A stretch of 64,000 bases of DNA from Kitasatospora arboriphila (lineage in GTDB: Bacteria > Actinomycetota > Actinomycetes > Mycobacteriales > Mycobacteriaceae), in assembly GCF_000717275.1 (NCBI RefSeq), contig NZ_JNYV01000011.1, positions 132,035-196,034 of the forward strand. The letters run 5' to 3'. The notes beneath the pieces are model-generated. The model did not search any database and had not been told where the DNA came from. It was given only the letters and a program-made list of their open reading frames with translations. How positions within the stretch are numbered: the first letter of the stretch is position 1; each line of letters opens with the position of its first letter. A program made the translations under genes and the position numbers. Positions 1-64,000 of the stretch are shown one piece after another.

Positions 1-53
1 GCGATCCAGCAGAACGTCCTGGACGAAGATCGCGACTGCCCAACAACAGTTGG

Positions 54-72
54 TTAGGGTAGCCTTCCCCGC
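54..72 (+). promoter_or_regulatory. IdeR/DtxR-like iron box
   Basis: TTAGGGTAGCCTTCCCCGC matches about 13 of 19 positions of the IdeR consensus TTAGGTTAGSCTAACCTAA, mostly in the left half. It abuts the ATG of the siderophore-interacting protein gene, so the transcript may be leaderless. Iron-dependent repression is inferred. Confidence 0.55.
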
Positions 73-951
73 ATGGGATTTTCGTTTGCGCGGGTGGTCG
101 AGAACACCGAGCTGAACCCGCGGCTCCGCCGGATCGTTTTCTCCGTACCCGATGTGGCCGTCCTCGAACTGCCTGACCTGGCGGACGAAGTGGTCGGCAT
201 CTACTTTCCGACCGCTGGTGGCGGCCGGCCCCCGGCGATGGAGAACCGGGACGGTGTCTGGGGCTACTACGACCAGGAGACCCCGCCGGAGGGTCGCAAT
301 TACACGGTTCGCTCTGTCGATCGGACTGCCAACACGATGGTGGTCGACTTCGTGGTGCACGACCACGGCGTCGCCACCTTGTGGGCGCAGGGTGCCCAGG
401 TCGGAGACGAGGTCGGGATGTCCCACGCTCGAGGCTGGTACCGCCCTGAGGCAACCACCGAGTGGCAACTGCTGGTCGCCGACCTCGCGGGTCTGCCCGC
501 GCTCGCCCGGATCATCGAAGGACTGTCTGCGCAGGCCCGGGTCACCGCCATCGTGGAGGTTGTCGACGAGTCCGACCTCGACTATCTGCCCCGGCGCGAC
601 AACGTGGACCTGATCAGTCTGGTCGGCAGCGGAAACGGTTACGGCGACAGCCGACTCGGCGAGGCAGTCGAGCAGTTCGGTCACCCCGAGGGCCGCGGGT
701 ACTGCTGGTTCGCCGCCGAGGCGAAGGCATCGCGCGCTGTTCGCAAGCACTTCCGCAAGCAGTTCGGCTGGAAGGCCGATCAGTGCGACATCATCGGCTA
801 CTGGCGATTCGACGGGGAAGCCTGGGCCAAGAGGTTCGAGCAGGTCGGTGGTGAGTTGTACGCGGTGTATGCGGCAGCGCTCGCCGACGGCAAGAGCGAA
901 AAGGTGGCTTCGGAGATCTTCGACGACGCGCTCGAACGCGCTGGGCTCTGA
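73..951 (+). CDS. siderophore-interacting protein (FAD-dependent ferric-siderophore reductase)
   Basis: This 292-aa protein has the two-part layout of the SIP/ViuB family, which releases iron from imported ferric siderophores by NAD(P)H/flavin-dependent reduction in the cytoplasm. The N-terminal flavin-binding barrel carries the RNYTVRSVD motif at about residues 76-84. The C-terminal SIP domain ends with the family pattern WFAAEAKASRAVRKHF followed by GYWRFDGE. Length is normal. The ATG at 73 lies directly after an IdeR-like box. It converges on the importer operon ending at 964. It could serve the importer next door or the siderophore cluster further on; a second SIP, fused to a methyltransferase, sits at 52.4 kb. 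Confidence 0.88.
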   Translation: MGFSFARVVENTELNPRLRRIVFSVPDVAVLELPDLADEVVGIYFPTAGGGRPPAMENRDGVWGYYDQETPPEGRNYTVRSVDRTANTMVVDFVVHDHGVATLWAQGAQVGDEVGMSHARGWYRPEATTEWQLLVADLAGLPALARIIEGLSAQARVTAIVEVVDESDLDYLPRRDNVDLISLVGSGNGYGDSRLGEAVEQFGHPEGRGYCWFAAEAKASRAVRKHFRKQFGWKADQCDIIGYWRFDGEAWAKRFEQVGGELYAVYAAALADGKSEKVASEIFDDALERAGL

Positions 952-963
952 TCTCGTCGCGCT

Positions 964-1749
964 TCATTCCGCGGTGAACATCGGCCGCCCCGACACCGGG
1001 TCACGGCTGATCCGGGCGCGTACGTCGAACACCGTGTGCAGCAGGTCGGCGGTCAGCACGTCGTCCGGGTGACCGTCGGCGATGATCGTGCCGTCGCGCA
1101 TCGCCACGATCCGATCGCAGTATCGCGCGGCCTGGTTGACGTCGTGGAGCACCATCACAACCGTTTTGTCATGTGCGCGAACGAGTTCGACGATCAGTTC
1201 CATCAGATCGATCTGATGCCGGATGTCGAGATATGTGGTCGGCTCGTCGAGCAGTAACACGCCCGTGTCCTGGGCGAGTGCCATCGCGATCCAGGCCCGT
1301 TGACGTTCACCACCCGACAACGAATCGAGGCGCCGTTCGGCCATCGACGTCACCCCCGCCATCGACATCGCCCTGGCCATCACCTCGTCGTCGCGGCGAC
1401 TGAGCATGGCAAGGGGACCCAGACGCGGATACCTGCCCTGTTCAACCAGCTCACGAACCCGCAACCCTGCCGGGATCGTGGAGGTCTGCGGAAGGATCGC
1501 GAGCCTGCGTGCAACGTCGACCGTCTTGCGCGTGGCGATGGGTTGACCGTCCAGTCGAACTTCCCCATGGCGGGGGGTGAGTACCCGGGCCAAAGCCATC
1601 AGCAGCGTGGACTTGCCCGAGCCGTTGGGCCCCACCAGGGCTGTTGCGGTACCGGACTCGATTCGCAGGTTCAGGCCGTCGACGACGGCACGTCCGCGAT
1701 AGCCGAGCTCGAGGTCGAATCCCTCGAGCAGCGGCGGACTTTGATTCAT
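964..1749 (-). CDS. metal-chelate ABC importer, ATP-binding subunit (FecE/BtuD type)
   Basis: A 261-aa ATPase with Walker A GPNGSGKST, Q-loop PQTST, signature LSGGERQR, Walker B VLLLDEPTTYLD and H-loop VLHDVNQAARYCD. These are the hallmarks of ATPases partnering FecCD-type permeases for siderophores, haem or cobalamin. The reading frame extends upstream, but the ATG at 1749 is preferred: it gives the normal N-terminus, has a GGAA ribosome site, and overlaps the permease stop as ATGA. It is the last gene of a three-gene minus-strand operon (permease, permease, ATPase) whose promoter region carries a Zur-like palindrome, so a zinc-chelate cargo is suspected. Confidence 0.92.
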   Translation of the reverse strand: MNQSPPLLEGFDLELGYRGRAVVDGLNLRIESGTATALVGPNGSGKSTLLMALARVLTPRHGEVRLDGQPIATRKTVDVARRLAILPQTSTIPAGLRVRELVEQGRYPRLGPLAMLSRRDDEVMARAMSMAGVTSMAERRLDSLSGGERQRAWIAMALAQDTGVLLLDEPTTYLDIRHQIDLMELIVELVRAHDKTVVMVLHDVNQAARYCDRIVAMRDGTIIADGHPDDVLTADLLHTVFDVRARISRDPVSGRPMFTAE

Positions 1750-2741
1750 CTGCGTTCCTTTCGGACGAGCCAGATCAGGTACGGCGCACCCAGTGACGCG
1801 GTGACGGCCCCGACCGGGAGGCCGGTGACCGCCGGGCCACTCCCAGGCAGATCGAGTGTGATGCTGAAGGCAAGGAGATCCGCGGCCGACAGAGCGATTG
1901 CCCCGAGCACCATGCTGACGGGTATCAGATCCCGGTAGTCGCCGCCGACGAGGATGCGTGCCAGATGTGGTGCCATCAACCCGATGAACGCCACCGCGCC
2001 GGCTGCCGTGACGGCCGCTGCGGCCGCGAGCACCGCGACCATCAGCAGCACGAAACGGGTTCGCGCCGTGCGCAATCCCAGACCTGTGGCGGTGATGTCG
2101 CCGAGCGAGAGGACATTGACCCGCGAGGATGCGAGCAGAGCACACACCCCGAGTACGAGGACCCAGGGCCACAGGGCATTCCAATCGGACTGCGTACGCG
2201 CGTTGAGTGACCCGATGAGCCATCGGAGCACCACGCCCATCGGCTGCGCGTCGACGACGAGCAGCAACGAGGTGACTGCGCCGAGGATGGCACCCAGCAG
2301 GATTCCCGCGACCGCGAGCGACCGTCGGCCGACCAGGTACAGCAAGACACCGGCGGCGACTGCACCGACCAACGACGCGATGGCTGCCATGTCCTGGTGT
2401 GGGAACGCGAGTATGGCCACGACAACACCGAGTGCCGCGCCCGCCCCGACTCCGGTGGTTCCCGGCTCGGCGAGCGGATTACCGATCACGGCTTGCAGCA
2501 GTGCGCCCGAGAGAGCAAGCAGGACACCGGCACCCATGCCGACGAGTACCCGGGGGAGGCGGTACTTGAGGACGATGACCTCGTGTGCGCGGACATCCGA
2601 CGTGCCCGTCAGCACTCGAAAGGTGTCGGCGGCGCCGAGGTCGGAACGCCCGATCATCAGATGCGCCATCACGAGTACGACGAGCACGACCGTGCCGCCG
2701 GCCAGGAGGGGGAGGGGCCGCAGCAGGTTCGGTTCCCTCAT
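1746..2741 (-). CDS. metal-chelate ABC importer permease (FecCD family)
   Basis: A 331-aa integral membrane protein of the FecCD/BtuC family with roughly ten hydrophobic segments. Diagnostic stretches are RLPRVLVGMGAGVLLALSGA, NPLAEPGTTGVGAGAALG, and GLMAPHLARILVGGDYR near the ATPase-contact helix. The ATG at 2741 overlaps the upstream permease stop by four bases, and its own stop overlaps the ATPase start by four bases, indicating translational coupling. Paired with the neighbouring permease it would form the heterodimeric channel for the lipoprotein encoded divergently at 3792. Confidence 0.92.
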   Translation of the reverse strand: MREPNLLRPLPLLAGGTVVLVVLVMAHLMIGRSDLGAADTFRVLTGTSDVRAHEVIVLKYRLPRVLVGMGAGVLLALSGALLQAVIGNPLAEPGTTGVGAGAALGVVVAILAFPHQDMAAIASLVGAVAAGVLLYLVGRRSLAVAGILLGAILGAVTSLLLVVDAQPMGVVLRWLIGSLNARTQSDWNALWPWVLVLGVCALLASSRVNVLSLGDITATGLGLRTARTRFVLLMVAVLAAAAAVTAAGAVAFIGLMAPHLARILVGGDYRDLIPVSMVLGAIALSAADLLAFSITLDLPGSGPAVTGLPVGAVTASLGAPYLIWLVRKERR

Positions 2742-3760
2742 GCCGCCGAGTCCTGGCGGCGTAGTGCGATGAGCAGCGTCGGGACGCCGATCAGGGTGGT
2801 GGTGATACCCACCGGGATCTCGATGGGATACAGCGCAATTCGGGACAGGAGATCGGCTGTGGTGAGCAACGCTGCGCCCGCGACCGGTGTCAGCCAGAAG
2901 ACCCGGCGGGCGCTGGTGGTGCGCAACGCCCACCTGCACAGGTGCGGCGCCAGCAGGGCCACGTACGCCACCGGGCCGCACACGCAAGCGACAACCGCCG
3001 CCAGGACGCCGGCGCACCCGAGCGCCGACAACCGTGCACGGAACACGTTGATGCCCAAGCCCGCTGCAACATCATCGCCGAGCGACAGCGCTGCCACGCG
3101 GTGCCGTAAGAACAGGGCTGCCGGTACGGGGACAGCGAGCCAGGGAGCGACCACTGCGACGTGCGGCCAGCCGCGATCGCTGAGGCTTCCCAGGAGATAG
3201 CGGAACAGCAATGGCAGGTTGCCCTCGGTGCCCAGGCTCACGAGCGCGATCACGAGTCCAGACGCCAACGCGGTGACCGCCGAGCCGATCAGCAGCATCG
3301 TGGTGGGGTCGTGGGTTTTTCCCACTGCCACGAGCACCGTCGAGCCGGCCACTGCGGCGCCGAGCAGGGCGACGTACGGCAGCTGGTGCAGTCCCACCGG
3401 CAGCGCGAGCACGGTCACCGCGGTCAACACCACGGCAGCGCCCGAGGACACGCCCAGGAGTTCGGGGCCGGCGATGCGGTTCTGCATCGCGTCCTGCATC
3501 AAGATGCCCGCCAGGCCGAGGGCGGCCCCGCACATCACGCCGAGCAGTGCTCGTGGCAACCGGGAATCCGCCACGTAGGGGTGAAGGGGATCGGACGCGT
3601 CGGTGAGTGCGGCGAAAGCCTCGAGTGGCGTCACCACCGGGTCTCCGGCGCACAGGGCGACCACCACCACGGCTGCCATCGCGGCCGTACCCAGCAGCAA
3701 CGAGCCGATGAGCCGTCGGTTGGGTCGCCTCTGGGCAGTCGTATTGACAATGGTTATCAT
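2738..3760 (-). CDS. metal-chelate ABC importer permease (FecCD family)
   Basis: A 340-aa FecCD-family permease and the first gene of the minus-strand importer operon. Family features include SRLPRALLGVMCGAALGLAG, the NRIAGPELLGVSSGAAV loop, and LLAPHLCRWALRTTS before the last helices. The start is uncertain: ATG 3760 lies inside the Zur-like palindrome, while ATGs at 3772 and 3775 are also in frame; none has a strong ribosome site. The gene is divergent from the lipoprotein gene, and the shared 31-bp intergenic space holds the palindrome, so both importer halves are probably co-regulated. Confidence 0.9.
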   Translation of the reverse strand: MITIVNTTAQRRPNRRLIGSLLLGTAAMAAVVVVALCAGDPVVTPLEAFAALTDASDPLHPYVADSRLPRALLGVMCGAALGLAGILMQDAMQNRIAGPELLGVSSGAAVVLTAVTVLALPVGLHQLPYVALLGAAVAGSTVLVAVGKTHDPTTMLLIGSAVTALASGLVIALVSLGTEGNLPLLFRYLLGSLSDRGWPHVAVVAPWLAVPVPAALFLRHRVAALSLGDDVAAGLGINVFRARLSALGCAGVLAAVVACVCGPVAYVALLAPHLCRWALRTTSARRVFWLTPVAGAALLTTADLLSRIALYPIEIPVGITTTLIGVPTLLIALRRQDSAA

Positions 3761-3762
3761 TT
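3744..3762. promoter_or_regulatory. Zur-like operator 1 (importer divergent promoter)
   Basis: TTGACAATGGTTATCATTT contains TGACAATGGTTATCA, which fits the actinobacterial Zur pattern TGANAATNATTNTCA with one mismatch. It sits between the permease operon and the divergent binding-protein gene. TTGACA within it could serve as a -35 element. It does not resemble the TTAGG-type IdeR boxes elsewhere in the window. Confidence 0.7.
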
Positions 3763-3791
3763 CGCTCAACATCATCTGCAAGGGAGATCGA

Positions 3792-4727
3792 ATGCGCAAG
3801 TCCATCGCTCTGTCCACCACTCGAGGCCTCGTCGCGGCCGCATCGGCATTGGCGTTACTGGGGGCGGCAGCCTGCGGCGCCGACGGTGACGAGCCGGCCG
3901 CGGAGTCGATCGTCGTGACCGACGCAACCGGCACCACGGTCACCCTGGCGGGCCCGGCCGACCGAATCGCCTGTCTGACAATGATCTGCGTCGACGCTCT
4001 CAAGGAAGTGGGGATCACCCCCGTCGCTTACCGGGAGGATCTGGCCCTCGATGAGCGGTTCTTCGGACCCGACGCGGACATGCGAAAGATCACCGGCGGC
4101 TTCGGTGAGGAGAACGTAGAAGACATCGCCATGTCCGAGCCCGACCTGGTCATCGGGCTCGGTGGCGTACAAGACGGGCTGCGAGCAGCTGTCGAGGAGT
4201 CCGCGCCGTTGTATCTGGTCGATCCGTCTTCATGGCAGGACTCGGTCGAGTTCTTGCGCACCGTAGGGCAATTGACGGGCAAGCAGGCAGAGGCGGACGC
4301 TGCGGCCCAATCGTTTGTCGAGCGCGTCGAAACCGCGCGCCAGAAGCGCAGTGACCTCACCACGTTGTCGATGTACGGGGAGCCGGGCAGTCTCGGTGTC
4401 GACTCCGTCGAGACGCCGGTCGGTTCGCTTCTTGCCGAGGTCAGTGAGTACCCATGGCCGGCGGGTACCGACGCCTTCGCAACCGTGTCGGTTGAGCAGA
4501 TCGCCGGCGTCAACCCCGATGTCATCTTCGCGCAGGCATTTTCGTCCGGCGATGACGCGGAACCGCTGTCGGCGAGACTGGCGACGAATCCGATCTGGCC
4601 CTCGGTCGCGGCAGCGCAGAACAACCGCGTGGTCGAGGTGGAGGCGAGCCTGTGGGCCACCGGCCGCGGGACCGTCTCGTTGGGCTTTGTTCTCGATGAG
4701 GTGACGGGCGAGTTGGCAAAGTCCTGA
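3792..4727 (+). CDS. metal-chelate ABC importer substrate-binding lipoprotein (FecB/TroA superfamily)
   Basis: A 311-aa lipoprotein. MRKSIALSTTRG is followed by a hydrophobic segment and the lipobox LLGAAAC, with the lipidated Cys at about residue 31. The body has the PeriplasmicBP_2 layout of chelate-binding proteins: VTDATGTTVTLAGPADRIAC, EPDLVIGLGG, INPDVI-like VNPDVIFAQ, and a long central helix. It lacks the His-rich loop of ZnuA-type free-zinc binders, so it should bind a complexed metal. The ATG at 3792 has an AAGGGAG ribosome site. It is divergent from its permease/ATPase operon across Zur-like operator 1 and directly precedes the RiPP operon, whose product is the obvious candidate ligand (inference). 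Confidence 0.88.
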   Translation: MRKSIALSTTRGLVAAASALALLGAAACGADGDEPAAESIVVTDATGTTVTLAGPADRIACLTMICVDALKEVGITPVAYREDLALDERFFGPDADMRKITGGFGEENVEDIAMSEPDLVIGLGGVQDGLRAAVEESAPLYLVDPSSWQDSVEFLRTVGQLTGKQAEADAAAQSFVERVETARQKRSDLTTLSMYGEPGSLGVDSVETPVGSLLAEVSEYPWPAGTDAFATVSVEQIAGVNPDVIFAQAFSSGDDAEPLSARLATNPIWPSVAAAQNNRVVEVEASLWATGRGTVSLGFVLDEVTGELAKS

Positions 4728-4745
4728 CGAATGGCGCCCACGCTA

Positions 4746-4764
4746 TTGAAAATGATTGTCAAAT
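4746..4764. promoter_or_regulatory. Zur-like operator 2 (RiPP operon)
   Basis: TTGAAAATGATTGTCAAAT contains TGAAAATGATTGTCA, an exact fit to TGANAATNATTNTCA and one base from the textbook actinobacterial Zur box TGAAAATGATTTTCA. TTGAAA (4746-4751) and TAGCGT (4769-4774), 17 bases apart, could form the promoter, so a bound repressor would occlude it. The precursor-peptide gene starts 83 bases further on. Confidence 0.78.
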
Positions 4765-4846
4765 AGCCTAGCGTGAGTCCTGGCCGTTCGATGAGCGACC
4801 GATTCGGTTGCGATGCAGCTGAATTCACTACAAGCGAAGGAGATTC

Positions 4847-4969
4847 GTGAACGACAATGAGTTCTTCCGTTCCATCCAGGCGCCGGTGAGCCTGGCGACC
4901 CATTCCGCGGGCCACAGCAATGCGCTCGTCGAGAACCCGTTCGACGACGCACAGGATTCCGAGGACTGA
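4847..4969 (+). CDS. candidate azole-RiPP (TOMM) precursor peptide, 40 aa
   Basis: A 40-codon frame from GTG 4847 to TGA 4967-4969, preceded by a strong GAAGGAG ribosome site (4836-4842). The peptide begins MNDNEFFRSIQAPVSLA, continues with THSAGHSN at residues 18-25, and ends in an acidic tail NPFDDAQDSED. It has no Cys; Ser15, Thr18, Ser20 and Ser24 are candidate sites for azol(in)e formation, and His19 and His23 alternate with them, which would suit metal binding. It lies between Zur-like operator 2 and the modification genes, as precursors usually do. Whether the acidic tail is core or a C-terminal recognition segment is unknown. I recognise no family; the call rests on position, ribosome site and composition. 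Confidence 0.68.
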   Translation: MNDNEFFRSIQAPVSLATHSAGHSNALVENPFDDAQDSED

Positions 4970-5000
4970 TAGGTCCTCGCATCACCTGATGTGTCAAGAG

Positions 5001-5040
5001 CCCGCGTGCCATTCGAGTGACGTCCCGGGTGGCACGCGGG
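5001..5040 (+). terminator. GC-rich hairpin between precursor and enzyme genes
   Basis: CCCGCGTGCCA (5001-5011) and TGGCACGCGGG (5030-5040) form a perfect 11-bp stem with an 18-base loop. No T-run follows. Placed 32 bases after the precursor stop and 21 bases before the next start, it could act as a partial terminator or processing/stabilising element, raising precursor mRNA over enzyme mRNA as in other RiPP operons. Confidence 0.6.
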
Positions 5041-5061
5041 ACCGGATGAGAAGCGAGACCC

Positions 5062-5775
5062 GTGCAGCTGTCCCCGAATACCGCCATATATCAAGCACAT
5101 CAGGGCTTTGTCCTGCGCACCGCCGACGACGAGCACTTCGAACTCACTCTGGGTGGTGACGAGGTGCACGAGCTCTTGTCGGTGCTGTCCGGCGATGCAT
5201 CACCTGCCTCGAGCAGGGTCCGTGCCGCCCTGGGCGCGTTGGTCGACGCAGGTCACGTGGTCACCACCGTGTCGCGGCCCACCGTGGCAGTGCGTGGGCA
5301 GGGCAAGATCGCGGGTGCGACCTCGAAGAGGCTGGGAGCGCGCGTATCCGGTGAAAGCGCGAGCGCTGACGTCGTCTGTCACGTCAGCGACGATCCCGTT
5401 GATCCGGCCCAGATCGGCGCCGTGGACCTGGCCAGCTATCGCGACGGGATCATCCAGGTCATCACGCCGCAGGCGGTCGGTGTCGCGGACGTGGTCGGCC
5501 GGCGTCGTGCCTGCGCCATCCATCGTGACCGGATGCAGTCGCATCACCGACCGGTTGACGGCGGGCTGCGGCTGGAGTCGACCCTGCATCCGGTGTCTGA
5601 TCGGGCAGCTGATGTGATCGCAGACCTCATCGTCACCGAGATCGACGAGCGACAGGGTCGGTCGATGACCGAGTCGCCGACAAGCCGTTCACAGCATCTG
5701 CTGACCACTGTCGACCTACGCACCCTGCGGATTGTCCGGCGACCTGTGTTGCCCATTCCCGCTGTGCCGCAATGA
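5062..5775 (+). CDS. short TOMM leader-binding/ThiF-like cyclodehydratase partner
   Basis: A 237-aa protein starting at GTG 5062 with a GAGAAGCGAG ribosome region. Residues about 5-70 look like a PqqD-type winged-helix RiPP recognition element (FVLRTADDEHFELTLGGDEV followed by a short helix pair and LVDAGHVV). The rest matches the reduced ThiF-like partner of TOMM YcaO enzymes, including GIIQVITPQAVG and the terminal strand TTVDLRTLRIVRR. It is much shorter than typical partners. The terminal zinc-ligand pattern (usually HPxCxC) is replaced by PIPAVPQ, and only one Cys (RRRACAIHRD) remains in the middle segment. It should bind the precursor and present it to the YcaO protein. Its stop overlaps the next start (ATGA). 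Confidence 0.68.
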   Translation: MQLSPNTAIYQAHQGFVLRTADDEHFELTLGGDEVHELLSVLSGDASPASSRVRAALGALVDAGHVVTTVSRPTVAVRGQGKIAGATSKRLGARVSGESASADVVCHVSDDPVDPAQIGAVDLASYRDGIIQVITPQAVGVADVVGRRRACAIHRDRMQSHHRPVDGGLRLESTLHPVSDRAADVIADLIVTEIDERQGRSMTESPTSRSQHLLTTVDLRTLRIVRRPVLPIPAVPQ

Positions 5776-7109
5776 CTTGTTCGCTGACCGATACCCAGGT
5801 CGACGGACTTCACACAAGTGTTCTCCTGCCGGACACCGCGCCGAGGTCTGTCCTCATCATCCGCACGCCCTACGATGCCGCCGCCTATCGGGCGGAAGCG
5901 CACGCGTGGGTTCGTCGGGGAATCGCGGTGGTCACCCAGGATGTCCGGGGACGGCACCGGTCCCGCGGCCGTTTTCGGCCGTTCGAGAACGAGGGGGCCG
6001 ATGGGCTCGCGACCCTGCAGTGGGTTGCGAGCCGATCGTGGGCCGGCGCGCCGGTGATCCTGTACGGCACGTCGTACTCCGCGCACTGCGCGGTGGAGAC
6101 GGCGATCGCCGCGGCAGAGACGGGGGTCGACGTCGGCGGGGTGTCTTTGGCGGTTCCCGCGCTCGGTCTCGGTGAGACGGCACGCAACATCGATGGATGC
6201 TTCTATCTGCAGTCGAGGGTGGGCTGGTGGCTCGAACACGGAGAAGGACCCGAATCGCCCGGCGCCGCAATCCCTGACGGCCTGCTCGACACGCTGCCGG
6301 TGGCCGACATCGGTCGCCGCGTCACACCGCCGATCTCAGGGTGGGAGAGAGTGATCCGGGCCGAGCGTCTAGATCGTGAACGCGGTGCCGAGGTTTCACG
6401 GCTGCGCTGTCCGTTGCTTGCCGTCGGTGGCATGGCGGATTGGTTTGCGCAGGACACTGTCGACCTCTGGACGTCCTGGGGTGGCCCGGCGGCGCTGGTC
6501 ATGGGTCCCTGGGACCACAGTCTGCGCGGCTCCGACCGAGCCCGCCGCATGGAGTCGTGGATTGATGACGTGTGTGCCGGCACCCCCACAACCGGCGCGC
6601 AGGTGCTCGGTCTCCCTGGAGGAACGGTTGACCTGACCCGGTGGCCGAGCACCGAGGCGTCCACTGTTCTGCCAGGCGGGCGATTTCACGCCGACCCCAC
6701 CGATCCCTTCCCTTCGATGGCTCACGGGGCAGACCTCAGCGAGGCGGCCGCGCGGCCGGATTGCCTTGTTCTCGACCTGCCGAACCGTTCTGCCGCACTC
6801 GTCGGAACACCCACTGTGCGAGTGCATCCGACTCACGGTGCCGGCCACTGGGGCGCTCTGCTCGCCATCCGGCGCCGCGACGGTCGACTCGAACAGACGG
6901 CGCACGGTATGTCCACGCACACGACGATCCACCTCACCCCGGTGGCCGCCCACCTCGACACAGGAGAATCGATGGTCCTCATCCTCTCGGCGCATTCCTT
7001 CCCCCGCTACGCGCGGGATCTCCAGTCGCGCAACGACCACCTCGCCGGCACCGAAACGCGTGCCGTCCTTCGCGAGGTCGAGTCCGTGACGTTGGACATG
7101 CCGGCATGA
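5772..7109 (+). CDS. S15/CocE-NonD family alpha/beta hydrolase, RiPP-operon encoded
   Basis: A 445-aa protein with the X-Pro dipeptidyl-peptidase/CocE fold. The nucleophile motif GTSYS places Ser at about residue 101; the Asp lies in GGMADWFAQDT and the His in GPWDHS. A C-terminal jelly-roll-like region ends with LILSAHSFPRYARDLQ, a CocE hallmark. It is shorter than the usual 550-600 aa. It overlaps both neighbours by four bases in the tightly coupled operon. A plausible role is leader or follower removal, or terminal trimming or hydrolysis of the modified peptide; an esterase or amidase on a side group is the alternative. No signal peptide is evident, so it acts in the cytoplasm. Confidence 0.8.
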   Translation: MTCSLTDTQVDGLHTSVLLPDTAPRSVLIIRTPYDAAAYRAEAHAWVRRGIAVVTQDVRGRHRSRGRFRPFENEGADGLATLQWVASRSWAGAPVILYGTSYSAHCAVETAIAAAETGVDVGGVSLAVPALGLGETARNIDGCFYLQSRVGWWLEHGEGPESPGAAIPDGLLDTLPVADIGRRVTPPISGWERVIRAERLDRERGAEVSRLRCPLLAVGGMADWFAQDTVDLWTSWGGPAALVMGPWDHSLRGSDRARRMESWIDDVCAGTPTTGAQVLGLPGGTVDLTRWPSTEASTVLPGGRFHADPTDPFPSMAHGADLSEAAARPDCLVLDLPNRSAALVGTPTVRVHPTHGAGHWGALLAIRRRDGRLEQTAHGMSTHTTIHLTPVAAHLDTGESMVLILSAHSFPRYARDLQSRNDHLAGTETRAVLREVESVTLDMPA

Positions 7110-8488
7110 ACCCGGCTGCGGCAGAACCGAACACATCAACCGTCCTGTCGGCCGAGGACCTGATCGATCCGTACGCCGGCGTCATCCGTGCCTTGCACCC
7201 CGTGGATCGGCTCGACGCGATGCCCGAACGGTATGTGGGACTGACCGCCGAGATCGCCGACACCAGAACGCATGGGAACTGGCCGAGTGACCTGGTGTCC
7301 CTCGGAACCACCTTCGCCGACGAGCCGGGTGCCCGTATCGCGGCGATCGGCGAAGCCGTCGAGCGGTACTGCGGCAATTACGTGCCGAAAGACCTGCTGC
7401 GGGCGACATCTCGGGAGTTACGCAGCGTGGGCGTGCGCCATCTGGGGCCCGATGAACTGAACTTCTTCGCCGAGTGGCAACTCGAGACGCCGAGATTCCC
7501 GTTCGAGCGGTTCACCCATGACACGGTGATCGCCTGGTGTGCGGGCCGCGGTGACGACGGAGAACCGACGCTGGTGCCTGCGTCCTACGTCTATCTCAAC
7601 TGGCGAACCGGCACCCGTAAGCGCGACCCGTGGCTACACCATCTGAACTACGCGGGCATCGCCACCGGAGCAGGCCTGGACGACGCCGCCGCCCGAGGGT
7701 TGCTCGAACTCGTGGAACGGGACTCACTGTCGTTGTGGTGGCATCTGAACCTGCCCGCCCGCGGTATCGACATCGGTAGCGTGCCAGGGCTGGCCGACGA
7801 CCTCGGTGACACGCGATTACGTTGTCACCTGCTCGAATTGCCCGCATACTTCGGTGTCCCGGTGGTCGCTGCGGTGATCCACGACCCGGAACTGGGCATC
7901 GTGGCGGGGGGTTTCTCCGCCAAGCTCGACCCGGCCGAGACCGCCCGGAAGGCGGTACTCGAAGCCATTCACAGCTGGGTGTTCACGCGGGGCCTGCTGG
8001 AGCCCGACGGCTGGGTGTTCGGCTCCATGGAGGCCGGGGTGCTCTCCCGCGGGTTGTATCTGGACCATCGGGCGGACCGCAGCTACCTCGATGCCGCCGG
8101 TGTGCGGAGTGAGCATGTCCGCGATCTCGGGGCGCAGGCGCAGGTGTGGCTGGATCCGCTGACGCAGGAAGCGTTGCTGCCGCGCTTCACCGAACCGGCC
8201 ACCACGGTGGGTATCGACGAACTGCCCACCGGCGACCTCTCGGATCTCGAGCACCGACTGCGAGCCGCCGGCCACCAGGTCGTTGTCTGCGACATCACCA
8301 CGCCCGACATCGCATTGACGCCGCTGCGGGTGGCGAGGGTGTGCGCCGCCGGGTTGATCCCGAACGCCCCGGCGGGGTTCCCCTACTTCGGTCTGCCGCG
8401 GTGGCGGGAGATCGCGCGCGCAGAGGCGACGGGCTGCGATCCGGATGACCCGAACTCGTTGCTGCTGGTGGCCCCTCCGAGCTTATGA
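7106..8488 (+). CDS. YcaO-domain cyclodehydratase (TOMM azoline synthetase)
   Basis: A 460-aa YcaO protein. The ATP-binding signatures are visible: ARIAAIGEAVERYC at about residues 77-89 and GLLELVERDSLSLWWH near residue 200, followed by AGGFSAKLDPAETARKAVLE. YcaO proteins of this class phosphorylate backbone amides to form oxazolines or thiazolines at Ser/Thr/Cys. The precursor has Ser and Thr only, so oxazol(in)es are expected. The ATG at 7106 overlaps the hydrolase stop (ATGA) and is preferred over the longer open frame upstream. The C-terminus reads LLLVAPPSL rather than the PxPxP tail common in azoline-forming YcaOs, so a different backbone modification cannot be excluded. Confidence 0.87.
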   Translation: MNPAAAEPNTSTVLSAEDLIDPYAGVIRALHPVDRLDAMPERYVGLTAEIADTRTHGNWPSDLVSLGTTFADEPGARIAAIGEAVERYCGNYVPKDLLRATSRELRSVGVRHLGPDELNFFAEWQLETPRFPFERFTHDTVIAWCAGRGDDGEPTLVPASYVYLNWRTGTRKRDPWLHHLNYAGIATGAGLDDAAARGLLELVERDSLSLWWHLNLPARGIDIGSVPGLADDLGDTRLRCHLLELPAYFGVPVVAAVIHDPELGIVAGGFSAKLDPAETARKAVLEAIHSWVFTRGLLEPDGWVFGSMEAGVLSRGLYLDHRADRSYLDAAGVRSEHVRDLGAQAQVWLDPLTQEALLPRFTEPATTVGIDELPTGDLSDLEHRLRAAGHQVVVCDITTPDIALTPLRVARVCAAGLIPNAPAGFPYFGLPRWREIARAEATGCDPDDPNSLLLVAPPSL

Positions 8489-9711
8489 ACCCGTTTCGCA
8501 CATTCGTGGTCGCGCGCGCGATCTGCTGGGCGGGCAACGCCGTCACGCTGGTGGCGCTGCCTCTTCTCGTCTACCAGCAGAGCGGCTCGGCACTGCTGTC
8601 CGGTGTGACGTTTGCCGTCGAGTCGCTGCCCTATCTGCTGTTCGGGCTCTTCGCCGGCGCGGTGGCGGACCGGTTCGACCGCAAGTCCATCCTTGTTGTC
8701 GCCCAGATGCTGAGTGCAGTGGCGCTGGCGTCGATTCCGCTGGCGAATGTCGCTGGGGACGTCCTGATCGTGCACGCCCTTACCGTTGCCTTCCTCGTGT
8801 CCACGCTGTTCGTGTTCTACGATGCGGCGTCGTTCGGGGTGGTGCCCGCTCTGGTCGGGCGGGACCGGATAGCCGACGCCACAGGAACATTGGTGTCCGT
8901 GGGTACCGTCATCGGGATTGCCGGACCGTTGCTGGGTGGTGTGGCGGCCACTGCGCTCAGTCCCGCCGGTGCGATCGCGATCGATGCATGCTGCTATCTG
9001 TCTGCGGCGGCACTCACCGCCACCATCGCGATTCCCCCGAACGCCGTCGAAGCCGTTCCGGGCCGTCGTATCTCGGACCAGATAGGTGAGGGGTTGCGGT
9101 ACATCTGGCAGCAGCCGGTGGTGCGCGCATTGACTCTGGTGGGAATCGGTGTGAGCCTCGCCAACGGCGTGGTGGTCGGACTGATGGTGGTGGTGGGTGT
9201 CCGGCGACTGGGCCTGGGTGACGGCGACGCCCGACTGGGTGCTTTGTATGCGGCCACCGCGCTGGGGGCGTTCCTCATCAGCCTCGTCAGCGCAAAGATC
9301 CAGCGTGTCGTGGACACCGGGAAGATCACCCTCACCGGAATCGCCGTGTCCGCCGGGGCGATGCTGCTGTGGGCACAGACGCCCTGGTTTGTCGTCTCGC
9401 TGGTGACCCTGGTTGTGTACCAGGCTGCCAACACGATGATCATCGTCAACGGAATCGTTGTGCGGCAATCGATCACGCCCGACGAGTTGCAGTCGCGGGT
9501 GAATACGACGGCGCGAATGATCGCCATGGGCGGTACGCCGTTCGGCGCTGCGATGGGTGGGGCGGTGGCGCAGGTCGGCGGTGTCGGTGTGGCGGTGTCC
9601 GCCGGCGCGGTTGCCCTGCTGTGTTCAGCCTTCGTCGGCTGGCGGATGGGGGTCGCCCGCCTGCCGCTGCTCGTCGACCTCACACCGAGCGCCCACGGCA
9701 AAGGCGAGTAG
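8485..9711 (+). CDS. MFS transporter (EntS-like), putative RiPP exporter
   Basis: A 408-aa protein with about twelve hydrophobic segments. The MFS motif A appears after the second helix as GAVADRFDRKSIL. The closest general type is the MFS_3/EntS group of siderophore and drug exporters. It is the last gene of the coupled operon (ATGA overlap with the YcaO gene), so export of the modified peptide is the likely job. Its 3' end overlaps the convergent SagB-type gene by 87 bases, which is long for a convergent pair but both termini are well supported. Confidence 0.86.
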   Translation: MNPFRTFVVARAICWAGNAVTLVALPLLVYQQSGSALLSGVTFAVESLPYLLFGLFAGAVADRFDRKSILVVAQMLSAVALASIPLANVAGDVLIVHALTVAFLVSTLFVFYDAASFGVVPALVGRDRIADATGTLVSVGTVIGIAGPLLGGVAATALSPAGAIAIDACCYLSAAALTATIAIPPNAVEAVPGRRISDQIGEGLRYIWQQPVVRALTLVGIGVSLANGVVVGLMVVVGVRRLGLGDGDARLGALYAATALGAFLISLVSAKIQRVVDTGKITLTGIAVSAGAMLLWAQTPWFVVSLVTLVVYQAANTMIIVNGIVVRQSITPDELQSRVNTTARMIAMGGTPFGAAMGGAVAQVGGVGVAVSAGAVALLCSAFVGWRMGVARLPLLVDLTPSAHGKGE

Positions 9712-10401
9712 TGGGACCTGGCTGCGCTGCAACGAGAGCATCTCGCTGATCTGGTTGTCATAGAACCCGGATATCGCACAGCAGGCGAGGTCGAGTGCGG
9801 TGGCGATGAGGTACAGGTGTGCTGCAGCGAAGCCGGCATCGACATGCAAGGTGCGATAGTGCCGCTCGGAATATTTGGTCAGTGTCGCGTCGAGTTCACC
9901 GACGAGAATGACGACAACCGGAGCGCGTCGGGCGAACTGCGGTTGAACGAGACCCTGTGCGAGTGCGCCGCGTACATCGCCTGTTCTGCGCCGGAGCAAC
10001 CGGTGGTGGACGCGGTCGAACTCGTACACACCCACGGGTATCTCGTCGAGTGTTTGCAGCGCAACCACGTAAGCGGTGGTCGACGGTAGGCCACCGGCGC
10101 TGGGATGGAAAGTCAACAAGCGCTCCTCGCCGTCGCCGGTTCGCACGGTGCGCTGTGGACCTAGCGCCCACCGCAGCAACGCCGACAGGTCTGGGTGGCC
10201 GAGCGGGCCGTAGCTGTACCGCGAGCGCCGGTCGCGGAGGACGCCGTCGATCGGAACCGATGGCGCGTCGGAGGGTTCACTCAGCGTGATCACCCCGTCG
10301 CCCTCGGACAGCCGGATCGGCGACACGGGAGGGCCCGAGTCGGTGAGGGCATCGTGGACTGCCCGTGCGCGCTCGACTCTTGTACCCACCAGACCATCCA
10401 T
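9625..10401 (-). CDS. SagB-type FMN dehydrogenase (azoline oxidase)
   Basis: A 258-aa nitroreductase-fold protein of the SagB/McbC/ThcOx group. Visible features are DRRSRYSYGPLGHPDLSALL, FHPSAGGLPSTTAYVVAL, GVYEFDRVHHRLL, and FAAAHLYLIATALDLACCAI before the FMN-contact segment. These enzymes oxidise azolines to azoles, completing the cyclodehydratase-partner-dehydrogenase set. The ATG at 10401 is 11 bases from Zur-like operator 3 and has no clear ribosome site, so translation may be leaderless. It is transcribed towards the RiPP operon rather than with it, and shares its operator with the L36 gene. Confidence 0.87.
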   Translation of the reverse strand: MDGLVGTRVERARAVHDALTDSGPPVSPIRLSEGDGVITLSEPSDAPSVPIDGVLRDRRSRYSYGPLGHPDLSALLRWALGPQRTVRTGDGEERLLTFHPSAGGLPSTTAYVVALQTLDEIPVGVYEFDRVHHRLLRRRTGDVRGALAQGLVQPQFARRAPVVVILVGELDATLTKYSERHYRTLHVDAGFAAAHLYLIATALDLACCAISGFYDNQISEMLSLQRSQVPLLAFAVGARCEVDEQRQAGDPHPPADEG

Positions 10402-10411
10402 GGCATGTAGT

Positions 10412-10434
10412 CTAATGACAACGATTGTCATTAG
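10412..10434. promoter_or_regulatory. Zur-like operator 3 (sagB/rpmJ divergent promoter)
   Basis: A perfect 10-bp inverted repeat, CTAATGACAA and TTGTCATTAG, separated by CGA. The inner TGACAACGATTGTCA fits TGANAATNATTNTCA with one mismatch. TTGTCA (10425-10430) and TAGTGT (10448-10453), 17 bases apart, could be the L36 promoter, so Zur binding would block it. Confidence 0.78.
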
Positions 10435-10528
10435 TTCGCCGGGCAGGTAGTGTCCTGAATGCACCGAAAGCCGGTCGCGTATAAGGCGCGCAGCAGGACA
10501 CCCTGCCGCGCATGGACATTGGAGCACC

Positions 10529-10651
10529 GTGAAGGTCCGTGCATCACTCAAGTCGTTGAAGAACCAGCCCGGCTCGCAGGTCGTGCGCCGTCGCGGCAAG
10601 ATCTTTGTGATCAACAAGGGGAACCCGCGGTTCAAGGCCCGGCAGGGGTAG
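10529..10651 (+). CDS. rpmJ: 50S ribosomal protein L36, zinc-independent (C-minus) paralogue
   Basis: A 40-aa ribosomal L36 from GTG 10529 to TAG 10649-10651, with GGAG just upstream. The sequence starts [19 protein letters not shown] and ends NPRFKARQG, the pattern of the YkgO/RpmJ2 type. The four zinc ligands of canonical L36 (CxxC...C...H) are absent. Such C-minus paralogues are produced when zinc is scarce and are usually Zur-repressed, freeing zinc from ribosomes. The Zur-like palindrome upstream agrees. This gene is the strongest contextual evidence that the neighbouring RiPP/importer genes answer to zinc. Confidence 0.93.
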
Positions 10652-10665
10652 TCGACGTAGGGGGT

Positions 10666-11625
10666 TCAGTGGTCGCCTGGCCAGTCGACGTCGGCGGGTG
10701 ACTTGTCGTCGCGCAATCCTTTCCAGCTGGGGTGGCGGAGTTTGCCGGTGAACTCGCGGTACTCGACATCTCCGACGTATGTCGGCGTCACCCAGCGAGC
10801 GTCTTTGGCGATGGCCCGTGGGGGAGTCTGGGCGAACGGCGGAGTTGATGTCTCTATCGCGGTGAGCATCTCGAGTAGTTCTCGCCGCATCGCAGAAGAG
10901 AATCCTGTACCCACGTGGCCGATGTAGACGAGTTCGCCGTCTGCGTTGTGAGCGCCCAGTAGCAGCGAGCCGATTCCACCCGAAGCGGCGCCAGACCCTG
11001 GAACCCATCCGCCGACAACCACTTCGGTGTTGCTGCGCAGCGGGGTCTTGATCCAGGCGGGTGACCTGCGGCCTGGTCTGTACACCGAATCGGTCTTCTT
11101 GGCCACCACCCCCTCAAGGCCGTTCTGGCGGGCGATGTCGAGCATTGTCTTGCCGTCGGTGTCGGTCCAGATGGGTGGAACGCGAACCCGTTTCGATTCC
11201 AGCCCGAGGTCGTCGAGTAGTCGGCGCCGCGTGAGGTAGGGCAGGCTCGCGACGTCGTCGCCGTCGAGCTCGAGGATGTCGAACACGTAGAAGGTCGTGG
11301 GCACATCCTTGCGGAGTTGTGCGCTCGGTTTGAGTACGTGCATACGTTGCTGAAGGCGCGCGAACGACGGTCGGCCTGTGTCATCCAACGCAACGATCTC
11401 GCCGTCGAGCACAACCGGGTGGCCGGCCACGGCTCCGGGCAGTGCGTCGACGAGTTCGGGAAAACTGCCGGAGACGTTGTTGCCATTGCGGCTGACGAGA
11501 CGCGCCGAGGCCGAGTCGACAACCGCGATTGCCCTCTGCCCGTCCCACTTCATCTCGTATGCCCAGCCGGAACCAGCGGGCGGCGTGCCGAGGGTGGCAA
11601 GCATCGGAAGCGGTGCGTCTGTCAT
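10666..11625 (-). CDS. ATP-dependent DNA ligase (LigD ligase-domain type)
   Basis: A 319-aa stand-alone ligase. The nucleotidyl-transfer motif EMKWDGQR carries the Lys adenylation site at about residue 26. Further motifs are LDGEIVALD, FYVFDILELDG, GLEGVVAKK and PAWIKTPLR (motif V Lys). The C-terminal OB domain ends with the YREFTGKLRHPSWKGLR type of segment seen in LigD/LigC enzymes of NHEJ and repair. Length is normal for a single ligase domain; no polymerase or nuclease domain is attached. It converges on the L36 gene with a 14-bp gap. No link to metal uptake is seen. Confidence 0.9.
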   Translation of the reverse strand: MTDAPLPMLATLGTPPAGSGWAYEMKWDGQRAIAVVDSASARLVSRNGNNVSGSFPELVDALPGAVAGHPVVLDGEIVALDDTGRPSFARLQQRMHVLKPSAQLRKDVPTTFYVFDILELDGDDVASLPYLTRRRLLDDLGLESKRVRVPPIWTDTDGKTMLDIARQNGLEGVVAKKTDSVYRPGRRSPAWIKTPLRSNTEVVVGGWVPGSGAASGGIGSLLLGAHNADGELVYIGHVGTGFSSAMRRELLEMLTAIETSTPPFAQTPPRAIAKDARWVTPTYVGDVEYREFTGKLRHPSWKGLRDDKSPADVDWPGDH

Positions 11626-11761
11626 ACCGTTCGAGTCTGCCGTGAGGCGAGGGATGGCACCACCCCGCCCAGCGGGGAGTTCGGGTCTGGAAAACAGCGC
11701 GTGACGCTGCAGGTCATCAAGGGTTGACCCGGTCAGGGTCCGTTCGAGTAGCGTTCGGCGT

Positions 11762-12562
11762 ATGGCTCTCGATCACGGTGACCCCGGCGACGCTCCCTCT
11801 GTGCCACCTCCGCTGGCGGACATCGCCGACACCACGCGGCCGTCCGCGGCAGAGGAAGCGCGAACGCTCGTGGCGTCGACGAACATCGGTACGCTCGCCA
11901 GCCTCACCGCAGACGGCGACCCGTGGGCATCGTTCATCACCTACGGTCTGCTCGACGGGTCGCCGGTTCTGTGTGTCTCGCACATGGCCGAACACGGCCG
12001 CAATCTCGCGGGCAATCCCCGGGCCAGCATCGCGGTGGTGACACCCAACGCCGAGGCGGACCCGTTGGCCAGCGCCCGCATCACGCTGGCCGGTCATGTG
12101 GAGAAGCCGAGCGAGGCCGAGTACGCGGCAGCCCGCCAGGCGCACCTGGACGGGGTGCCCGCTGCGAAGTACTACGTCGACTACAGCGATTTCTCCCTCT
12201 GGGTGTTGCGCGTCGAGCGCGTGCGGTGGGTAGGTGGGTACGGCCGCATGGACTCGGCATCCGCCGAGGCCTATGCCGCAGCGTCACCCGACCCGGTGAT
12301 CCCCAAGGCGGCCGGCGCGATCGACCACCTCAACAACGACCACCGCGACTCCCTGCTCGCCATGGCCCAGACACTCGGTGGTTTCCCCGACACCACCGAG
12401 GTGACCTGCACCGGCGCCGACCGCTACGGACTCGATCTACGCGTCACCACGCCGCGAGGCGTGGCCTACACCCGCGCGGGGTACGCATCGCCGATCAACT
12501 CGATCGACGAATTGCGTTCGGCCACGGTGGAACTCGCACGCCGCGCACGTGCTGCTCACTAG
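11762..12562 (+). CDS. HugZ-like pyridoxamine-phosphate-oxidase-fold protein with DUF2470
   Basis: A 266-aa protein. The N-terminal split-barrel flavin-type domain (LVASTNIGTLASLTADGDPW) resembles HugZ/PNPOx proteins. The C-terminal DUF2470-type domain (AIDHLNNDHRDSLLAMAQ) is typical of haem-utilisation members. HugZ proteins bind or degrade haem to release iron; many actinobacterial relatives are uncharacterised. The ATG at 11762 was chosen because no good alternative exists. The gene converges with the SDR, the stops overlapping by four bases. No iron or zinc box is evident upstream. Confidence 0.8.
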   Translation: MALDHGDPGDAPSVPPPLADIADTTRPSAAEEARTLVASTNIGTLASLTADGDPWASFITYGLLDGSPVLCVSHMAEHGRNLAGNPRASIAVVTPNAEADPLASARITLAGHVEKPSEAEYAAARQAHLDGVPAAKYYVDYSDFSLWVLRVERVRWVGGYGRMDSASAEAYAAASPDPVIPKAAGAIDHLNNDHRDSLLAMAQTLGGFPDTTEVTCTGADRYGLDLRVTTPRGVAYTRAGYASPINSIDELRSATVELARRARAAH

Positions 12563-13263
12563 TTGACGAGCTGGGGATAGAGCGTCTCGATGCCGGCCGA
12601 CAGACCGGCCTTGACGTTCGCGCTGATCTCGTCGGCGATCACCTCGTAATCGCCCGCCGCGAGCCCGTCGTACGCGAGCCGGACGATGTCGGCGGGATCG
12701 TTCTTCTCCGCGTCTACCGCGGCGGTCATCGGGGTGTCGGTGTAGCCGAGGTGCAGCCCCATCACGTGCGTTCCCTGCGCCGCGAGTTCGATCCGGAACG
12801 AGTTGGTCGCCGACCAGAACGCGGCCTTGGACGCGCTGTAGTCCGCGGCGAGTCCGATCCAGCTCAGTACCGAGTGCACGTCGAGGAATGCTCCTCCGCC
12901 GTTCGCGGCCAGAACCGGCGCGAATGTTCGCACCACCTGGATGGCGCCGAAGAAGTTGACCTCGAAGGTCGCGCGGATGGTCTCGATCGATGTGGTGCTC
13001 AGATTGTCGCCACCCAGGATTCCGGCGTTGTTGATCACGATCGTGGTGTCGCTCGCGAGTTCGGCGGCAGCTCGGATGGAGCGGTCGTCGGTGACGTCGA
13101 GTGCGATGGGGACGATGCAATTGTCGGGCCACTCGCGCGGACTGCGGGCAGAGGCATAGACCTTCGCGGCCCCGCGGTCGAGCGCCTGCTCCACGAACTC
13201 GCGGCCCAGGCCGCCGTTGGCTCCGGTCACCAGGACCACTGCACCTTCGAAGTCGACGGACAT
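12559..13263 (-). CDS. SDR family oxidoreductase
   Basis: A 234-aa short-chain dehydrogenase. It has the NAD(P) loop TGANGGLGR (about residues 13-21), NNAG near residue 80, catalytic Ser in VHSVLSW and YSASKAA with catalytic Tyr/Lys. Length is on the short side but complete. The ATG at 13263 is chosen because it immediately precedes the Rossmann strand VVLVTGANGG; the open frame extends further upstream. Substrate unknown. Confidence 0.88.
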   Translation of the reverse strand: MSVDFEGAVVLVTGANGGLGREFVEQALDRGAAKVYASARSPREWPDNCIVPIALDVTDDRSIRAAAELASDTTIVINNAGILGGDNLSTTSIETIRATFEVNFFGAIQVVRTFAPVLAANGGGAFLDVHSVLSWIGLAADYSASKAAFWSATNSFRIELAAQGTHVMGLHLGYTDTPMTAAVDAEKNDPADIVRLAYDGLAAGDYEVIADEISANVKAGLSAGIETLYPQLVN

Positions 13264-13405
13264 GTTTGTACTCTTTTCTGCTGTCGGGATCTGGCTTTGG
13301 TAATCCAAAGCCAGGGGTGATGAGTTTTATTCCGCCGAAGGAGTGATGGACCCTCGTGCGAGGAAGGTTCAGTCCCCTCTTACCTTCGTGGACCACACTG
13401 GGATC

Positions 13406-14386
13406 GTGATCGTCAGTCCGTTGCGTCGCCTCGCGCGTCGAACCGCCGTGCGTCGTCGCGGCGCCGGGCGCGCGCCCCGACGTTCGTTGCGCTGGCAGAT
13501 AACCGTGCTGGCTGGGGCAGTTGTGGCGGTGGCCGCCGCGGTGATGGCCCTGGCCGCTTACCTGGTGGTCAGCGACGGGCTGAACGAACGTGTCGACGAC
13601 AACCTGAAGTCGCGGGCTCAGTCGGTGACGACCTGGGTGAACCAGGGGATCGAAGTCGAGGACCAGGCATCTCTGGAGATGGTCGCGCAGACGATCCGGT
13701 ACGGCGACAACGGCATCTACTTCGGACTCGTGCTGCAGAACGGGCTGACCGTTCGAACCGGTCCCATTCCGATCGGGCCCGGTCAACGCGATGTGATCGA
13801 GGGCAAACAGGAATCGTCGCTGTCGAATGTCGACGGTCATCGCGTTCTCGCCCAGAGGCTCACCGATGGGGTCACGCTGGTCCTCTCCAAAGACCTGACC
13901 TCCACGCATGCGGTGCTGACCCGGCTCGCCTGGGTGTTCGGCATCATCGGCGGGTGCGGCGCCATCCTGGCCGGGGTGGCGGGCACAACGGTCGCGCAGG
14001 CAGGCCTTCGGCCGGTCGACCGACTGATACGAGCATCTGAACGGGTCGCCCGAACCGATGATCTCCGCCCGATCCAGGTGGCCGGGAACGACGAGCTGGC
14101 CGGCCTCGCCTCCACGTTCAACATGATGCTGGCCGCGTTGTCGGATTCGCGTGATCGGCAGTCTCAGCTGATCGCCGACGCCGGCCACGAGCTCCGGACC
14201 CCGCTCACCTCGTTGCGGACGAACCTCGAGTTGCTGATCGCCGCGAGCAAGCCCGGTGCGTCGGCGATGTCCGAAGAAGACATGGCGGAACTGCGGTCGG
14301 ATGTGATCGATCAGATCGAGGAGTTCTCTGCGCTGGTCGCCGACCTGGTGGACGTGGCACGGCCGCCGTCGATGGGGCGTTCCTAG
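13406..14386 (+). pseudogene. truncated MprB-like sensor histidine kinase (no ATPase domain)
   Basis: The translation has an N-terminal membrane helix (residues about 30-55 from GTG 13406), an extracytoplasmic domain, a second membrane helix, a HAMP domain (RPVDRLIRASERVARTDDL), and a HisKA domain with H-box LIADAGHELRTPLTSLRTNL. It then stops after LVADLVDVARPPSMGRS. The HATPase_c domain (N, G1, F, G2 boxes) is missing; MprB-type kinases are about 500 aa, this is 326. No response regulator is adjacent. The stop lies about 80 bp before the siderophore exporter gene, so the 3' half may have been lost when the cluster was inserted. An alternative start at 13343 has its ribosome site too close. 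It could form a dimer but cannot phosphorylate itself. Confidence 0.72.
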
Positions 14387-14401
14387 GGTGGTCGCGGCTA
14401 C

Positions 14402-14415
14402 TTAGGGCGCCCTAA
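14402..14415. other. perfect 14-bp palindrome at kinase/siderophore cluster border
   Basis: TTAGGGCGCCCTAA is a perfect palindrome 16 bp after the truncated kinase stop. It shares TTAGG ends with IdeR half-sites but lacks their central spacing. It may be an operator or a remnant at the rearrangement point; function unknown. Confidence 0.5.
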
Positions 14416-14450
14416 AATTATCGGCAGGGGAGTCGCTCGGGCGCCCGAAG

Positions 14451-14469
14451 GTAGGATAGCCTAATCATG
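14451..14469 (+). promoter_or_regulatory. IdeR-like iron box (siderophore exporter)
   Basis: GTAGGATAGCCTAATCATG matches about 13 of 19 positions of the IdeR consensus and includes the intact core TAGCCTAA. It runs into the GTG start of the exporter gene, suggesting leaderless iron-repressed transcription. Confidence 0.7.
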
Positions 14470-16268
14470 TGTTGAACTCTGGGCGGTCCGATCGGCTCAC
14501 GATCGACACCGGCTCGCGGCTCCCGGTGTTCTTCGTGCCGCCCGCAGAGCCGGTGCGCAGCAAGCAGATCCGAGTCGATGCCGACACCACACCGAAAACG
14601 TTGGTCATCCGCACCATCTTCGGGGCCGGGAAGTACACACTGCCGGGCATGATCCTGATGGTCGGGCACTTCGTCGGTGAAGCGCTGGTGCCGGTGGTCA
14701 TGGGATTGGCGATCGACCGCGCGGTGTCCACCGGCGATGTCGGGTCACTCATCGCCTGGGTTGTCGCACTGGCCGCTGTATTCCTCCTGCTGTCGCACAC
14801 CTGGCGGTTCGGTGAGCGTCTGACGATGTACGCGCACGGTCTGGTGGAGCACCAGTTCCGGATGCGGGTCACCGATCGTCTGCTCGACCCTCGGGGGATG
14901 GCCGGCCCGGCACGACTGCCGGGCGTCTCCCTCAACATCGCCACCTCCGACGTGATGCGATTGTCGAGCGCTGTGTTCATCGCCGTCTTCCCCATCGGGG
15001 AGCTCGCCGCGGTCATCGTGGCGGGCGCCGTCCTGCTGTTCATCTCCTGGCCGCTCGGACTGGCGATCCTTCTCGGGGCGCCGACCCTCCTGTGGATTCT
15101 CGACCTGGCGGGTGGACCGCTGCGGGCGCGGACCGAGCACGAACAAGAACTCGCCGGCGACGCAGCGGGCACGGCCGCAGATCTGGTCGCCGGATTGCGG
15201 ATCGTCAAGGGACTTGGTGCCGAACCCGAGGCCGGCCGGCGGTACCGGATGGCCAGCAGTCGTGCGCGCGTCGGTGCGATCCGCGCTGCCGGATCGCAGG
15301 GCACTTACATCGGCGTGATGCAGATGGTCTCCGCCTTGTTTGTTGTGGGAGTGGGAATCGCGGCAGGTCTGATGGCAGTCGAAGGACAGATCAGCTTCGG
15401 GGAATTGATCACGGTAGTCGGACTCACCCAATTCGTGATGGGGCCACTGAACGCACTGGGTACCAACTTCGGCGCCCTCTGGAACAGTGCGGTTCCCTGC
15501 GCGAAACGTGTGCTGTCGGTGTTGCAGGCCGAATCGGCGATCGAGTCCGGGTCCGTCCGGAACGCCGAAGGTCCGTTGTCCTTCGACGATATGACGGCCG
15601 GGCCGGTCGCCGGATTGACCCTCGAACTGCCCCCGGCGGGACTGGTCGCGATTGTCTGCGCCCCTGAGGAAACCGAAGCACTCGTCGCCGTTCTCGCACG
15701 CAAGAAGGCACCCGAGTCCGGCGTCGTGAGGCTGGGTGATGTCGACCTGTTCGACCTCGGCCACGACGTCGTACATCAGCTGGTGCGAGCAGTGCCGCAC
15801 TCTGCGGATCTCTTCGAGGGTTCGGTGCTCGAGAACATCGAGGCCGGTGTGGACGACGATGCCGCTGATCGTGATTCCCGCGTCACCCGCGCGATCTTCG
15901 CGGCCGCCTGCGACGACGTCGTCGAGGTGTTGCCCGCGGGCCTCGACACCCCGGTGGGCGAGGCCGGCCGCATGCTCTCGGGCGGGCAGCGCCAACGTGT
16001 GGGTCTGGCCCGCGCGTTGGCCGCGGAGTCGAAGGTACTGATCCTCAACGACCCCACCACAGCAGTGGATTCGGTCACCGAGGCCACCGTCGCGCGGCGG
16101 CTCCACCTCACCCGTGAGGGTCTGAGCACGGTGGTGTTCACCAACTCGCCGGCGTTCCTCGAAGCGGCCGAACACGTGGTGATCATCTCCGGTGGGTCAC
16201 TGGTCTACCAGGGCGATCTGGCCGGCGCGGGCCTGCTGCCCGCCGGATCCACCGGGGCCGGCCGATGA
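14469..16268 (+). CDS. ABC exporter half-transporter A, degenerate ATP site
   Basis: A 599-aa fused membrane/ATPase subunit: six membrane helices (residues about 50-310) then a nucleotide-binding domain. The signature LSGGQRQRVGLARAL is intact (about residue 503). The expected Walker A is VAIVCAPEETEALVAVL without GKS/T (about residue 392), Walker B reads LILNDPTT instead of LILDEAT, and the H-loop His is Asn (VFTNSP). Together with its partner it would form one composite active ATP site. GTG 14469 follows an IdeR-like box. By position it is likely the exporter of the siderophore made downstream; an import role (as for IrtAB) is the alternative, but no SIP domain is fused here. Confidence 0.85.
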   Translation: MLNSGRSDRLTIDTGSRLPVFFVPPAEPVRSKQIRVDADTTPKTLVIRTIFGAGKYTLPGMILMVGHFVGEALVPVVMGLAIDRAVSTGDVGSLIAWVVALAAVFLLLSHTWRFGERLTMYAHGLVEHQFRMRVTDRLLDPRGMAGPARLPGVSLNIATSDVMRLSSAVFIAVFPIGELAAVIVAGAVLLFISWPLGLAILLGAPTLLWILDLAGGPLRARTEHEQELAGDAAGTAADLVAGLRIVKGLGAEPEAGRRYRMASSRARVGAIRAAGSQGTYIGVMQMVSALFVVGVGIAAGLMAVEGQISFGELITVVGLTQFVMGPLNALGTNFGALWNSAVPCAKRVLSVLQAESAIESGSVRNAEGPLSFDDMTAGPVAGLTLELPPAGLVAIVCAPEETEALVAVLARKKAPESGVVRLGDVDLFDLGHDVVHQLVRAVPHSADLFEGSVLENIEAGVDDDAADRDSRVTRAIFAAACDDVVEVLPAGLDTPVGEAGRMLSGGQRQRVGLARALAAESKVLILNDPTTAVDSVTEATVARRLHLTREGLSTVVFTNSPAFLEAAEHVVIISGGSLVYQGDLAGAGLLPAGSTGAGR

Positions 16269-18079
16269 GCGCCAAAACCGGGGATGCCACACCAGAAGTC
16301 TCGACGGAGAAACTCGCGATTGCGAACTTTCGCACCACGATGGGCTACCTGGGCGTCGAGGTGCGTAAACAGATCTGGCCCCTCGTGCTGCTCGCCGGAA
16401 TCATGACGGCTGCAGCAGCACTGGGGCTCGTCACGCCGAGAGCCCTCGGGGAGATCGTCGACATCGCCGACGAAGGTGGCGCCACCGGCGAGATTTGGCG
16501 CCTGGCCGGGGTCATGGCCGCTTCGGCGGTGGGTGCCGCGGTGCTCGCCGGACTCGGAGTCCGTTTGTCCGCGAGGATCTTCGAGACGATTCTGGCGCAT
16601 CTGCGAGAGACCATGCTGGCCGCCTCGCTACGGCTGCCGCTTGCGCGCGTGGAGGCCGCCGGCAGTGGTGACCTGGTGTCGAGGGCCACCGACGATGTCA
16701 GCACCGTGAGCCAGGCCATCGGATCGGTGGTACCCGCCCTTCTCACTGCCACTTTCACCATCGCCGTGACGTTCGTCGGCCTGGCGGTGCTGGATTGGCG
16801 TTTCCTGCTGGTTCTCGTGGTGGTCATGCCGGTCTATGTGAACGGTGTGCGGATGTTCCTGAAGAAGGCACCCGCGATGTTTGCCGCGGAACGGGCTGCC
16901 ACCGCCGAGCGGGCCCATCACGTACTCGGCTCGATCCGCGGGTTGGACACCGTGCACGCATTCGAGTTGTCGCAGTCGCTGAACGGCCGGATCGAGCGTC
17001 ATTCCTGGTCGGTGGTCCGCTGGTTCATGCGTGCGATCGTGCTGCAGAACCGACTCGGCGCCCGCATCAACCTGGGCGAGTTCGTCGGCATGACAACCAT
17101 TTTGATCATCGGGTTCGTGCTGGTCGGGTCGGACTCGCTCACCGTCGGCGCAGTGACCGCAGCCATGCTCTATTTCCTGTTGTTGTTCGACCCCATCGGA
17201 CGGGTCATGTTGCTGGTGAACGACCTGCAGTCCGGCGCAGCCGCTCTCGGTCGCATCGTGGGCGTGATCGAGGAGGCGGACCGCGCGGCGACCACCTCGA
17301 CGGCCGTCGACACCAAGCCGGCCCGGCCTGCGCCGGGGGCGCCACTGGTCGAGATCCGCAACGTCAGCTATTCGTATTCGCCGGAGCACGAGGTGCTGCA
17401 CGACATCTCGCTGTCGATCGCGGCGGGAGAACACATCGCCGTGGTGGGATCATCGGGCGCCGGGAAGACAACACTGGCCACCATCGTCGCCGGTATCCAC
17501 ATGCCGTCCGAGGGACGTGTGCTGTTGGGTGGCAGGGACATCACGTCCATCGACCGCACCGAACTGGCGCGTTCGACTGCGCTGGTCACCCAGGAGGTGC
17601 ACGTCTTCAGCGGAACGCTGGCATCGGACCTTCGAATCGCCGCGCCGGACGCCGACGATGATCAGCTCTGGGCCGCACTGGATCTCGTCGATGCGGGTCC
17701 GTGGGTACGTGCGCTGCCCGATGGCATCGAGACGGTTGTCGGCGAGCAAGGGCACCACCTCACACCGATGCAGTCGCAACAACTGGCCCTGGCCCGGATC
17801 GTTCTGCTCGACCCCGAGATGGCGATACTCGACGAGGCGACCGCCGACGCCGGCAGCGCAGGTGCGGGTGTCCTCGAGGCCTCGGCGGAAGCGGCCCTGC
17901 GTGGACGCTCGGCACTCATTGTGGCGCATCGCCTGAGCCAGGCGGCTCGCGCCGACCGCATCGTCTTCATGGAACGCGGACGGATCGTCGAAGTGGGCAC
18001 ACACGCCGAACTCGTCTCGCTCGGAGGCCGTTACGGCAACCTCTGGAGGGCTTGGTCTCGGGGCCGCACGCAGAGCTGA
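16265..18079 (+). CDS. ABC exporter half-transporter B, catalytic ATP site
   Basis: A 604-aa half-transporter, its ATG overlapping the stop of subunit A (ATGA). Six membrane helices are followed by an ATPase domain with canonical Walker A VVGSSGAGKTTLA (about residue 395), Walker B MAILDEAT (about 519) and H-loop VAHRLSQA (about 554). The signature is degenerate, LTPMQSQQLALAR instead of LSGGQ (about 500). The defects are complementary to subunit A, so the pair must work as a heterodimer with one hydrolytic site made from B Walker motifs and the A signature. Likely siderophore export. Confidence 0.88.
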   Translation: MSAKTGDATPEVSTEKLAIANFRTTMGYLGVEVRKQIWPLVLLAGIMTAAAALGLVTPRALGEIVDIADEGGATGEIWRLAGVMAASAVGAAVLAGLGVRLSARIFETILAHLRETMLAASLRLPLARVEAAGSGDLVSRATDDVSTVSQAIGSVVPALLTATFTIAVTFVGLAVLDWRFLLVLVVVMPVYVNGVRMFLKKAPAMFAAERAATAERAHHVLGSIRGLDTVHAFELSQSLNGRIERHSWSVVRWFMRAIVLQNRLGARINLGEFVGMTTILIIGFVLVGSDSLTVGAVTAAMLYFLLLFDPIGRVMLLVNDLQSGAAALGRIVGVIEEADRAATTSTAVDTKPARPAPGAPLVEIRNVSYSYSPEHEVLHDISLSIAAGEHIAVVGSSGAGKTTLATIVAGIHMPSEGRVLLGGRDITSIDRTELARSTALVTQEVHVFSGTLASDLRIAAPDADDDQLWAALDLVDAGPWVRALPDGIETVVGEQGHHLTPMQSQQLALARIVLLDPEMAILDEATADAGSAGAGVLEASAEAALRGRSALIVAHRLSQAARADRIVFMERGRIVEVGTHAELVSLGGRYGNLWRAWSRGRTQS

Positions 18080-18124
18080 GCTTGGCCCACCTCACATTTT
18101 CGCACGCTTCCATAACTCGCCAGA

Positions 18125-18143
18125 TAAGTATAGGCTTAGTTGC
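18125..18143 (+). promoter_or_regulatory. IdeR-like iron box (aryl-cap genes)
   Basis: TAAGTATAGGCTTAGTTGC carries the core TAGGCT and weak symmetrical flanks (about 11 of 19 consensus positions). It lies about 125 bp before the carrier-protein gene and could control the carrier, dehydratase and ligase operon. Confidence 0.55.
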
Positions 18144-18267
18144 AAGCGCGGCGGTACGATGTGTCGCCCCATCGTCGGAGTCGATTGCGACTTCTCGCGC
18201 CTGACATGGCGGCAATGCCGTTGTCCCGGTGGCGTTTCGCCCCGACATCGCGAGTGAGGAGCTGCAG

Positions 18268-18573
18268 TTGAGTCAGCAAGATGTGTCCACGAGTTTGTCG
18301 GAGGAGCAGATCGTTGCCGACATCGCGGGAGCTCTCGGCATGGCTCCCGCCGAGGTCACGCACGACCTGGATCTCCTTGACGCCGGTCTTGATTCGATCC
18401 GGCTGATGTCGTTGGTGGAGAAGTGGCGCAGCGCGGGCTCGGCCCACGTCGACTTTCCCGTGCTCGCCTCCGATCCGGTGGTCGGCACGTGGATCGAGGT
18501 CCTGCTGTCGGGTCTCGTGTCGGCGGAAGCCGAGACGAGTGCTGACGACGCCGGCCAGGGCGTTGTCTCATGA
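18268..18573 (+). CDS. aryl carrier protein
   Basis: A 101-aa free-standing carrier protein resembling the ArCP domain of EntB/DhbB without the isochorismatase part. The phosphopantetheine site is DAGLDSIRLMSLVEKWR, Ser in LDS at about residue 43. TTG 18268 is preferred: GAGGAG lies six bases upstream and the fold begins just after it; GTG 18229 would give a longer form. Its stop overlaps the dehydratase start (ATGA). It would be loaded with an aryl acid by the ligase at 19451 and feed the first condensation domain of the large NRPS. Confidence 0.87.
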   Translation: MSQQDVSTSLSEEQIVADIAGALGMAPAEVTHDLDLLDAGLDSIRLMSLVEKWRSAGSAHVDFPVLASDPVVGTWIEVLLSGLVSAEAETSADDAGQGVVS

Positions 18574-19454
18574 AGATGTGCATGGCAACGGTGTCTCTCG
18601 GCGGCGGCCTGGAGGAGAAGATCGATGCGATTGCCGCTGCCGGGTTCAACGGTATCGAGTTGTTGGATGCCGACCTTCGGGAGTCGGCGATGTCCCCGGG
18701 CGAATGTGCTCGCCGCTGTGCGGACCTCGGATTGTCCATCGACCTGTATCAGCCGTTCCGGCGAGCCGAAGGCGTGTCGCACGACGAGTTCGGTGCTGTG
18801 CAAGCTCGTTTTCGACGGGAGCTGGAGGTGATGCGGGAGATCGGTGCCGACTCCATACTCGTGGTCTCCAACACCGATGATGACGCCGACAGCAGCCGTG
18901 ACCTGTCGGTGGCACAGCTGGCGGCGCTGGGCGACGTGGCCGCCGAGCACGGCGTGACGGTGATGTTCGAAGCTCTGGCATGGGGTACCCACATCAGCCG
19001 GGTCGCAGATGCCTGGGAAGTGCTGCAGCGCGCCGATCATCCGAACCTGACCCTGGTGGTCGACACGTTCCACCTGATCGCCCGGGGTGAGGACATCGGC
19101 ATGTTGTCCGAACTCCCAGCCGGCTCGGTGGGATTTCTCCAACTGGCCGATGCGCCTTTGCTTTCCATGGACCTCATGCAATGGAGCCGTGGGCATCGCT
19201 GTTTCCCCGGTGAGGGGCAGATGGATCTCCTCGCCCCGATCGGCACCGTCCTGGCATCGGGGTATGACGGGCCCCTCTCGCTCGAGATCTTCAATCCTGG
19301 CTATCGCGAACGCGATCCGCACGAGGTGGCCAGGGCCGGGGCAGTAGCGCTCGGCGAGTTCATCGATGAGCTGGGAACACAGGCGAACACCCCGTCCTCC
19401 ACCTGGACAGACGATGGTGTGCAACGTCTTTCGGCGCAGGTGGGTTCGCTGTGA
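18570..19454 (+). CDS. 3-dehydroshikimate dehydratase (QuiC1/AsbF type), gives 3,4-dihydroxybenzoate
   Basis: A 294-aa TIM-barrel protein of the sugar phosphate isomerase/epimerase superfamily. It closely follows bacterial 3-dehydroshikimate dehydratases: IATVSL-like MATVSLGGGLEEK, FNGIELLDADL, FEALAWGTH, VVDTFH, QLADAPLLSMD, CFPGEGQ, PLSLEIFN. Four expected metal ligands are present: Glu134, Asp165, Gln191 and Glu239. The reaction turns 3-dehydroshikimate into protocatechuate. No 2,3-dihydroxybenzoate genes (isochorismate synthase, isochorismatase, EntA) occur in the window. It is coupled to the carrier gene upstream and the aryl-AMP ligase downstream by 4-bp overlaps. A sugar isomerase is an unlikely alternative. 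Confidence 0.85.
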   Translation: MKMCMATVSLGGGLEEKIDAIAAAGFNGIELLDADLRESAMSPGECARRCADLGLSIDLYQPFRRAEGVSHDEFGAVQARFRRELEVMREIGADSILVVSNTDDDADSSRDLSVAQLAALGDVAAEHGVTVMFEALAWGTHISRVADAWEVLQRADHPNLTLVVDTFHLIARGEDIGMLSELPAGSVGFLQLADAPLLSMDLMQWSRGHRCFPGEGQMDLLAPIGTVLASGYDGPLSLEIFNPGYRERDPHEVARAGAVALGEFIDELGTQANTPSSTWTDDGVQRLSAQVGSL

Positions 19455-21076
19455 GCGGGTTGCGACCGTTGGAACTGGACGGGGTCGTGCCATATCCTGC
19501 CGACTTTGCCGCCCGGTACCGCGACGAGGGTTACTGGACCGATCAGACGCTGTCCGAGATGTTGTTCGAGACGATCGAACGGTCGCCCGATCAGATCGCG
19601 GTCATCGCCGGAGACACCCGGATGACCTATCGCGAGCTCGGGGAGCGGACGCTGGCGTTCGCGGCGGGTTTCGAAGCTCTCGGTGTCGGCCGTGGCGACC
19701 GTGTGGTGGTGCACCTGCCGAACGTGCCCGACTACCTGCCGATCCTGTTCTCTCTGTTCGAGCTGGGGGCGGTTCCCGTCCTTGCCCTTGCCGCGCTGCG
19801 CAGGCATGAGATCGAGTACTTCGTAGGGTTCACCGAGGCGGTCGCCTATGTCACCGTCGAATCCCACGCCGGCAACGACTTCGGGTCACTGGCGAGAGAG
19901 CTGAGACAGTCGTCGGCGGGCCGGCTCCACACCGTCGTCTTGTCCGAGGACGGCGCGGGTGATGATGTGGAGCAATTGCTTTCGCGCGGACTGTCGGTGC
20001 ACCGACGCAGGTCCCTGCCGTCGGACGTCGCCTTCTTGCAATTGTCGGGCGGTACCACCGGTCAGCCCAAGGTGATTCCCCACACCCACGAGGACTACCT
20101 GGCCTCCGTCCGGGCCAGTGCGGACATCGGCGGGATCACCGATGGCACCGTCCAACTGGTGGTCCTGCCGATGTGCCACAGCTTTGCGATGCGCTCGCCG
20201 GGGTTCCTCGGGGTGCTCTACAAAGGCGGCACCGTGGTGCCCGCCCCGAACGGAAGTCCCGACGTCACGTTCCCTCTGATCGAGCAGCACGGCGTGACCG
20301 ACGTGTCGGTGGTCCCACCGCTCGCGCTCGTGTGGCTCAATTCGTCGCTCAAACGCCGGTATGACCTGCGCACTCTGAAGGTCCTACGGGTGGGTGGGGC
20401 CAAGTTCAGTGCAGAGGCCGCCCGCCGGGTGCGTTCGGAGCTCGGTGCGACCGTGCAGCAGAGCTTCGGGATGGCCGAAGGGCTCACCACCTTCACCGGG
20501 CTCGACGAGGACGAAGAGACGATCACCACCCGGCAAGGCCGCCCGACGCTGGAGGCCGATGAGGTGCTGGTGGTGGACGACGAGGGACATGAGGTGCCCC
20601 TCGGCACCTCCGGCCATCTGCTGACGCGCGGACCGTCGACCATCCGCGGTTACTACCGCGCGCCCGAGCACAACGCCGCCAACTTCACCGCCGACGGGTT
20701 CTATCGAACGGGCGATATAGTCCGCGCGGACGAGCGCGGCTACCTCACGGTGGTGGGGCGGTCCAAGGACCAGATCAACCGGGGCGGAGAGAAGATCGCA
20801 CCTGAAGAGGTCGAAAACGTCCTCCTGACATCGGAATCGGTTCACGATGTGTCGGTGGTCGGAGTGCCCGACGAGCTGCTGGGGGAGCGCACCAAAGCGT
20901 TTGTCATCCCACGGGAGGGAAGTGACAGGTCGACGCTGTCGCTCCCGGCCATCAGGAGATTCCTCACCGACAAAGGTCTTGCCGCGTACAAGATCCCGGA
21001 CGTCGTGGAACTGGTCGACGAGTTCGAACGTACCGCGGTGGGCAAGGTCAGCAAACGCCACCAACGCGCACGCTGA
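19451..21076 (+). CDS. aryl-AMP ligase (EntE/DhbE family), predicted 3,4-dihydroxybenzoate-specific
   Basis: A 541-aa stand-alone adenylating enzyme. Core motifs are LQLSGGTTGQPKVIPHTH (A3), SFGMAEG (A5), FYRTGDIV (A7), GRSKDQINRGGEKI (A8) and VGKVSKR (A10 Lys). It should activate an aryl acid and load the adjacent carrier protein. In 2,3-dihydroxybenzoate ligases the pocket strand reads HNYxxSSPG; here it is HSFAMRSPG (about residues 243-251). The Asn that faces the 2-hydroxyl is changed to Ser and Tyr to Phe, consistent with a substrate lacking a 2-hydroxyl such as protocatechuate (inference). GTG 19451 overlaps the dehydratase stop. Confidence 0.88.
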   Translation: MSGLRPLELDGVVPYPADFAARYRDEGYWTDQTLSEMLFETIERSPDQIAVIAGDTRMTYRELGERTLAFAAGFEALGVGRGDRVVVHLPNVPDYLPILFSLFELGAVPVLALAALRRHEIEYFVGFTEAVAYVTVESHAGNDFGSLARELRQSSAGRLHTVVLSEDGAGDDVEQLLSRGLSVHRRRSLPSDVAFLQLSGGTTGQPKVIPHTHEDYLASVRASADIGGITDGTVQLVVLPMCHSFAMRSPGFLGVLYKGGTVVPAPNGSPDVTFPLIEQHGVTDVSVVPPLALVWLNSSLKRRYDLRTLKVLRVGGAKFSAEAARRVRSELGATVQQSFGMAEGLTTFTGLDEDEETITTRQGRPTLEADEVLVVDDEGHEVPLGTSGHLLTRGPSTIRGYYRAPEHNAANFTADGFYRTGDIVRADERGYLTVVGRSKDQINRGGEKIAPEEVENVLLTSESVHDVSVVGVPDELLGERTKAFVIPREGSDRSTLSLPAIRRFLTDKGLAAYKIPDVVELVDEFERTAVGKVSKRHQRAR

Positions 21077-21089
21077 CTTCACCTTCTAC

Positions 21090-21108
21090 TTAAGTTAGCC
21101 TATACTTA
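21090..21108 (+). promoter_or_regulatory. IdeR-like iron box (hydroxylase/MbtH/panD/NRPS transcript)
   Basis: TTAAGTTAGCCTATACTTA matches about 15 of 19 positions of the IdeR consensus, the best box in the window. It lies 83 bp before the ornithine monooxygenase gene and may drive the run of genes through the large NRPS. Confidence 0.8.
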
Positions 21109-21190
21109 CCAGAGTGAGATGTGAGGTCGTGTTCCCAATGATCGTTCGAGTTGTCGGTTCCGCTGGGAGCCCGGCAGGAGGAGTCGCTTC

Positions 21191-22537
21191 ATGACCACCG
21201 ATGAGGAGAGTGCTCCGTTCGATGTGGTGGGCGTCGGTTTCGGACCGGCGAACCTCGCGCTGGCGATCGCGATCGAGGAGTACAACGACCGGGCCCGTCC
21301 GGCAGACCGCCTGACGGCGAAGTTCGTGGAGAAACAGCAGCGGTTCGGCTGGCACCGGGGCATGTTGATCCCCGGCACCACGATGCAGATCTCGTTCCTC
21401 AAAGACCTTGCCACCCAACGGGACGTCTGCAGTCCCTACTCATTCCTGAAGTACCTGTCCGAGCGTGGCAGGCTGACGGACTTCATCAACCAGCAGAGCT
21501 TCTTTCCCACCCGGCTCGAGTTCCACGACTACCTCGAATGGGCGGCCGCCAAGGTGACGCTGCCCATCGCCTACGGGACCGAGGTCAGCTCGGTGAACTG
21601 GACCGGCGACGTGTTCGAGGTCCAGGTGCCGGGTTCGGTTCCGGTGCGCGGGCACAACGTGGTCCTCGCCGGCGGCCTGCGTTCCAAGGTGCCCGCGGGT
21701 GTCACGCAGAGCGCGCGTGTGTTCCACAACCACCGCTTGCTCGAGCACCTCCGGGAACTGCCGCGCATGCGCCACCAGAGACTGATCGTGGTGGGTGCCG
21801 GACAGAGTGCTGCAGAGGTGGCCGCTTATCTGCACGAGACGTATCCGGAATCCGAGATCCATGCGGTCTTCGGTAAATACGGGTACACGCCTGCCGACGA
21901 CAGTCCCTACGCCAACCGGATCTTCGATCCGGACGCTGTTGTCGACTTCCATCAGTCGTCCGACGAACTCCGCGCGCAACTGCTCAGCTATCACCGTGGA
22001 ACCAACTATTCGGCAGTGGATCCACCGCTGATCGAGGAACTGTACCGCCGCGAGTACGGGGAGCGGGTGTCAGGGCGCCGGAGGTTGTTCGTACGCGGTG
22101 CGTCGGAGGTCAGCTCGCTGGTCGAGACGGATGACGGAGTAGCCGTGCAGATCCGGCATCGACCGTCGCAGGGCGTCGACGAGTTCAGCTGTGACGCAGT
22201 CATCTTCGCGACAGGTTTCGAACCGGTCAGTCTCGCCGAGCTGCTCGGCCCGCTGGCAGCGGCCTGCGATGTGGACGACAAGGGTCGCCCCGTCGTGGAC
22301 CGTCAATACCGGGTGACCACCAGCGGACGCATCAAGGGCGGGATCTACCTGCAAGGCAACACCGAGCACACCCACGGCCTCACGTCGACCCTGCTGTCGA
22401 ACCTGGCAGTGCGTTCGGGAGAGCTGGTGGACTCGATCGTCGCCTCGGTCAGGCGAACCGAGGCGGAGGCCACCGTCCACATCACTTCTGAATCGAGCGA
22501 GCAGAGAGAAGGCGACTTTGTCTACCAACCCCTTTGA
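21191..22537 (+). CDS. L-ornithine N5-monooxygenase (SidA/PvdA family)
   Basis: A 448-aa flavin monooxygenase. The FAD motif [14 protein letters not shown] is at about residues 15-28, [19 protein letters not shown] [15 protein letters not shown] near 65-80, the NADPH motif [14 protein letters not shown] near 202-215, and ATGFEPVSL near 343. Such enzymes make N5-hydroxyornithine for hydroxamate siderophores. The ATG at 21191 has an AGGAGG-type site at 21177-21182 (ggaggag). The formyltransferase at 45391 would act on its product, and the small NRPS has a formyl-hydroxyornithine code. Lysine is a possible but less likely substrate. Confidence 0.9.
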
Positions 22538-22793
22538 TGATGACGAGGGCACATTCTATGTGCTCGTGAACGATGAAGAACAGTACTCACTGTGGCCGAC
22601 GTTCGCGGAGGTACCGCAGGGCTGGCGAATCGTCCACGGAGCGAACGGTCACGCCGGCCGGCAGGAATGCCTCGACTACGTCGACGAGCATTGGACGGAC
22701 ATGCGGCCGAAGAGCCTGCGTGACGCCATGGACGCGGACGCCACGAATTCGGATGCCACGGATTCGCGGGCACGCCACAGCGTTTCTCCCTGA
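22518..22793 (+). CDS. MbtH-like NRPS chaperone
   Basis: A 91-aa MbtH-family protein that binds and stabilises NRPS adenylation domains. The family signature is intact: [24 protein letters not shown], then [10 protein letters not shown] and [17 protein letters not shown] (given as separate segments). The start is TTG 22518, with AGAAGG upstream, and it overlaps the monooxygenase by 20 bases. The last 20 residues are a low-complexity Asp/Ala/Ser tail beyond the usual family length. Confidence 0.94.
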
Positions 22794-22830
22794 ACAACTC
22801 ACAGCATCTGACGAACCGAGGACACAAAAC

Positions 22831-23238
22831 ATGCTCCGCACTCTGGTGAACGGTAAGATCCACCGCGCCACAGTCACTCAGGCCGACCTGCATTACGTCG
22901 GCTCCATCACGGTCGACGAGACTTTGATGAAGGCCGCCGATCTCGTGGAAGGCGAAAAGGTTCAGGTCGTCGACGTCACGAACGGCGCGAGACTGGAGAC
23001 CTACGTGATCACCGGCGCCGCCGGTTCAGGGGTCATCTGCATCAACGGGGCAGCGGCTCATCTGGTGAACCCGGGTGACCTGGTGATCATCATGTCGTTC
23101 CTGCAACTCGACGAGGCCGAGGTCATCGTGCATGAACCCAAGGTCGTCCACGTCGACTCGGACAACGCGATCGTGGCGCTGGGAAATGATCCGGCGCAAC
23201 CGGTTCCGGGCGCGACCGATCAGTTGTCGAGCCGTTAG
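22831..23238 (+). CDS. panD: aspartate 1-decarboxylase (makes beta-alanine)
   Basis: A 135-aa PanD proenzyme. The self-cleavage site is Gly24-Ser25 in [10 protein letters not shown], which yields the pyruvoyl cofactor; [17 protein letters not shown] and [10 protein letters not shown] complete the family pattern. The reaction is L-aspartate to beta-alanine plus CO2. PanD normally sits with panC or panB for pantothenate synthesis; here it stands between MbtH and the NRPS gene, 47 bp before it. Two NRPS adenylation domains have beta-alanine-like pocket codes, so it probably supplies a siderophore building block. Confidence 0.93.
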
Positions 23239-23285
23239 ACACGATCGACGACCGTCTCGCATCGGCGAGCGCAAGGGAATGTGGT

Positions 23286-26200
23286 TTGGCGATGGGACGT
23301 GGCATGAGGCTCTCGGGTGCGCAATGGGGCGTGTGGTTCGCTCAGGAATTGGCGCCTCGGTCGCCGGTGTTCTCGATCGGGCAGCTCCTGTGGCTGCCCG
23401 CGGGGTGCGATAGCGAAATCCTGGCTCGCGCCGTGGGCATCGCCGTTCACGACGCCGACGTCCTGTGGTGCCGTTTCGACACCGGGCCGCAGGGACCGCT
23501 GCAGTCGATCCAGGTGCCGGCTGCCCCGCCGTCGATCGCGGTGCGCAACCACGTGGGCACCGCCGATTCACTTCGGGCACAGGCGCGCACGCGGATGTCC
23601 GAGGCGCTACCCCTCGCCGAGGGTCCCCTGTTCGCCGCCACGGTGTGGTCGCTCGACGATGGGCAGATCGTCTGGGAGTTCAAGGCGCACCACATACTGC
23701 TCGATGCGTACGGGCTGTCGTTGCTGACCCGTCGGGTGGCGCAGGTGTACACCGCGCTGTCGCGGGGTGCGGCCGTACCGGAGTCGACGTTCGGCACCGT
23801 GGCCGAGATGATCACGGCCGAGGACGAATACGAGCGCAGCGATGTCGCCGAGCGCGATGGTGAGTACTGGAGTGCCTTCGCCGAATCGCAGGCAGATTCC
23901 GCAGCGTCGCTGGTGCCGGCGTCGCCGAGCGAGAACATGCCCATCGGTGTGTCCGTGTCGATCGACCGGGAGGTCATCGACAGGGTCGACCAACTGGCTC
24001 GATCGGTCGGCGCCACCTGGGGTGAGGCGATGATCGCCCTCTGGGCCTGGTACGACTCGAATCGGTCGGGCAGTACCAAGGCGACCATCGGAATCCCGAT
24101 GATGGCGCGGCGCGGGGTGGGCCTGCGTACCCCGATGATGCAGGTGAACGTTTTGCCCTTGTCGCTGGAGATCGATCCACACGACAACGTGGGCGAGTGG
24201 ATCACCCGTGCGGCGGCCGCACTCGGCGGCGTGCGCCGCCATCAGCGTTACCGGGGTGAGCGCCTCGCCCAGGTGTCCGACGGCGTCAAACCTGCTCTCT
24301 CGCAGATCAATCTGCATGTGTTCGACTACCACGCCGATTTCGCGGGAACGGTCGCGGTCACCGAGGAACTCGGCACCGGGCCGGCCGACGACCTCAATCT
24401 GTTCGTCTACAACGACAAGGTGAAGGGGTTCGCGCTCGAACTCAAGGCAGACCCCACCCGATACGACGAATCAGAACTGCGGGTGCATCTGCGACGGATC
24501 GAGAGCGCTGTCCGCAGGCTGTCGTCGCTGTCGGCCGACGATCGTCTGCGCGCGCTGGCTCCTGCCGACCCGGTCGACACCGACCTGTTGTCGGAGTGGT
24601 TGTCGGGGCAACCCGAGGTCAGCCGCGAGGTGACGATCGACGAGCTGTTGCAGACTGCAGCCAGGAAGCATCCGGAGCGTGTCGCGGTGGCCGTCGATGA
24701 TCGGCACCTCACCTATGCGCAGTTCGATTCGCAGGTGAACCGCATTGCCCGGCACCTTCTCTCATCGGGTGTGCGCACCGGCGACCGCATCGCGGTGATG
24801 GCCGCGCGCGACGAGTGGCTGCCCGTCATGCTCGCGGCAGTCATGCGCGCGGGCGCTGTGTACGTTCCGGTGGACCCGGACTATCCAGCCGACCGGATCG
24901 AGTTCCTTCTGCAGGACGCCGCACCGAGTGCAGTGCTGACCAACTGTGGCGACACTCTCGACATCGGGCGGTTCGCCGAAGTCGTGGGGACGCCGCTCAT
25001 CGACGTCGCAGACCCTGCGGTGGTGCGGGACCTCGACACCGTGTCGCCGGAACCGGTCGGCGACGCCGACCGCACACGCAGACTGCTCCCCGGAGATGCC
25101 GCGTATCTGATCTACACCTCGGGCACGACCGGTCGTCCGAAGGGCGTCATGGTCAGCCACGCCAACGTCATCGCATTGTTCGACGCCGCCACACACTTCG
25201 ACTTCCGCGCCGACGACGTGTGGATCTTGCTGCACTCGTACGCCTTCGACTTCTCCGTCTGGGAACAGTGGGTGCCACTGACCACCGGGGCTTCGCTTGT
25301 CGTCGTCGGCCAGGATGTCCTACGCGATCCGGTCCTCATCGGAGATGCGATCCGCAGGCATCGGGTCACCGTTCTCAATCAGACACCGTCAGCGTTCTAT
25401 GCACTGATCGACACCGAACAGCACCGGACGGACAGCCCAGACCTCGCACTGCGAACGGTCGTGTTCGGCGGCGAGGCACTGAATGCAGCCAGACTCGCGC
25501 CATGGCTGGATCGCCACCCGACCACGCCGACGTTGATCAACATGTACGGCATCACCGAGACCACGGTGCACGTCACGCACACCGTGGTGTCGTCGCACGG
25601 CGATGTCGCAGGAGCGTCGGTCATCGGGCGGGCGCTGCCCGGCCTGCGTGCCGACGTCCTCACCCCTCATCTGCAGACGACGCCGATCGGCGTCGTCGGA
25701 GAACTGTATGTGGCCGGACCGCAGGTCGGTCTCGGATACCGCGGTCGTCCGTCGCTGACCGCAACAAGATTCGTCGCCGACCCGAACGGGTCCGGAACCC
25801 GTATGTACCGCACCGGCGATCTTGCGAGGTGGAACGTCGCGGGCGAGCTGGAGTATCTGGGCCGCATCGACGACCAGGTCGAGATCCGCGGATTCCGTAT
25901 CGAACCGGGTGAGGTCGCCGCCGCGGTGCAATCGCATCCGGATGTGACGGCAGCTGCTGTCGTCGCCGTCGATCGGGGTGTCGAATCGAGTGGCTCCGCG
26001 AACCCACGTGCCGCAGCAGGAACGGTTCTCGCTGCCTACTATTGCGCGGCGCTCGAGTCCGACTCCGAAGGACAGCCACTCGATGCCGCACTGCGCGTCT
26101 GGGCCGAGACTGCGCTGCCCGCTCACATGGTGCCGTCGGTGTTCGTCCGGGTGGACGCATTGCCGATGACAGCGAACGGCAAACTCGATCGCCGAGCGCT

Positions 26201-29200
26201 CCCCGCAATAGATCTCGGCGCGCGCAGCGGCCACGGGCGTGAACTCGGCACTGCCGCAGAGCACATCATCGCCGCCGTCTTCCTCGACGTACTCGGCCTC
26301 GATTCGGCGACCCGGCTGTCGGCCGACGATGACTTCTTTGCCCTCGGTGGCGACAGCATCGTCTCCATCCAGGTGGTGTCGCGAGCCAGGCGCGCAGGAC
26401 TGGTGACCACAGCCAAGATGGTGTTCGAGCAACGCACGGTTGCGGCGATCGCGGCCTCGGCTGTTCCTGCGGTTGATGGCCGTGAGGTCTTCGGACCGGA
26501 CCAGGCGGCGGCGGGCGGCCACGGCGGCCTCGCTCCGTTGATGCCGATCGCCCATCGTCTGATCGATGTACCCGGATTCGATTCATTCGCACAGACATTT
26601 GTGTTCGTGACCCCCGAGGGTCTGACGTGGGAGCGGCTCTGCGACGCGCTCGACCGAGTGGTCGGACGCCACGGGGCATTGCGCGCGCGGGTCGTCGGGT
26701 CGGGCGAAGCACGCCAACTCGAGGTCGGTGCCGTCGCCGCGGATGCGGCAGACAGGCTCGATCGTGACGAGCGCATTGATGGGCAGCTCAATCGGTGGAG
26801 CACCGAGAAGTGGCAGCAGCACCTGAGAGAAGTCGCGACCGACCTCGCAGGCGCGCTTGATCCAGCGGCAGGCGTGGTGTGGCGAGCGCGGTGGGTCACC
26901 GATCCGACGAGCGCCACGGGGCGCCTCGTCATGGTGATCCATCACCTCGTCGTGGACGGGGTCTCGTGGCGGATTCTCGCCGACGACCTGGCTGCCGCGT
27001 CGTCCTCCGATGTGCGCACGCCGGATGTCGGCCTGTCGACCGCAGGCACCGGGCTGGTGGCGTGGGCCCAGGCGCTGACAAGCCAGGCCGCCGCAGGCGC
27101 TTTCGATCATCAGAGACCGCGGTGGCTGGCGATGGCCGGGCAGACCGAGGGCGTTCTCGGGCATCGCCATCTCGATCCGCAGCGTGACACCTGTGCGCAT
27201 GTGCGACGCGTGAGTGTGATGATTCCCGCGCGCACCGCGACCGCTGTACTGACCGACGTCCCGCGGATCGCTGCGGGAACCGTCGACGACGTCTTGCTCG
27301 GCGCGCTGTCCGCGGCGCTGTCCCAGTTGTTCACCGATCGTGATGAGTTGTCGCACGACGGGATGGTCATCGGGCTGGAGGGTCACGGCCGCGAAGAGGG
27401 AGTCGTCGACGGCGCGGATCTGTCGACAACAGTCGGATGGTTCACATCGTGGTACCCGGTGCGGCTTCCGCTGCCTCACAGAGAGCTCGGACGATCCGAA
27501 GCCGGCGGACTGCACGGGAAGCGCGCGCTGGATGCAGTCCTGACCGTGAAGGAGACGCTTTCCTCGATACCCGACAAGGGCATCGGTTACGGAGTTCTTC
27601 GCCACCTCGCCACCGGACCGGCGACTGGGCTCGCCGCCCTGGACCACCCGCAGATCGCGTTCAACTACCTCGGCCAGTTCCGAGGTGCCGGTGTTGGTGG
27701 CGTCGGCGGTGAATTGCCATGGCAATCCGCCCCGGAGACAGCGGGATTGGGTCTGCACGTGGCCGGCGAGATGCCGGCCCCGGCGGTCGTCGACATCACC
27801 GCCAGGGCGGTCGTCACCGATTCCGGAGTCGAGCTGCACGCAGATTTCGCCTACGTCGAGTCGGTCATCGACGAAGGCGCAGTGCGTGCACTTGCCGACC
27901 GATGGACGGCGGCGCTCGCGGCACTCGCGGAGTACGCCACCTCACCGCAAGCGGTTGTGACACACTCGCCCAGCGACTTTCCCCTGGTCGACGTGTCGAC
28001 GGACGACATCTCGACGTGGGAGCGCGATCACGGGGAACTCCTCGGGGTGCACCCACTGACGCCGGCCCAGCGCGGTGTCCTCTTCCACTCAGCCCTCAAT
28101 GCGTCCGGCGGCGTCGATCTGTATACGGCGCAACACGTTCGCGACATTGCCGGCCCGGTACAGCCGGACAGGCTCGACGCCGCGTGGCGAGCAGTGTTGA
28201 CGAGGTATCCACAGCTGACGATGGCTGTGCGGACCGCTCACGACGGCACCCCCGTCGCCGTCGTCCCGGTGACCGTGGACGAACCGTTGACGGTGATCGA
28301 CCTCAGGGCGAGTGCGGATCCGGAACACGATGCCGCCACGTTCATCGATGACGACCGGGCACGGGGCTTCGATGTGGAGCATGGCTCACCCATTCGTCTG
28401 ACGCTGCTGCTCACCGCCGACACAGCGGGTGTTCTTGTCCTCACATCGCACCACGCGGTACTCGACGGCTGGTCAACCCCACTGCTCGTCCAAGAGCTGC
28501 TGCGGGCCTACCAAGCGCCCGAAACCGTTGCCTCGCAGATGGACAACACGTTCTTCCGTTTCGTGCGCCGGATGGCTGAGTCGGACGCACAGCACGCCAT
28601 CGACGTCTGGCAGGGTCCGCTGTCCGCGGTCACCGAACCGACCCTGGTGGCCGGCGGTTGGCAACCGGACGACACGTCTTTCCCCGACACTGCCGAGACG
28701 GTTCTCTCCGCGCCCGTGACCGCGGAACTCGCGAACCTCGCCAAGCGCAGATCGATCACACTGAACACCGTCGTCCAGGCCGCGTGGGCGCTGACACTAC
28801 AGATCCATACAAACTCGGCGACAACGGTCTTCGGGTCGGTGGTCTCCGGACGGTCCGTGGACATCGACGGCATCGACACCGCCATCGGAATGTTCGTCAA
28901 CACCATTCCCACGGTCGTGACCGTGTCACCCGACATGACCATCGATGCAGTGCTCGACACCGTGCACGCCTTCAACGTGGCGGTGATCGAGGGTCATCAG
29001 GTCTCGCTCACCGACATCCACCGTCTCAGCGCGATGCCGGCATTGTTCGACACGCTCGTGGTGATGGAGAACTACGTCAACGACGACACCGTGCTGGGTG
29101 AACTGCAACGCGCAACCGGGCTCTCTCTCGAGCTACGGCAGTGGCGCGATTCGACGAACTATCCGCTCACGCTTCGCGTCGTTCCCGCCGCCGAATTGTC

Positions 29201-32200
29201 TGTCGAGTTGTCCTACCACCCCGCTGGCGTGGACGCCGATTCCGCCCACAGGATCCTGGACATCTTCACCCGTGTTCTCGAGGCATTCGGAGCGGGGACA
29301 GACACACAGATCGCGCGACTGAACACCGTGGGCGCCTCGGAAGCTTCGGTGATCAAGCAGCTCTCGGCTGGACCTTGGTTGCAGGTACCGCCGAATACGA
29401 CGGTCGATTCGCTGCTGGTCGCGTCTGCGCAGTCCCACCGCGACCGGACCGCGGTGGTCCACCGGGGTATGGAGATGACCTACGCGCAGTTCGACGCGCA
29501 GGTGAACCGGCTGGCCCGGTACATGCTCGTATCCGGTGTCGAGGTCGGTGACCGAGTGGCCCTGATCGGTGGTCGCGATGAATGGTTACCCATCTGTGTT
29601 GCGGCCATCATCCGCGCGGGTGCGGTCTACGTCCCGGTGGATCCCGAGCATCCCCGGCGACGCCGGGACCACATCCTGGCCGAGTGCACACCGACCGCCA
29701 TCCTGAGCACGGTGGCCCCCGAGTCCCTGGGCCCCGACTTCCCGGGTGCCGAGGACGATCTGTCCGGCGGCGGGCGACTCGTGAACCTCCGAGATGAGTT
29801 GACCCTCAACACGATCGCTGCGGTGTCCAGCGAACCGATCAGGGAGTCGGAACGAAACCGGCCGTTGCTGGCCGGTGACCTGGTGTACGTGATCTACACC
29901 TCGGGTACCACGGGTGCACCCAAGGGTGTGGAAGTGTCGCACCACTCCCTGGTGAACCGCCTGTCCTGGGGCGCCCATCTCATCGGCGACAGCGACGATG
30001 TGGTCGGCGTTGCCAAATCCGGTCTCGGCTTCATCGACGCACTCACCGAGATGCTGCACATCGTTGTGGTCGGAGGCCGGCTGATCGTCGCGTCCGCAGA
30101 TGAGGCGAAAGACCCCGCCCAACTGTCGGAGCTGTGCGCGCGGGCGGGTGTCACCGATGTGGTGATGGTCCCGTCCCTGGCTCGCAACATCGCCGCTTCC
30201 GGTGCGGCACAGGACGGCCTGCGCCGACTGACGGTGTCGGGTGAGCGACTGGATTGCCCGACAGTCGAGCAGCTCTCGTCCGCGTGGCCGGATGCGGCGG
30301 TGACGAACTTCTACGGCTCCACCGAGGTCACCGGTGACGTGACCACACACTTGTTGTCGCCGGACGGGCACGGTCCGGTGCCCATCGGTCTTCCCGTGGC
30401 CAATTCGGCTGTGCTGGTGCTTGATCCGATGCTGCGACCGACACCCATCGGCGTCGTCGGTGAGTTGTACGTGTCGGGCGTCCAGGTGGCTCGCGGCTAT
30501 CGTGGGCGTCCCGGTCTGACGGCATCCCGGTTTGTCGCCGACCCCGCCGGCTCGGGCGAGAGGATCTATCGGACAGGCGATCTCGTCCGGTGGACCACCG
30601 CCGGTGTCCTGGAGTACTCGGACCGGGCCGACGACCAGGTGAAGATCCGGGGCCAGCGTGTGGAACCCGGTGAGGTCGCCGCGGTACTCGGCTCGCACCC
30701 ACACATCTCGTCCGCGTCCGTGGTGGCGGTCGAACACCCTGTGTCGGGCACGGTACTCGCCGCTTACTACACAGAATGCGGCACCGAGACGTCCGACGCC
30801 CACGCTGTCGCGTCGGTGACCGACGGGTTCGACGACGACCTGCGCGAGTGGGCAGCGTCGCGATTGCCCGCCCACATGGTGCCCTCGGCGTTCGTTCGGC
30901 TCGATGAGCTCCCGGTGACCGTGAACGGGAAGCTGGATCGAAGTGCGCTGCCGGCAATCGATCTGGGGGCAAGCGGTGGACGTGGCCGTCCATTGTCGAC
31001 CGAAACCGAACACACCGTTGCCAAGCTGGTGGCCGATGTCCTCGGGCTCGGGGAAGTCCGGTTGTCGGCCGAGGACGACTTCTTCGTCCTGGGCGGACAC
31101 TCGCTGCTGGCGACCCGGCTGATCGCGTTGCTCAACGCGCGATGCGACCGGGGATTGACGTTGCGCTCGGTGTTCGATCACCCCACCATCGCCGGCCTGG
31201 CCGGGGCGGTGGATGCGGCGGGTGGCCCCGGTGATGCTTCGGCATTGCCGCGGCTCGTGGCCGTGAACCGCCCGGCGCACATACCGGCTTCCTCTGGCCA
31301 GCAGGCTCTCTGGGCCATCGAAGGCCTCTCGGAAGCGAGCGGCCGGTACGTCGTGCCGGTGAAGTGGTACGTGGAAGGGCATTTCGACCAGGCGGCCTGG
31401 GAGCAAGCCCTCGAAGTGGTCGTCCGCCGCCACGAGGCGCTGAGGACCCGGTTGGTGGAGGCCGGAGAACACGGTCTGGTCCAGATCGTGGAGCCCGCAG
31501 ACTCCGTGGGCCGGTGGCTGACCACCCACCGTCTGCAACTGGACGGGTCGGATGACAGTGCCGACTGGGACACGGTGGAGAACTGGGTACAGAGTCCGAT
31601 CGCTCTCGATAGGGACATGCCGATCCGCTCGCTCGTCGCACCGCGTGACAATGCCGGTCACATCCTCGCGGTTGCGATACATCATGCGTTTGTCGACGAG
31701 TGGTCGATGTCCACGGTCGCGAGCGAGCTCTGGGCAGCGTACGGCGCCCTGAGCAAGAGTCGGGAACCGGCTCTGCCTCCGGTTGACTTGCAGTATGCAG
31801 ACTTCGCGGTGTGGCAGCAGCAGTTCGTCGACACCGTTGCCTTCGAGCGAGGCACTCAGTACTGGGCCGATACCCTGGCTGGGGCGCCCGAGTTGTCCAC
31901 CCTTCCACCCGATCGGCCGCGACCGGCAACACCCACCTTCGAAGGGGGCCACACCGGACTTGTCATCGTAGAGGCGACAACCGCTGCTCTGCAACAGTTC
32001 TCTGCTGACACCGATGCCTCGATGTTTGTGGTCGTCCACGCCGCGGTCGCTCTGACCTTGCACAGGCTGGGGGCCGATTCGGACATGGTGCTCAGCTCGC
32101 CGACCGCGGGACGTCCGGACGCGGCGGTTATGTCCACGGTCGGCTACTTCATCAACACCGTGGCCGTCCGGCACCGCCTGCAACCGATGTGGACGCCGAG

Positions 32201-35200
32201 AGAGTTCTTGAGCGCCACCCGGGAAACAGTGCTGGGAGCTCTCGACCATCAGTTGATCCCTTTCGACAGGGTTGTGGCGGCATCAGGCGTCGGCCGGATT
32301 CCTGGAGCGAACCCGCTGTGTCAGGTGCTGCTGAACTTCGTGACCGAGCACGAACAGATCAGAGACGACACCCTCCAGCCTGCCGGCCTGTCCCATTTCG
32401 AGCGGGTCGGCGGTGTTCTCGAGACCGTCAAGGCCGACCTCGAACTCGAGTTCCAAGTGGTGAACGGCATTCTGACGGGCGGTGTCTCGTACGCCGCCGA
32501 GCTGTACACACCGGCCTCCATCGACCGTTTCGTCGACGTGTTCACCGCCGTCCTCGACGTGATGGTCCACGCTCCGGACAAGCCGCTGAGCGCTGTCGAG
32601 TTCGGCCTCGTGCCGCTGCAGGATGCCGAACGCAGCGAGAACCTGGCTGTCGAGGACCTGACCGCCGGGCACCCGACCGTGGACGCCATGCTCCAGGCCG
32701 CCGCCGGTGAGCGTCCGACGGAACCTGCGCTGGTCTTCGGAGAACAGACCTACACCTCGGCGCAGTTCGACCAGCGTGTCAACCGGCTGGCCCGCCACCT
32801 GATCCGATCCGGCGTCGAGGTCGGAGACCGTGTCGCGGTCCTGATCCACCGGCGCCCGGAACTGCCCCTTGCAATGGCCGCGGTGGTGCGTGCCGGCGCC
32901 GCGTTTGTCCCCATCGACCCCGCCTACCCACTCGAACGAATCCGGTTCCTGATCGAAGACAGCGGCGCTGCGGTGCTGATCACCGCCGGTCGCGACGACG
33001 ATGGTTCGATGTACGCCCACCCCAACACATTTGATCTGGCCGATCCAGCGGTGGCGTCACGGATCGACATCATGGACCCGTCGCCCGTCGGCGATGACGA
33101 ACGCTCGCGTCGATTGCATGCCGACGATTCGGTCTATGTGGTGTACACCTCGGGCACCACCGGGCGACCCAAAGGGGTCGACATCACGCACCGGGCGTTC
33201 GGTGAGCTGCTCCGTCGTCGCCAGGGGCTCTGCGAACTGGCTCCCGGTGACGTCGTGATGGCCAGAACGGCAATCGGTTTTGATCCGGCGGCGGCAGAGT
33301 TGTTCTGGCCGCTGGCCTTCGGTGGTGTTGTGCACTATCTGGATGACACCCAGTTCGCCGACCCGGCGTATATCGCTGAGCTGTTGAACAACAACCACTT
33401 CGCCTGGATCGACTTCACCCCGTCGCTCATGGAGGAGGTGCTGCGGCAGGGCACCCTGACGGAGCTGGCCCCCAATGTTCTGTCGCTGGGTGGCGAGGCG
33501 GTGCCGTTGTCGCTTGCCCGTGATCTGCACACGAGATTCGGTGTGCGGGCATGGAACATCTACGGACCGGCCGAGGCGACAATCGAGGTTGTACTCGGCC
33601 AGTTCGACCCCGGGGCCGACTACTCGGACGGGACCCTTCCGATCGGGCGTCCGCTCACCAACACCACTGCCGTCGTGCTGGATTCGTGGTTGCGAAGAGT
33701 GCCGGCAGGTGTCGTCGGCGAACTGTACGTGTCGGGCGTGCAATTGGCGCGCGGGTACCACCGCCGCTCAGGACTGACGGCCGGGAGCTTTGTCGCCGAC
33801 CCACGGGGGTCCGGCGGTCGCATGTACCGGACGGGCGATCTGGCCCGATGGAATGCCGATGGCCTTCTGGAGTATCTGGGACGCGTCGATGATCAGGTGA
33901 AGATTCGGGGCCAGCGGGTGGAACCCGGTGAGGTTGCCGCGGTGGTGGGCGGCCACCACTGGGTCGGATCCGCCGCAGTGGTGCCGGTCGAACATCCGGT
34001 CGCCGGAGTGACTTTGGCGGGGTACGTGACCGCACTCGGCGATGGTGCGCATCTGTCCGACGACGTGTTCGCGGAACACCTACGCGAGTGGGTCGGCGCC
34101 CGGTTGCCGGCTCACATGGTCCCGTCGGTCTTCATGCGTCTGGACGTGCTGCCGACGACTGCCAACGGCAAGGTGGACCGCAGGTCGCTGCCTGCCGTGG
34201 ACGTGGGTGTCCCGAGCGGCCGGGGACGCGAGCTGGAAACCGATACAGAACGTGTGGTCGCGACGGCTGTCGCCGGGGTTCTCGGTGTGGACGCCGACGT
34301 CGCGATGGCCGCCGGCGACGACTTCTTCGCCCTCGGTGGGCACTCGCTGACGGCAACACGGCTGGTCGCGCTGCTCAACGACCGGTGTGGATCTGACCTG
34401 ACGTTGCGGTCGGTGTTCGATCACCCGACCATCGCCGAGCTCAGCGCCGCCGTGGACGCAGCGATGAAGACCGCCGCACCGGCCGCGCATCCGCAGCCAG
34501 GCAAGAGCGAACGGCCGGCGCATATCCCGGCTTCGTATGGCCAGCAGGCGCTCTGGGCGATCGGCCAGGCAACCGGGCCGAGCAGCCAGTACGTCATCGG
34601 TGATGCGCTACAGGTGGACCCGGGTATTGATGCAGAGACCCTGCGACGGGCTGTGGTGTCGGTGGTGCGGCGCCACGAAGCGCTCAGGACTCACTTCGAC
34701 TGGCGTGCGGGAGATCTGGTCCAGGTCATCCGTGACGCACGCGACGCCGACGGTGTCCCGTACGACGTCGTCGACGTCACGGAGGTTGACGTTGCGCGCA
34801 CGGCCGGTGAGCGCCTCGGACGGCCACGGGACGGCTCGGAGGAGTGGCTTGTCGAGTTCGTGCACCTGCGCAGTGCCGGTCGTCAGTGGTTGCTGGTGGC
34901 GGGGCACCACATCGTGTTCGACGAGACGTCGTTCGACGTCTTTCTGTCCGATCTCGACCTCGCTCTGCGGGCGGAGGGTGGCGACGTCCCTGCGCGACAA
35001 CAGCTTGCCGACGGTCAGGGACGTCTGCGGCAGTTCGCCGACTGGGCGATCCAGGAACGGTCCGTGCTCGACTCCGCAGCGGGCGGGCACTCTGCTCTCA
35101 TCGAGCGGATCACGACGCGGCTCGCGGACCACGTGGTGTACCCGTACCTGCCCTACGACCACGCGGGCCCTGGCCGGCCTTCGGCATCGACGGCGGCGGA

Positions 35201-38200
35201 AGCCGAATGTGTTGTGCCGAAACAACTCGTCGAACAGGTACAACAATTCGCCGCCCGCAGTCGTGTCACGCCGCTGATGCTCCTCAACGCCGCACTGTCT
35301 GCGGCGTTGGCATCGCACGGCGCCGCGAACAGGTCCGTCTTCGGCACGCCGGCGACCCTGCGCCAGGGTCCTGATGCCGAGCAGTCGATCGGGTACTACC
35401 TCAACACCGTTCCGGTGCCGGTGTCGACCGAACCATCCGCGACCTTTTCCGACAACGTTGCCGAATCGCGTCGGCTCCTGCTCGAATCCCTCGACGCCCG
35501 AGATGTGCCGTTCGAGTTCGTGGCATCGTCACCCGGTCTGCGCGTGAGTGCGGAGAGCACATCGCCGGTCTTTCAGGTGTTGACCGCGTACCGCGCAGCG
35601 GCACCTGATGAGTCCCACCGATATCTCAGTCGCGCGATCGATGTCCTCGATACCGGGCGCTCCGAGTCGGTTGCGAAGTTCGATCTCACCGTTGCCATCA
35701 TCGACAACGGCGGCGCCTGGACTCTGTGGTTCAGCTACGCATCGGCACTGTTCGAGCCCGCAACCATCGAGAACCTGATGGCGACCACCGCATTCCTGCT
35801 GATCGCCGGCAGTCAGTCGCCGACGGCGACAGTGCAGCAATTGTGCTCGGAGTACATCGCACCCGAGCGGTCGCGACCCGGCGGGATGCCAACCGGTGAC
35901 CGACAAGCGGAAGCCGTTCTCTCTGAAAGTGTCCGGCTGCCCGCCTCCCGGTTCAGCGTCCGCGACGTGCGCGAGGCCGCGTTACGGGTCCTCGGCTGGG
36001 GCCTGACCGGGTCCGGCGTGGTGCAGATGCCGCTCGCCGTGGATCGGAATGGACCGCGACCGGCAGCGACAACGCCGTTGATCGTGTGTTCGACATCTGA
36101 CGGCGTGCACGCCGACGACTTCGAGATCCGCGTACCCGGTGACGGCCGCTTCGACCTCGAATCGGTCGGCGTGATCAAGACTCTTCTGTTCGCGGTACTA
36201 CAAGCCCCTGATGCGGATCGCTTGCAGATCGATCTGCCGCCGACCGGTCAGATCGACGCCGAGCGTGACGCCGCGGGCGACCGCGTCGACGACCACAGTG
36301 ACCGATGGCTGGCCTTCGCAGATGATGTGGACATCGCCGATCCGATCACCCTGACCGTCGATGACCGAGACCGGCGAATCGGACGCAGTGTCGTGAATGT
36401 TGATGCCGCAACAGGACCGGTCGCCCTGGCAGACCTGCGTGCGTCGGTGGTGTCGTCGACGGTGCACGCCCTGACATCCATCGATGTCCTGACCCCTGCG
36501 GACCTCGTCTCCGAAGGTGTCATCATCGACATCGAAGAACCGTCGCGCGAAGACATGCGGCAGTACATCATCGGGCGAGCGCGGCGGACGTTCCCCGTGT
36601 TGGTCAGGTGGGCTTCGGAAACAGGCGATCTCGGCGACGAAACCCGCGACGCCCTGGCGATGACCGCCGCCGAGGCCGAGGGCTATGTGATCCTGCGCGA
36701 CCACAGCCCCGCGACCATCGGCGTCTTCGATGACCTTCCGGAGGCCCAGATCGCGATACGGCTCCATCATGCGGGTTCTCCTGTGGCGCCGGGCATCACC
36801 GCATCACCGGGCGACCATGCGCTGGTGCTCGATGTGGTCGTGGCCGGTACGGAGAGTTCCGGGGTGGCCGTGGCCGTGGACGTCGTGACAACGCTGGCGG
36901 TCGACGCGGTGGGCCTGGCAGAACGAGTTGCCGCCGCCCTCGCAGTAACCGGGTCGGCGGTCGGCCTTCTGACCTCACCCGACCCGTGGGCCGACGGTGT
37001 TGTGTACGAACAAATCGCGGCCCCACAACTGGTGGAGGCCGGTGCGAACCTCGCCGAAATACTGTCGGCCACGTTCGGCCAGGTCGCCGAGATCCTTCCG
37101 GTCAGTCCGCTCCAGGAGGGTCTGCTCTTCCACCTGCTGACGGCGGAGGCTGCCGACTCGACGGACGTCTATTCGTCACAGTTTGTCATCGACTTCGCCG
37201 GCGCAGTCGATCCGGATCGGTTCCATGCCGCGGTCACGGCGTTGCTGTACCGCTACCCGAACCTGCGGGCCGGATTCCATGTGCACGGTGAATCCACCTT
37301 CCAGATCGTCCAGGCCAAGGTGGAGGTGCCCTGGACGTGGTATCGGCAGGCAGATACCGCCCGGCTCGGGCGCGACTCGATCCTGCAGGAAGAACGTCGC
37401 AGGCCGTTTGCCGCGGACGCTCCGCCTCTGATGCGGTTCGCCCTGTTGCAGAACGACTCCGAGCAGTGGACGTTGTCTGTCGTCTTCGAGCATCTGCTCA
37501 TGGATGGCTGGTCGAGCGGCCTGATGTTGGAGGCGTTGTTCAGGCTGTACAACGAGATCGACGTCGCCGTCGATGTGGTGCCCGACAGGATCACCCCCGC
37601 AGAGCCGTCGTTCCGGGACTATCTGCAATGGCTCCAGACCCGTGACACCTCAACCGGTTACGCAGTGTGGGCCCGCGAACTGGGCGGCATCGAATCGCCG
37701 ACACTGATCCGTCCGGGCGCCACCGAGCCCGCCCGAGCCTCGCATGCGCGGGACCACGAGATGGATCTCGACGAGACGCTGTCGGCGTCGATACGCGCCG
37801 TGGCAGCTGATGCCGGCGTCACCGTTGCGACACTGCTCTATACAGCGTGGGGTGTGCTGCTGAGCAAGCTCGTGGGCCAGAACGACGTGGTGTTCGGCAC
37901 GGTGGCCTCAGGCCGCAGCCCGGATCTGCAGGACTCCGATCAGATCATCGGTCTGCTGTTCAACACGGTTCCGGTGCGCACCACGGTGCGGCCGGGTAGC
38001 ACGATCCGTGACCACCTACGCGCTCAGCAGCACAGCCAGCTCGAGACGATCGAACACCCCTATGTGCAGCTGTCGCAACTGCACAGCGCGGTGGGCGTGG
38101 ACCAGCTGTTCGACACGCTGTTCGTGATGCAGAACCACCAGTGGATCGACACCGACGCGCAATGGTCGCAGATCGGTCCGGACGGCTCGGTCTCGGTGGA

Positions 38201-41200
38201 CGATGTGTCGCTGCAGGACGCGACGCACTACCCGGTGTCGATCGCCTGTCATCCCGGCCGGACCATCCATCTCCGATGTGCCTATCGCAGTGACCTTCTC
38301 ACCGCAGACGAAGTCGCCACCCTGATGGCACGGTTCGTGCGAGTCGTGCGCGGGTTCGTCGACGATGTGGATGCACCGATGGCCAGGATCTCGGTCCTGT
38401 CCGAGGACGAGGCCGTTGCCGGTGTCACCGCCGGCCTGGTGCGCCGGGATATCCCGACGGAGTCCATTGCGTCGCTGCTGGCCCGTCAGGTGCAGGCACA
38501 TCCCGACCGGACTGCGCTGGTGTCGGGCCGGACGCACCTCACGTTCGAGGAGATGTCGGCGCATGTCCGCACGTTGGCGGCCGAACTGGTCCGACGGGGT
38601 ATCGGATCGGAGGACCGGGTCGCCCTGTACCTCGAGCGCGACCACAACATGGCCATCGCGATGTTCGCCGTCTTCGAGATCGGCGCTGCCTACGTGCCGA
38701 TCGACCCCGAATTGCCGCCTGCCCGGGTGGGATACATCCTCGATGACTCGGAGTCTTCGATCGTGTGCACCTCGGCGATGCTGGCGTCATCGCTTCCCGA
38801 GACCGCGCCCGAACTGCTGCTCGTGGGTGAGACCTTGTCCAGGGCCGATACACCGGTGCCCGAGACGGTGCAGCGCGCCGTCGATCCAGCCGGCCTGGCG
38901 TACATCATCTACACGTCGGGTTCCACCGGTACGCCGAAAGGTGTTGCGGTCCCGTACGGCGGATTGATCAACATGTTCTACAACCACGTCGAGCGAATCT
39001 TCCGCCCGGCCACCGAAGGCCGGGGCGGCGCGCCGATGAAGATCGCGCACACCACGTCGTTCTCGTTCGATGCCTCGTGGGAGCAGTTGTTCTGGCTGCT
39101 GGACGGACATTCGGTGTACGTCATCAGTGAGAGCATGCGCAAAGATCCTGCTGCGCTGCTGTCCTACTACGCGCAGAACCGCATCGACGGATTCGACGTC
39201 ACGCCCTCCTACGGTGAACTCCTGGTCGAATCAGGCCTATTCAGCCACACCGAACCCGGCTACGACGGCATCTCGTTCTTCTCGCTCGGAGGAGAGGCGG
39301 TCCCGGAGACGCTGTGGGCGACGCTGCGTGAGCGACCCGGTCTGTGGTCGTACAACCTCTACGGCCCAACGGAATACACGATCAATGCGCTCGGCGCGAA
39401 TCTCGCCGACAGTGACCGCCCGAATGTCGGCGAGCCGATCTTCAACACGATGGCACTGTTGCTCGACCGGTCGCTCACCCCGGTGCTGGACGGCGTGGCG
39501 GGCGAGTTGTATCTCAGCGGTGCCGGAATGGGCCGGGGCTACCAGGGACGGCCTGATCTGACGGCCGCGTCGTTCATCGCCCACCCGTGGCGGTCGGGTG
39601 AACGGATGTACCGCACCGGCGACCTGATGAGGCGTCAGCCCGATGGGTCGCTGGAGTACCTGGGGCGCTCGGACGATCAGATCAAGATCCGCGGGTTCCG
39701 CATCGAACCGGCGGAGATCGCCAGTGCCCTCGTCGATCGTGACGACGTGTCGCGCGCCACGGTTGTGGTCCGCAAGAGTTCGTCCGGTAAGGCGTTGCAC
39801 GCCTACGTCGTTGCCGCGGGGGAGGCGAAGATCGAGGTCTCTGCCCTACGTGATCATCTCGCGGCCCGGCTGCCCGACTACATGGTCCCCGCGGCGATCG
39901 GGGTTGTCGAGAACATCCCGCTGACGGTGAACGGCAAGGTCGACGTACGCGCTCTACCCGAGATCGAACTCGCAGAGGAGGTTACGCGGGAGCCCCGGAG
40001 CGAGTTGGAGAAGACGATCGCCGCGGCCGTCGCAGACACCCTCGGAATCTCTCAGGTGTCGGTTGATGCGGACTTCTTCAACATGGGCGGTCATTCGTTG
40101 CTCGCGATGCGTCTGGCCGGACGATTGAGCAACCTACTGGGTCAACCGATCTCCGTGCGCGCGATCTTCGATCACCCGACCGTGGCGGAGATGGCGGCCG
40201 CCATCGACGGCCACGACAGTCTCGGCGGCGTCGAGAAGGCACCCGGACTGCCGCGGATCGGCGAGATCGAACGGCCGGACCAGATCCCGGCTTCCTATGG
40301 GCAGCAGGCACTGTGGGTGATCGACGAGATGGCGGGTGCGGGGTCGACCTACACGGTGACCATCCTGTGGCACGTCTCCGGCCGCCTCGAACCCATCGCG
40401 TGGGCGGCCGCCCTGCGTGACCTCGTCGTCCGCCACGAGCCGCTGCGGACCCGACTGTCAGAGGCCGACGACGGCTCGATCGTGCAGGTCATCACGTCGC
40501 CGGATTCGGTCGAGCGGTGGCTGCAGATCGACCACGTCGACGCGGTCGGATGCAGCGACGACGAGACCGTGGCGCGCATCGAGCAGTGGGGGAGCAGGCC
40601 ACTGTCCGTTGCTGCGGACTCGACCTTGCGAGGCGTGATCATTCGCCGCGGCGACGACCAGTTCGTTGTGGGCATGGCGTTGCACCATGCTTTTGTCGAC
40701 GAGGGATCCATCGGCTCGGTGTCCGGGGACCTCTGGAATGCCTACTGCGCACGTCGCAGCGGTGAGGTACCTGTCTTCGAGCCTCTCGCAGTGCAATTCG
40801 CCGACTATGCGGTGTGGCAGCGATCGCTGTTCGACAACGGCCGATTCGACGAGTCCGTGCGCTACTGGAACGACCAGTTGGCCGGTGCACCGGAACTGTC
40901 CACCCTGCCTCCGGATCACAGCCGGCCGACCAGGCAGAGCTTCAAGGGGATCGATCTCGAGATCTCGCTGGACGACGGACTGGTGTCGCGCGTTCGCGAG
41001 ACCGCGGCCAGGCTGGACGTCTCGATGTTCATGACCCTGCACGCGGCGGTCGCCGTGGCGTTGAACCGGCTGGGTTCGGGCAGCGACCTCGTGCTGGGAT
41101 CGCCGACGGGCGGCCGATCAGAGGAGACCGTCGCCGATACGGTCGGCTATCTTGTGAACACCGTGCCGATACGGCATCGCCTGCTTCCGCAGGACAGCCT

Positions 41201-44200
41201 CCGAACCGTGTTGCAGCGCACCAGGAACAACGTGCTGACCGCGTTCGAACACCAACGGGTACCGTTCGACCAGATCGTCGCCGCGGGGAACGGCGCACAC
41301 GTCGCCGGCGCGAACCCATTGGTGCAGGTGCTGGTGAGCTATGTCGCGCAGTCCAGCGGATCGCACGAGCGTGACCTCCTTGCGAAAGCCGGCCTGGGCC
41401 TGCTCGATCCACTGGGTGGCAGTCTTGGAGTGGTCAAGGCCGACCTCGACGTCTTCTTCGTCGACGACGGCGAGCGGATCGATGCGAACCTGGCATACGC
41501 GGTCGACCTCTATGAGGAATCGACGATCAGGCGTTTCATCGAGACACTGGTGCAGGTACTCGAAGTGGTGGCCGCGGATCTCGACACCTCGCTTTCAGCT
41601 GCACAGCTGCTACCTGTCGAGTACGTCGACATCACCGGATCCGCTCAGGCCCCTGGGGCGGCGACCGTGCACGAGGAGATCACGGTCGACGGGTTGTTGC
41701 GAAGCGCGGCAGCTGAATTCGCTTCGAGCGTCGCGGTTGTACACGGCGCGATCGAGTGGTCGTTCGCAGAGCTCGACGGCCGGGTGAACCGGTTGGCCCG
41801 CCATCTGATCGGCGCGGGCGTACACGTCGGCGACCACGTCGCCGTGGTCGCGCAACGGGACGAGTGGCTGCCGGTGATGATGGCCGCGGTGTTGCGCGCC
41901 GGCGGCGTCTACCTGCCGATCGATCCCTCCTATCCCGACGAGCGAATCACCTATCTGCTCGAGGACTCCTCTCCGACTGTGGTGGTGACCAACTCGCCGG
42001 ACTGGAACGGGTCGGCCGGTACCGGCGACATCCCGGTGATCGACGTCCTGGCAATCGGCAGCGGTGTCGGGGAATCGGATGCGCCGATCACGGACGACGA
42101 CCGGAGCCGAGCTCTTTTCGCCGATGACGCCGCCTACCTGATCTACACCTCGGGGACAACCGGGCAGCCCAAGGGCGTTGTGGTCTCGCACCGGGCGCTG
42201 GCCAACCGGTTGCAATGGGGTCGCCGGCGGTACCCGTTGACCGGGCCGATTCTTGTCAAGACGCCGATCGGGTTCGATGTGTCGCTGCCCGAACTGCTCT
42301 CGCCGTTGGTGGAGGGTCACGCCGTGGTGGTTCTCGCGGCAGGCGATCATCGTGATCCGTGGAAGATCGTCGACGCGGTGACCCGCCACGACATCGAACG
42401 CGTGAACTTCGTGCCGTCGATGGCCGACATCCTCGTGGAGAACGTCGACGCGGACTCCGGGGCCCGGGTGGCCGAGGTCCTGCTCGCCGGTGAGGCACTT
42501 CGCTGGAGTCTGGCCGACTCGGTCGAGTCGTCGCTGGGCGCCAACGTGCTCAACATCTACGGGCCGACGGAATCGGGCGAGGTGATGTACTTCGACTGTG
42601 GAGCGGTGTCCGGTGAACAACGTGAAGGATTTGTCCCGATCGGATGGCCGGTGGCCAATTGCGCTGTGCTGGTACTCGATCCGTGGCTACGACGGGTCCC
42701 GGCAGGTGTGGTGGGCGAACTGTACTTGTCAGGCGCGCAGTTGGCCCGTGGTTACCACGATCGTTTCGGGCTGACTGCATCGCGGTTCATCGCAGATCCG
42801 ACCGGAAGCGGGGGACGCCTCTATCGCACAGGGGATCTGGTGCGAACCGACGGCAATGGTGTGCTGGAGTACGTCGGACGCGTGGACGACCAGGTGAAGA
42901 TCCGAGGCCAGCGTGTGGAACCCGGCGAGGTCGCTGCAGTCCTGGACGGCCACCCCCGGGTGTCGTCGGCGGCGGTGATCGCGGTCGACCACCCATCGTC
43001 GGGAAAAACCCTGGCCGCGTATTACACAACGGGCGAGGTCACTGACGACCCGGCCGCGTTCGACGATGATCTGCGCGACTGGTGCGGTTCTCGACTGCCG
43101 GCTCACATGGTGCCCACGGCGTTCACCATGCTCGACGTGTTGCCGGTGACGGCCAACGGGAAGCTCGACCGGTCCGCTCTTCCCGCGGTGGATGTGAGCG
43201 GACACGGCCGTGACGGGCGGGCTCTGTCCCCCGGAACCGAAAGAGCCGTCGGGGAACTGGTTGCGCAGGTACTGGGACTCGGTGACGTCGAACTGTCGGC
43301 CGACGACAACTTCTTCGATCTCGGGGGGCATTCGTTCACCGCTGTGCGGCTGGCATCGCGAATAGCTGCGGAGTTCGGTGTGAAGGTGGGTGTTCGCAAC
43401 ATCTTCGAGAGCCCGGTGGTCTCGACGATAGCGAACCTGATCGACCGGTCCACCGATCACTCGGATACCGATCATCTGCGAGACTCTGTGCTGCTGAGGC
43501 TTTCTCCGACGGCCGAGGTCGAGTACACCGAGCACCTGTTCTGTGCCTATCCCGCGTCGGGATCAGCCGTGATGTACGACCGCTTGGTGGCTCACGTACC
43601 GGACGGCGTGGCCGTGTACGGGCTGCAGAACGTGTCGCTGTTCGATCCCGAGATGGACATGGGCGATCTGGACACGACGGCGCGCTGGTACTTCGACCTC
43701 ATCGACCGTGTGGCCGATGGTGGCGACATCCATCTGCTCGGCTGGTCGTACGGCGCGCACTTGGCATTTGCGCTCGCCAAACTGATCGAGAAGCAGAGCG
43801 ACTCGAGACTGATCAGCCTGACGCTGCTCGACTCGGGCCCGACACCGGAACCGGGTTACATCACGGGAGCGATGTCGCTACAGGAGTCGATCGACGACTT
43901 CTGCTACGCATTCAGCATCAACCACCCTGGCGGTTTCTCGACGGTGGAAGAGCTCGTCGATCACGCCGTCGACGTGGCGCCACTGTGGCCGGGGATCCAA
44001 AAGTCCGACGTTCGAGGCATGTTGAAGTCGGGCGCGACCGCCACCGAGCATCTGGCGAGGCCGACGCAAGGACGGGTACACGCGGATGCTTTGCTGTTGC
44101 AGGCAGGGGTGGACGGCAATCTAGACACCTTTAACTGGCGTCATCACATCGTTGGAAAGGTGGAATATTCATCGACCATAAAGGGGCATCGCGAGATGCT

Positions 44201-44267
44201 TGACGACGACGTCGTTGCGGATTGGGGAGATCGGTTGCGCCGGTTCATCTCTGATACCCGAAGCTGA
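23286..44267 (+). CDS. giant siderophore NRPS: C-A-T-E / C-A-T / C-A-T / C-E*-C-A-T / C-A-T-TE
   Basis: A 6993-aa synthetase; TTG 23286 is preferred because AAGGGA lies seven bases upstream (ATG 23292 is the alternative). Domains by residue: C1 1-430 (HHILLDA, EntF-like aryl acceptor), A1 450-965, T1 Ser near 1022, E 1045-1540, C2 1575-2020 (D-donor type), A2 2035-2560, T2 2604, C3 2665-3115, A3 3135-3645, T3 3684, C4 3735-4190, degenerate E-like E* 4200-4570, C5 4590-5050 (EHLLMDGW), A4 5060-5560, T4 5602, C6 5660-6110, A5 6130-6640, T5 6678, TE 6735-6993 (GWSYG, Ser near 6820). Hand-aligned pocket codes: A1 DFWNVGMVHK (Thr), A2 IDTVTSFGDK (beta-Ala-like), A3 DPADSGIIEK, A4 DAEDSGLINK (hydroxyornithine-like ending), A5 DVPNLAIEVK. 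Confidence 0.93.
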
Positions 44268-44323
44268 AAGACCTATTGATGAACACTCCGGAACATCTCC
44301 GGAGCAAGAATGGAGAACTGACA

Positions 44324-45292
44324 ATGAAGAAATCTCGAAGACTGCGGCTGTGGGCGTTGTTGGCCGCGCTGCCACTGCTTTTTGTGGTCCTGCTGACCGG
44401 ATGCTCGGACGATTCCGACAAAGATTCGGCCTCGGGCGAGACCCGCACGGTGGAATCCGTCGACGGTCCTGTCGAGATCCCGACCGACCCTCAGCGCATC
44501 GTGGCGTTGCGTGGCTCGGCAGAAGCGCTGCTCAGCCTCGGTAGCGACAAGGTCGTCGGCGTACCGGATCTCTACACGGCCGACTATTTCGGCAACGACA
44601 CGGCCGCTTGGGAGAAGTACCAGAGCCTGCCCAAGGTCGGCACCATCTCGCAACCGGATTATGAGGCGATTCTCGCGCTCGAGCCCGACCTCATCGTCGG
44701 CAACGTTCTCGAAAAGCATTGGGAAGCAATCGACAAGGAGAAGCTGAAGGCCATCGCGCCGGTCGTGAACCTCGAGGGCGGGTCATTGCTGGTCACCGAC
44801 TGGTACGAGACCTTCGACGAGGCGGCCGACATCGCGGGCATGAAGTCCGAGGCCGAGGAGCAGAAGAAGCAGTTCCACGCACGCGCCGACGAGATCCACC
44901 AGAAGTACGCCGACAAGATTGACGGCACCAAGTTCGTCGCGGTTGCCTCGTGGTCACCGGGCACCTTCTGGGATCAGAACGCCGGAACGTATGTGCCACA
45001 CAAGCTCGAGGCCGCGGGTCTGACCTTCCCCACGGGCGAGGGACAGGAACGTTCGTATGAGCAGCTGGGAATGCTCAACGACTACGATGTGATCGTCTAC
45101 CCGACCCGCGCAGACGGGTCCACCACACCTGAGGTGCAGGCGATGCTCGACTCCGAGCTGTTCAAGAGTCTGCCCGCAGTACAGGCCGGACGGGTTCTGG
45201 CTGTGGCATACACGGATCCGTTCACCTACGCATCCGGAATGGCCAGCCTGGACAGTTTGGAAGCGCAGTTGGAAAAGCTCCCGCAGAAGTGA
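44324..45292 (+). CDS. ferric-siderophore ABC importer substrate-binding lipoprotein
   Basis: A 322-aa lipoprotein of the FepB/FecB group. MKKSRRLRLW precedes a hydrophobic run and the lipobox LLTGC (Cys at about residue 27). Body motifs are VDGPVEIPTDPQRIVAL, ALEPDLIVG and LNDYDVIVYPTR. ATG 44324 has a GGAG site; the open frame upstream to 44276 would put residues before the signal peptide. It follows the NRPS gene by 56 bp with no promoter seen, so it is probably in the same iron-regulated transcript. The nearest FecCD/E genes are at 57.5 kb. Confidence 0.9.
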   Translation: MKKSRRLRLWALLAALPLLFVVLLTGCSDDSDKDSASGETRTVESVDGPVEIPTDPQRIVALRGSAEALLSLGSDKVVGVPDLYTADYFGNDTAAWEKYQSLPKVGTISQPDYEAILALEPDLIVGNVLEKHWEAIDKEKLKAIAPVVNLEGGSLLVTDWYETFDEAADIAGMKSEAEEQKKQFHARADEIHQKYADKIDGTKFVAVASWSPGTFWDQNAGTYVPHKLEAAGLTFPTGEGQERSYEQLGMLNDYDVIVYPTRADGSTTPEVQAMLDSELFKSLPAVQAGRVLAVAYTDPFTYASGMASLDSLEAQLEKLPQK

Positions 45293-45310
45293 GTACCTGA
45301 GTCAGATCGA

Positions 45311-45340
45311 TGATGGCGCCGGCGTTTGCCGGCGCCATCA
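45311..45340. terminator. bidirectional terminator hairpin
   Basis: TGATGGCGCCGGC (45311-45323) and GCCGGCGCCATCA (45328-45340) form a perfect 13-bp stem with a GTTT loop, followed by only a weak T-run. It lies 18 bp after the lipoprotein stop and before the stop of the convergent formyltransferase gene, and can serve both. Confidence 0.88.
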
Positions 45341-45390
45341 TTGTGTCCGCCGGGATTGGCCGCTGCCGGGAACAGCGGTGTGGCAGGAGG

Positions 45391-46080
45391 TCAGGCCCGG
45401 TATGGCGCGAAGAGATCCCGGTACGCCGGGTAGTGGTCCTCCAGTACGCCGAGTTCCGTGGCCCGGACGAAGTTCGGATGGTCCCGATAGTTGCCGATGT
45501 CGGCGAGTTGCTTCATTCCGTAATAGCCTGCGGGAGCCGAGGAGTGGCCCACAGAAGCCGGCACCGGGCTTCGACCGAGGGAATGGATGTTGTCGACGAA
45601 GATGTCGTGGCAAGCCTGCGTCACCTCCATCGACAGTTCCTCCAGCGTCACGGACTCGGTGAGTGCGATAGTCCGTCTATCGATGATGTCGCCGGTGTCG
45701 ATTCCCGCGTCGACGCGATGAAGTGTGACTCCGAATTCGCTCTCGCCGTTCAGAATTGCGAATACTGCGGCGGCAATGGGCAGGCCTCGATACTGCGGCA
45801 GCGGCCCGCCGTGAATGTTCACGATGGTCACGCCGAGTTCCAGGATCGGCTCACGGAAAATGAAGGGATTACCGGTCGAACACACCAGTCCGTCCGTACA
45901 GATCTCATCGATGCCGTCAGCCAGCTCGTTGACGTCGTCGGTGCCGGCGCATTCGAGATCGGACGCCCAGGTGGGGACTGCTTCGCCTTCTGGGTGGATG
46001 ACAACGTCAACCGGTGTGCCCACCGAGGCGGCATGACCCGCGGCACGCCACAGCAGAGCTCCCGAGCCGACCAGAATCAC
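45391..46080 (-). CDS. N5-hydroxyornithine formyltransferase (FxbA/CchA type)
   Basis: A 229-aa protein of the formyl-tetrahydrofolate-dependent transferase family. The catalytic region is NIHGGPLPQYRG (Asn and His of the triad) followed by HRVDAGIDTGDII (Asp). It lacks the C-terminal tRNA-binding domain of methionyl-tRNA formyltransferase, as do siderophore enzymes that formylate N5-hydroxyornithine for exochelin and coelichelin. GTG 46080 has an AAGGGGA site eight bases upstream. It is divergent from the small NRPS, whose first adenylation domain has the formyl-hydroxyornithine code; an IdeR-like box sits between them. Confidence 0.87.
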   Translation of the reverse strand: MILVGSGALLWRAAGHAASVGTPVDVVIHPEGEAVPTWASDLECAGTDDVNELADGIDEICTDGLVCSTGNPFIFREPILELGVTIVNIHGGPLPQYRGLPIAAAVFAILNGESEFGVTLHRVDAGIDTGDIIDRRTIALTESVTLEELSMEVTQACHDIFVDNIHSLGRSPVPASVGHSSAPAGYYGMKQLADIGNYRDHPNFVRATELGVLEDHYPAYRDLFAPYRA

Positions 46081-46120
46081 GAGAATTCCCCTTCGCCCGC
46101 GGTCTTCGAACCCAATCGAA

Positions 46121-46139
46121 CCTAGGGTAGCCTAAACTT
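46121..46139. promoter_or_regulatory. IdeR-like iron box (formyltransferase / small NRPS)
   Basis: CCTAGGGTAGCCTAAACTT contains the core TAGCCTAA with a TAGGG left arm. It ends two bases before the NRPS ATG and 41 bp from the divergent formyltransferase start, so it could repress both. Confidence 0.7.
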
Positions 46140-46140
46140 C

Positions 46141-49100
46141 ATGACGACTTTCGGGCACCCCGGGGATTCGGCCGCGGTCCAGGTGGACATTTCCGAGCTG
46201 CACGAGCGATGGAATGACCGGTCGACACCCACAACCACCGCAACCGTTCCGGAGTTGTTCGCTGCCACAGCCCGATCGACGCCCGATGCGCTTGCTCTCG
46301 TCGATGGGCGTACCCGACTCACGTACCGCGAATTGTCGGTCAAAGTGGGCGAATTGGCGCAATGTCTACGTCAGTCGGGGCTACCCGCCGAGGGTGTGGT
46401 CGCCATCGGTATGTCTCGCTCTGCCGAGATGGTCGTTTCCGTACTGGCCACGATGGCAGCCGGTGGCGCGTTCGTTCCTGTCGACCCGCACTGGCCCGAG
46501 ACCCGTCGACGACAGGTGAGCGCCGACGCATCGGTGAAAATCGCACTGACAGCTGCCGACGACCGCACGGACTGGGGCACGGAGACGGTCTCGGTGAGCC
46601 TGGCCGACTGGCGGTTCGGTGATTGTGTGCCGGATGCGTCCCCGCTCCGCGTGCAGGGGAACCAGTTGGCCTACGTGATCTTCACCTCCGGGTCCACCGG
46701 GACTCCCAAGGGGGCGATGATCCGGCACGAGGCGATCTGCGAACGACTTGTGTGGCAACGTGATCAGATACTGATGTTCGGACGAGACGATGCCTCACTG
46801 TTCAAAGCACCTCTGGCGTTCGACATCTCGATCAACGAGATACTGCTGCCCCTGGTCTCGGGTGGGTACGTGGTGGTGGCGGCGCCCGGAAGTGAAAAGG
46901 ATCCTGACTACCTACTGGATCTGATTGCCTCGGAACGGGTCACCTACCTGTATCTGGTGTCCTCGATGCTCGACACCCTGTTGGCACTGGATCGCGATCG
47001 GTCGACCAGGTCGGAGTCCGCGCTGGCTTCGGTCAGGCACATCTGGTGTGGCGGAGAGGTTCTGACACCTGATCTCTTCATGCGATTCCGGCAGCAGTTG
47101 TCCACCACGCTCTATCACGGCTACGGACCGGCTGAAGCGACGATCGGCGTATCGCACGTCATCTACCGCGACGAGGCCGAGAGAATCGCCACCTCAATCG
47201 GTCGTCCCAATCCGCACACCCAGTTGTATGTGCTTGACGAGCAGCTCGAGCCGGTTCCGGTGGGCGTGGGCGGTGAGCTCTATGCTGCCGGATTCCTGCT
47301 CGGCCGTGGATATGTCGGCAACGCCGCGATGACTGCGTCGAAGTTCGTGTCCAATCCGTTCGACCCCGACGGCTCACGGATGTACCGCACGGGCGACCTG
47401 GCCCGCTGGTGCGACAACGGTTCGCTGGAGTTTCTCGGCCGAGCGGACAACCAGGTGAAGATCCGCGGGAGGCGGGTCGAACTCGAAGAGATCGAGGTGA
47501 TCATCTCCGGCCACCCGCAGGTGCGACAGGCGGTGGTGACACTGACGGGCACTACCGCCGGCGCCGACAGTCTGTCGGCCTATGTGACCGAGAACCCGGG
47601 CGCCACAGTGGATGTGGAGAACCTACAGTCCTGGTGCGTCGACAATCTTCCCGACTACATGGTGCCGTCGAACCTGATGGTCCTGGACGCTTTCCCCATC
47701 ACCGCCAACGGCAAGGTGGACCGCCGCGGGCTGCCTTCGATGACCGCCACCCGGCAAGGCGCGTTCATCGCGCCGCGTACACCCCACGAACAGCTCCTGT
47801 GCGACATCTTCGCGACAATTCTCGGGGTGGAGAAGGTCAGCGTCGACGACGACTTCTTCGCTCTGGGCGGAGACAGCATCGTGGCGGTCAAGGTTGCCCT
47901 GGCGCTGCGGCCGGAGGGATTCAGGCTCCGCTCACAGGACATCGTCTCTCACCGCACGCCCGAACATCTGGCCACTGCACTCACAGCGTCGGGGCCGGCG
48001 ACGACAGTCCCGACAACCGACGTGCCTCTTGTCGAACTCGAGGACGACGAGTCGGACGAGATCCATTCCCAGGTCGATGGTTTGCGTGAGGTGCTGCCGC
48101 TGACGGCCGTCCAATCCGGCATCTACTTCCATTCGATCGCGGTGGATGATCACGACCCCTACATGGTTCAGCAGATCGTCGAGTTGTCCGGGCCACTCGA
48201 TGTCGACAGGCTCGCCGAGGCCGCAGACGTGGTGATCCGCCGCCATACGGCACTGGCGGCGGGCTTTCGCACCACGCGGTCGGGCCGGGTCGTCTCGACC
48301 GTGGGGTCGACGCCCCCACCGGAGTTCCGGACGTTGAGTTCTGTTGATGAATCGACTCTGGAGACAACGCAATTCGTGGACAGGGTTGCGTCTGAGGAAC
48401 GCAGCCGCAAGTTCGATCTCACTCGACCGCCGCTGATGCGCTACACCCTGATCACCATCGGGGAGGGGCGGTACCGGCTCATCCAGACGGTGCACCATCT
48501 GATCGCCGACGGTTGGTCGGTGGCACTGATCTGGAACGACGTCATGGCTGCATATCGCGGCGAGCCGCTCGACTCCAGCGCACCGCAATTCAGCGACTTC
48601 CTGAGGTGGTGGACGCAGGGGCGAACCCCACAGAGCGAGGTGGAAGCGTGGAAGAACCACCTCGCCGACATCGGAGATCCGACACTGATCTCCGACCACC
48701 TGCCGCGCAGTGCGGGCAATGGCTTCGGTCGGCGCCGCCGTACGCTGGGGTCCGATCACCGGCAGGCCCTGACGGCGTACGCCCGATCGCGATCGGTCAG
48801 CGAGGGTGCCGTGATGACCGCGGCATGGGGTGTTCTGCTGGGCTGCGTCACGGGTCGGACCGATGTGGTGTTCGGTTCCACCACAGCGGGTCGTGGCGAA
48901 GATGTGGACGGCATCGAGCGGATCGTCGGGATGCTGCTGAACACCGTGCCCACCAGGGTGCGCTGGACCCAGCGCGACACCATGGACGACGTGGTCCAGA
49001 ACTTCGTCCGCGCGGAGACCGAAGTACTCGACCACCAACACGTTCCGCTCCTGGACCTCCATTCGGCGTTGGGTGTTCGCGAGTTGTTCGACACCCTGTT

Positions 49101-52100
49101 CTCGATCGAGAACCTCGAACGTCCCGACGATGTCGGCGATCTGCGACTCGGGGCCATCGAGTACATCCAGGCCCCTCACTACCGGTTGACTGCGCTGGTC
49201 ACACTGCACGAGTCGGTGTCGGTGGCGTTGACCAACGACCGGGCGGCAATCGACGATTCGGTGGCAGACCGGCTCGCGGATCTCTACCTCGGTGTCGTGG
49301 AGCTGATCGTCACCGGATCCGACCGCGGTACCAACGCCTTTCGTGCGATCACCGCGACGTCCCCGCTTGACCATCGCACCGTGGTGGGCACCTGGAACCC
49401 GCCATCGAAGGCCACGGAACTGGACTCGGTGGCTCAGCTCATCGAACGTCGGATCGTCGAGTCGACAGAGCTGGTGGCTCTGGTTCAGGGTGACGTCAAC
49501 GTCACCTACGGTCAGCTGGGAGAGCGGGTCAACCGATTGGCGCGCTTGCTGATCGAGTCGGGCGTCGGCCCGGAGGCACGGGTGGCGTTGCTCCTCCCGC
49601 GCTCGCCCGATCTGGTCACCGCACTGCTGGCCGTGATCGTTGCCGGTGGCGCCTATGTCCCGATCGATCCACGTCATCCGACCGAGCGGATCAGCCATCA
49701 CCTGAGCGACTCGTCCCCCACCGTGGTCCTGTCCACCGAGGCAATGGCGGTGACGCTTCGGACGGCCGGCGTCGACGTCCCGGGTGAGCTGATCTGTCTG
49801 GACGACGCCGCGATCAACGGCCGGGTGTCAGCCTTGGCGGCTGGCCCTGTTTTCGCGTCCGAGCGGCGAACCGAGCTGCGCGGGGATCACGCCGCCTACG
49901 TCATCTACACCTCGGGGTCGACCGGCAACGCCAAGGCCGTGGTGGGATCTCACGCCGGGTTGGTCAATCGCCTCGAATGGTCGAAGGCGAGTTGGACCGA
50001 CGGCAACAGGCCCCTCGGAGGTGTCCGGCTCGCCAAGAGTTCGATCGGCTTCATCGACGGGTCCACCGAGATCTTGGGTGCGCTGTTGGCCGGATGTCGG
50101 TTGGTGATCGCCGACGAATCCGAGTCGAACGACGCGGATCGCCTGGCGGACCTGGTGCAGAGTCACGGCATCACCCAACTTACGGGGGTGCCGACCCTGC
50201 TGCGGGCCGTCGCCGAAGTGGGGGCGGAACGGATCGGTGTTGTCCGGCAATGGATCTGCAGCGGTGAGGCGTTGTCTTCAGCTGTCGTCGACGAGATAAA
50301 CCGGGCATCATCGGGTGCAACGGTGATCAACTCGTACGGTTCCTCCGAGGTGGCCGGTGACGTCGCGTTCTCCTCGCGATCCGCTGCGATCGCCGGACCC
50401 ATCACCATCGGCGCACCTGTGCCGGGGAGCCAGATCTATCTGCTCGACCCCTGGCTACGTCCGGTGTCACCTGGAGTGACCGGGGAGTTGTACGTAGGCG
50501 GGGCGCAGGTGGCCCGAGGCTATGCCGATCGGTGGGCCCTGACTGCTGCCACGTTCGTGGCAGACCCTTTCGGCCCGGCAGGCACCCGGCTGTACCGAAC
50601 CGGCGATCTGGCCCGCTGGACCACAGACGGCTCGCTGCAGTATCTGGGCCGCCGCGACTTCCAGGTGAAGGTGAACGGCGTCCGCGTCGAACTCGAGGAG
50701 GTCGAAGCCGCGCTCGCCGCTGTACCCGGTGTGGCCGCGGCCGCTGCCACGGTTCACGAATCGGGCGAGTCGAGCCGGCTGGTGGGCTATGTGACGGCGG
50801 CAGAGGGCGCGCACCTGGACGGCCGGACGGTTCGCGACGCGGTGACCGCTGTTCTGCCCGTGCACGTTGTACCGATCGTGCTCGTCGTCGACGCCCTACC
50901 TCTCACGCCTACCGGGAAGGTCGACCGAAAGGCGCTGCCGACACCCGATTTCAGTTCACTGACCACAGCATCGCGCGAGCCCCGTGGCGCCGCCGAGGAG
51001 ATCTTGGTGTCGGCATTCGCAGAGGCGCTGGGGCTGCCCACGGTCGGTGTCGACGACGACTTCTTCGACCTGGGAGGCGACAGCATCTCCTCGATCGCGG
51101 TGGTTCGGCGGGCCGGACAGCGCGGTCTGGACCTCACCATCGGTGACGTGTTCGCGCTGCGTGCGCCGGCGCGATTGGCAGAGGGGCGAACCGTGGCGCC
51201 CGACGAGTCGACCAAGTCGTCCGTGCGACCAGAGCCCGTGCCGGTGGTTCCCCCGGTTGAGCAACATCGGCTCCGTCAGTCCGGTCTCGACATCGAGCAG
51301 CACGTCCTCACCGAGGTCGTCGATCTGCCGCAGCCTGTGGAGTTCGCGCAGTTGGTGTCGGCGGTCGACACGGTGCTCCGCGAGTCCGATTGCCTGCGGT
51401 GGCGGGTGAACCCACGTCACCGATTGCTGTGGAACACCGACGCACTCCCGTACGCAGACCGTCTGGCATCGGAAAGTGTTGCGACGCTGGACCAGTCCGG
51501 TACGGACGCCGAAGGCGCTGTCAGAACAGCGCGTGACCAGGTGGTCGAGCGGGTGGACATCACGGCAGGACGGCCACTGCATGTCGCACTCCTGCGGTCT
51601 TCGCAGGGCACCCACCTCATCGTGGCCGTACACGGGGTGGTCGCAGACCGGCACACCGTCCACCAGGTGACAAATCGCTTGACCGCACTGCTGGACGGAT
51701 CCGACTCCGGTGCGCCGACCCTGGGGTCCACCGCGGACGCAACGGCTGCGTTGGCCGAACGTGCGCAGTCTGCCGATGCCGATGCCGCACTGGCTGATTC
51801 CATCGATCTGCTGCTCGCCATACCGCCGGCCGACGACGTGGACGGAGACATTGACAGAGACGCTGGGCTCGTCGTACGTGTCGAGAAGCTGTCCGGTCAC
51901 ATGGACGGGTCTGCCGAATCAGTGGAGGCCGCCTTCATCGCCGCCATCGCGCATGGGACGAAGGCCGTACGCACGGTTGACCTCGAATGGAACCTGCGAA
52001 ACCATCTGTACGGGAACGACGTTCATCCCGACGCACACGACGGACTGCCGGGTGCGTTCACCGCCGTGTACCCGGTGCAGCCGGGGATCAACGGGTTCGA

Positions 52101-52365
52101 ACGGCCACCGTATGCGCCCTGGTACGACTTGTGGCGCTTCCAGCACAGCGTCGGACGCAAGAAGTTGCGGCGGGCACCCACTGCAGGAGTGCTGCTGACC
52201 CGCATCTTCGGTCCACTCGCCGATCCCGCTCGGCGGGAGGGCTTCGAGGCCCTTTACGGGGTGGTCGGCCGGTATGCGATCCACGGGGATCGCCTGGAAT
52301 TACATGTTCTGGCCCCGGACGCCGCCGAGGTGGCGGACCGCTGGGCCGCCGCCCTGAACCCGTGA
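46141..52365 (+). CDS. siderophore NRPS: A-T-C-A-T-E* (formyl-hydroxyornithine, beta-Ala-like)
   Basis: A 2074-aa synthetase with no leading condensation domain and no thioesterase. A1 1-520 ([10 protein letters not shown] near 181) has the hand-read code DINYWGGIGK, identical to the N5-formyl-N5-hydroxyornithine code of coelichelin synthetase. T1 is GGDSI near 577. C is about 645-1090 with HHLIADGWS at 785. A2 about 1100-1600 has code IDTTISSGDK, beta-Ala-like; its core A3 motif is altered ([10 protein letters not shown]). T2 is GGDSI near 1645. The last 370 residues resemble an epimerisation domain but HHxxxDG is replaced by [10 protein letters not shown], so it should be inactive. The fhOrn-beta-Ala order matches the start of exochelin. 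ATG 46141 follows an IdeR-like box directly. Confidence 0.92.
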
Positions 52366-52393
52366 GTGTGGCACGACCGACGAAGGAGGAGCC

Positions 52394-54229
52394 GTGGCCG
52401 GTTCGGTGCGCGATCTGACAGTGAGCCCGATCTGTTTGCGCGAGTTCGATGTTCTGCGTGTGTGGGACGTGACGCCGGGGATGCGGCGTGTGGTTCTCGG
52501 GGGTCCGGCCATCGGCGAGCACACACGTGACGGCGTTGTCCTGCCCCCGGTGCAGACCAGCGGGTTCGACGACGACGTGAAGATCATGCCTCCCGACCCG
52601 GTCACCGGAGGGTTTCCCTTCGAAGTGCCCCGTAACACCGGTGCGGGCCTGATCGACTGGACGCCGGGCAGTTTCGAGTACACCCGTACCTACACCGTGC
52701 GCGCCTTCGACGCTGGTGCAGGCGAGTTGACCATCGACTTCGCCCTCCACGAGACCGGACTCGCCTCGACGTGGGCCCGTCGTGTGGTGCCGGGGGAGAA
52801 GATCCTGGTCGCCGGCCCCAAGCACTCGGCCGGACTGCCGACAGCAGCCGATTGGATGCTGATCGGAGGGGACGAGACGGCGTTGCCGGCGATCGGTCAC
52901 TGCCTCGAGATCCTGCCGCCATCGCTACCGGCGACGGTGGTAGTCGAAGTGGCCGACCCTTCACATCACCAGGAATTGCCCAGCGCCGCAGAGGTTCACA
53001 TCACCTGGCTGTATCGCAGTGAGGCCGGGGGCAGGTCGCGGCTGGCCGAGACACTCCAGTCGGTCCCGTGGCGTGACGGTCAGCCATACCTGTGGGTCGC
53101 GGGGGAAGCCATGGTGATCAAGCCGCTCCGCAGATGGGCCAAGCGAGAGAAGGGGATACCGAAGGAGTTCACCGACATCGCCGGCTACTGGCGTGAGCGA
53201 GCGGTCGCCACCGTCGCGGGCGATCCCGAGGTCATCGACGTCGCCACGCAGGCGCCCGACCCCTTCGAGCGGGTCCACGAGTATTCGGAGCTGTTGCCCG
53301 CGTGTGCGTTACGCGCAGCAGTGACGCTGGGGGTGTTCGCAGAAATCGACGCGGGTGCGGTCACCGTGCAGGACATCGCCGCCGCTTGCGGGGCACGTCC
53401 CGACCCGCTGCACAAGCTGGTGCGTCACCTCGTGGTGATGGGTCTGCTGGTCCGAGAGGGAAACATCTACTCACTCAGCGAGGTGGGCGCGGTGCTCGCC
53501 GACCCCGACACCCCGTGGGTCGAGGGATTGCGGATGGACTCCGCCGAGACGCAGATGCAGCTGTCGTTCCTCCGACTCCTCGACGTGGTGCGAACCGGTG
53601 ATCCGGTCGGAATCGGTGGTTTGTCGATCGAGGATTGGACGGATGACCCCGACAGGGCCGATGGCTTTCACGGCGAGATGGTCGAATGGCCGACGTATCT
53701 CGCGCCGGCGTTGACCGAGGCCATCTCGTTCGACGGTGTGCGCACTGTCGCAGTCGTCGGCGAGGGCGGTGGTCCCTACGTGGACGCGATGCTGCGCGCG
53801 TATCCGTCGCTCGAGATCAGTGTTGTGGGCATGCCGTCGCTCACCGAGCGCATGCTCGGGGACGTGACCACCGAGAGACGGCCTCTGGTCAGGCGCGTTG
53901 CAGGCAGTCACGTCGCGCCGCTGCAGACGAAGGTCGACCTCCTCGTGGCGGCAGGTGTCGTGGAGACCCTGCCCGACGGCGACGCGGCGGTTGCGCTGAC
54001 GGCGTATGCGGAGTCTGCCGGTCGGGTGGTGATCCCGACTCGGCTGATGGACCCGGAGACGACAAACGACTACGAGACGGAAGAAGATCTTCTCCGGATG
54101 TGCGTGTTCGGGTCGGGCTCTCGCACGGAGGCCGAGATGCGCGCCCTCATCAACTCGGTCGGCGTCGGCGCACTGCACATCGGGCCACTGGGGTGGGGCG
54201 CGTACGTCGTTGAATATCGAGCGAATTGA
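52394..54229 (+). CDS. fusion: siderophore-interacting reductase + O-methyltransferase-like domain
   Basis: A 611-aa fusion. Residues about 10-275 are a complete SIP module: RTYTVRAFD flavin motif, LLIGGDETALPAI-like LIGGDETALPAIGH, and YLWVAGEAMVIKPLRRW followed by IAGYWRERA. Residues about 290-611 resemble class-I O-methyltransferases with an N-terminal dimerisation/winged-helix part (LGVFAEIDAGAVTVQDIAAA) and a Rossmann part in which the SAM glycine motif reads VAVVGEGGGPYVDAML. The reductase should free iron from the imported siderophore; the second half may methylate a catechol or hydroxamate, or merely bind the ligand. GTG 52394 has GGAGGA and follows the NRPS by 28 bp. Confidence 0.85.
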   Translation: MAGSVRDLTVSPICLREFDVLRVWDVTPGMRRVVLGGPAIGEHTRDGVVLPPVQTSGFDDDVKIMPPDPVTGGFPFEVPRNTGAGLIDWTPGSFEYTRTYTVRAFDAGAGELTIDFALHETGLASTWARRVVPGEKILVAGPKHSAGLPTAADWMLIGGDETALPAIGHCLEILPPSLPATVVVEVADPSHHQELPSAAEVHITWLYRSEAGGRSRLAETLQSVPWRDGQPYLWVAGEAMVIKPLRRWAKREKGIPKEFTDIAGYWRERAVATVAGDPEVIDVATQAPDPFERVHEYSELLPACALRAAVTLGVFAEIDAGAVTVQDIAAACGARPDPLHKLVRHLVVMGLLVREGNIYSLSEVGAVLADPDTPWVEGLRMDSAETQMQLSFLRLLDVVRTGDPVGIGGLSIEDWTDDPDRADGFHGEMVEWPTYLAPALTEAISFDGVRTVAVVGEGGGPYVDAMLRAYPSLEISVVGMPSLTERMLGDVTTERRPLVRRVAGSHVAPLQTKVDLLVAAGVVETLPDGDAAVALTAYAESAGRVVIPTRLMDPETTNDYETEEDLLRMCVFGSGSRTEAEMRALINSVGVGALHIGPLGWGAYVVEYRAN

Positions 54230-54256
54230 GAACCCATCTAGACTTTTGAACTCTTC

Positions 54257-54275
54257 CAAGGCTAGCCTTACCTCA
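54257..54275 (+). promoter_or_regulatory. IdeR-like iron box (degenerate adenylation gene)
   Basis: CAAGGCTAGCCTTACCTCA matches about 14 of 19 IdeR consensus positions, including the palindromic core AAGGCTAGCCTT. It lies about 100 bp before the ATG at 54377. Confidence 0.7.
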
Positions 54276-54376
54276 ATTGGTGGGTGGAGGCCCACACAAG
54301 CCGGGTGAATGCAGACCATTGTTGCCTCGGCTTCGAATTGAGCTTTGCGAAGCTACTTGGAAGAGGGGTGTATCCA

Positions 54377-55327
54377 ATGGGTGCGGCGCAGCTGAACACA
54401 TTTCTCGACAACACGGTTGATCGCCATTTCGGCCGCCCGGCCGTGGTGTGCGGTGAACACGAAACCGACTTCGAGCGGTTTGATGAGTCAGTGCAATGGC
54501 TCGGCGAAGACCTGGCGTCGCGGGGTATCAGCGCACGTCAAAGGGTTGGTGTCTGTGTAGGCGGCGGATGGGAGTTCCTGCTCGCATTCCACGCATTGGT
54601 GCGGTTGAATGCCGTGGTGGTGCCGATCGATCTCTACGACGAAACGTCGGTGACCGCCGCTGCCGGACTGGATCTGCATTTTGTTCTCACGCATTGCGCC
54701 GAGGACTTCCTTCTCGAAGAGAATGTCGGGCTCATGTGCGGGGACCGAATACCCCCGACATTTGATGTGGCAGAAGAGTTCCGTTTGATCGCAATTTCGC
54801 CACGGTCGCCCCTGCAGGCCGAAGGCGGTCTGATCCTCAACGACCTCGGGTTCCGATTCTGGGATAACGGAGAAGTGGCCGAACGTATCGGGGGCCTGCA
54901 AACCGATCTCGACCTGGATGCGGACGCTCGTGCCGTGGTCTGTGGCCCGTGGAGTTGTCCCTCCGCTGTGATGCTGGTGCTCGCCTGCGCCGCGTCGGGC
55001 TCGTGTGTGCATGTTGTCGACCACGTACATGATTCCGTGACGGTGCACGATGCGCTGGGTGAAGGTGACGTGTCCGTGGTCTTCGCCCCGCCGCTGGTCA
55101 TGCACGACCTGATGCGCGCAGCAGACCCCTGGACCTGGGGTCCGAGGCGCCCGCGGATGGTCCTGCCCGACGGTGAGGTGCTTCCCGAGGTGCTGCTGCG
55201 CCGCCGGGGTCTGACCCGTCAGACCTGCGATGACCCGCCGGTCTACCGGTTCGGTCTTGCCGACCGGCGTCCTGCGGTTCATGCCGGCTACGACCGGAGG
55301 TCAGCCGAATTGCGTCCGGTGTCTTGA
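54377..55327 (+). CDS. degenerate stand-alone adenylation-domain-like protein
   Basis: A 316-aa protein whose first 130 residues follow the N-terminal lobe of acyl/amino-acid adenylating enzymes: FLDNTVDRHFGRPAVVCGE, FERFDESVQWLGEDLASRGI, VGVCVGGGWEFLLAFHALVR, VVVPIDLYDE. The ATP-binding motif TSGSTGxPKG is absent; the corresponding place reads VVCGPWSCPSAVMLVLACAA. The YRTGDL and terminal Lys lobes are also missing. It cannot be a normal adenylating enzyme and may be a remnant, a scaffold, or a binding protein for an NRPS component. ATG 54377 has a GGAAGAGGGG site; the frame opens at 54284. An IdeR-like box upstream argues that it is still expressed. Confidence 0.65.
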   Translation: MGAAQLNTFLDNTVDRHFGRPAVVCGEHETDFERFDESVQWLGEDLASRGISARQRVGVCVGGGWEFLLAFHALVRLNAVVVPIDLYDETSVTAAAGLDLHFVLTHCAEDFLLEENVGLMCGDRIPPTFDVAEEFRLIAISPRSPLQAEGGLILNDLGFRFWDNGEVAERIGGLQTDLDLDADARAVVCGPWSCPSAVMLVLACAASGSCVHVVDHVHDSVTVHDALGEGDVSVVFAPPLVMHDLMRAADPWTWGPRRPRMVLPDGEVLPEVLLRRRGLTRQTCDDPPVYRFGLADRRPAVHAGYDRRSAELRPVS

Positions 55328-55343
55328 CGACCCCGCCGAATCG

Positions 55344-57278
55344 TCAGCTGAGAGCTGAGGTGACGAGCGCGGCGAGTTCAACCTCTTTGCGATGCTCCAG
55401 TGTGGAAACAACGGTTGACACATCCGAGTCGTCGGGCAGGAAGAGCGACGTGGCAACGGCCGCGATGAGGTCGTCACGATCAGTCGACGCTGGGTTCCGG
55501 TGGCCCAGCAGCGCAAAGATCTGATCGATCGGCTCAGCCGACTCGCTTACCGAGCGACGTACGACGTCGAAACCGTCCGGTGAGAACTCGAGGAAGATCT
55601 CGTCGCCCAGGGACAGACCGAGGTCGCTGACGAAGCGCTTGATGGTTCCCACTCGGGCCTGCACGGACACCCACATCAGCGACTGTGGTCCCAGTCGCGA
55701 CGGCAGCTTCAACGGATTCCCCGGGCCTACGCCGATCAGGCCCGCGAGGGCTGACGGGATGTTGAACGCCGACCCTTTGAGGTGCGCGCCGGACACCGTT
55801 GTGGCCCAACGGATGACGTCACCCTCGCAGTAGAGACATCGGGTCTTTGCGGGCGACTTCCTGTGGACGTAGCGCTCGCTGCGCCGGGTCACCACATCAT
55901 CTCGCGTCACGAACTCGCCGGCCCCCGCGTACGCGCGGATGCTCGATTCGGTGACGTCGTACTTCTCGCTGATCTGCGACACCAGATCCCCGATGCCGAT
56001 ACTGCCGCCCGCGGCGTCGAGGATGTGACCGATCTGCCGATGGACCGGCTGGTACTGATCACCGCCCCATCGACGCAGCCCATAGGTGGTGCGATCGGTC
56101 TTGACGATCCGATCGTCGGTGACCAACGCATTGCGGACACTCGATCGGGAACGTGGCTTGCCGGCCAGCCCGGTCACGATCTCCTCGAATGTGCGGGGCG
56201 CTCCGGCGATCGACAAAACCGCGCACACCAGATCCGCAGTGGACGTCGAGCCTTTGACTACATGGTCGTCGAGCACGGTGAATCCGCTGCTGTTCAGCCA
56301 TCTCGTCGCCTCGGACTCCGACAGGTTCAGTTTCGCGGCCACGATGCCGACCGGGACCAGAGCCTCCTCAGCCGCGTGCGCATCGAGGACGTCTTCGACG
56401 AGGTCGGCGATCTGCGCGGGGGTGCGGCTGATGATCCATCCGTCCACGCCGGCAAGGTCGTTCGATCCGGCGATGAGCAGCTGTCCCACGGAGACCCCGA
56501 GCGCCGGTATCGCGGTGGGGAAGAGTGGCAGGGTCTCGGCCACCCGGGCAGAGTCCGCCACCGGATCGGCCAGTGCCACCGTCTCGGCGAGAAGTCGGCG
56601 CAGGTCCACCGAACTCTCCACGGTCTCCGACAGTTGCAGCCGCAGAGTCCGGTCGAGCTGGTTCACTCGCTCGCGCGACAACCCGAGTTCCTTGGCCAGG
56701 TCGGCCTGTGTGCGGGGCTTGGCCGCGAATATGCGCTCGCGGAGGATCACCTGATCGCGTTCATCGACGGACTCGATGAACTTGAGCAGGTGAGGATCTG
56801 CCAGTACCCGGCCGCTGGTCCGGTTGTTCTCGCCGTGCGGTGCCCGGGTCGCCTCGGCCACCAGAGCTGCGATGACGTCGATGACAGTGGCACGGCCGAC
56901 CCCAGGCAAGTGCAAGAGGTGGCCGGCCGAGTGTGTAAGGACATTTGATACGTCTCGAATGCTGTTGTCGTGCAACGCTGTGACGGCGTCGGGCTCCAAC
57001 GCGAGCGCGGTCACGGGCGTGGCTCCGGAAACAGTCGGGAAGTCGTCGGCAAGCGTGATGTCCGCGCGGTCGGTCACATGCCGCCGCGCAACGAGTTCGC
57101 AGAAGCGGCTGAAGTTGTTGGCGTTCAGCGCCTCTGCTGGGCTCCCGTCCAGCCAGGCGTTGGGGATCAGCTCGTCGCTGGCGAGGATCGATGGCCCAGA
57201 CCGGTACTCCTCGAGCCACGGCAGGAGCATGGGCCAAGCCGTCTTCGAGAACGGCCGCGCCGTGTTCGAGTCGGGCAT
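55344..57278 (-). CDS. sigma-factor-like multi-HTH DNA-binding protein
   Basis: A 644-aa protein that I assign only to a broad group. Residues about 105-145 look like a helix-hairpin-helix/alpha-CTD-like unit (SAGHLLHLPGVGRATVIDVI). Residues about 195-230 form a sigma-region-4-like helix-turn-helix (TQADLAKELGLSRERVNQLD). The middle (about 355-410) resembles a HARE-type winged helix (PRTFEEIVTGLAGKPRSRSS). The C-terminal 200 residues have no recognised fold. Its target is unknown. It is convergent to the degenerate adenylation gene and has a candidate IdeR box about 66 bp upstream, so it might be an iron-responsive regulator, or the box may be chance. Confidence 0.72.
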   Translation of the reverse strand: MPDSNTARPFSKTAWPMLLPWLEEYRSGPSILASDELIPNAWLDGSPAEALNANNFSRFCELVARRHVTDRADITLADDFPTVSGATPVTALALEPDAVTALHDNSIRDVSNVLTHSAGHLLHLPGVGRATVIDVIAALVAEATRAPHGENNRTSGRVLADPHLLKFIESVDERDQVILRERIFAAKPRTQADLAKELGLSRERVNQLDRTLRLQLSETVESSVDLRRLLAETVALADPVADSARVAETLPLFPTAIPALGVSVGQLLIAGSNDLAGVDGWIISRTPAQIADLVEDVLDAHAAEEALVPVGIVAAKLNLSESEATRWLNSSGFTVLDDHVVKGSTSTADLVCAVLSIAGAPRTFEEIVTGLAGKPRSRSSVRNALVTDDRIVKTDRTTYGLRRWGGDQYQPVHRQIGHILDAAGGSIGIGDLVSQISEKYDVTESSIRAYAGAGEFVTRDDVVTRRSERYVHRKSPAKTRCLYCEGDVIRWATTVSGAHLKGSAFNIPSALAGLIGVGPGNPLKLPSRLGPQSLMWVSVQARVGTIKRFVSDLGLSLGDEIFLEFSPDGFDVVRRSVSESAEPIDQIFALLGHRNPASTDRDDLIAAVATSLFLPDDSDVSTVVSTLEHRKEVELAALVTSALS

Positions 57279-57343
57279 CAGCAGTGGGCCTTTCGTGGGC
57301 TGCGGTCACGGCACGAAGTGGCCGGTCAAGATGGGCGGTAACG

Positions 57344-57362
57344 GAAGATTAGCCTATCTGTA
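57344..57362 (-). promoter_or_regulatory. weak IdeR-like box upstream of the sigma-like gene
   Basis: GAAGATTAGCCTATCTGTA carries the core TTAGCCTA and about 12 of 19 consensus positions. It is 66 bp upstream of the minus-strand DNA-binding protein and 173 bp upstream of the permease gene. Confidence 0.5.
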
Positions 57363-57484
57363 AACCTGGTTAGTTGCCGCAAAGTTGCCGAACGCGCGGC
57401 TCCGGCGCGACGCGACAAAAGCCGCCCGAACTGCGACGATGCCGTCAACCGGCGGGGTGCTGTAAGGGACCCTGCGACTAGCAC

Positions 57485-57503
57485 TAAGGTGAGGATTACC
57501 TAC
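57485..57503 (+). promoter_or_regulatory. IdeR-like iron box (second importer)
   Basis: TAAGGTGAGGATTACCTAC matches about 14 of 19 IdeR consensus positions with good symmetry (AGGT...ACCT). It lies 31 bp before the GTG of the first permease gene. Confidence 0.75.
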
Positions 57504-57534
57504 TGATAGATGGGGCTGAGATGCAGGACAACGC

Positions 57535-58638
57535 GTGCCGGGCTCGGACGTGACTGTCGGTGCCGACCCCGGCCTCCGGGTGAACCTGACAAAGAGCGCA
57601 GATGGTTCGGCGGCGCGCCGTCATGCTCAGGGATTGGCGCAGACCAACACCAGGCGGATGCTCGGATGGGTTGTCGGGGTCGTCGTCCTGGCTGCGGTCT
57701 GCATGCTCAGCATCGCCATCGGCGCCAAGGACGTGCCGTTCTCCACGGTGTGGGATGCGCTGTGGTCGTACGACAACTCCGGAGACCACATCATCGTTCG
57801 CGACCTGCGTATCCCGCGCACCATCCTCGGCCTGATCGTCGGGGTCGCGTTGGGGATCGGTGGAGCCCTCATCCAGGCGATCACCCGAAATCCGTTGGCA
57901 GATCCCGGGATTCTCGGGGTCAACGCCGGCGCCGCGTTCGCCGTCGCCCTGGCGGTCGGAGTGTTCGGAGTGGCGAGCATCTGGTCATACATCTGGTTCG
58001 CGTTCGCGGGTGCGGTGGTGGTGATGGTCTTCGTGTACGCGCTGGGGTCGATCGGCAGAGGGGGCGCTACGCCGATCCGTCTCACGTTGGCCGGAGTAGC
58101 CATCGGTGCCGTACTCACCGGCATCACGTCGGGACTCATCCTGCTCGAGCCGGAAGCCTTCGACCAGATGCGGTTCTGGAATGCGGGGTCGATCGCGGGA
58201 CGCGGACTCGAGGTGTCGGGTGCGGTCGCGCCGTTTGTTGTGGTCGGGCTGGTGCTCGCGTTTGTCATCGCCCGCCCGCTCAACGCTGTTGCCATGGGTG
58301 ACGACCTCGCGCGGTCACTCGGGGCGAACGTGGCTCGCACCCGGGTCATCGGAGTCATCGCGGTGACGTTGCTCTGCGGCGCCGCCACCGCGGCCGCCGG
58401 CCCGATCAGCTTTCTGGGACTGATGGTTCCGCATGTGGCCCGCTGGATCGTCGGGCCCGATCAGCGCTGGATCCTTGCGTACACGCTGGTGGGTGGGCCG
58501 ATCGTGCTGCTGCTGTCCGACGTGATCGGGCGTGTGATCATCCGGCCGGGTGAGATGCAGGTCGGGATCGTCACGGCGTTTGTCGGTGCACCCGTCCTCA
58601 TCTTCCTGGTTCGACGAGGCAAGGCGAGCGGCCTGTGA
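57535..58638 (+). CDS. ferric-siderophore ABC importer permease (FecCD family)
   Basis: A 367-aa FecCD permease with about ten membrane segments after a 45-residue polar N-terminus. Characteristic stretches are DLRIPRTILGLIVGVALGIG, RNPLADPGILGVNAGAAFA and GLMVPHVARWIVGPDQRW. GTG 57535 follows an IdeR-like box. Its stop overlaps the next permease start (GTGA). With the next two genes it forms a FepD-FepG-FepC-like set; candidate binding lipoproteins are at 60646 (minus) and 44324. Confidence 0.92.
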   Translation: MPGSDVTVGADPGLRVNLTKSADGSAARRHAQGLAQTNTRRMLGWVVGVVVLAAVCMLSIAIGAKDVPFSTVWDALWSYDNSGDHIIVRDLRIPRTILGLIVGVALGIGGALIQAITRNPLADPGILGVNAGAAFAVALAVGVFGVASIWSYIWFAFAGAVVVMVFVYALGSIGRGGATPIRLTLAGVAIGAVLTGITSGLILLEPEAFDQMRFWNAGSIAGRGLEVSGAVAPFVVVGLVLAFVIARPLNAVAMGDDLARSLGANVARTRVIGVIAVTLLCGAATAAAGPISFLGLMVPHVARWIVGPDQRWILAYTLVGGPIVLLLSDVIGRVIIRPGEMQVGIVTAFVGAPVLIFLVRRGKASGL

Positions 58639-59729
58639 GCGTCGACGCGCAGAACCAGGACAAGCCGGCGCTTCCTGAAGATATCGACTTCGGACGTAAG
58701 GTCGCCGTGCTGCGCGTGCAGGGTGGCACGCTGTCGGGGCGGATCGACGTTCGCGCCGTGGCCGTGATCGTCATGTTGGTGGCCGCTGCGCTGGTGGTTG
58801 CGGTCTTTGCGCTCGGCACCGGGGACTACCCGGTGTCCCCCGACCGGGTGGTTCAGGCGATCTTCGGTAATGGATCCCGGATCGAAGAGCTCGTGGTGAT
58901 GGAATGGCGGATGCCGAGGGTGCTGCTGGCCCTGATCCTCGGGGCCGCACTGGGCGTCAGCGGGGCGGTGTTCCAGTCGATCACCCGAAATCCGCTGGGC
59001 AGCCCCGACATCATCGGCTTCAACACGGGCGCCTATACGGGCGCACTGGTGGTCCTGCTGATCATCGGTGGCGGCGGCTATTACGACACCGCGGTGGGCG
59101 CACTGGTCGGAGGCATGATCACCGCGCTCCTGGTGTACCTGCTGGCCTTCAAGCGTGGTGTCCAGGGATTTCGGCTCATCATCGTGGGAATCGCCATCAG
59201 CGCGGTCCTGTCGTCGGTGAACGCCTGGCTCATCCTGCGAGCGGACCTCGAGGATGCGATGTCTGCGGCGGTGTGGGGTGCCGGATCGCTCAACGGACTG
59301 GGTTGGACGCAGGCCCGCCCTGCCCTCATCCTGTTGGCGGTCCTCACCCCGCTGCTGGTTCTGGCGTCCTACCGGATGCCGATGCTCGATCTGGGCGATG
59401 ACGCCGCCAAGGCGTTGGGCATCCGCGCAGAACCGACGCGATTGGTGCTGATCGTCCTCGGTGTCGCACTCACCGCCGTTGCGACCGCAGCTGCGGGTCC
59501 CATCGCCTTCGTGTCGCTGGCCGCACCACAATTGGCCCGGAGGCTGACCCGCACGCCTGGCGTGGCAATGCTCCCGGCGGCGGCCATGGGCGCGTTGCTA
59601 CTGGTGGCCAGCGACCTCATCGCCCAGCGCGCCTTCACACCCACCCAGCTTCCGGTGGGAGTTGTCACGGTGTCGGTGGGCGGTCTCTACCTGGTGTGGC
59701 TTCTCGCCCGAGAGGCGCGTCGCCAGTGA
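58635..59729 (+). CDS. ferric-siderophore ABC importer permease (FecCD family)
   Basis: A 364-aa FecCD permease of the FepG type. It contains EWRMPRVLLALILGAALGVSG, RNPLGSPDIIGFNTGAYTGA (the short form of the family loop) and SLAAPQLARRLTRTPG. GTG 58635 overlaps the upstream permease stop by four bases, showing coupling. It pairs with that permease to form the channel. Confidence 0.92.
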   Translation: MSVDAQNQDKPALPEDIDFGRKVAVLRVQGGTLSGRIDVRAVAVIVMLVAAALVVAVFALGTGDYPVSPDRVVQAIFGNGSRIEELVVMEWRMPRVLLALILGAALGVSGAVFQSITRNPLGSPDIIGFNTGAYTGALVVLLIIGGGGYYDTAVGALVGGMITALLVYLLAFKRGVQGFRLIIVGIAISAVLSSVNAWLILRADLEDAMSAAVWGAGSLNGLGWTQARPALILLAVLTPLLVLASYRMPMLDLGDDAAKALGIRAEPTRLVLIVLGVALTAVATAAAGPIAFVSLAAPQLARRLTRTPGVAMLPAAAMGALLLVASDLIAQRAFTPTQLPVGVVTVSVGGLYLVWLLAREARRQ

Positions 59730-59768
59730 CCCAACAATCTCGAGACGTCCGATGACGAGGTGCGAACA

Positions 59769-60614
59769 GTGGACATGAGCAAAATCGCGGACCAAGAAGT
59801 ACCGTCCGCGACGCGTGGCGGCGACGGGGTGCACACCCGGTTGCAGGCTCAGGACGTCACCATCGGCTACGACAAGCGGGTGATCAGCGAATCGTTGAGC
59901 GTCGACATCCCAGACGGTGCCTTCACCGTGATCGTCGGACCCAACGCCTGCGGCAAATCGACTCTGCTGCGCGCACTTTCGCGACTTCTGGCCCCCACCA
60001 AGGGTTCGGTGCTGCTGGACGGTAAGGCGATCAGTTCGTATCCGGCCAAAGAGGTGGCGCGCCGGCTCGGTCTCCTGCCGCAGTCATCAATCGCGCCCGA
60101 CGGCATCAGGGTCGCCGACCTCGTCGCCCGTGGACGTTATCCCCACCAGAAGTTGATCCGGCAGTGGTCGGCCGACGACGAATCTGCCGTGATCGAGGCG
60201 ATGACGGCGACTGGCGTGACCGAGCTGTCGGGGCGACTGGTCGATGAACTCTCCGGCGGGCAACGCCAACGGGTTTGGGTGGCAATGGTGTTGGCGCAGC
60301 AGACCCCGCTGATGCTGCTCGACGAGCCGACCACGTTCCTGGACATCGCCTACCAGATCGACCTGCTCGAGTTGTGTGCCGAGCTCAACAAGACGGGCGG
60401 TCGAACGCTTGTGGCGGTGTTGCACGACCTCAACCACGCATGCCGCTACGCCGACCACATCATCGCCATGAAGGCAGGTGCCATCGTGGCGGAGGGCCGA
60501 CCGGCCGACATCATCACGGCCGATCTTGTCCGCGATGTGTTCGGCCTCCCATGCCGGATCATCGACGACCCGGAGTCGCGTACGCCCCTTGTGATCCCGC
60601 TCGTCAGACGCTAG
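59769..60614 (+). CDS. ferric-siderophore ABC importer ATPase (FepC/FecE type)
   Basis: A 281-aa ATPase with Walker A GPNACGKST, Q-loop PQSSIAPD, GRYPHQ, signature LSGGQRQRVW, Walker B LMLLDEPTTFLD and H-loop VLHDLNHACRYAD. GTG 59769 is chosen because ACGAGG (59755-59760) lies eight bases upstream; GTG 59760 and ATG 59775 are alternatives. It is 39 bp after the permease gene. Confidence 0.92.
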   Translation: MDMSKIADQEVPSATRGGDGVHTRLQAQDVTIGYDKRVISESLSVDIPDGAFTVIVGPNACGKSTLLRALSRLLAPTKGSVLLDGKAISSYPAKEVARRLGLLPQSSIAPDGIRVADLVARGRYPHQKLIRQWSADDESAVIEAMTATGVTELSGRLVDELSGGQRQRVWVAMVLAQQTPLMLLDEPTTFLDIAYQIDLLELCAELNKTGGRTLVAVLHDLNHACRYADHIIAMKAGAIVAEGRPADIITADLVRDVFGLPCRIIDDPESRTPLVIPLVRR

Positions 60615-60645
60615 CTGTCGCAGGAGGGGTCGGCCGAGCTGTGCA

Positions 60646-61626
60646 TCACTGCACTCGCTCGGCGATCAGGGGCACGACCGTGTCGAGCGCGTACTGGATC
60701 GACAGCACCGAGTTCGTCGAGTAGGCCCGTGAGATCGTGAGGTCGTCGAAGACGAGGTAGCGGCCGGCGGCGACGGCGGGCACCGACTTGAACAGCGGGT
60801 CGCCTTCCACCTCGGCGGCCGTGCGCTGGATCGGGAAGACCACCACCATGTCGGCGTCGAGCAATCCCAGGTTTTCGTTTGCGATGGGCACCGAGAATCC
60901 CTTGGCATCAGCAGGATCGATGGCGGGATTGGGGGTGAAGCCCAGTTTGACGAGGAACTCGACCCGTTCGGTGTCGGGCGAGTAAGCGCCCCACCCTGTT
61001 CCGGAACGAGCTGCCACCGTGACCGTCTTGCCGCGGAACTCGGGGTTCTGCCCGGCAACTTCGGTGAACCGGCCATTGAGCTGCTCGACCAGTTCGGCCC
61101 CCTTCTCCGGGACGCCCAGTGCTTGCGACACCATCGTCACCTGTTGTTCGAGGGTGGTCTTGTAGTTGTCGGCGCCTGCAGGCAACGCAACGGTCGGGGC
61201 GATCTCGGCCAACGTGTCGTATCTCTTCTGGTCTCCCGAGCTCTTGGTGTCGAGGATCAGATCCGGTTCGAGAGCGAGGATCTGCTCGAAGGACGGCTCC
61301 CGGGTTCCGATGATCTCGGGCGGGTTGTCGTAGAGTCCCTCGGCCCATGGGCCCACACCCTCGCCGCCGAAGTCGAGCCAGTCGCTTGCTCCCACCGGCT
61401 GCACACCGAGGGCAAGCGCGGTCTCGGCGTCGCCCCATCCGAGAGCGACCACCCGGGTCGGCGGCTTCTCAATCGTCACCGGGCCGAACTTGGTGGCCAC
61501 GGTGACCGGGTACGCGCCGGTTAACGTACCGGATGTCGGGGATTGCTCCTGATCGCTCTCATCGGAACAGGCGGCCACGAACAGAAGGGCAATAATGCTG
61601 AACACAGCTAGGACTCGGCGGAACAT
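60646..61626 (-). CDS. ferric-siderophore ABC importer substrate-binding lipoprotein
   Basis: A 326-aa lipoprotein. MFRRVLAVFSIIALLFVAAC gives a signal peptide and lipobox (VAAC, Cys at residue 20). The body follows the FecB type: VTVATKFGPVTIEKPPTRVV, WGDAETALALGVQPVG, LALEPDLILDT, LLDADMVVVFP. It is convergent with the importer ATPase, leaving a 31-bp gap, and has its own IdeR-like box five bases upstream of the start. It probably serves the permeases at 57.5-59.7 kb. Confidence 0.92.
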   Translation of the reverse strand: MFRRVLAVFSIIALLFVAACSDESDQEQSPTSGTLTGAYPVTVATKFGPVTIEKPPTRVVALGWGDAETALALGVQPVGASDWLDFGGEGVGPWAEGLYDNPPEIIGTREPSFEQILALEPDLILDTKSSGDQKRYDTLAEIAPTVALPAGADNYKTTLEQQVTMVSQALGVPEKGAELVEQLNGRFTEVAGQNPEFRGKTVTVAARSGTGWGAYSPDTERVEFLVKLGFTPNPAIDPADAKGFSVPIANENLGLLDADMVVVFPIQRTAAEVEGDPLFKSVPAVAAGRYLVFDDLTISRAYSTNSVLSIQYALDTVVPLIAERVQ

Positions 61627-61630
61627 GCGA

Positions 61631-61649
61631 TGAGGCTAGCCTATGCTTA
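61631..61649 (-). promoter_or_regulatory. IdeR-like iron box (uptake lipoprotein)
   Basis: TGAGGCTAGCCTATGCTTA on the plus strand matches about 14 of 19 IdeR consensus positions. It ends five bases from the minus-strand ATG at 61626, suggesting a leaderless, iron-repressed transcript. Confidence 0.72.
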
Positions 61650-61750
61650 GCGAGGCTCACCATGGGGCTTGGCGCCTGATGAAGTGCTCGTCCGGCGCGG
61701 CCTTGCGCAAACACTTGAACCGAGCAAGCGCTCGGTCGTAGGCTGCGTCC

Positions 61751-62527
61751 GTGGATATCAATGGAGCAAGTGCAGTAGTTACCGGTGGCGCATCGGGGAT
61801 CGGCGCCGCAGTCGCGCGCCAGCTCGCCGGACTGGGAGCCAAGGTTGTCATCGCTGACCTTCAGGCGGACAAGGGTGAGGCCCTCGCCAAGGAGATCGAC
61901 GGGGTGTTCGTCAGTGTCGACGTGACCAAGACCGAGCAGATCGAGGCCGCCGTGAACAAGGCGACCGAGCTGGGACCGCTTCGGGCACTGGTGAACTCGG
62001 CGGGCATCGGCTCGGCGCAGCGCACCATCGGGCGTGACGGCGAGTTCTCGTCGGCCCACGACCTGGACGCATTCCGAAAGGTCATCAACATCAACCTGAT
62101 CGGCAGTTTCGACGCGACCCGCCTGGCCGCGACCGCGATGAGTCGCAATGAGGCCACCGAAACCGGTGACAAGGGCGCGATCGTGTCGATGGCCAGCGTT
62201 GCGGCGTTCGATGGTCAGATCGGCCAGGCCGCATACTCGGCATCCAAGGGCGGCATCGTGAGCCTGACCCTCACCGTGGCGCGCGACCTCGCCGCTGCCG
62301 GCATTCGGAACAACACCGTTGCCCCCGGCCTCATCGAGACCCCGATCTACGGAACGGGTCCCGAATCGGAGGCGTTCAAGGCCAAGCTGGGGGAGAACGT
62401 CCTGTTCCCGAAGCGGCTCGGTACCCCAGACGAACTGGCGTCGATGGTCATCGAACTGATCACCAACTCCTACATGAACGGAGAGGTCATCCGCGTCGAC
62501 GGCGGCATCCGGATGCCACCGAAGTAA
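61751..62527 (+). CDS. SDR family dehydrogenase (3-hydroxyacyl-CoA dehydrogenase type II-like)
   Basis: A 258-aa short-chain dehydrogenase with TGGASGIGAAVA at the N-terminus, NSAGIG, SMASVAAFDGQIGQAAYSAS with catalytic Ser/Tyr, SKGG Lys, and NTVAPGLIETPI. The spacing resembles HSD17B10-type 3-hydroxyacyl-CoA dehydrogenases, suggesting fatty-acid or branched-chain oxidation. GTG 61751. No iron box points to it; it marks the return to housekeeping genes. Confidence 0.88.
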   Translation: MDINGASAVVTGGASGIGAAVARQLAGLGAKVVIADLQADKGEALAKEIDGVFVSVDVTKTEQIEAAVNKATELGPLRALVNSAGIGSAQRTIGRDGEFSSAHDLDAFRKVININLIGSFDATRLAATAMSRNEATETGDKGAIVSMASVAAFDGQIGQAAYSASKGGIVSLTLTVARDLAAAGIRNNTVAPGLIETPIYGTGPESEAFKAKLGENVLFPKRLGTPDELASMVIELITNSYMNGEVIRVDGGIRMPPK

Positions 62528-62550
62528 CTCGTCCGACAGAAGCGGTCAAC

Positions 62551-62611
62551 ATCGTCCCCCTGGACGGCCATCGAGGGAATTACTCCCTCGGTGCGCTGTC
62601 AGGGGGACGAT
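62551..62611. terminator. bidirectional terminator with nested hairpin
   Basis: ATCGTCCCCCTG (62551-62562) pairs perfectly with CAGGGGGACGAT (62600-62611); inside, CGAGGG (62572-62577) pairs with CCCTCG (62585-62590). TTTCTG follows. It separates the SDR gene from the convergent lyase gene. Confidence 0.8.
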
Positions 62612-62620
62612 TTCTGTGTG

Positions 62621-63445
62621 TCAGCTGGTGTATTCGGCGGCGAGTCGCGCGATCTTCTCGGCCCGCTTGAGGCGGGGCGGATCGCTGCCGTCGCGAACCA
62701 CCCGGCCGCGGGCCTCGAACTCCGACAGGAAGTCGGTGGCCCAGGCGGTGTCTTCCGAGCTGGGGCTGGCGACGCGGTTGATGACCACCGGCTGCGACGC
62801 GTTGAGGCACAGCTTTCCGGTGAGTCCGAACGCGACCGATGTCGCCGTCTTCGCCTCCAGGACGGCCACGTCGTCGGTGACCGCCGGACCGTCGATAGGG
62901 CCTGGTAATTCGGCGACCCGGCTGGCCACCACCAGTCGCGACCGCGGGTACGCCATCACGGCGTCGTCTGCAGCGGTGCCGGTGTCGTGGCGGTAGTCCC
63001 CGCTGCCGAACGCGAGGCGCAGGACGCCGCGGGCGCGGGCGATCTCGACGGCGTTCTCCACCCCGACCGCCGACTCGATGAGTGCGATGACAGGGGTGTG
63101 GCCACCGAGGCGGTCGAATGTCTCGCTCACCTGCGCGGCAGTCTCGGCCTTTGCCAGCATCACACCGGCCAGACCCGGTGCTCCGCGTAGCCGGTCGATG
63201 TCGTCGGACCAGAACCGCGTGGTCCTGTCGTTGATCCGTACCCAGGCCGTTGCGGTATCGAGCCAGGTACACACCCGTTCGCGTGCTGCGCCCTTCCCGC
63301 GCGGGTCGACGGCGTCTTCGAGATCGAGGATCACCTGGTCGGCGTCCGATCTGGCGGCGGCGTCGAAGTCGCCCTGGGCGGCGTTGACCAACATCCACGA
63401 GCGGGACAGTTCGGGTGTGACGGATCGGGCGATCGTGGAGGGCAT
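62621..63445 (-). CDS. HpcH/HpaI aldolase / citrate lyase beta (CitE-like) protein
   Basis: A 274-aa CitE-like TIM-barrel lyase. Visible features are RSWMLVNAA, DQVILDLEDAVDP with metal-binding acidic residues, WVRINDR, GVMLAKAETAAQV, VIALIESAVGVENA and the closing KLCLNASQP. These enzymes cleave or form C-C bonds of CoA thioesters such as citramalyl- or malyl-CoA; the exact substrate is not evident. ATG 63445 is preferred over the longer frame because the conserved start of the barrel follows it. Confidence 0.86.
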   Translation of the reverse strand: MPSTIARSVTPELSRSWMLVNAAQGDFDAAARSDADQVILDLEDAVDPRGKGAARERVCTWLDTATAWVRINDRTTRFWSDDIDRLRGAPGLAGVMLAKAETAAQVSETFDRLGGHTPVIALIESAVGVENAVEIARARGVLRLAFGSGDYRHDTGTAADDAVMAYPRSRLVVASRVAELPGPIDGPAVTDDVAVLEAKTATSVAFGLTGKLCLNASQPVVINRVASPSSEDTAWATDFLSEFEARGRVVRDGSDPPRLKRAEKIARLAAEYTS

Positions 63446-63614
63446 GTCCCTAGTGTGCGGCCGGCGCCGAAGCGGTCGCACTTTGAGTTCATTACGTTCA
63501 CCCGTGAGCGCAGGGTTGGGCCGCGTGCGATGCAGGGAGGAGCGAGGGAGCGCAGCGACTGAGTGACGACCGAAGAGCGCGCAATAAGGCCCAGCCCGTA
63601 GCGAACAATTAAAC

Positions 63615-63652
63615 AGAGTGGGCCGCCCCCTGACGGTGCGGCCCACTCTTTT
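63615..63652 (-). terminator. intrinsic terminator
   Basis: AGAGTGGGCCGC (63615-63626) pairs perfectly with GCGGCCCACTCT (63638-63649), 12 bp with an 11-base loop. It lies 13 bp downstream of the acyl-CoA dehydrogenase stop on the minus strand; TTTT flanks it on the plus side. Confidence 0.85.
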
Positions 63653-63664
63653 CAACGCTTCGGA

Positions 63665-64000
63665 CTAGAAGGAGGCTTCGTCGAGCTCCATCACGTCGTT
63701 GTCGATGTTCTCGATGATGCCGCGTGCGGCGGTCAGTTCGGGCAGGACGTTCTTGGCGAAGAAGTTCGCGACGCCGATCTTGCCGTTGTAGAACGCGGTG
63801 TCTGCTTCGGATGCACCGTTGTCGAGTGCGGCGAGGGCGACTTCGGCCTGGCGCAGCAGCAGCCAGGCAGAGCGCGCTCGGCCTTGAGCCGGCCGTTACC
63901 TGCTTCGGACTCGATGAACGAGCTGATCTGTCCGGCGACGTGGGCCAGTGCCTGGCCTTTGTCGCGGATGATCTTGCGGAAGAAGAAGTCCTGCGCCTGG
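63665..64000 (-). pseudogene. acyl-CoA dehydrogenase (FadE5-like) 3' end with internal deletion/frameshift
   Basis: The minus strand from the window edge reads [18 protein letters not shown]...[15 protein letters not shown], the C-terminal region of FadE5-type acyl-CoA dehydrogenases. At about 63873 the frame breaks, and the protein resumes in another frame as [18 protein letters not shown]...VMELDEASF to the TAG at 63665-63667. Compared with the family as I recall it, some 50 residues between these parts are missing, and the junction is out of frame. It is either a decayed gene or an assembly or sequencing deletion. The 5' part lies outside the window. Confidence 0.72.

Follow-up and report, generated by a model that had tools for sequence, protein, structure and literature searches.

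Analysis of the first 10,651 bp of the window (the whole 64,000 bp stretch of DNA that was analysed) revealed the genes of a RiPP cluster beside those of an ABC importer. Three importer genes lay on the reverse strand: an amiF4-like gene for a FecE-type ABC ATPase (964-1749 bp; PF00005, 113 bits), whose closest NCBIfam model was FecE (315.9 bits, under the cut-off of 375), and two genes for FecCD permeases, one amiF3-like (1746-2741 bp; PF01032, 244.5 bits) and the other amiF2-like (2738-3760 bp; PF01032, 239.9 bits). Divergent from these, on the forward strand, was an amiF1-like gene (3792-4727 bp; PF01497, 68 bits) for a siderophore-type binding lipoprotein carrying C61-x4-C66-x-D68. The AmiF1 model (pLDDT 90.1) matched FecB, YfiY and HtsA in Foldseek, which indicated a siderophore-type fold. 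Cys-x4-Cys-x-Asp was present in 71 of 71 binding proteins, that of the window included; AmiF1 was also compared in an alignment with three solved relatives, and Cys61 and Cys66 could either form a disulfide or act as metal ligands.

The biosynthetic genes followed on the forward strand, starting with a 40 aa precursor, amiA (4847-4969 bp), which at 54.7 bits exceeded the cut-off of 40 set for NF040714, the 'streptamidine family RiPP' model, and whose follower carried motif A, the ALV-containing type. The next protein, AmiB (5062-5775 bp), fell below every family cut-off (best TIGR03882, 14.5 bits against 36.9). Its model (pLDDT 86.5) had TruD-type heterocyclases and McbB as its best Foldseek matches (4v1v, E 5.2e-7; 4bs9 (TruD), 9.8e-7; 6gri (McbBCD complex), 1.4e-6), with low TM-scores of 0.36-0.45. 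The preliminary description had called this protein a leader-binding partner, which the TruD/McbB-like fold supports but family scores do not. In relatives, AmiB was taken as the longest ORF between amiA and amiC (frames doubtful in L037, L047 and L057), and 23 sequences were aligned. Downstream were amiC, encoding an S15/CocE hydrolase (5772-7109 bp; PF02129, 93.2 bits), amiD, encoding a YcaO protein (7106-8488 bp; PF02624, 166.2 bits; TIGR03604, 215.3 bits, slightly below the cut-off of 219.25), and a predicted MFS exporter (8485-9711 bp; PF05977, 89.3 bits, cut-off 27) that also scored 175 bits with TIGR00900 and 108 bits with the EntS model, each under its own cut-off. An amiE-like SagB-type dehydrogenase (9625-10401 bp, reverse strand; TIGR03605, 109 bits, cut-off 78.4) overlapped the MFS gene convergently at its 3′-end; it probably starts near 10401 bp, an alternative start at 10431 bp being possible. 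Beyond it, on the forward strand, was a gene for a type B, Cys-free ribosomal protein L36 (10529-10651 bp; NF002021, 80.2 bits, cut-off 70). The gene set reported earlier was real, its members being FecB-type, two FecCD, FecE-type, S15/CocE, YcaO, MFS, SagB-type and Cys-free L36 genes.

The locus is a streptamidine-type (ami) RiPP cluster, a family described in 2021 with role unknown (Russell et al. 2021, PMC8442711) and comprising 237 precursors in 57 genera. That paper did not mention Zur, and what is new here is the regulation of motif-A ami clusters, not the cluster type. The YcaO protein showed 97% identity to that of Williamsia sp. D3, and the bacterium was taken to be a Williamsia. By gene neighbourhood, 77 of the best 80 of 393 YcaO relatives had a precursor with the ALVE[NS]PF motif. 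Like the motif-A clusters of PMC8442711, the locus had the SNALVENPF follower, amiB (TruD-like), the amiC hydrolase, the amiD YcaO, the amiE dehydrogenase and a FecBCDE importer. It differed from them in its divergent importer genes, its core, its L36 neighbour and the position of the dehydrogenase at the far end on the opposite strand. The ABC transporter genes amiT1-T2 of the S. albidoflavus-type layout were also missing at the locus, with the MFS gene in their place; that layout is a sub-layout and does not define the family.

Alignment with HLSATH of streptamidine placed the predicted core, THSAGH, at 4898-4915 bp on the forward strand, its border being inferred. Ser3, Ala4, His6 and one further His were kept in 82 of 82 cores examined. 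As the precursor scored above the NCBIfam cut-off, a hexapeptide with an amidine (here THSAGH minus water, computed [M+H]+ 591.263) is to be expected rather than an azole. The preliminary description had predicted a classical azole RiPP (TOMM), and the YcaO, the SagB-type dehydrogenase and the TruD-like partner fit this, as do the oxazoline-containing shunt products of an amiE mutant (PMC8442711). Against it stand the streptamidine-family precursor and the isolated product of that family, in which the ring is a six-membered amidine and azoles are lacking (PMC8442711), so that azole chemistry is probably wrong for this product and the TOMM reading as a whole very improbable.

Three palindromes noted earlier were confirmed by comparison with TGANAATNATTNTCA. 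Box 1 (3745-3759 bp, 1 mismatch) lay where the permease gene and the divergent gene for the binding protein meet and overlapped the permease start, box 2 (4747-4761 bp, 0 mismatches) was upstream of the amiA precursor, and box 3 (10416-10430 bp, 1 mismatch) was between the dehydrogenase and L36, where it would be overlapped by the alternative dehydrogenase start. The ChIP-derived Zur motif of S. coelicolor, tGaNNatSatNNtCa, was matched fully by box 2 and missed at one position each by boxes 1 and 3; the boxes also fitted the Zur boxes of M. smegmatis. At ≤2 mismatches the window held 4 sites against 0.36 expected from shuffles. The fourth (17091 bp, 2 mismatches) was inside an ABC-transporter gene and was taken as chance. 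The 5.75 Mb genome to which the window belongs contained 9 sites at ≤1 mismatch, 3 of them in the ami locus, and 55 sites at ≤2 mismatches compared with 6 for the reversed pattern.

The relatives gave comparative data that had not been available for the preliminary description. With ≤2 mismatches allowed, 72 of 78 loci had a box ahead of the precursor gene (41 of 78 with ≤1) and 55 of 68 had one near amiF1, leaving 6 precursors and 13 importer genes with no box at this threshold; these loci were drawn from the best 80 of 393 relatives, a set weighted towards close kin in which some 50 of the 80 were Streptomyces. Three loci in which no precursor was found (L052, L082 and L086) were dropped. 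The reversed pattern occurred upstream of the precursor in 0 of 78 loci, and all 18 genera had at least one locus with the box there. The S. coelicolor motif was present at the precursor at ≤1 mismatch in 62 of 78 loci, compared with 0.06 of 78 in mononucleotide shuffles. Between genera, agreement was 78% in the boxes and 31% in their flanks, in sequences aligned on the box itself. Further sites numbered 28 in 1.6 Mb. A permuted-palindrome control (200 permutations) gave a mean of 3.69 and a maximum of 72 of 78, the latter because some of them reproduce the starting palindrome exactly or almost so; weight was therefore placed on the shuffles, the reversed pattern and the remaining loci.

A separate sample of the class, whose 394 genomes may overlap those of the named locus set, contained the motif-A precursor in 19 genomes, our own included. 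With our own locus and second matches inside one precursor left uncounted, 20 loci were taken, of which 19 could be read; the box was present at ≤2 mismatches in 16 of these 19 and missing in 3 (reversed pattern 0 of 19). L128, which occupies the position of the unreadable L100, was also without a box. Ser3, which THSAGH shares, was kept in 18 of the 19 cores of this sample and absent from HLPASH, the core of a degenerate precursor (L151). Motif-B clusters had a box near the precursor in 0 of 4 cases, although in two of them (L125 and L126) a single weak site lay at a distance of over 4 kb, and the Zur claim is restricted to motif A. The 72 of 78 precursor boxes, the 0 of 78 for the reversed pattern and the fit to the ChIP motif strongly support the Zur-like control proposed earlier, and judged on its sequence the ami cluster is almost certainly Zur-controlled.

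Elsewhere in our own genome, sites adjoined aztD and an arsR-fur pair, a candidate zur locus that has its own box, like smtB-zur of M. smegmatis; three others at 1 mismatch (L003, L004 and L006) had no evident zinc gene adjoining. In ami-bearing genomes the box pattern adjoined genes for ZigA, MRF/L28, L36, AztA/B and a ZnuA-like protein. Over our own and four compared ami-bearing genomes, 7 of 19 non-ami sites adjoined evident zinc-homeostasis genes; sites without an evident zinc-starvation gene made up 8 of 13 in the four and 4 of 6 in our own. One further site of our own genome (L007) preceded a gene for an L31-like protein that contains Cys.

The Fur-family protein beside ArsR scored higher with Fur models than with Zur models, all under cut-off. 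Together with the FecBCDE annotation and an iron-siderophore-like NRPS cluster downstream, this would suit an iron siderophore system in which the boxes serve an iron-type Fur regulator or are non-functional. We consider this highly improbable, given that the boxes fit the Streptomyces ChIP motif and the M. smegmatis Zur boxes and are conserved across loci. IdeR-like boxes, sought with a consensus, were absent at ami, the best sites having 8-11 of 19 mismatches at amiA and 7-11 of 19 at amiF1, and iron control of ami was rejected. Two IdeR-like sites with 5 mismatches were present elsewhere in the window (21090 and 57485 bp; control mean 0.22, maximum 2 in 100 permutations), and the case for iron control of the NRPS cluster is weak.

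The L36 gene had been described as a linked part of the system. A tblastn search, which divergent 40 aa proteins could escape, found L36 beside the cluster only in the window and in L016 and L017 (W. muralis) among 80 loci; in Saccharopolyspora the type B L36 had its own box on a contig other than that of ami, and our own genome also encodes a Cys-containing L36 elsewhere. L36 therefore helps to identify the box but was rejected as a pathway part and is a neighbour only. The earlier interpretation was thus supported in part.

From the boxes, Zur would repress the importer, the precursor and biosynthesis operon, and the dehydrogenase with L36 when zinc is plentiful, and zinc starvation would release all of them. 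By homology with the characterised cluster, AmiB would hand the precursor to the YcaO protein AmiD, and AmiD, AmiC and AmiE would free the short core and form the six-membered amidine ring at the N-terminal end of that core, after which the MFS protein would export the peptide. Outside, the two conserved His and the amidine end may bind Zn(II), and AmiF1-F4 may bring the zinc complex back in. Such a re-imported zincophore is the most likely role and the best functional reading, and we give the whole chain from Zur control to re-import a probability of roughly 55%. It is supported by the two His in each of the 82 cores, the siderophore-type AmiF1 fold and the invariant Cys/Cys/Asp. More broadly, whether motif-A streptamidine clusters as a family make ribosomal zincophores (Zur-repressed, two-His amidine peptides that leave the cell on zinc starvation and return as zinc complexes by FecBCDE through the Cys/Cys/Asp protein, the 2021 hexapeptide being a trimmed or incomplete form) seems to us evenly balanced.

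Neither LC-MS, with zinc and six other metal ions, nor the CAS assay gave evidence of metal binding by streptamidine, and loss of amiD in a null mutant had no visible effect when metals were scarce (PMC8442711), though other zinc-uptake routes may have masked one. Laboratory cultures also yielded streptamidine in substantial quantity (PMC8442711), which would count against the zincophore reading if the media were rich in zinc, since tight Zur repression would then predict otherwise. The peptide might instead be Zur-controlled but act as a starvation signal or on competitors or the cell's own proteins, with AmiF1-F4 importing or recycling it metal-free. The undetected metal binding fits this, as does the proposal of signalling or development in PMC8442711; deletion of amiF1-F4 abolished production (PMC8442711), a result that counts against the zincophore and could mean feedback by imported peptide. 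The siderophore-type fold with its invariant Cys/Cys/Asp, the two His in every core and the absence of antibacterial or antifungal activity (PMC8442711) speak against it, and we regard it as unlikely, although to be taken seriously. A role with a different metal (Co, Ni or Cu, for example), zinc shortage serving only as the trigger, is improbable: thiolate and imidazole ligands would also suit these metals, but the control sites found are Zur boxes and streptamidine showed no binding of Co, Ni or Cu either (PMC8442711).

Methanobactin is a copper-binding RiPP metallophore, a ribosomal peptide that is made, exported and re-imported to win metal; to our knowledge it differs from ami in its metal and its enzymes and involves no YcaO. 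EDDS is not a ribosomal peptide, unlike the ami product. Biosynthesis of coelibactin and EDDS in actinomycetes is likewise under Zur boxes (PMC5472717, PMC6103462), coelibactin is, unlike ami, non-ribosomal (PMC3430247), and coelibactin, EDDS and pseudopaline (PMC6103462) are precedents for a Zur-controlled metallophore. Klebsazolicin and bottromycin share with streptamidine a YcaO-made amidine ring (PMC8442711); klebsazolicin also carries azoles and blocks translation, an activity that streptamidine lacks. In the open-access literature searched, with few subscription papers and no preprints, we found no report of a ribosomal zincophore, which the ami peptide would be if it returns zinc to the cell. 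Through its conserved Zur operator, the motif-A family can now be linked to zinc starvation as a specific condition and to a probable function.

Additionally, the gap between amiA and amiB encoded a strong RNA hairpin (5001-5040 bp, forward strand); the region 4970-5061 bp folded at -44.1 kcal/mol (z -3.84), with 1 of 200 shuffles equally stable.

The window (NZ_JNYV01000011.1, 132,035–196,034; source genome 5.75 Mb) encoded a member of the streptamidine (ami) family with a layout differing from that published. Its 40 amino acid precursor matched NF040714, 'streptamidine family RiPP', at 54.7 bits (cut-off 40). From left to right, the importer side comprised an ATPase and two permeases on the minus strand, box 1 (3745–3759), the binding protein gene and box 2 (4747–4761); these were followed by the precursor, a hairpin, amiB, amiC, amiD, an MFS gene, the dehydrogenase gene (minus strand), box 3 (10,416–10,430) and the L36 gene. 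The major layout described is amiF1–F4 (FecBCDE-like), amiA, amiB, amiC (hydrolase), amiD (YcaO), amiE (dehydrogenase) and amiT1–T2 (PMC8442711). The hairpin (5001–5040), in the gap between precursor and amiB, was very stable (z −3.84) and may have a role in balancing precursor and enzyme levels. Two Williamsia muralis genomes (L016, L017) carried a nearly identical locus, and the YcaO of Williamsia sp. D3 shared 97% identity with that of the window. A siderophore-interacting (SIP) protein gene (73–951) adjoined the importer genes; among 80 related loci it was found only in L016 and L017.

The S. coelicolor ChIP-chip Zur motif, tGaNNatSatNNtCa (PMC5472717), was fitted fully by box 2, while boxes 1 and 3 each missed one position. 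The M. smegmatis rpmB, shown to be Zur-regulated, has the predicted box TGAAAACGATTGTCA (PMC7174638). The source genome held six other sites with at most one mismatch: one at aztD (443 bits, cut-off 400), one at an arsR-fur pair and four with no link to an evident zinc-starvation gene. Four ami-bearing genomes (Streptomyces, Saccharopolyspora, Nocardioides and Rhodococcus) contained 18 such sites and none for the reversed pattern. Five of their 13 non-ami sites lay beside genes of zinc homeostasis: ZigA/CobW, MRF with L28, type B L36, AztA/AztB and a ZnuA/AztC-like protein (ZigA and ZnuA-like below model cut-offs; MRF, L28, L36, AztA and AztB above). The other eight, five of them with neighbours inspected in full, received no assignment. 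It is strongly supported, on sequence grounds, that the ami boxes are Zur boxes and that Zur would repress the locus.

Elsewhere in the source genome, a one-mismatch box (L007, 1501–1515; contig C9, 112,427) lay upstream of a Cys-containing L31-like gene, not a Cys-free paralogue, flanked by rho-like and release-factor-like genes. A second FecBCD-like importer with a methyltransferase-like gene, both named from sequence, carried two two-mismatch boxes (L134, 4091–8106; contig C2, about 1.077–1.081 Mb), reminiscent of the Zur-regulated MSMEG_6049–6055 region (PMC7174638).

Searching with an alignment of 22 YcaO sequences confirmed 393 relatives, of which the best 80 were kept; 77 had a readable precursor, giving 78 loci with the window. 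The palindrome of the preliminary description occurred near the precursor (270 bp per locus) in 72/78 at ≤2 mismatches and 41/78 at ≤1, and its reversed control in 0/78 of the same regions. The ChIP motif fitted fully in 32/78 and at ≤1 mismatch in 62/78 (mononucleotide shuffles, 0.06/78). Each of 18 genera had at least one box-bearing locus, and with one representative per genus, aligned on the box, identity was 78% in the box versus 31% in the flanks. For the binding-protein gene, 55 of the 68 loci had a box. A further 28 sites were found in 1.6 Mb of sequence, two or three adjoining the dehydrogenase in Williamsia. In a separate draw from the class, NF040714 occurred in 19/394 genomes (own included) and 10/138 genera; the ChIP motif at ≤2 mismatches was present in 16/19 readable loci, the window left out, and the reversed motif in 0/19. 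Motif B precursors (NF040715) occurred in 4/296 genomes, with a box near the precursor in 0/4. The suggestion that the locus responds to zinc gains support from a putative family-wide Zur operator, the new element here, of which no report was found in the open-access literature searched; the five zincophore passages of PMC11278768 concern Cnt-type clusters or are general text.

Genome G139 (3.5 Mb) had three precursors identical in sequence (L128, L129 and L130), each with YcaO and hydrolase, and a box at two; the ChIP motif scan found no box at L128, a further copy at the same place as the unreadable L100.

Alignment on the follower placed 82/82 cores within [HT][DNAHL]SA[STG]H, with Ser3, Ala4 and His6 invariant. 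Every core had exactly two His, one being His1 in 73 and His2 in the nine with Thr1, including the predicted THSAGH of the window (4898–4915). As the His2 cores were confined to Williamsia, Rhodococcus, Pimelobacter, Nocardioides and Modestobacter, they could reflect one evolutionary shift. In the class draw 18/19 precursors fitted the pattern, the exception being one degenerate, below cut-off copy at locus L151 (G746), which had an in-frame TAG and core HLPASH but kept a perfect Zur box. The core-follower unit was doubled in L138, L139, L141 and L149, so two products from one peptide are possible. The azole first proposed probably needs correcting, as the family product, formed from HLSATH, is described as carrying a six-membered amidine and no azole (PMC8442711). 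The computed mass of HLSATH minus water equalled the published 647.3260 (PMC8442711); that of THSAGH minus water was 591.263.

Among solved structures, the AmiB model (pLDDT 86.5) came closest to two heterocyclases (4v1v and the TruD structure 4bs9) and to the McbBCD complex (E 5e-7 to 1e-6), with TM-scores of only 0.36–0.45, so the match is by parts; the published amiB was likewise TruD-like, by Phyre2 (PMC8442711). The binding protein model (pLDDT 90.1) most resembled solved proteins for ferric citrate and siderophores (FecB, YfiY, HtsA), and ZnuA was named in none of the 50 listed titles, suggesting that the cargo is a metal complex and not bare zinc. C61, C66 and D68 were conserved in 71/71 binding proteins, neither cysteine being present in three solved relatives compared. 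In the model they fall where a strand ends and a helix begins, a position that lines the cleft in this fold.

By homology, AmiB/C/D/E would make an amidine hexapeptide, which the MFS protein would presumably export; the product might then bind zinc and be re-imported, steps against which published assays point. The authors of PMC8442711 weighed metal import, reported no metal binding or metal-starvation phenotype and gave the role as unknown; 'zinc' occurs once and 'Zur' never in the main text. Redundant zinc uptake could mask a phenotype. The compounds isolated were HLSATH and shorter forms, with possible loss of an oxidised part suggested (PMC8442711), so the active product is possibly larger than the isolated hexapeptide. 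The proposed mechanism explains neither production in ordinary culture nor its loss without amiF1–F4 (PMC8442711).

Further along the window, 19,451–55,327 looked like an NRPS siderophore cluster, with AMP-binding proteins, an aspartate decarboxylase, a SIP-methyltransferase fusion, a Lys/Orn monooxygenase (21,191–22,537), a 6993 amino acid ORF (23,286–44,267), a second FecB-type binding protein (44,276–45,292) and a 2074 amino acid NRPS (46,141–52,365).
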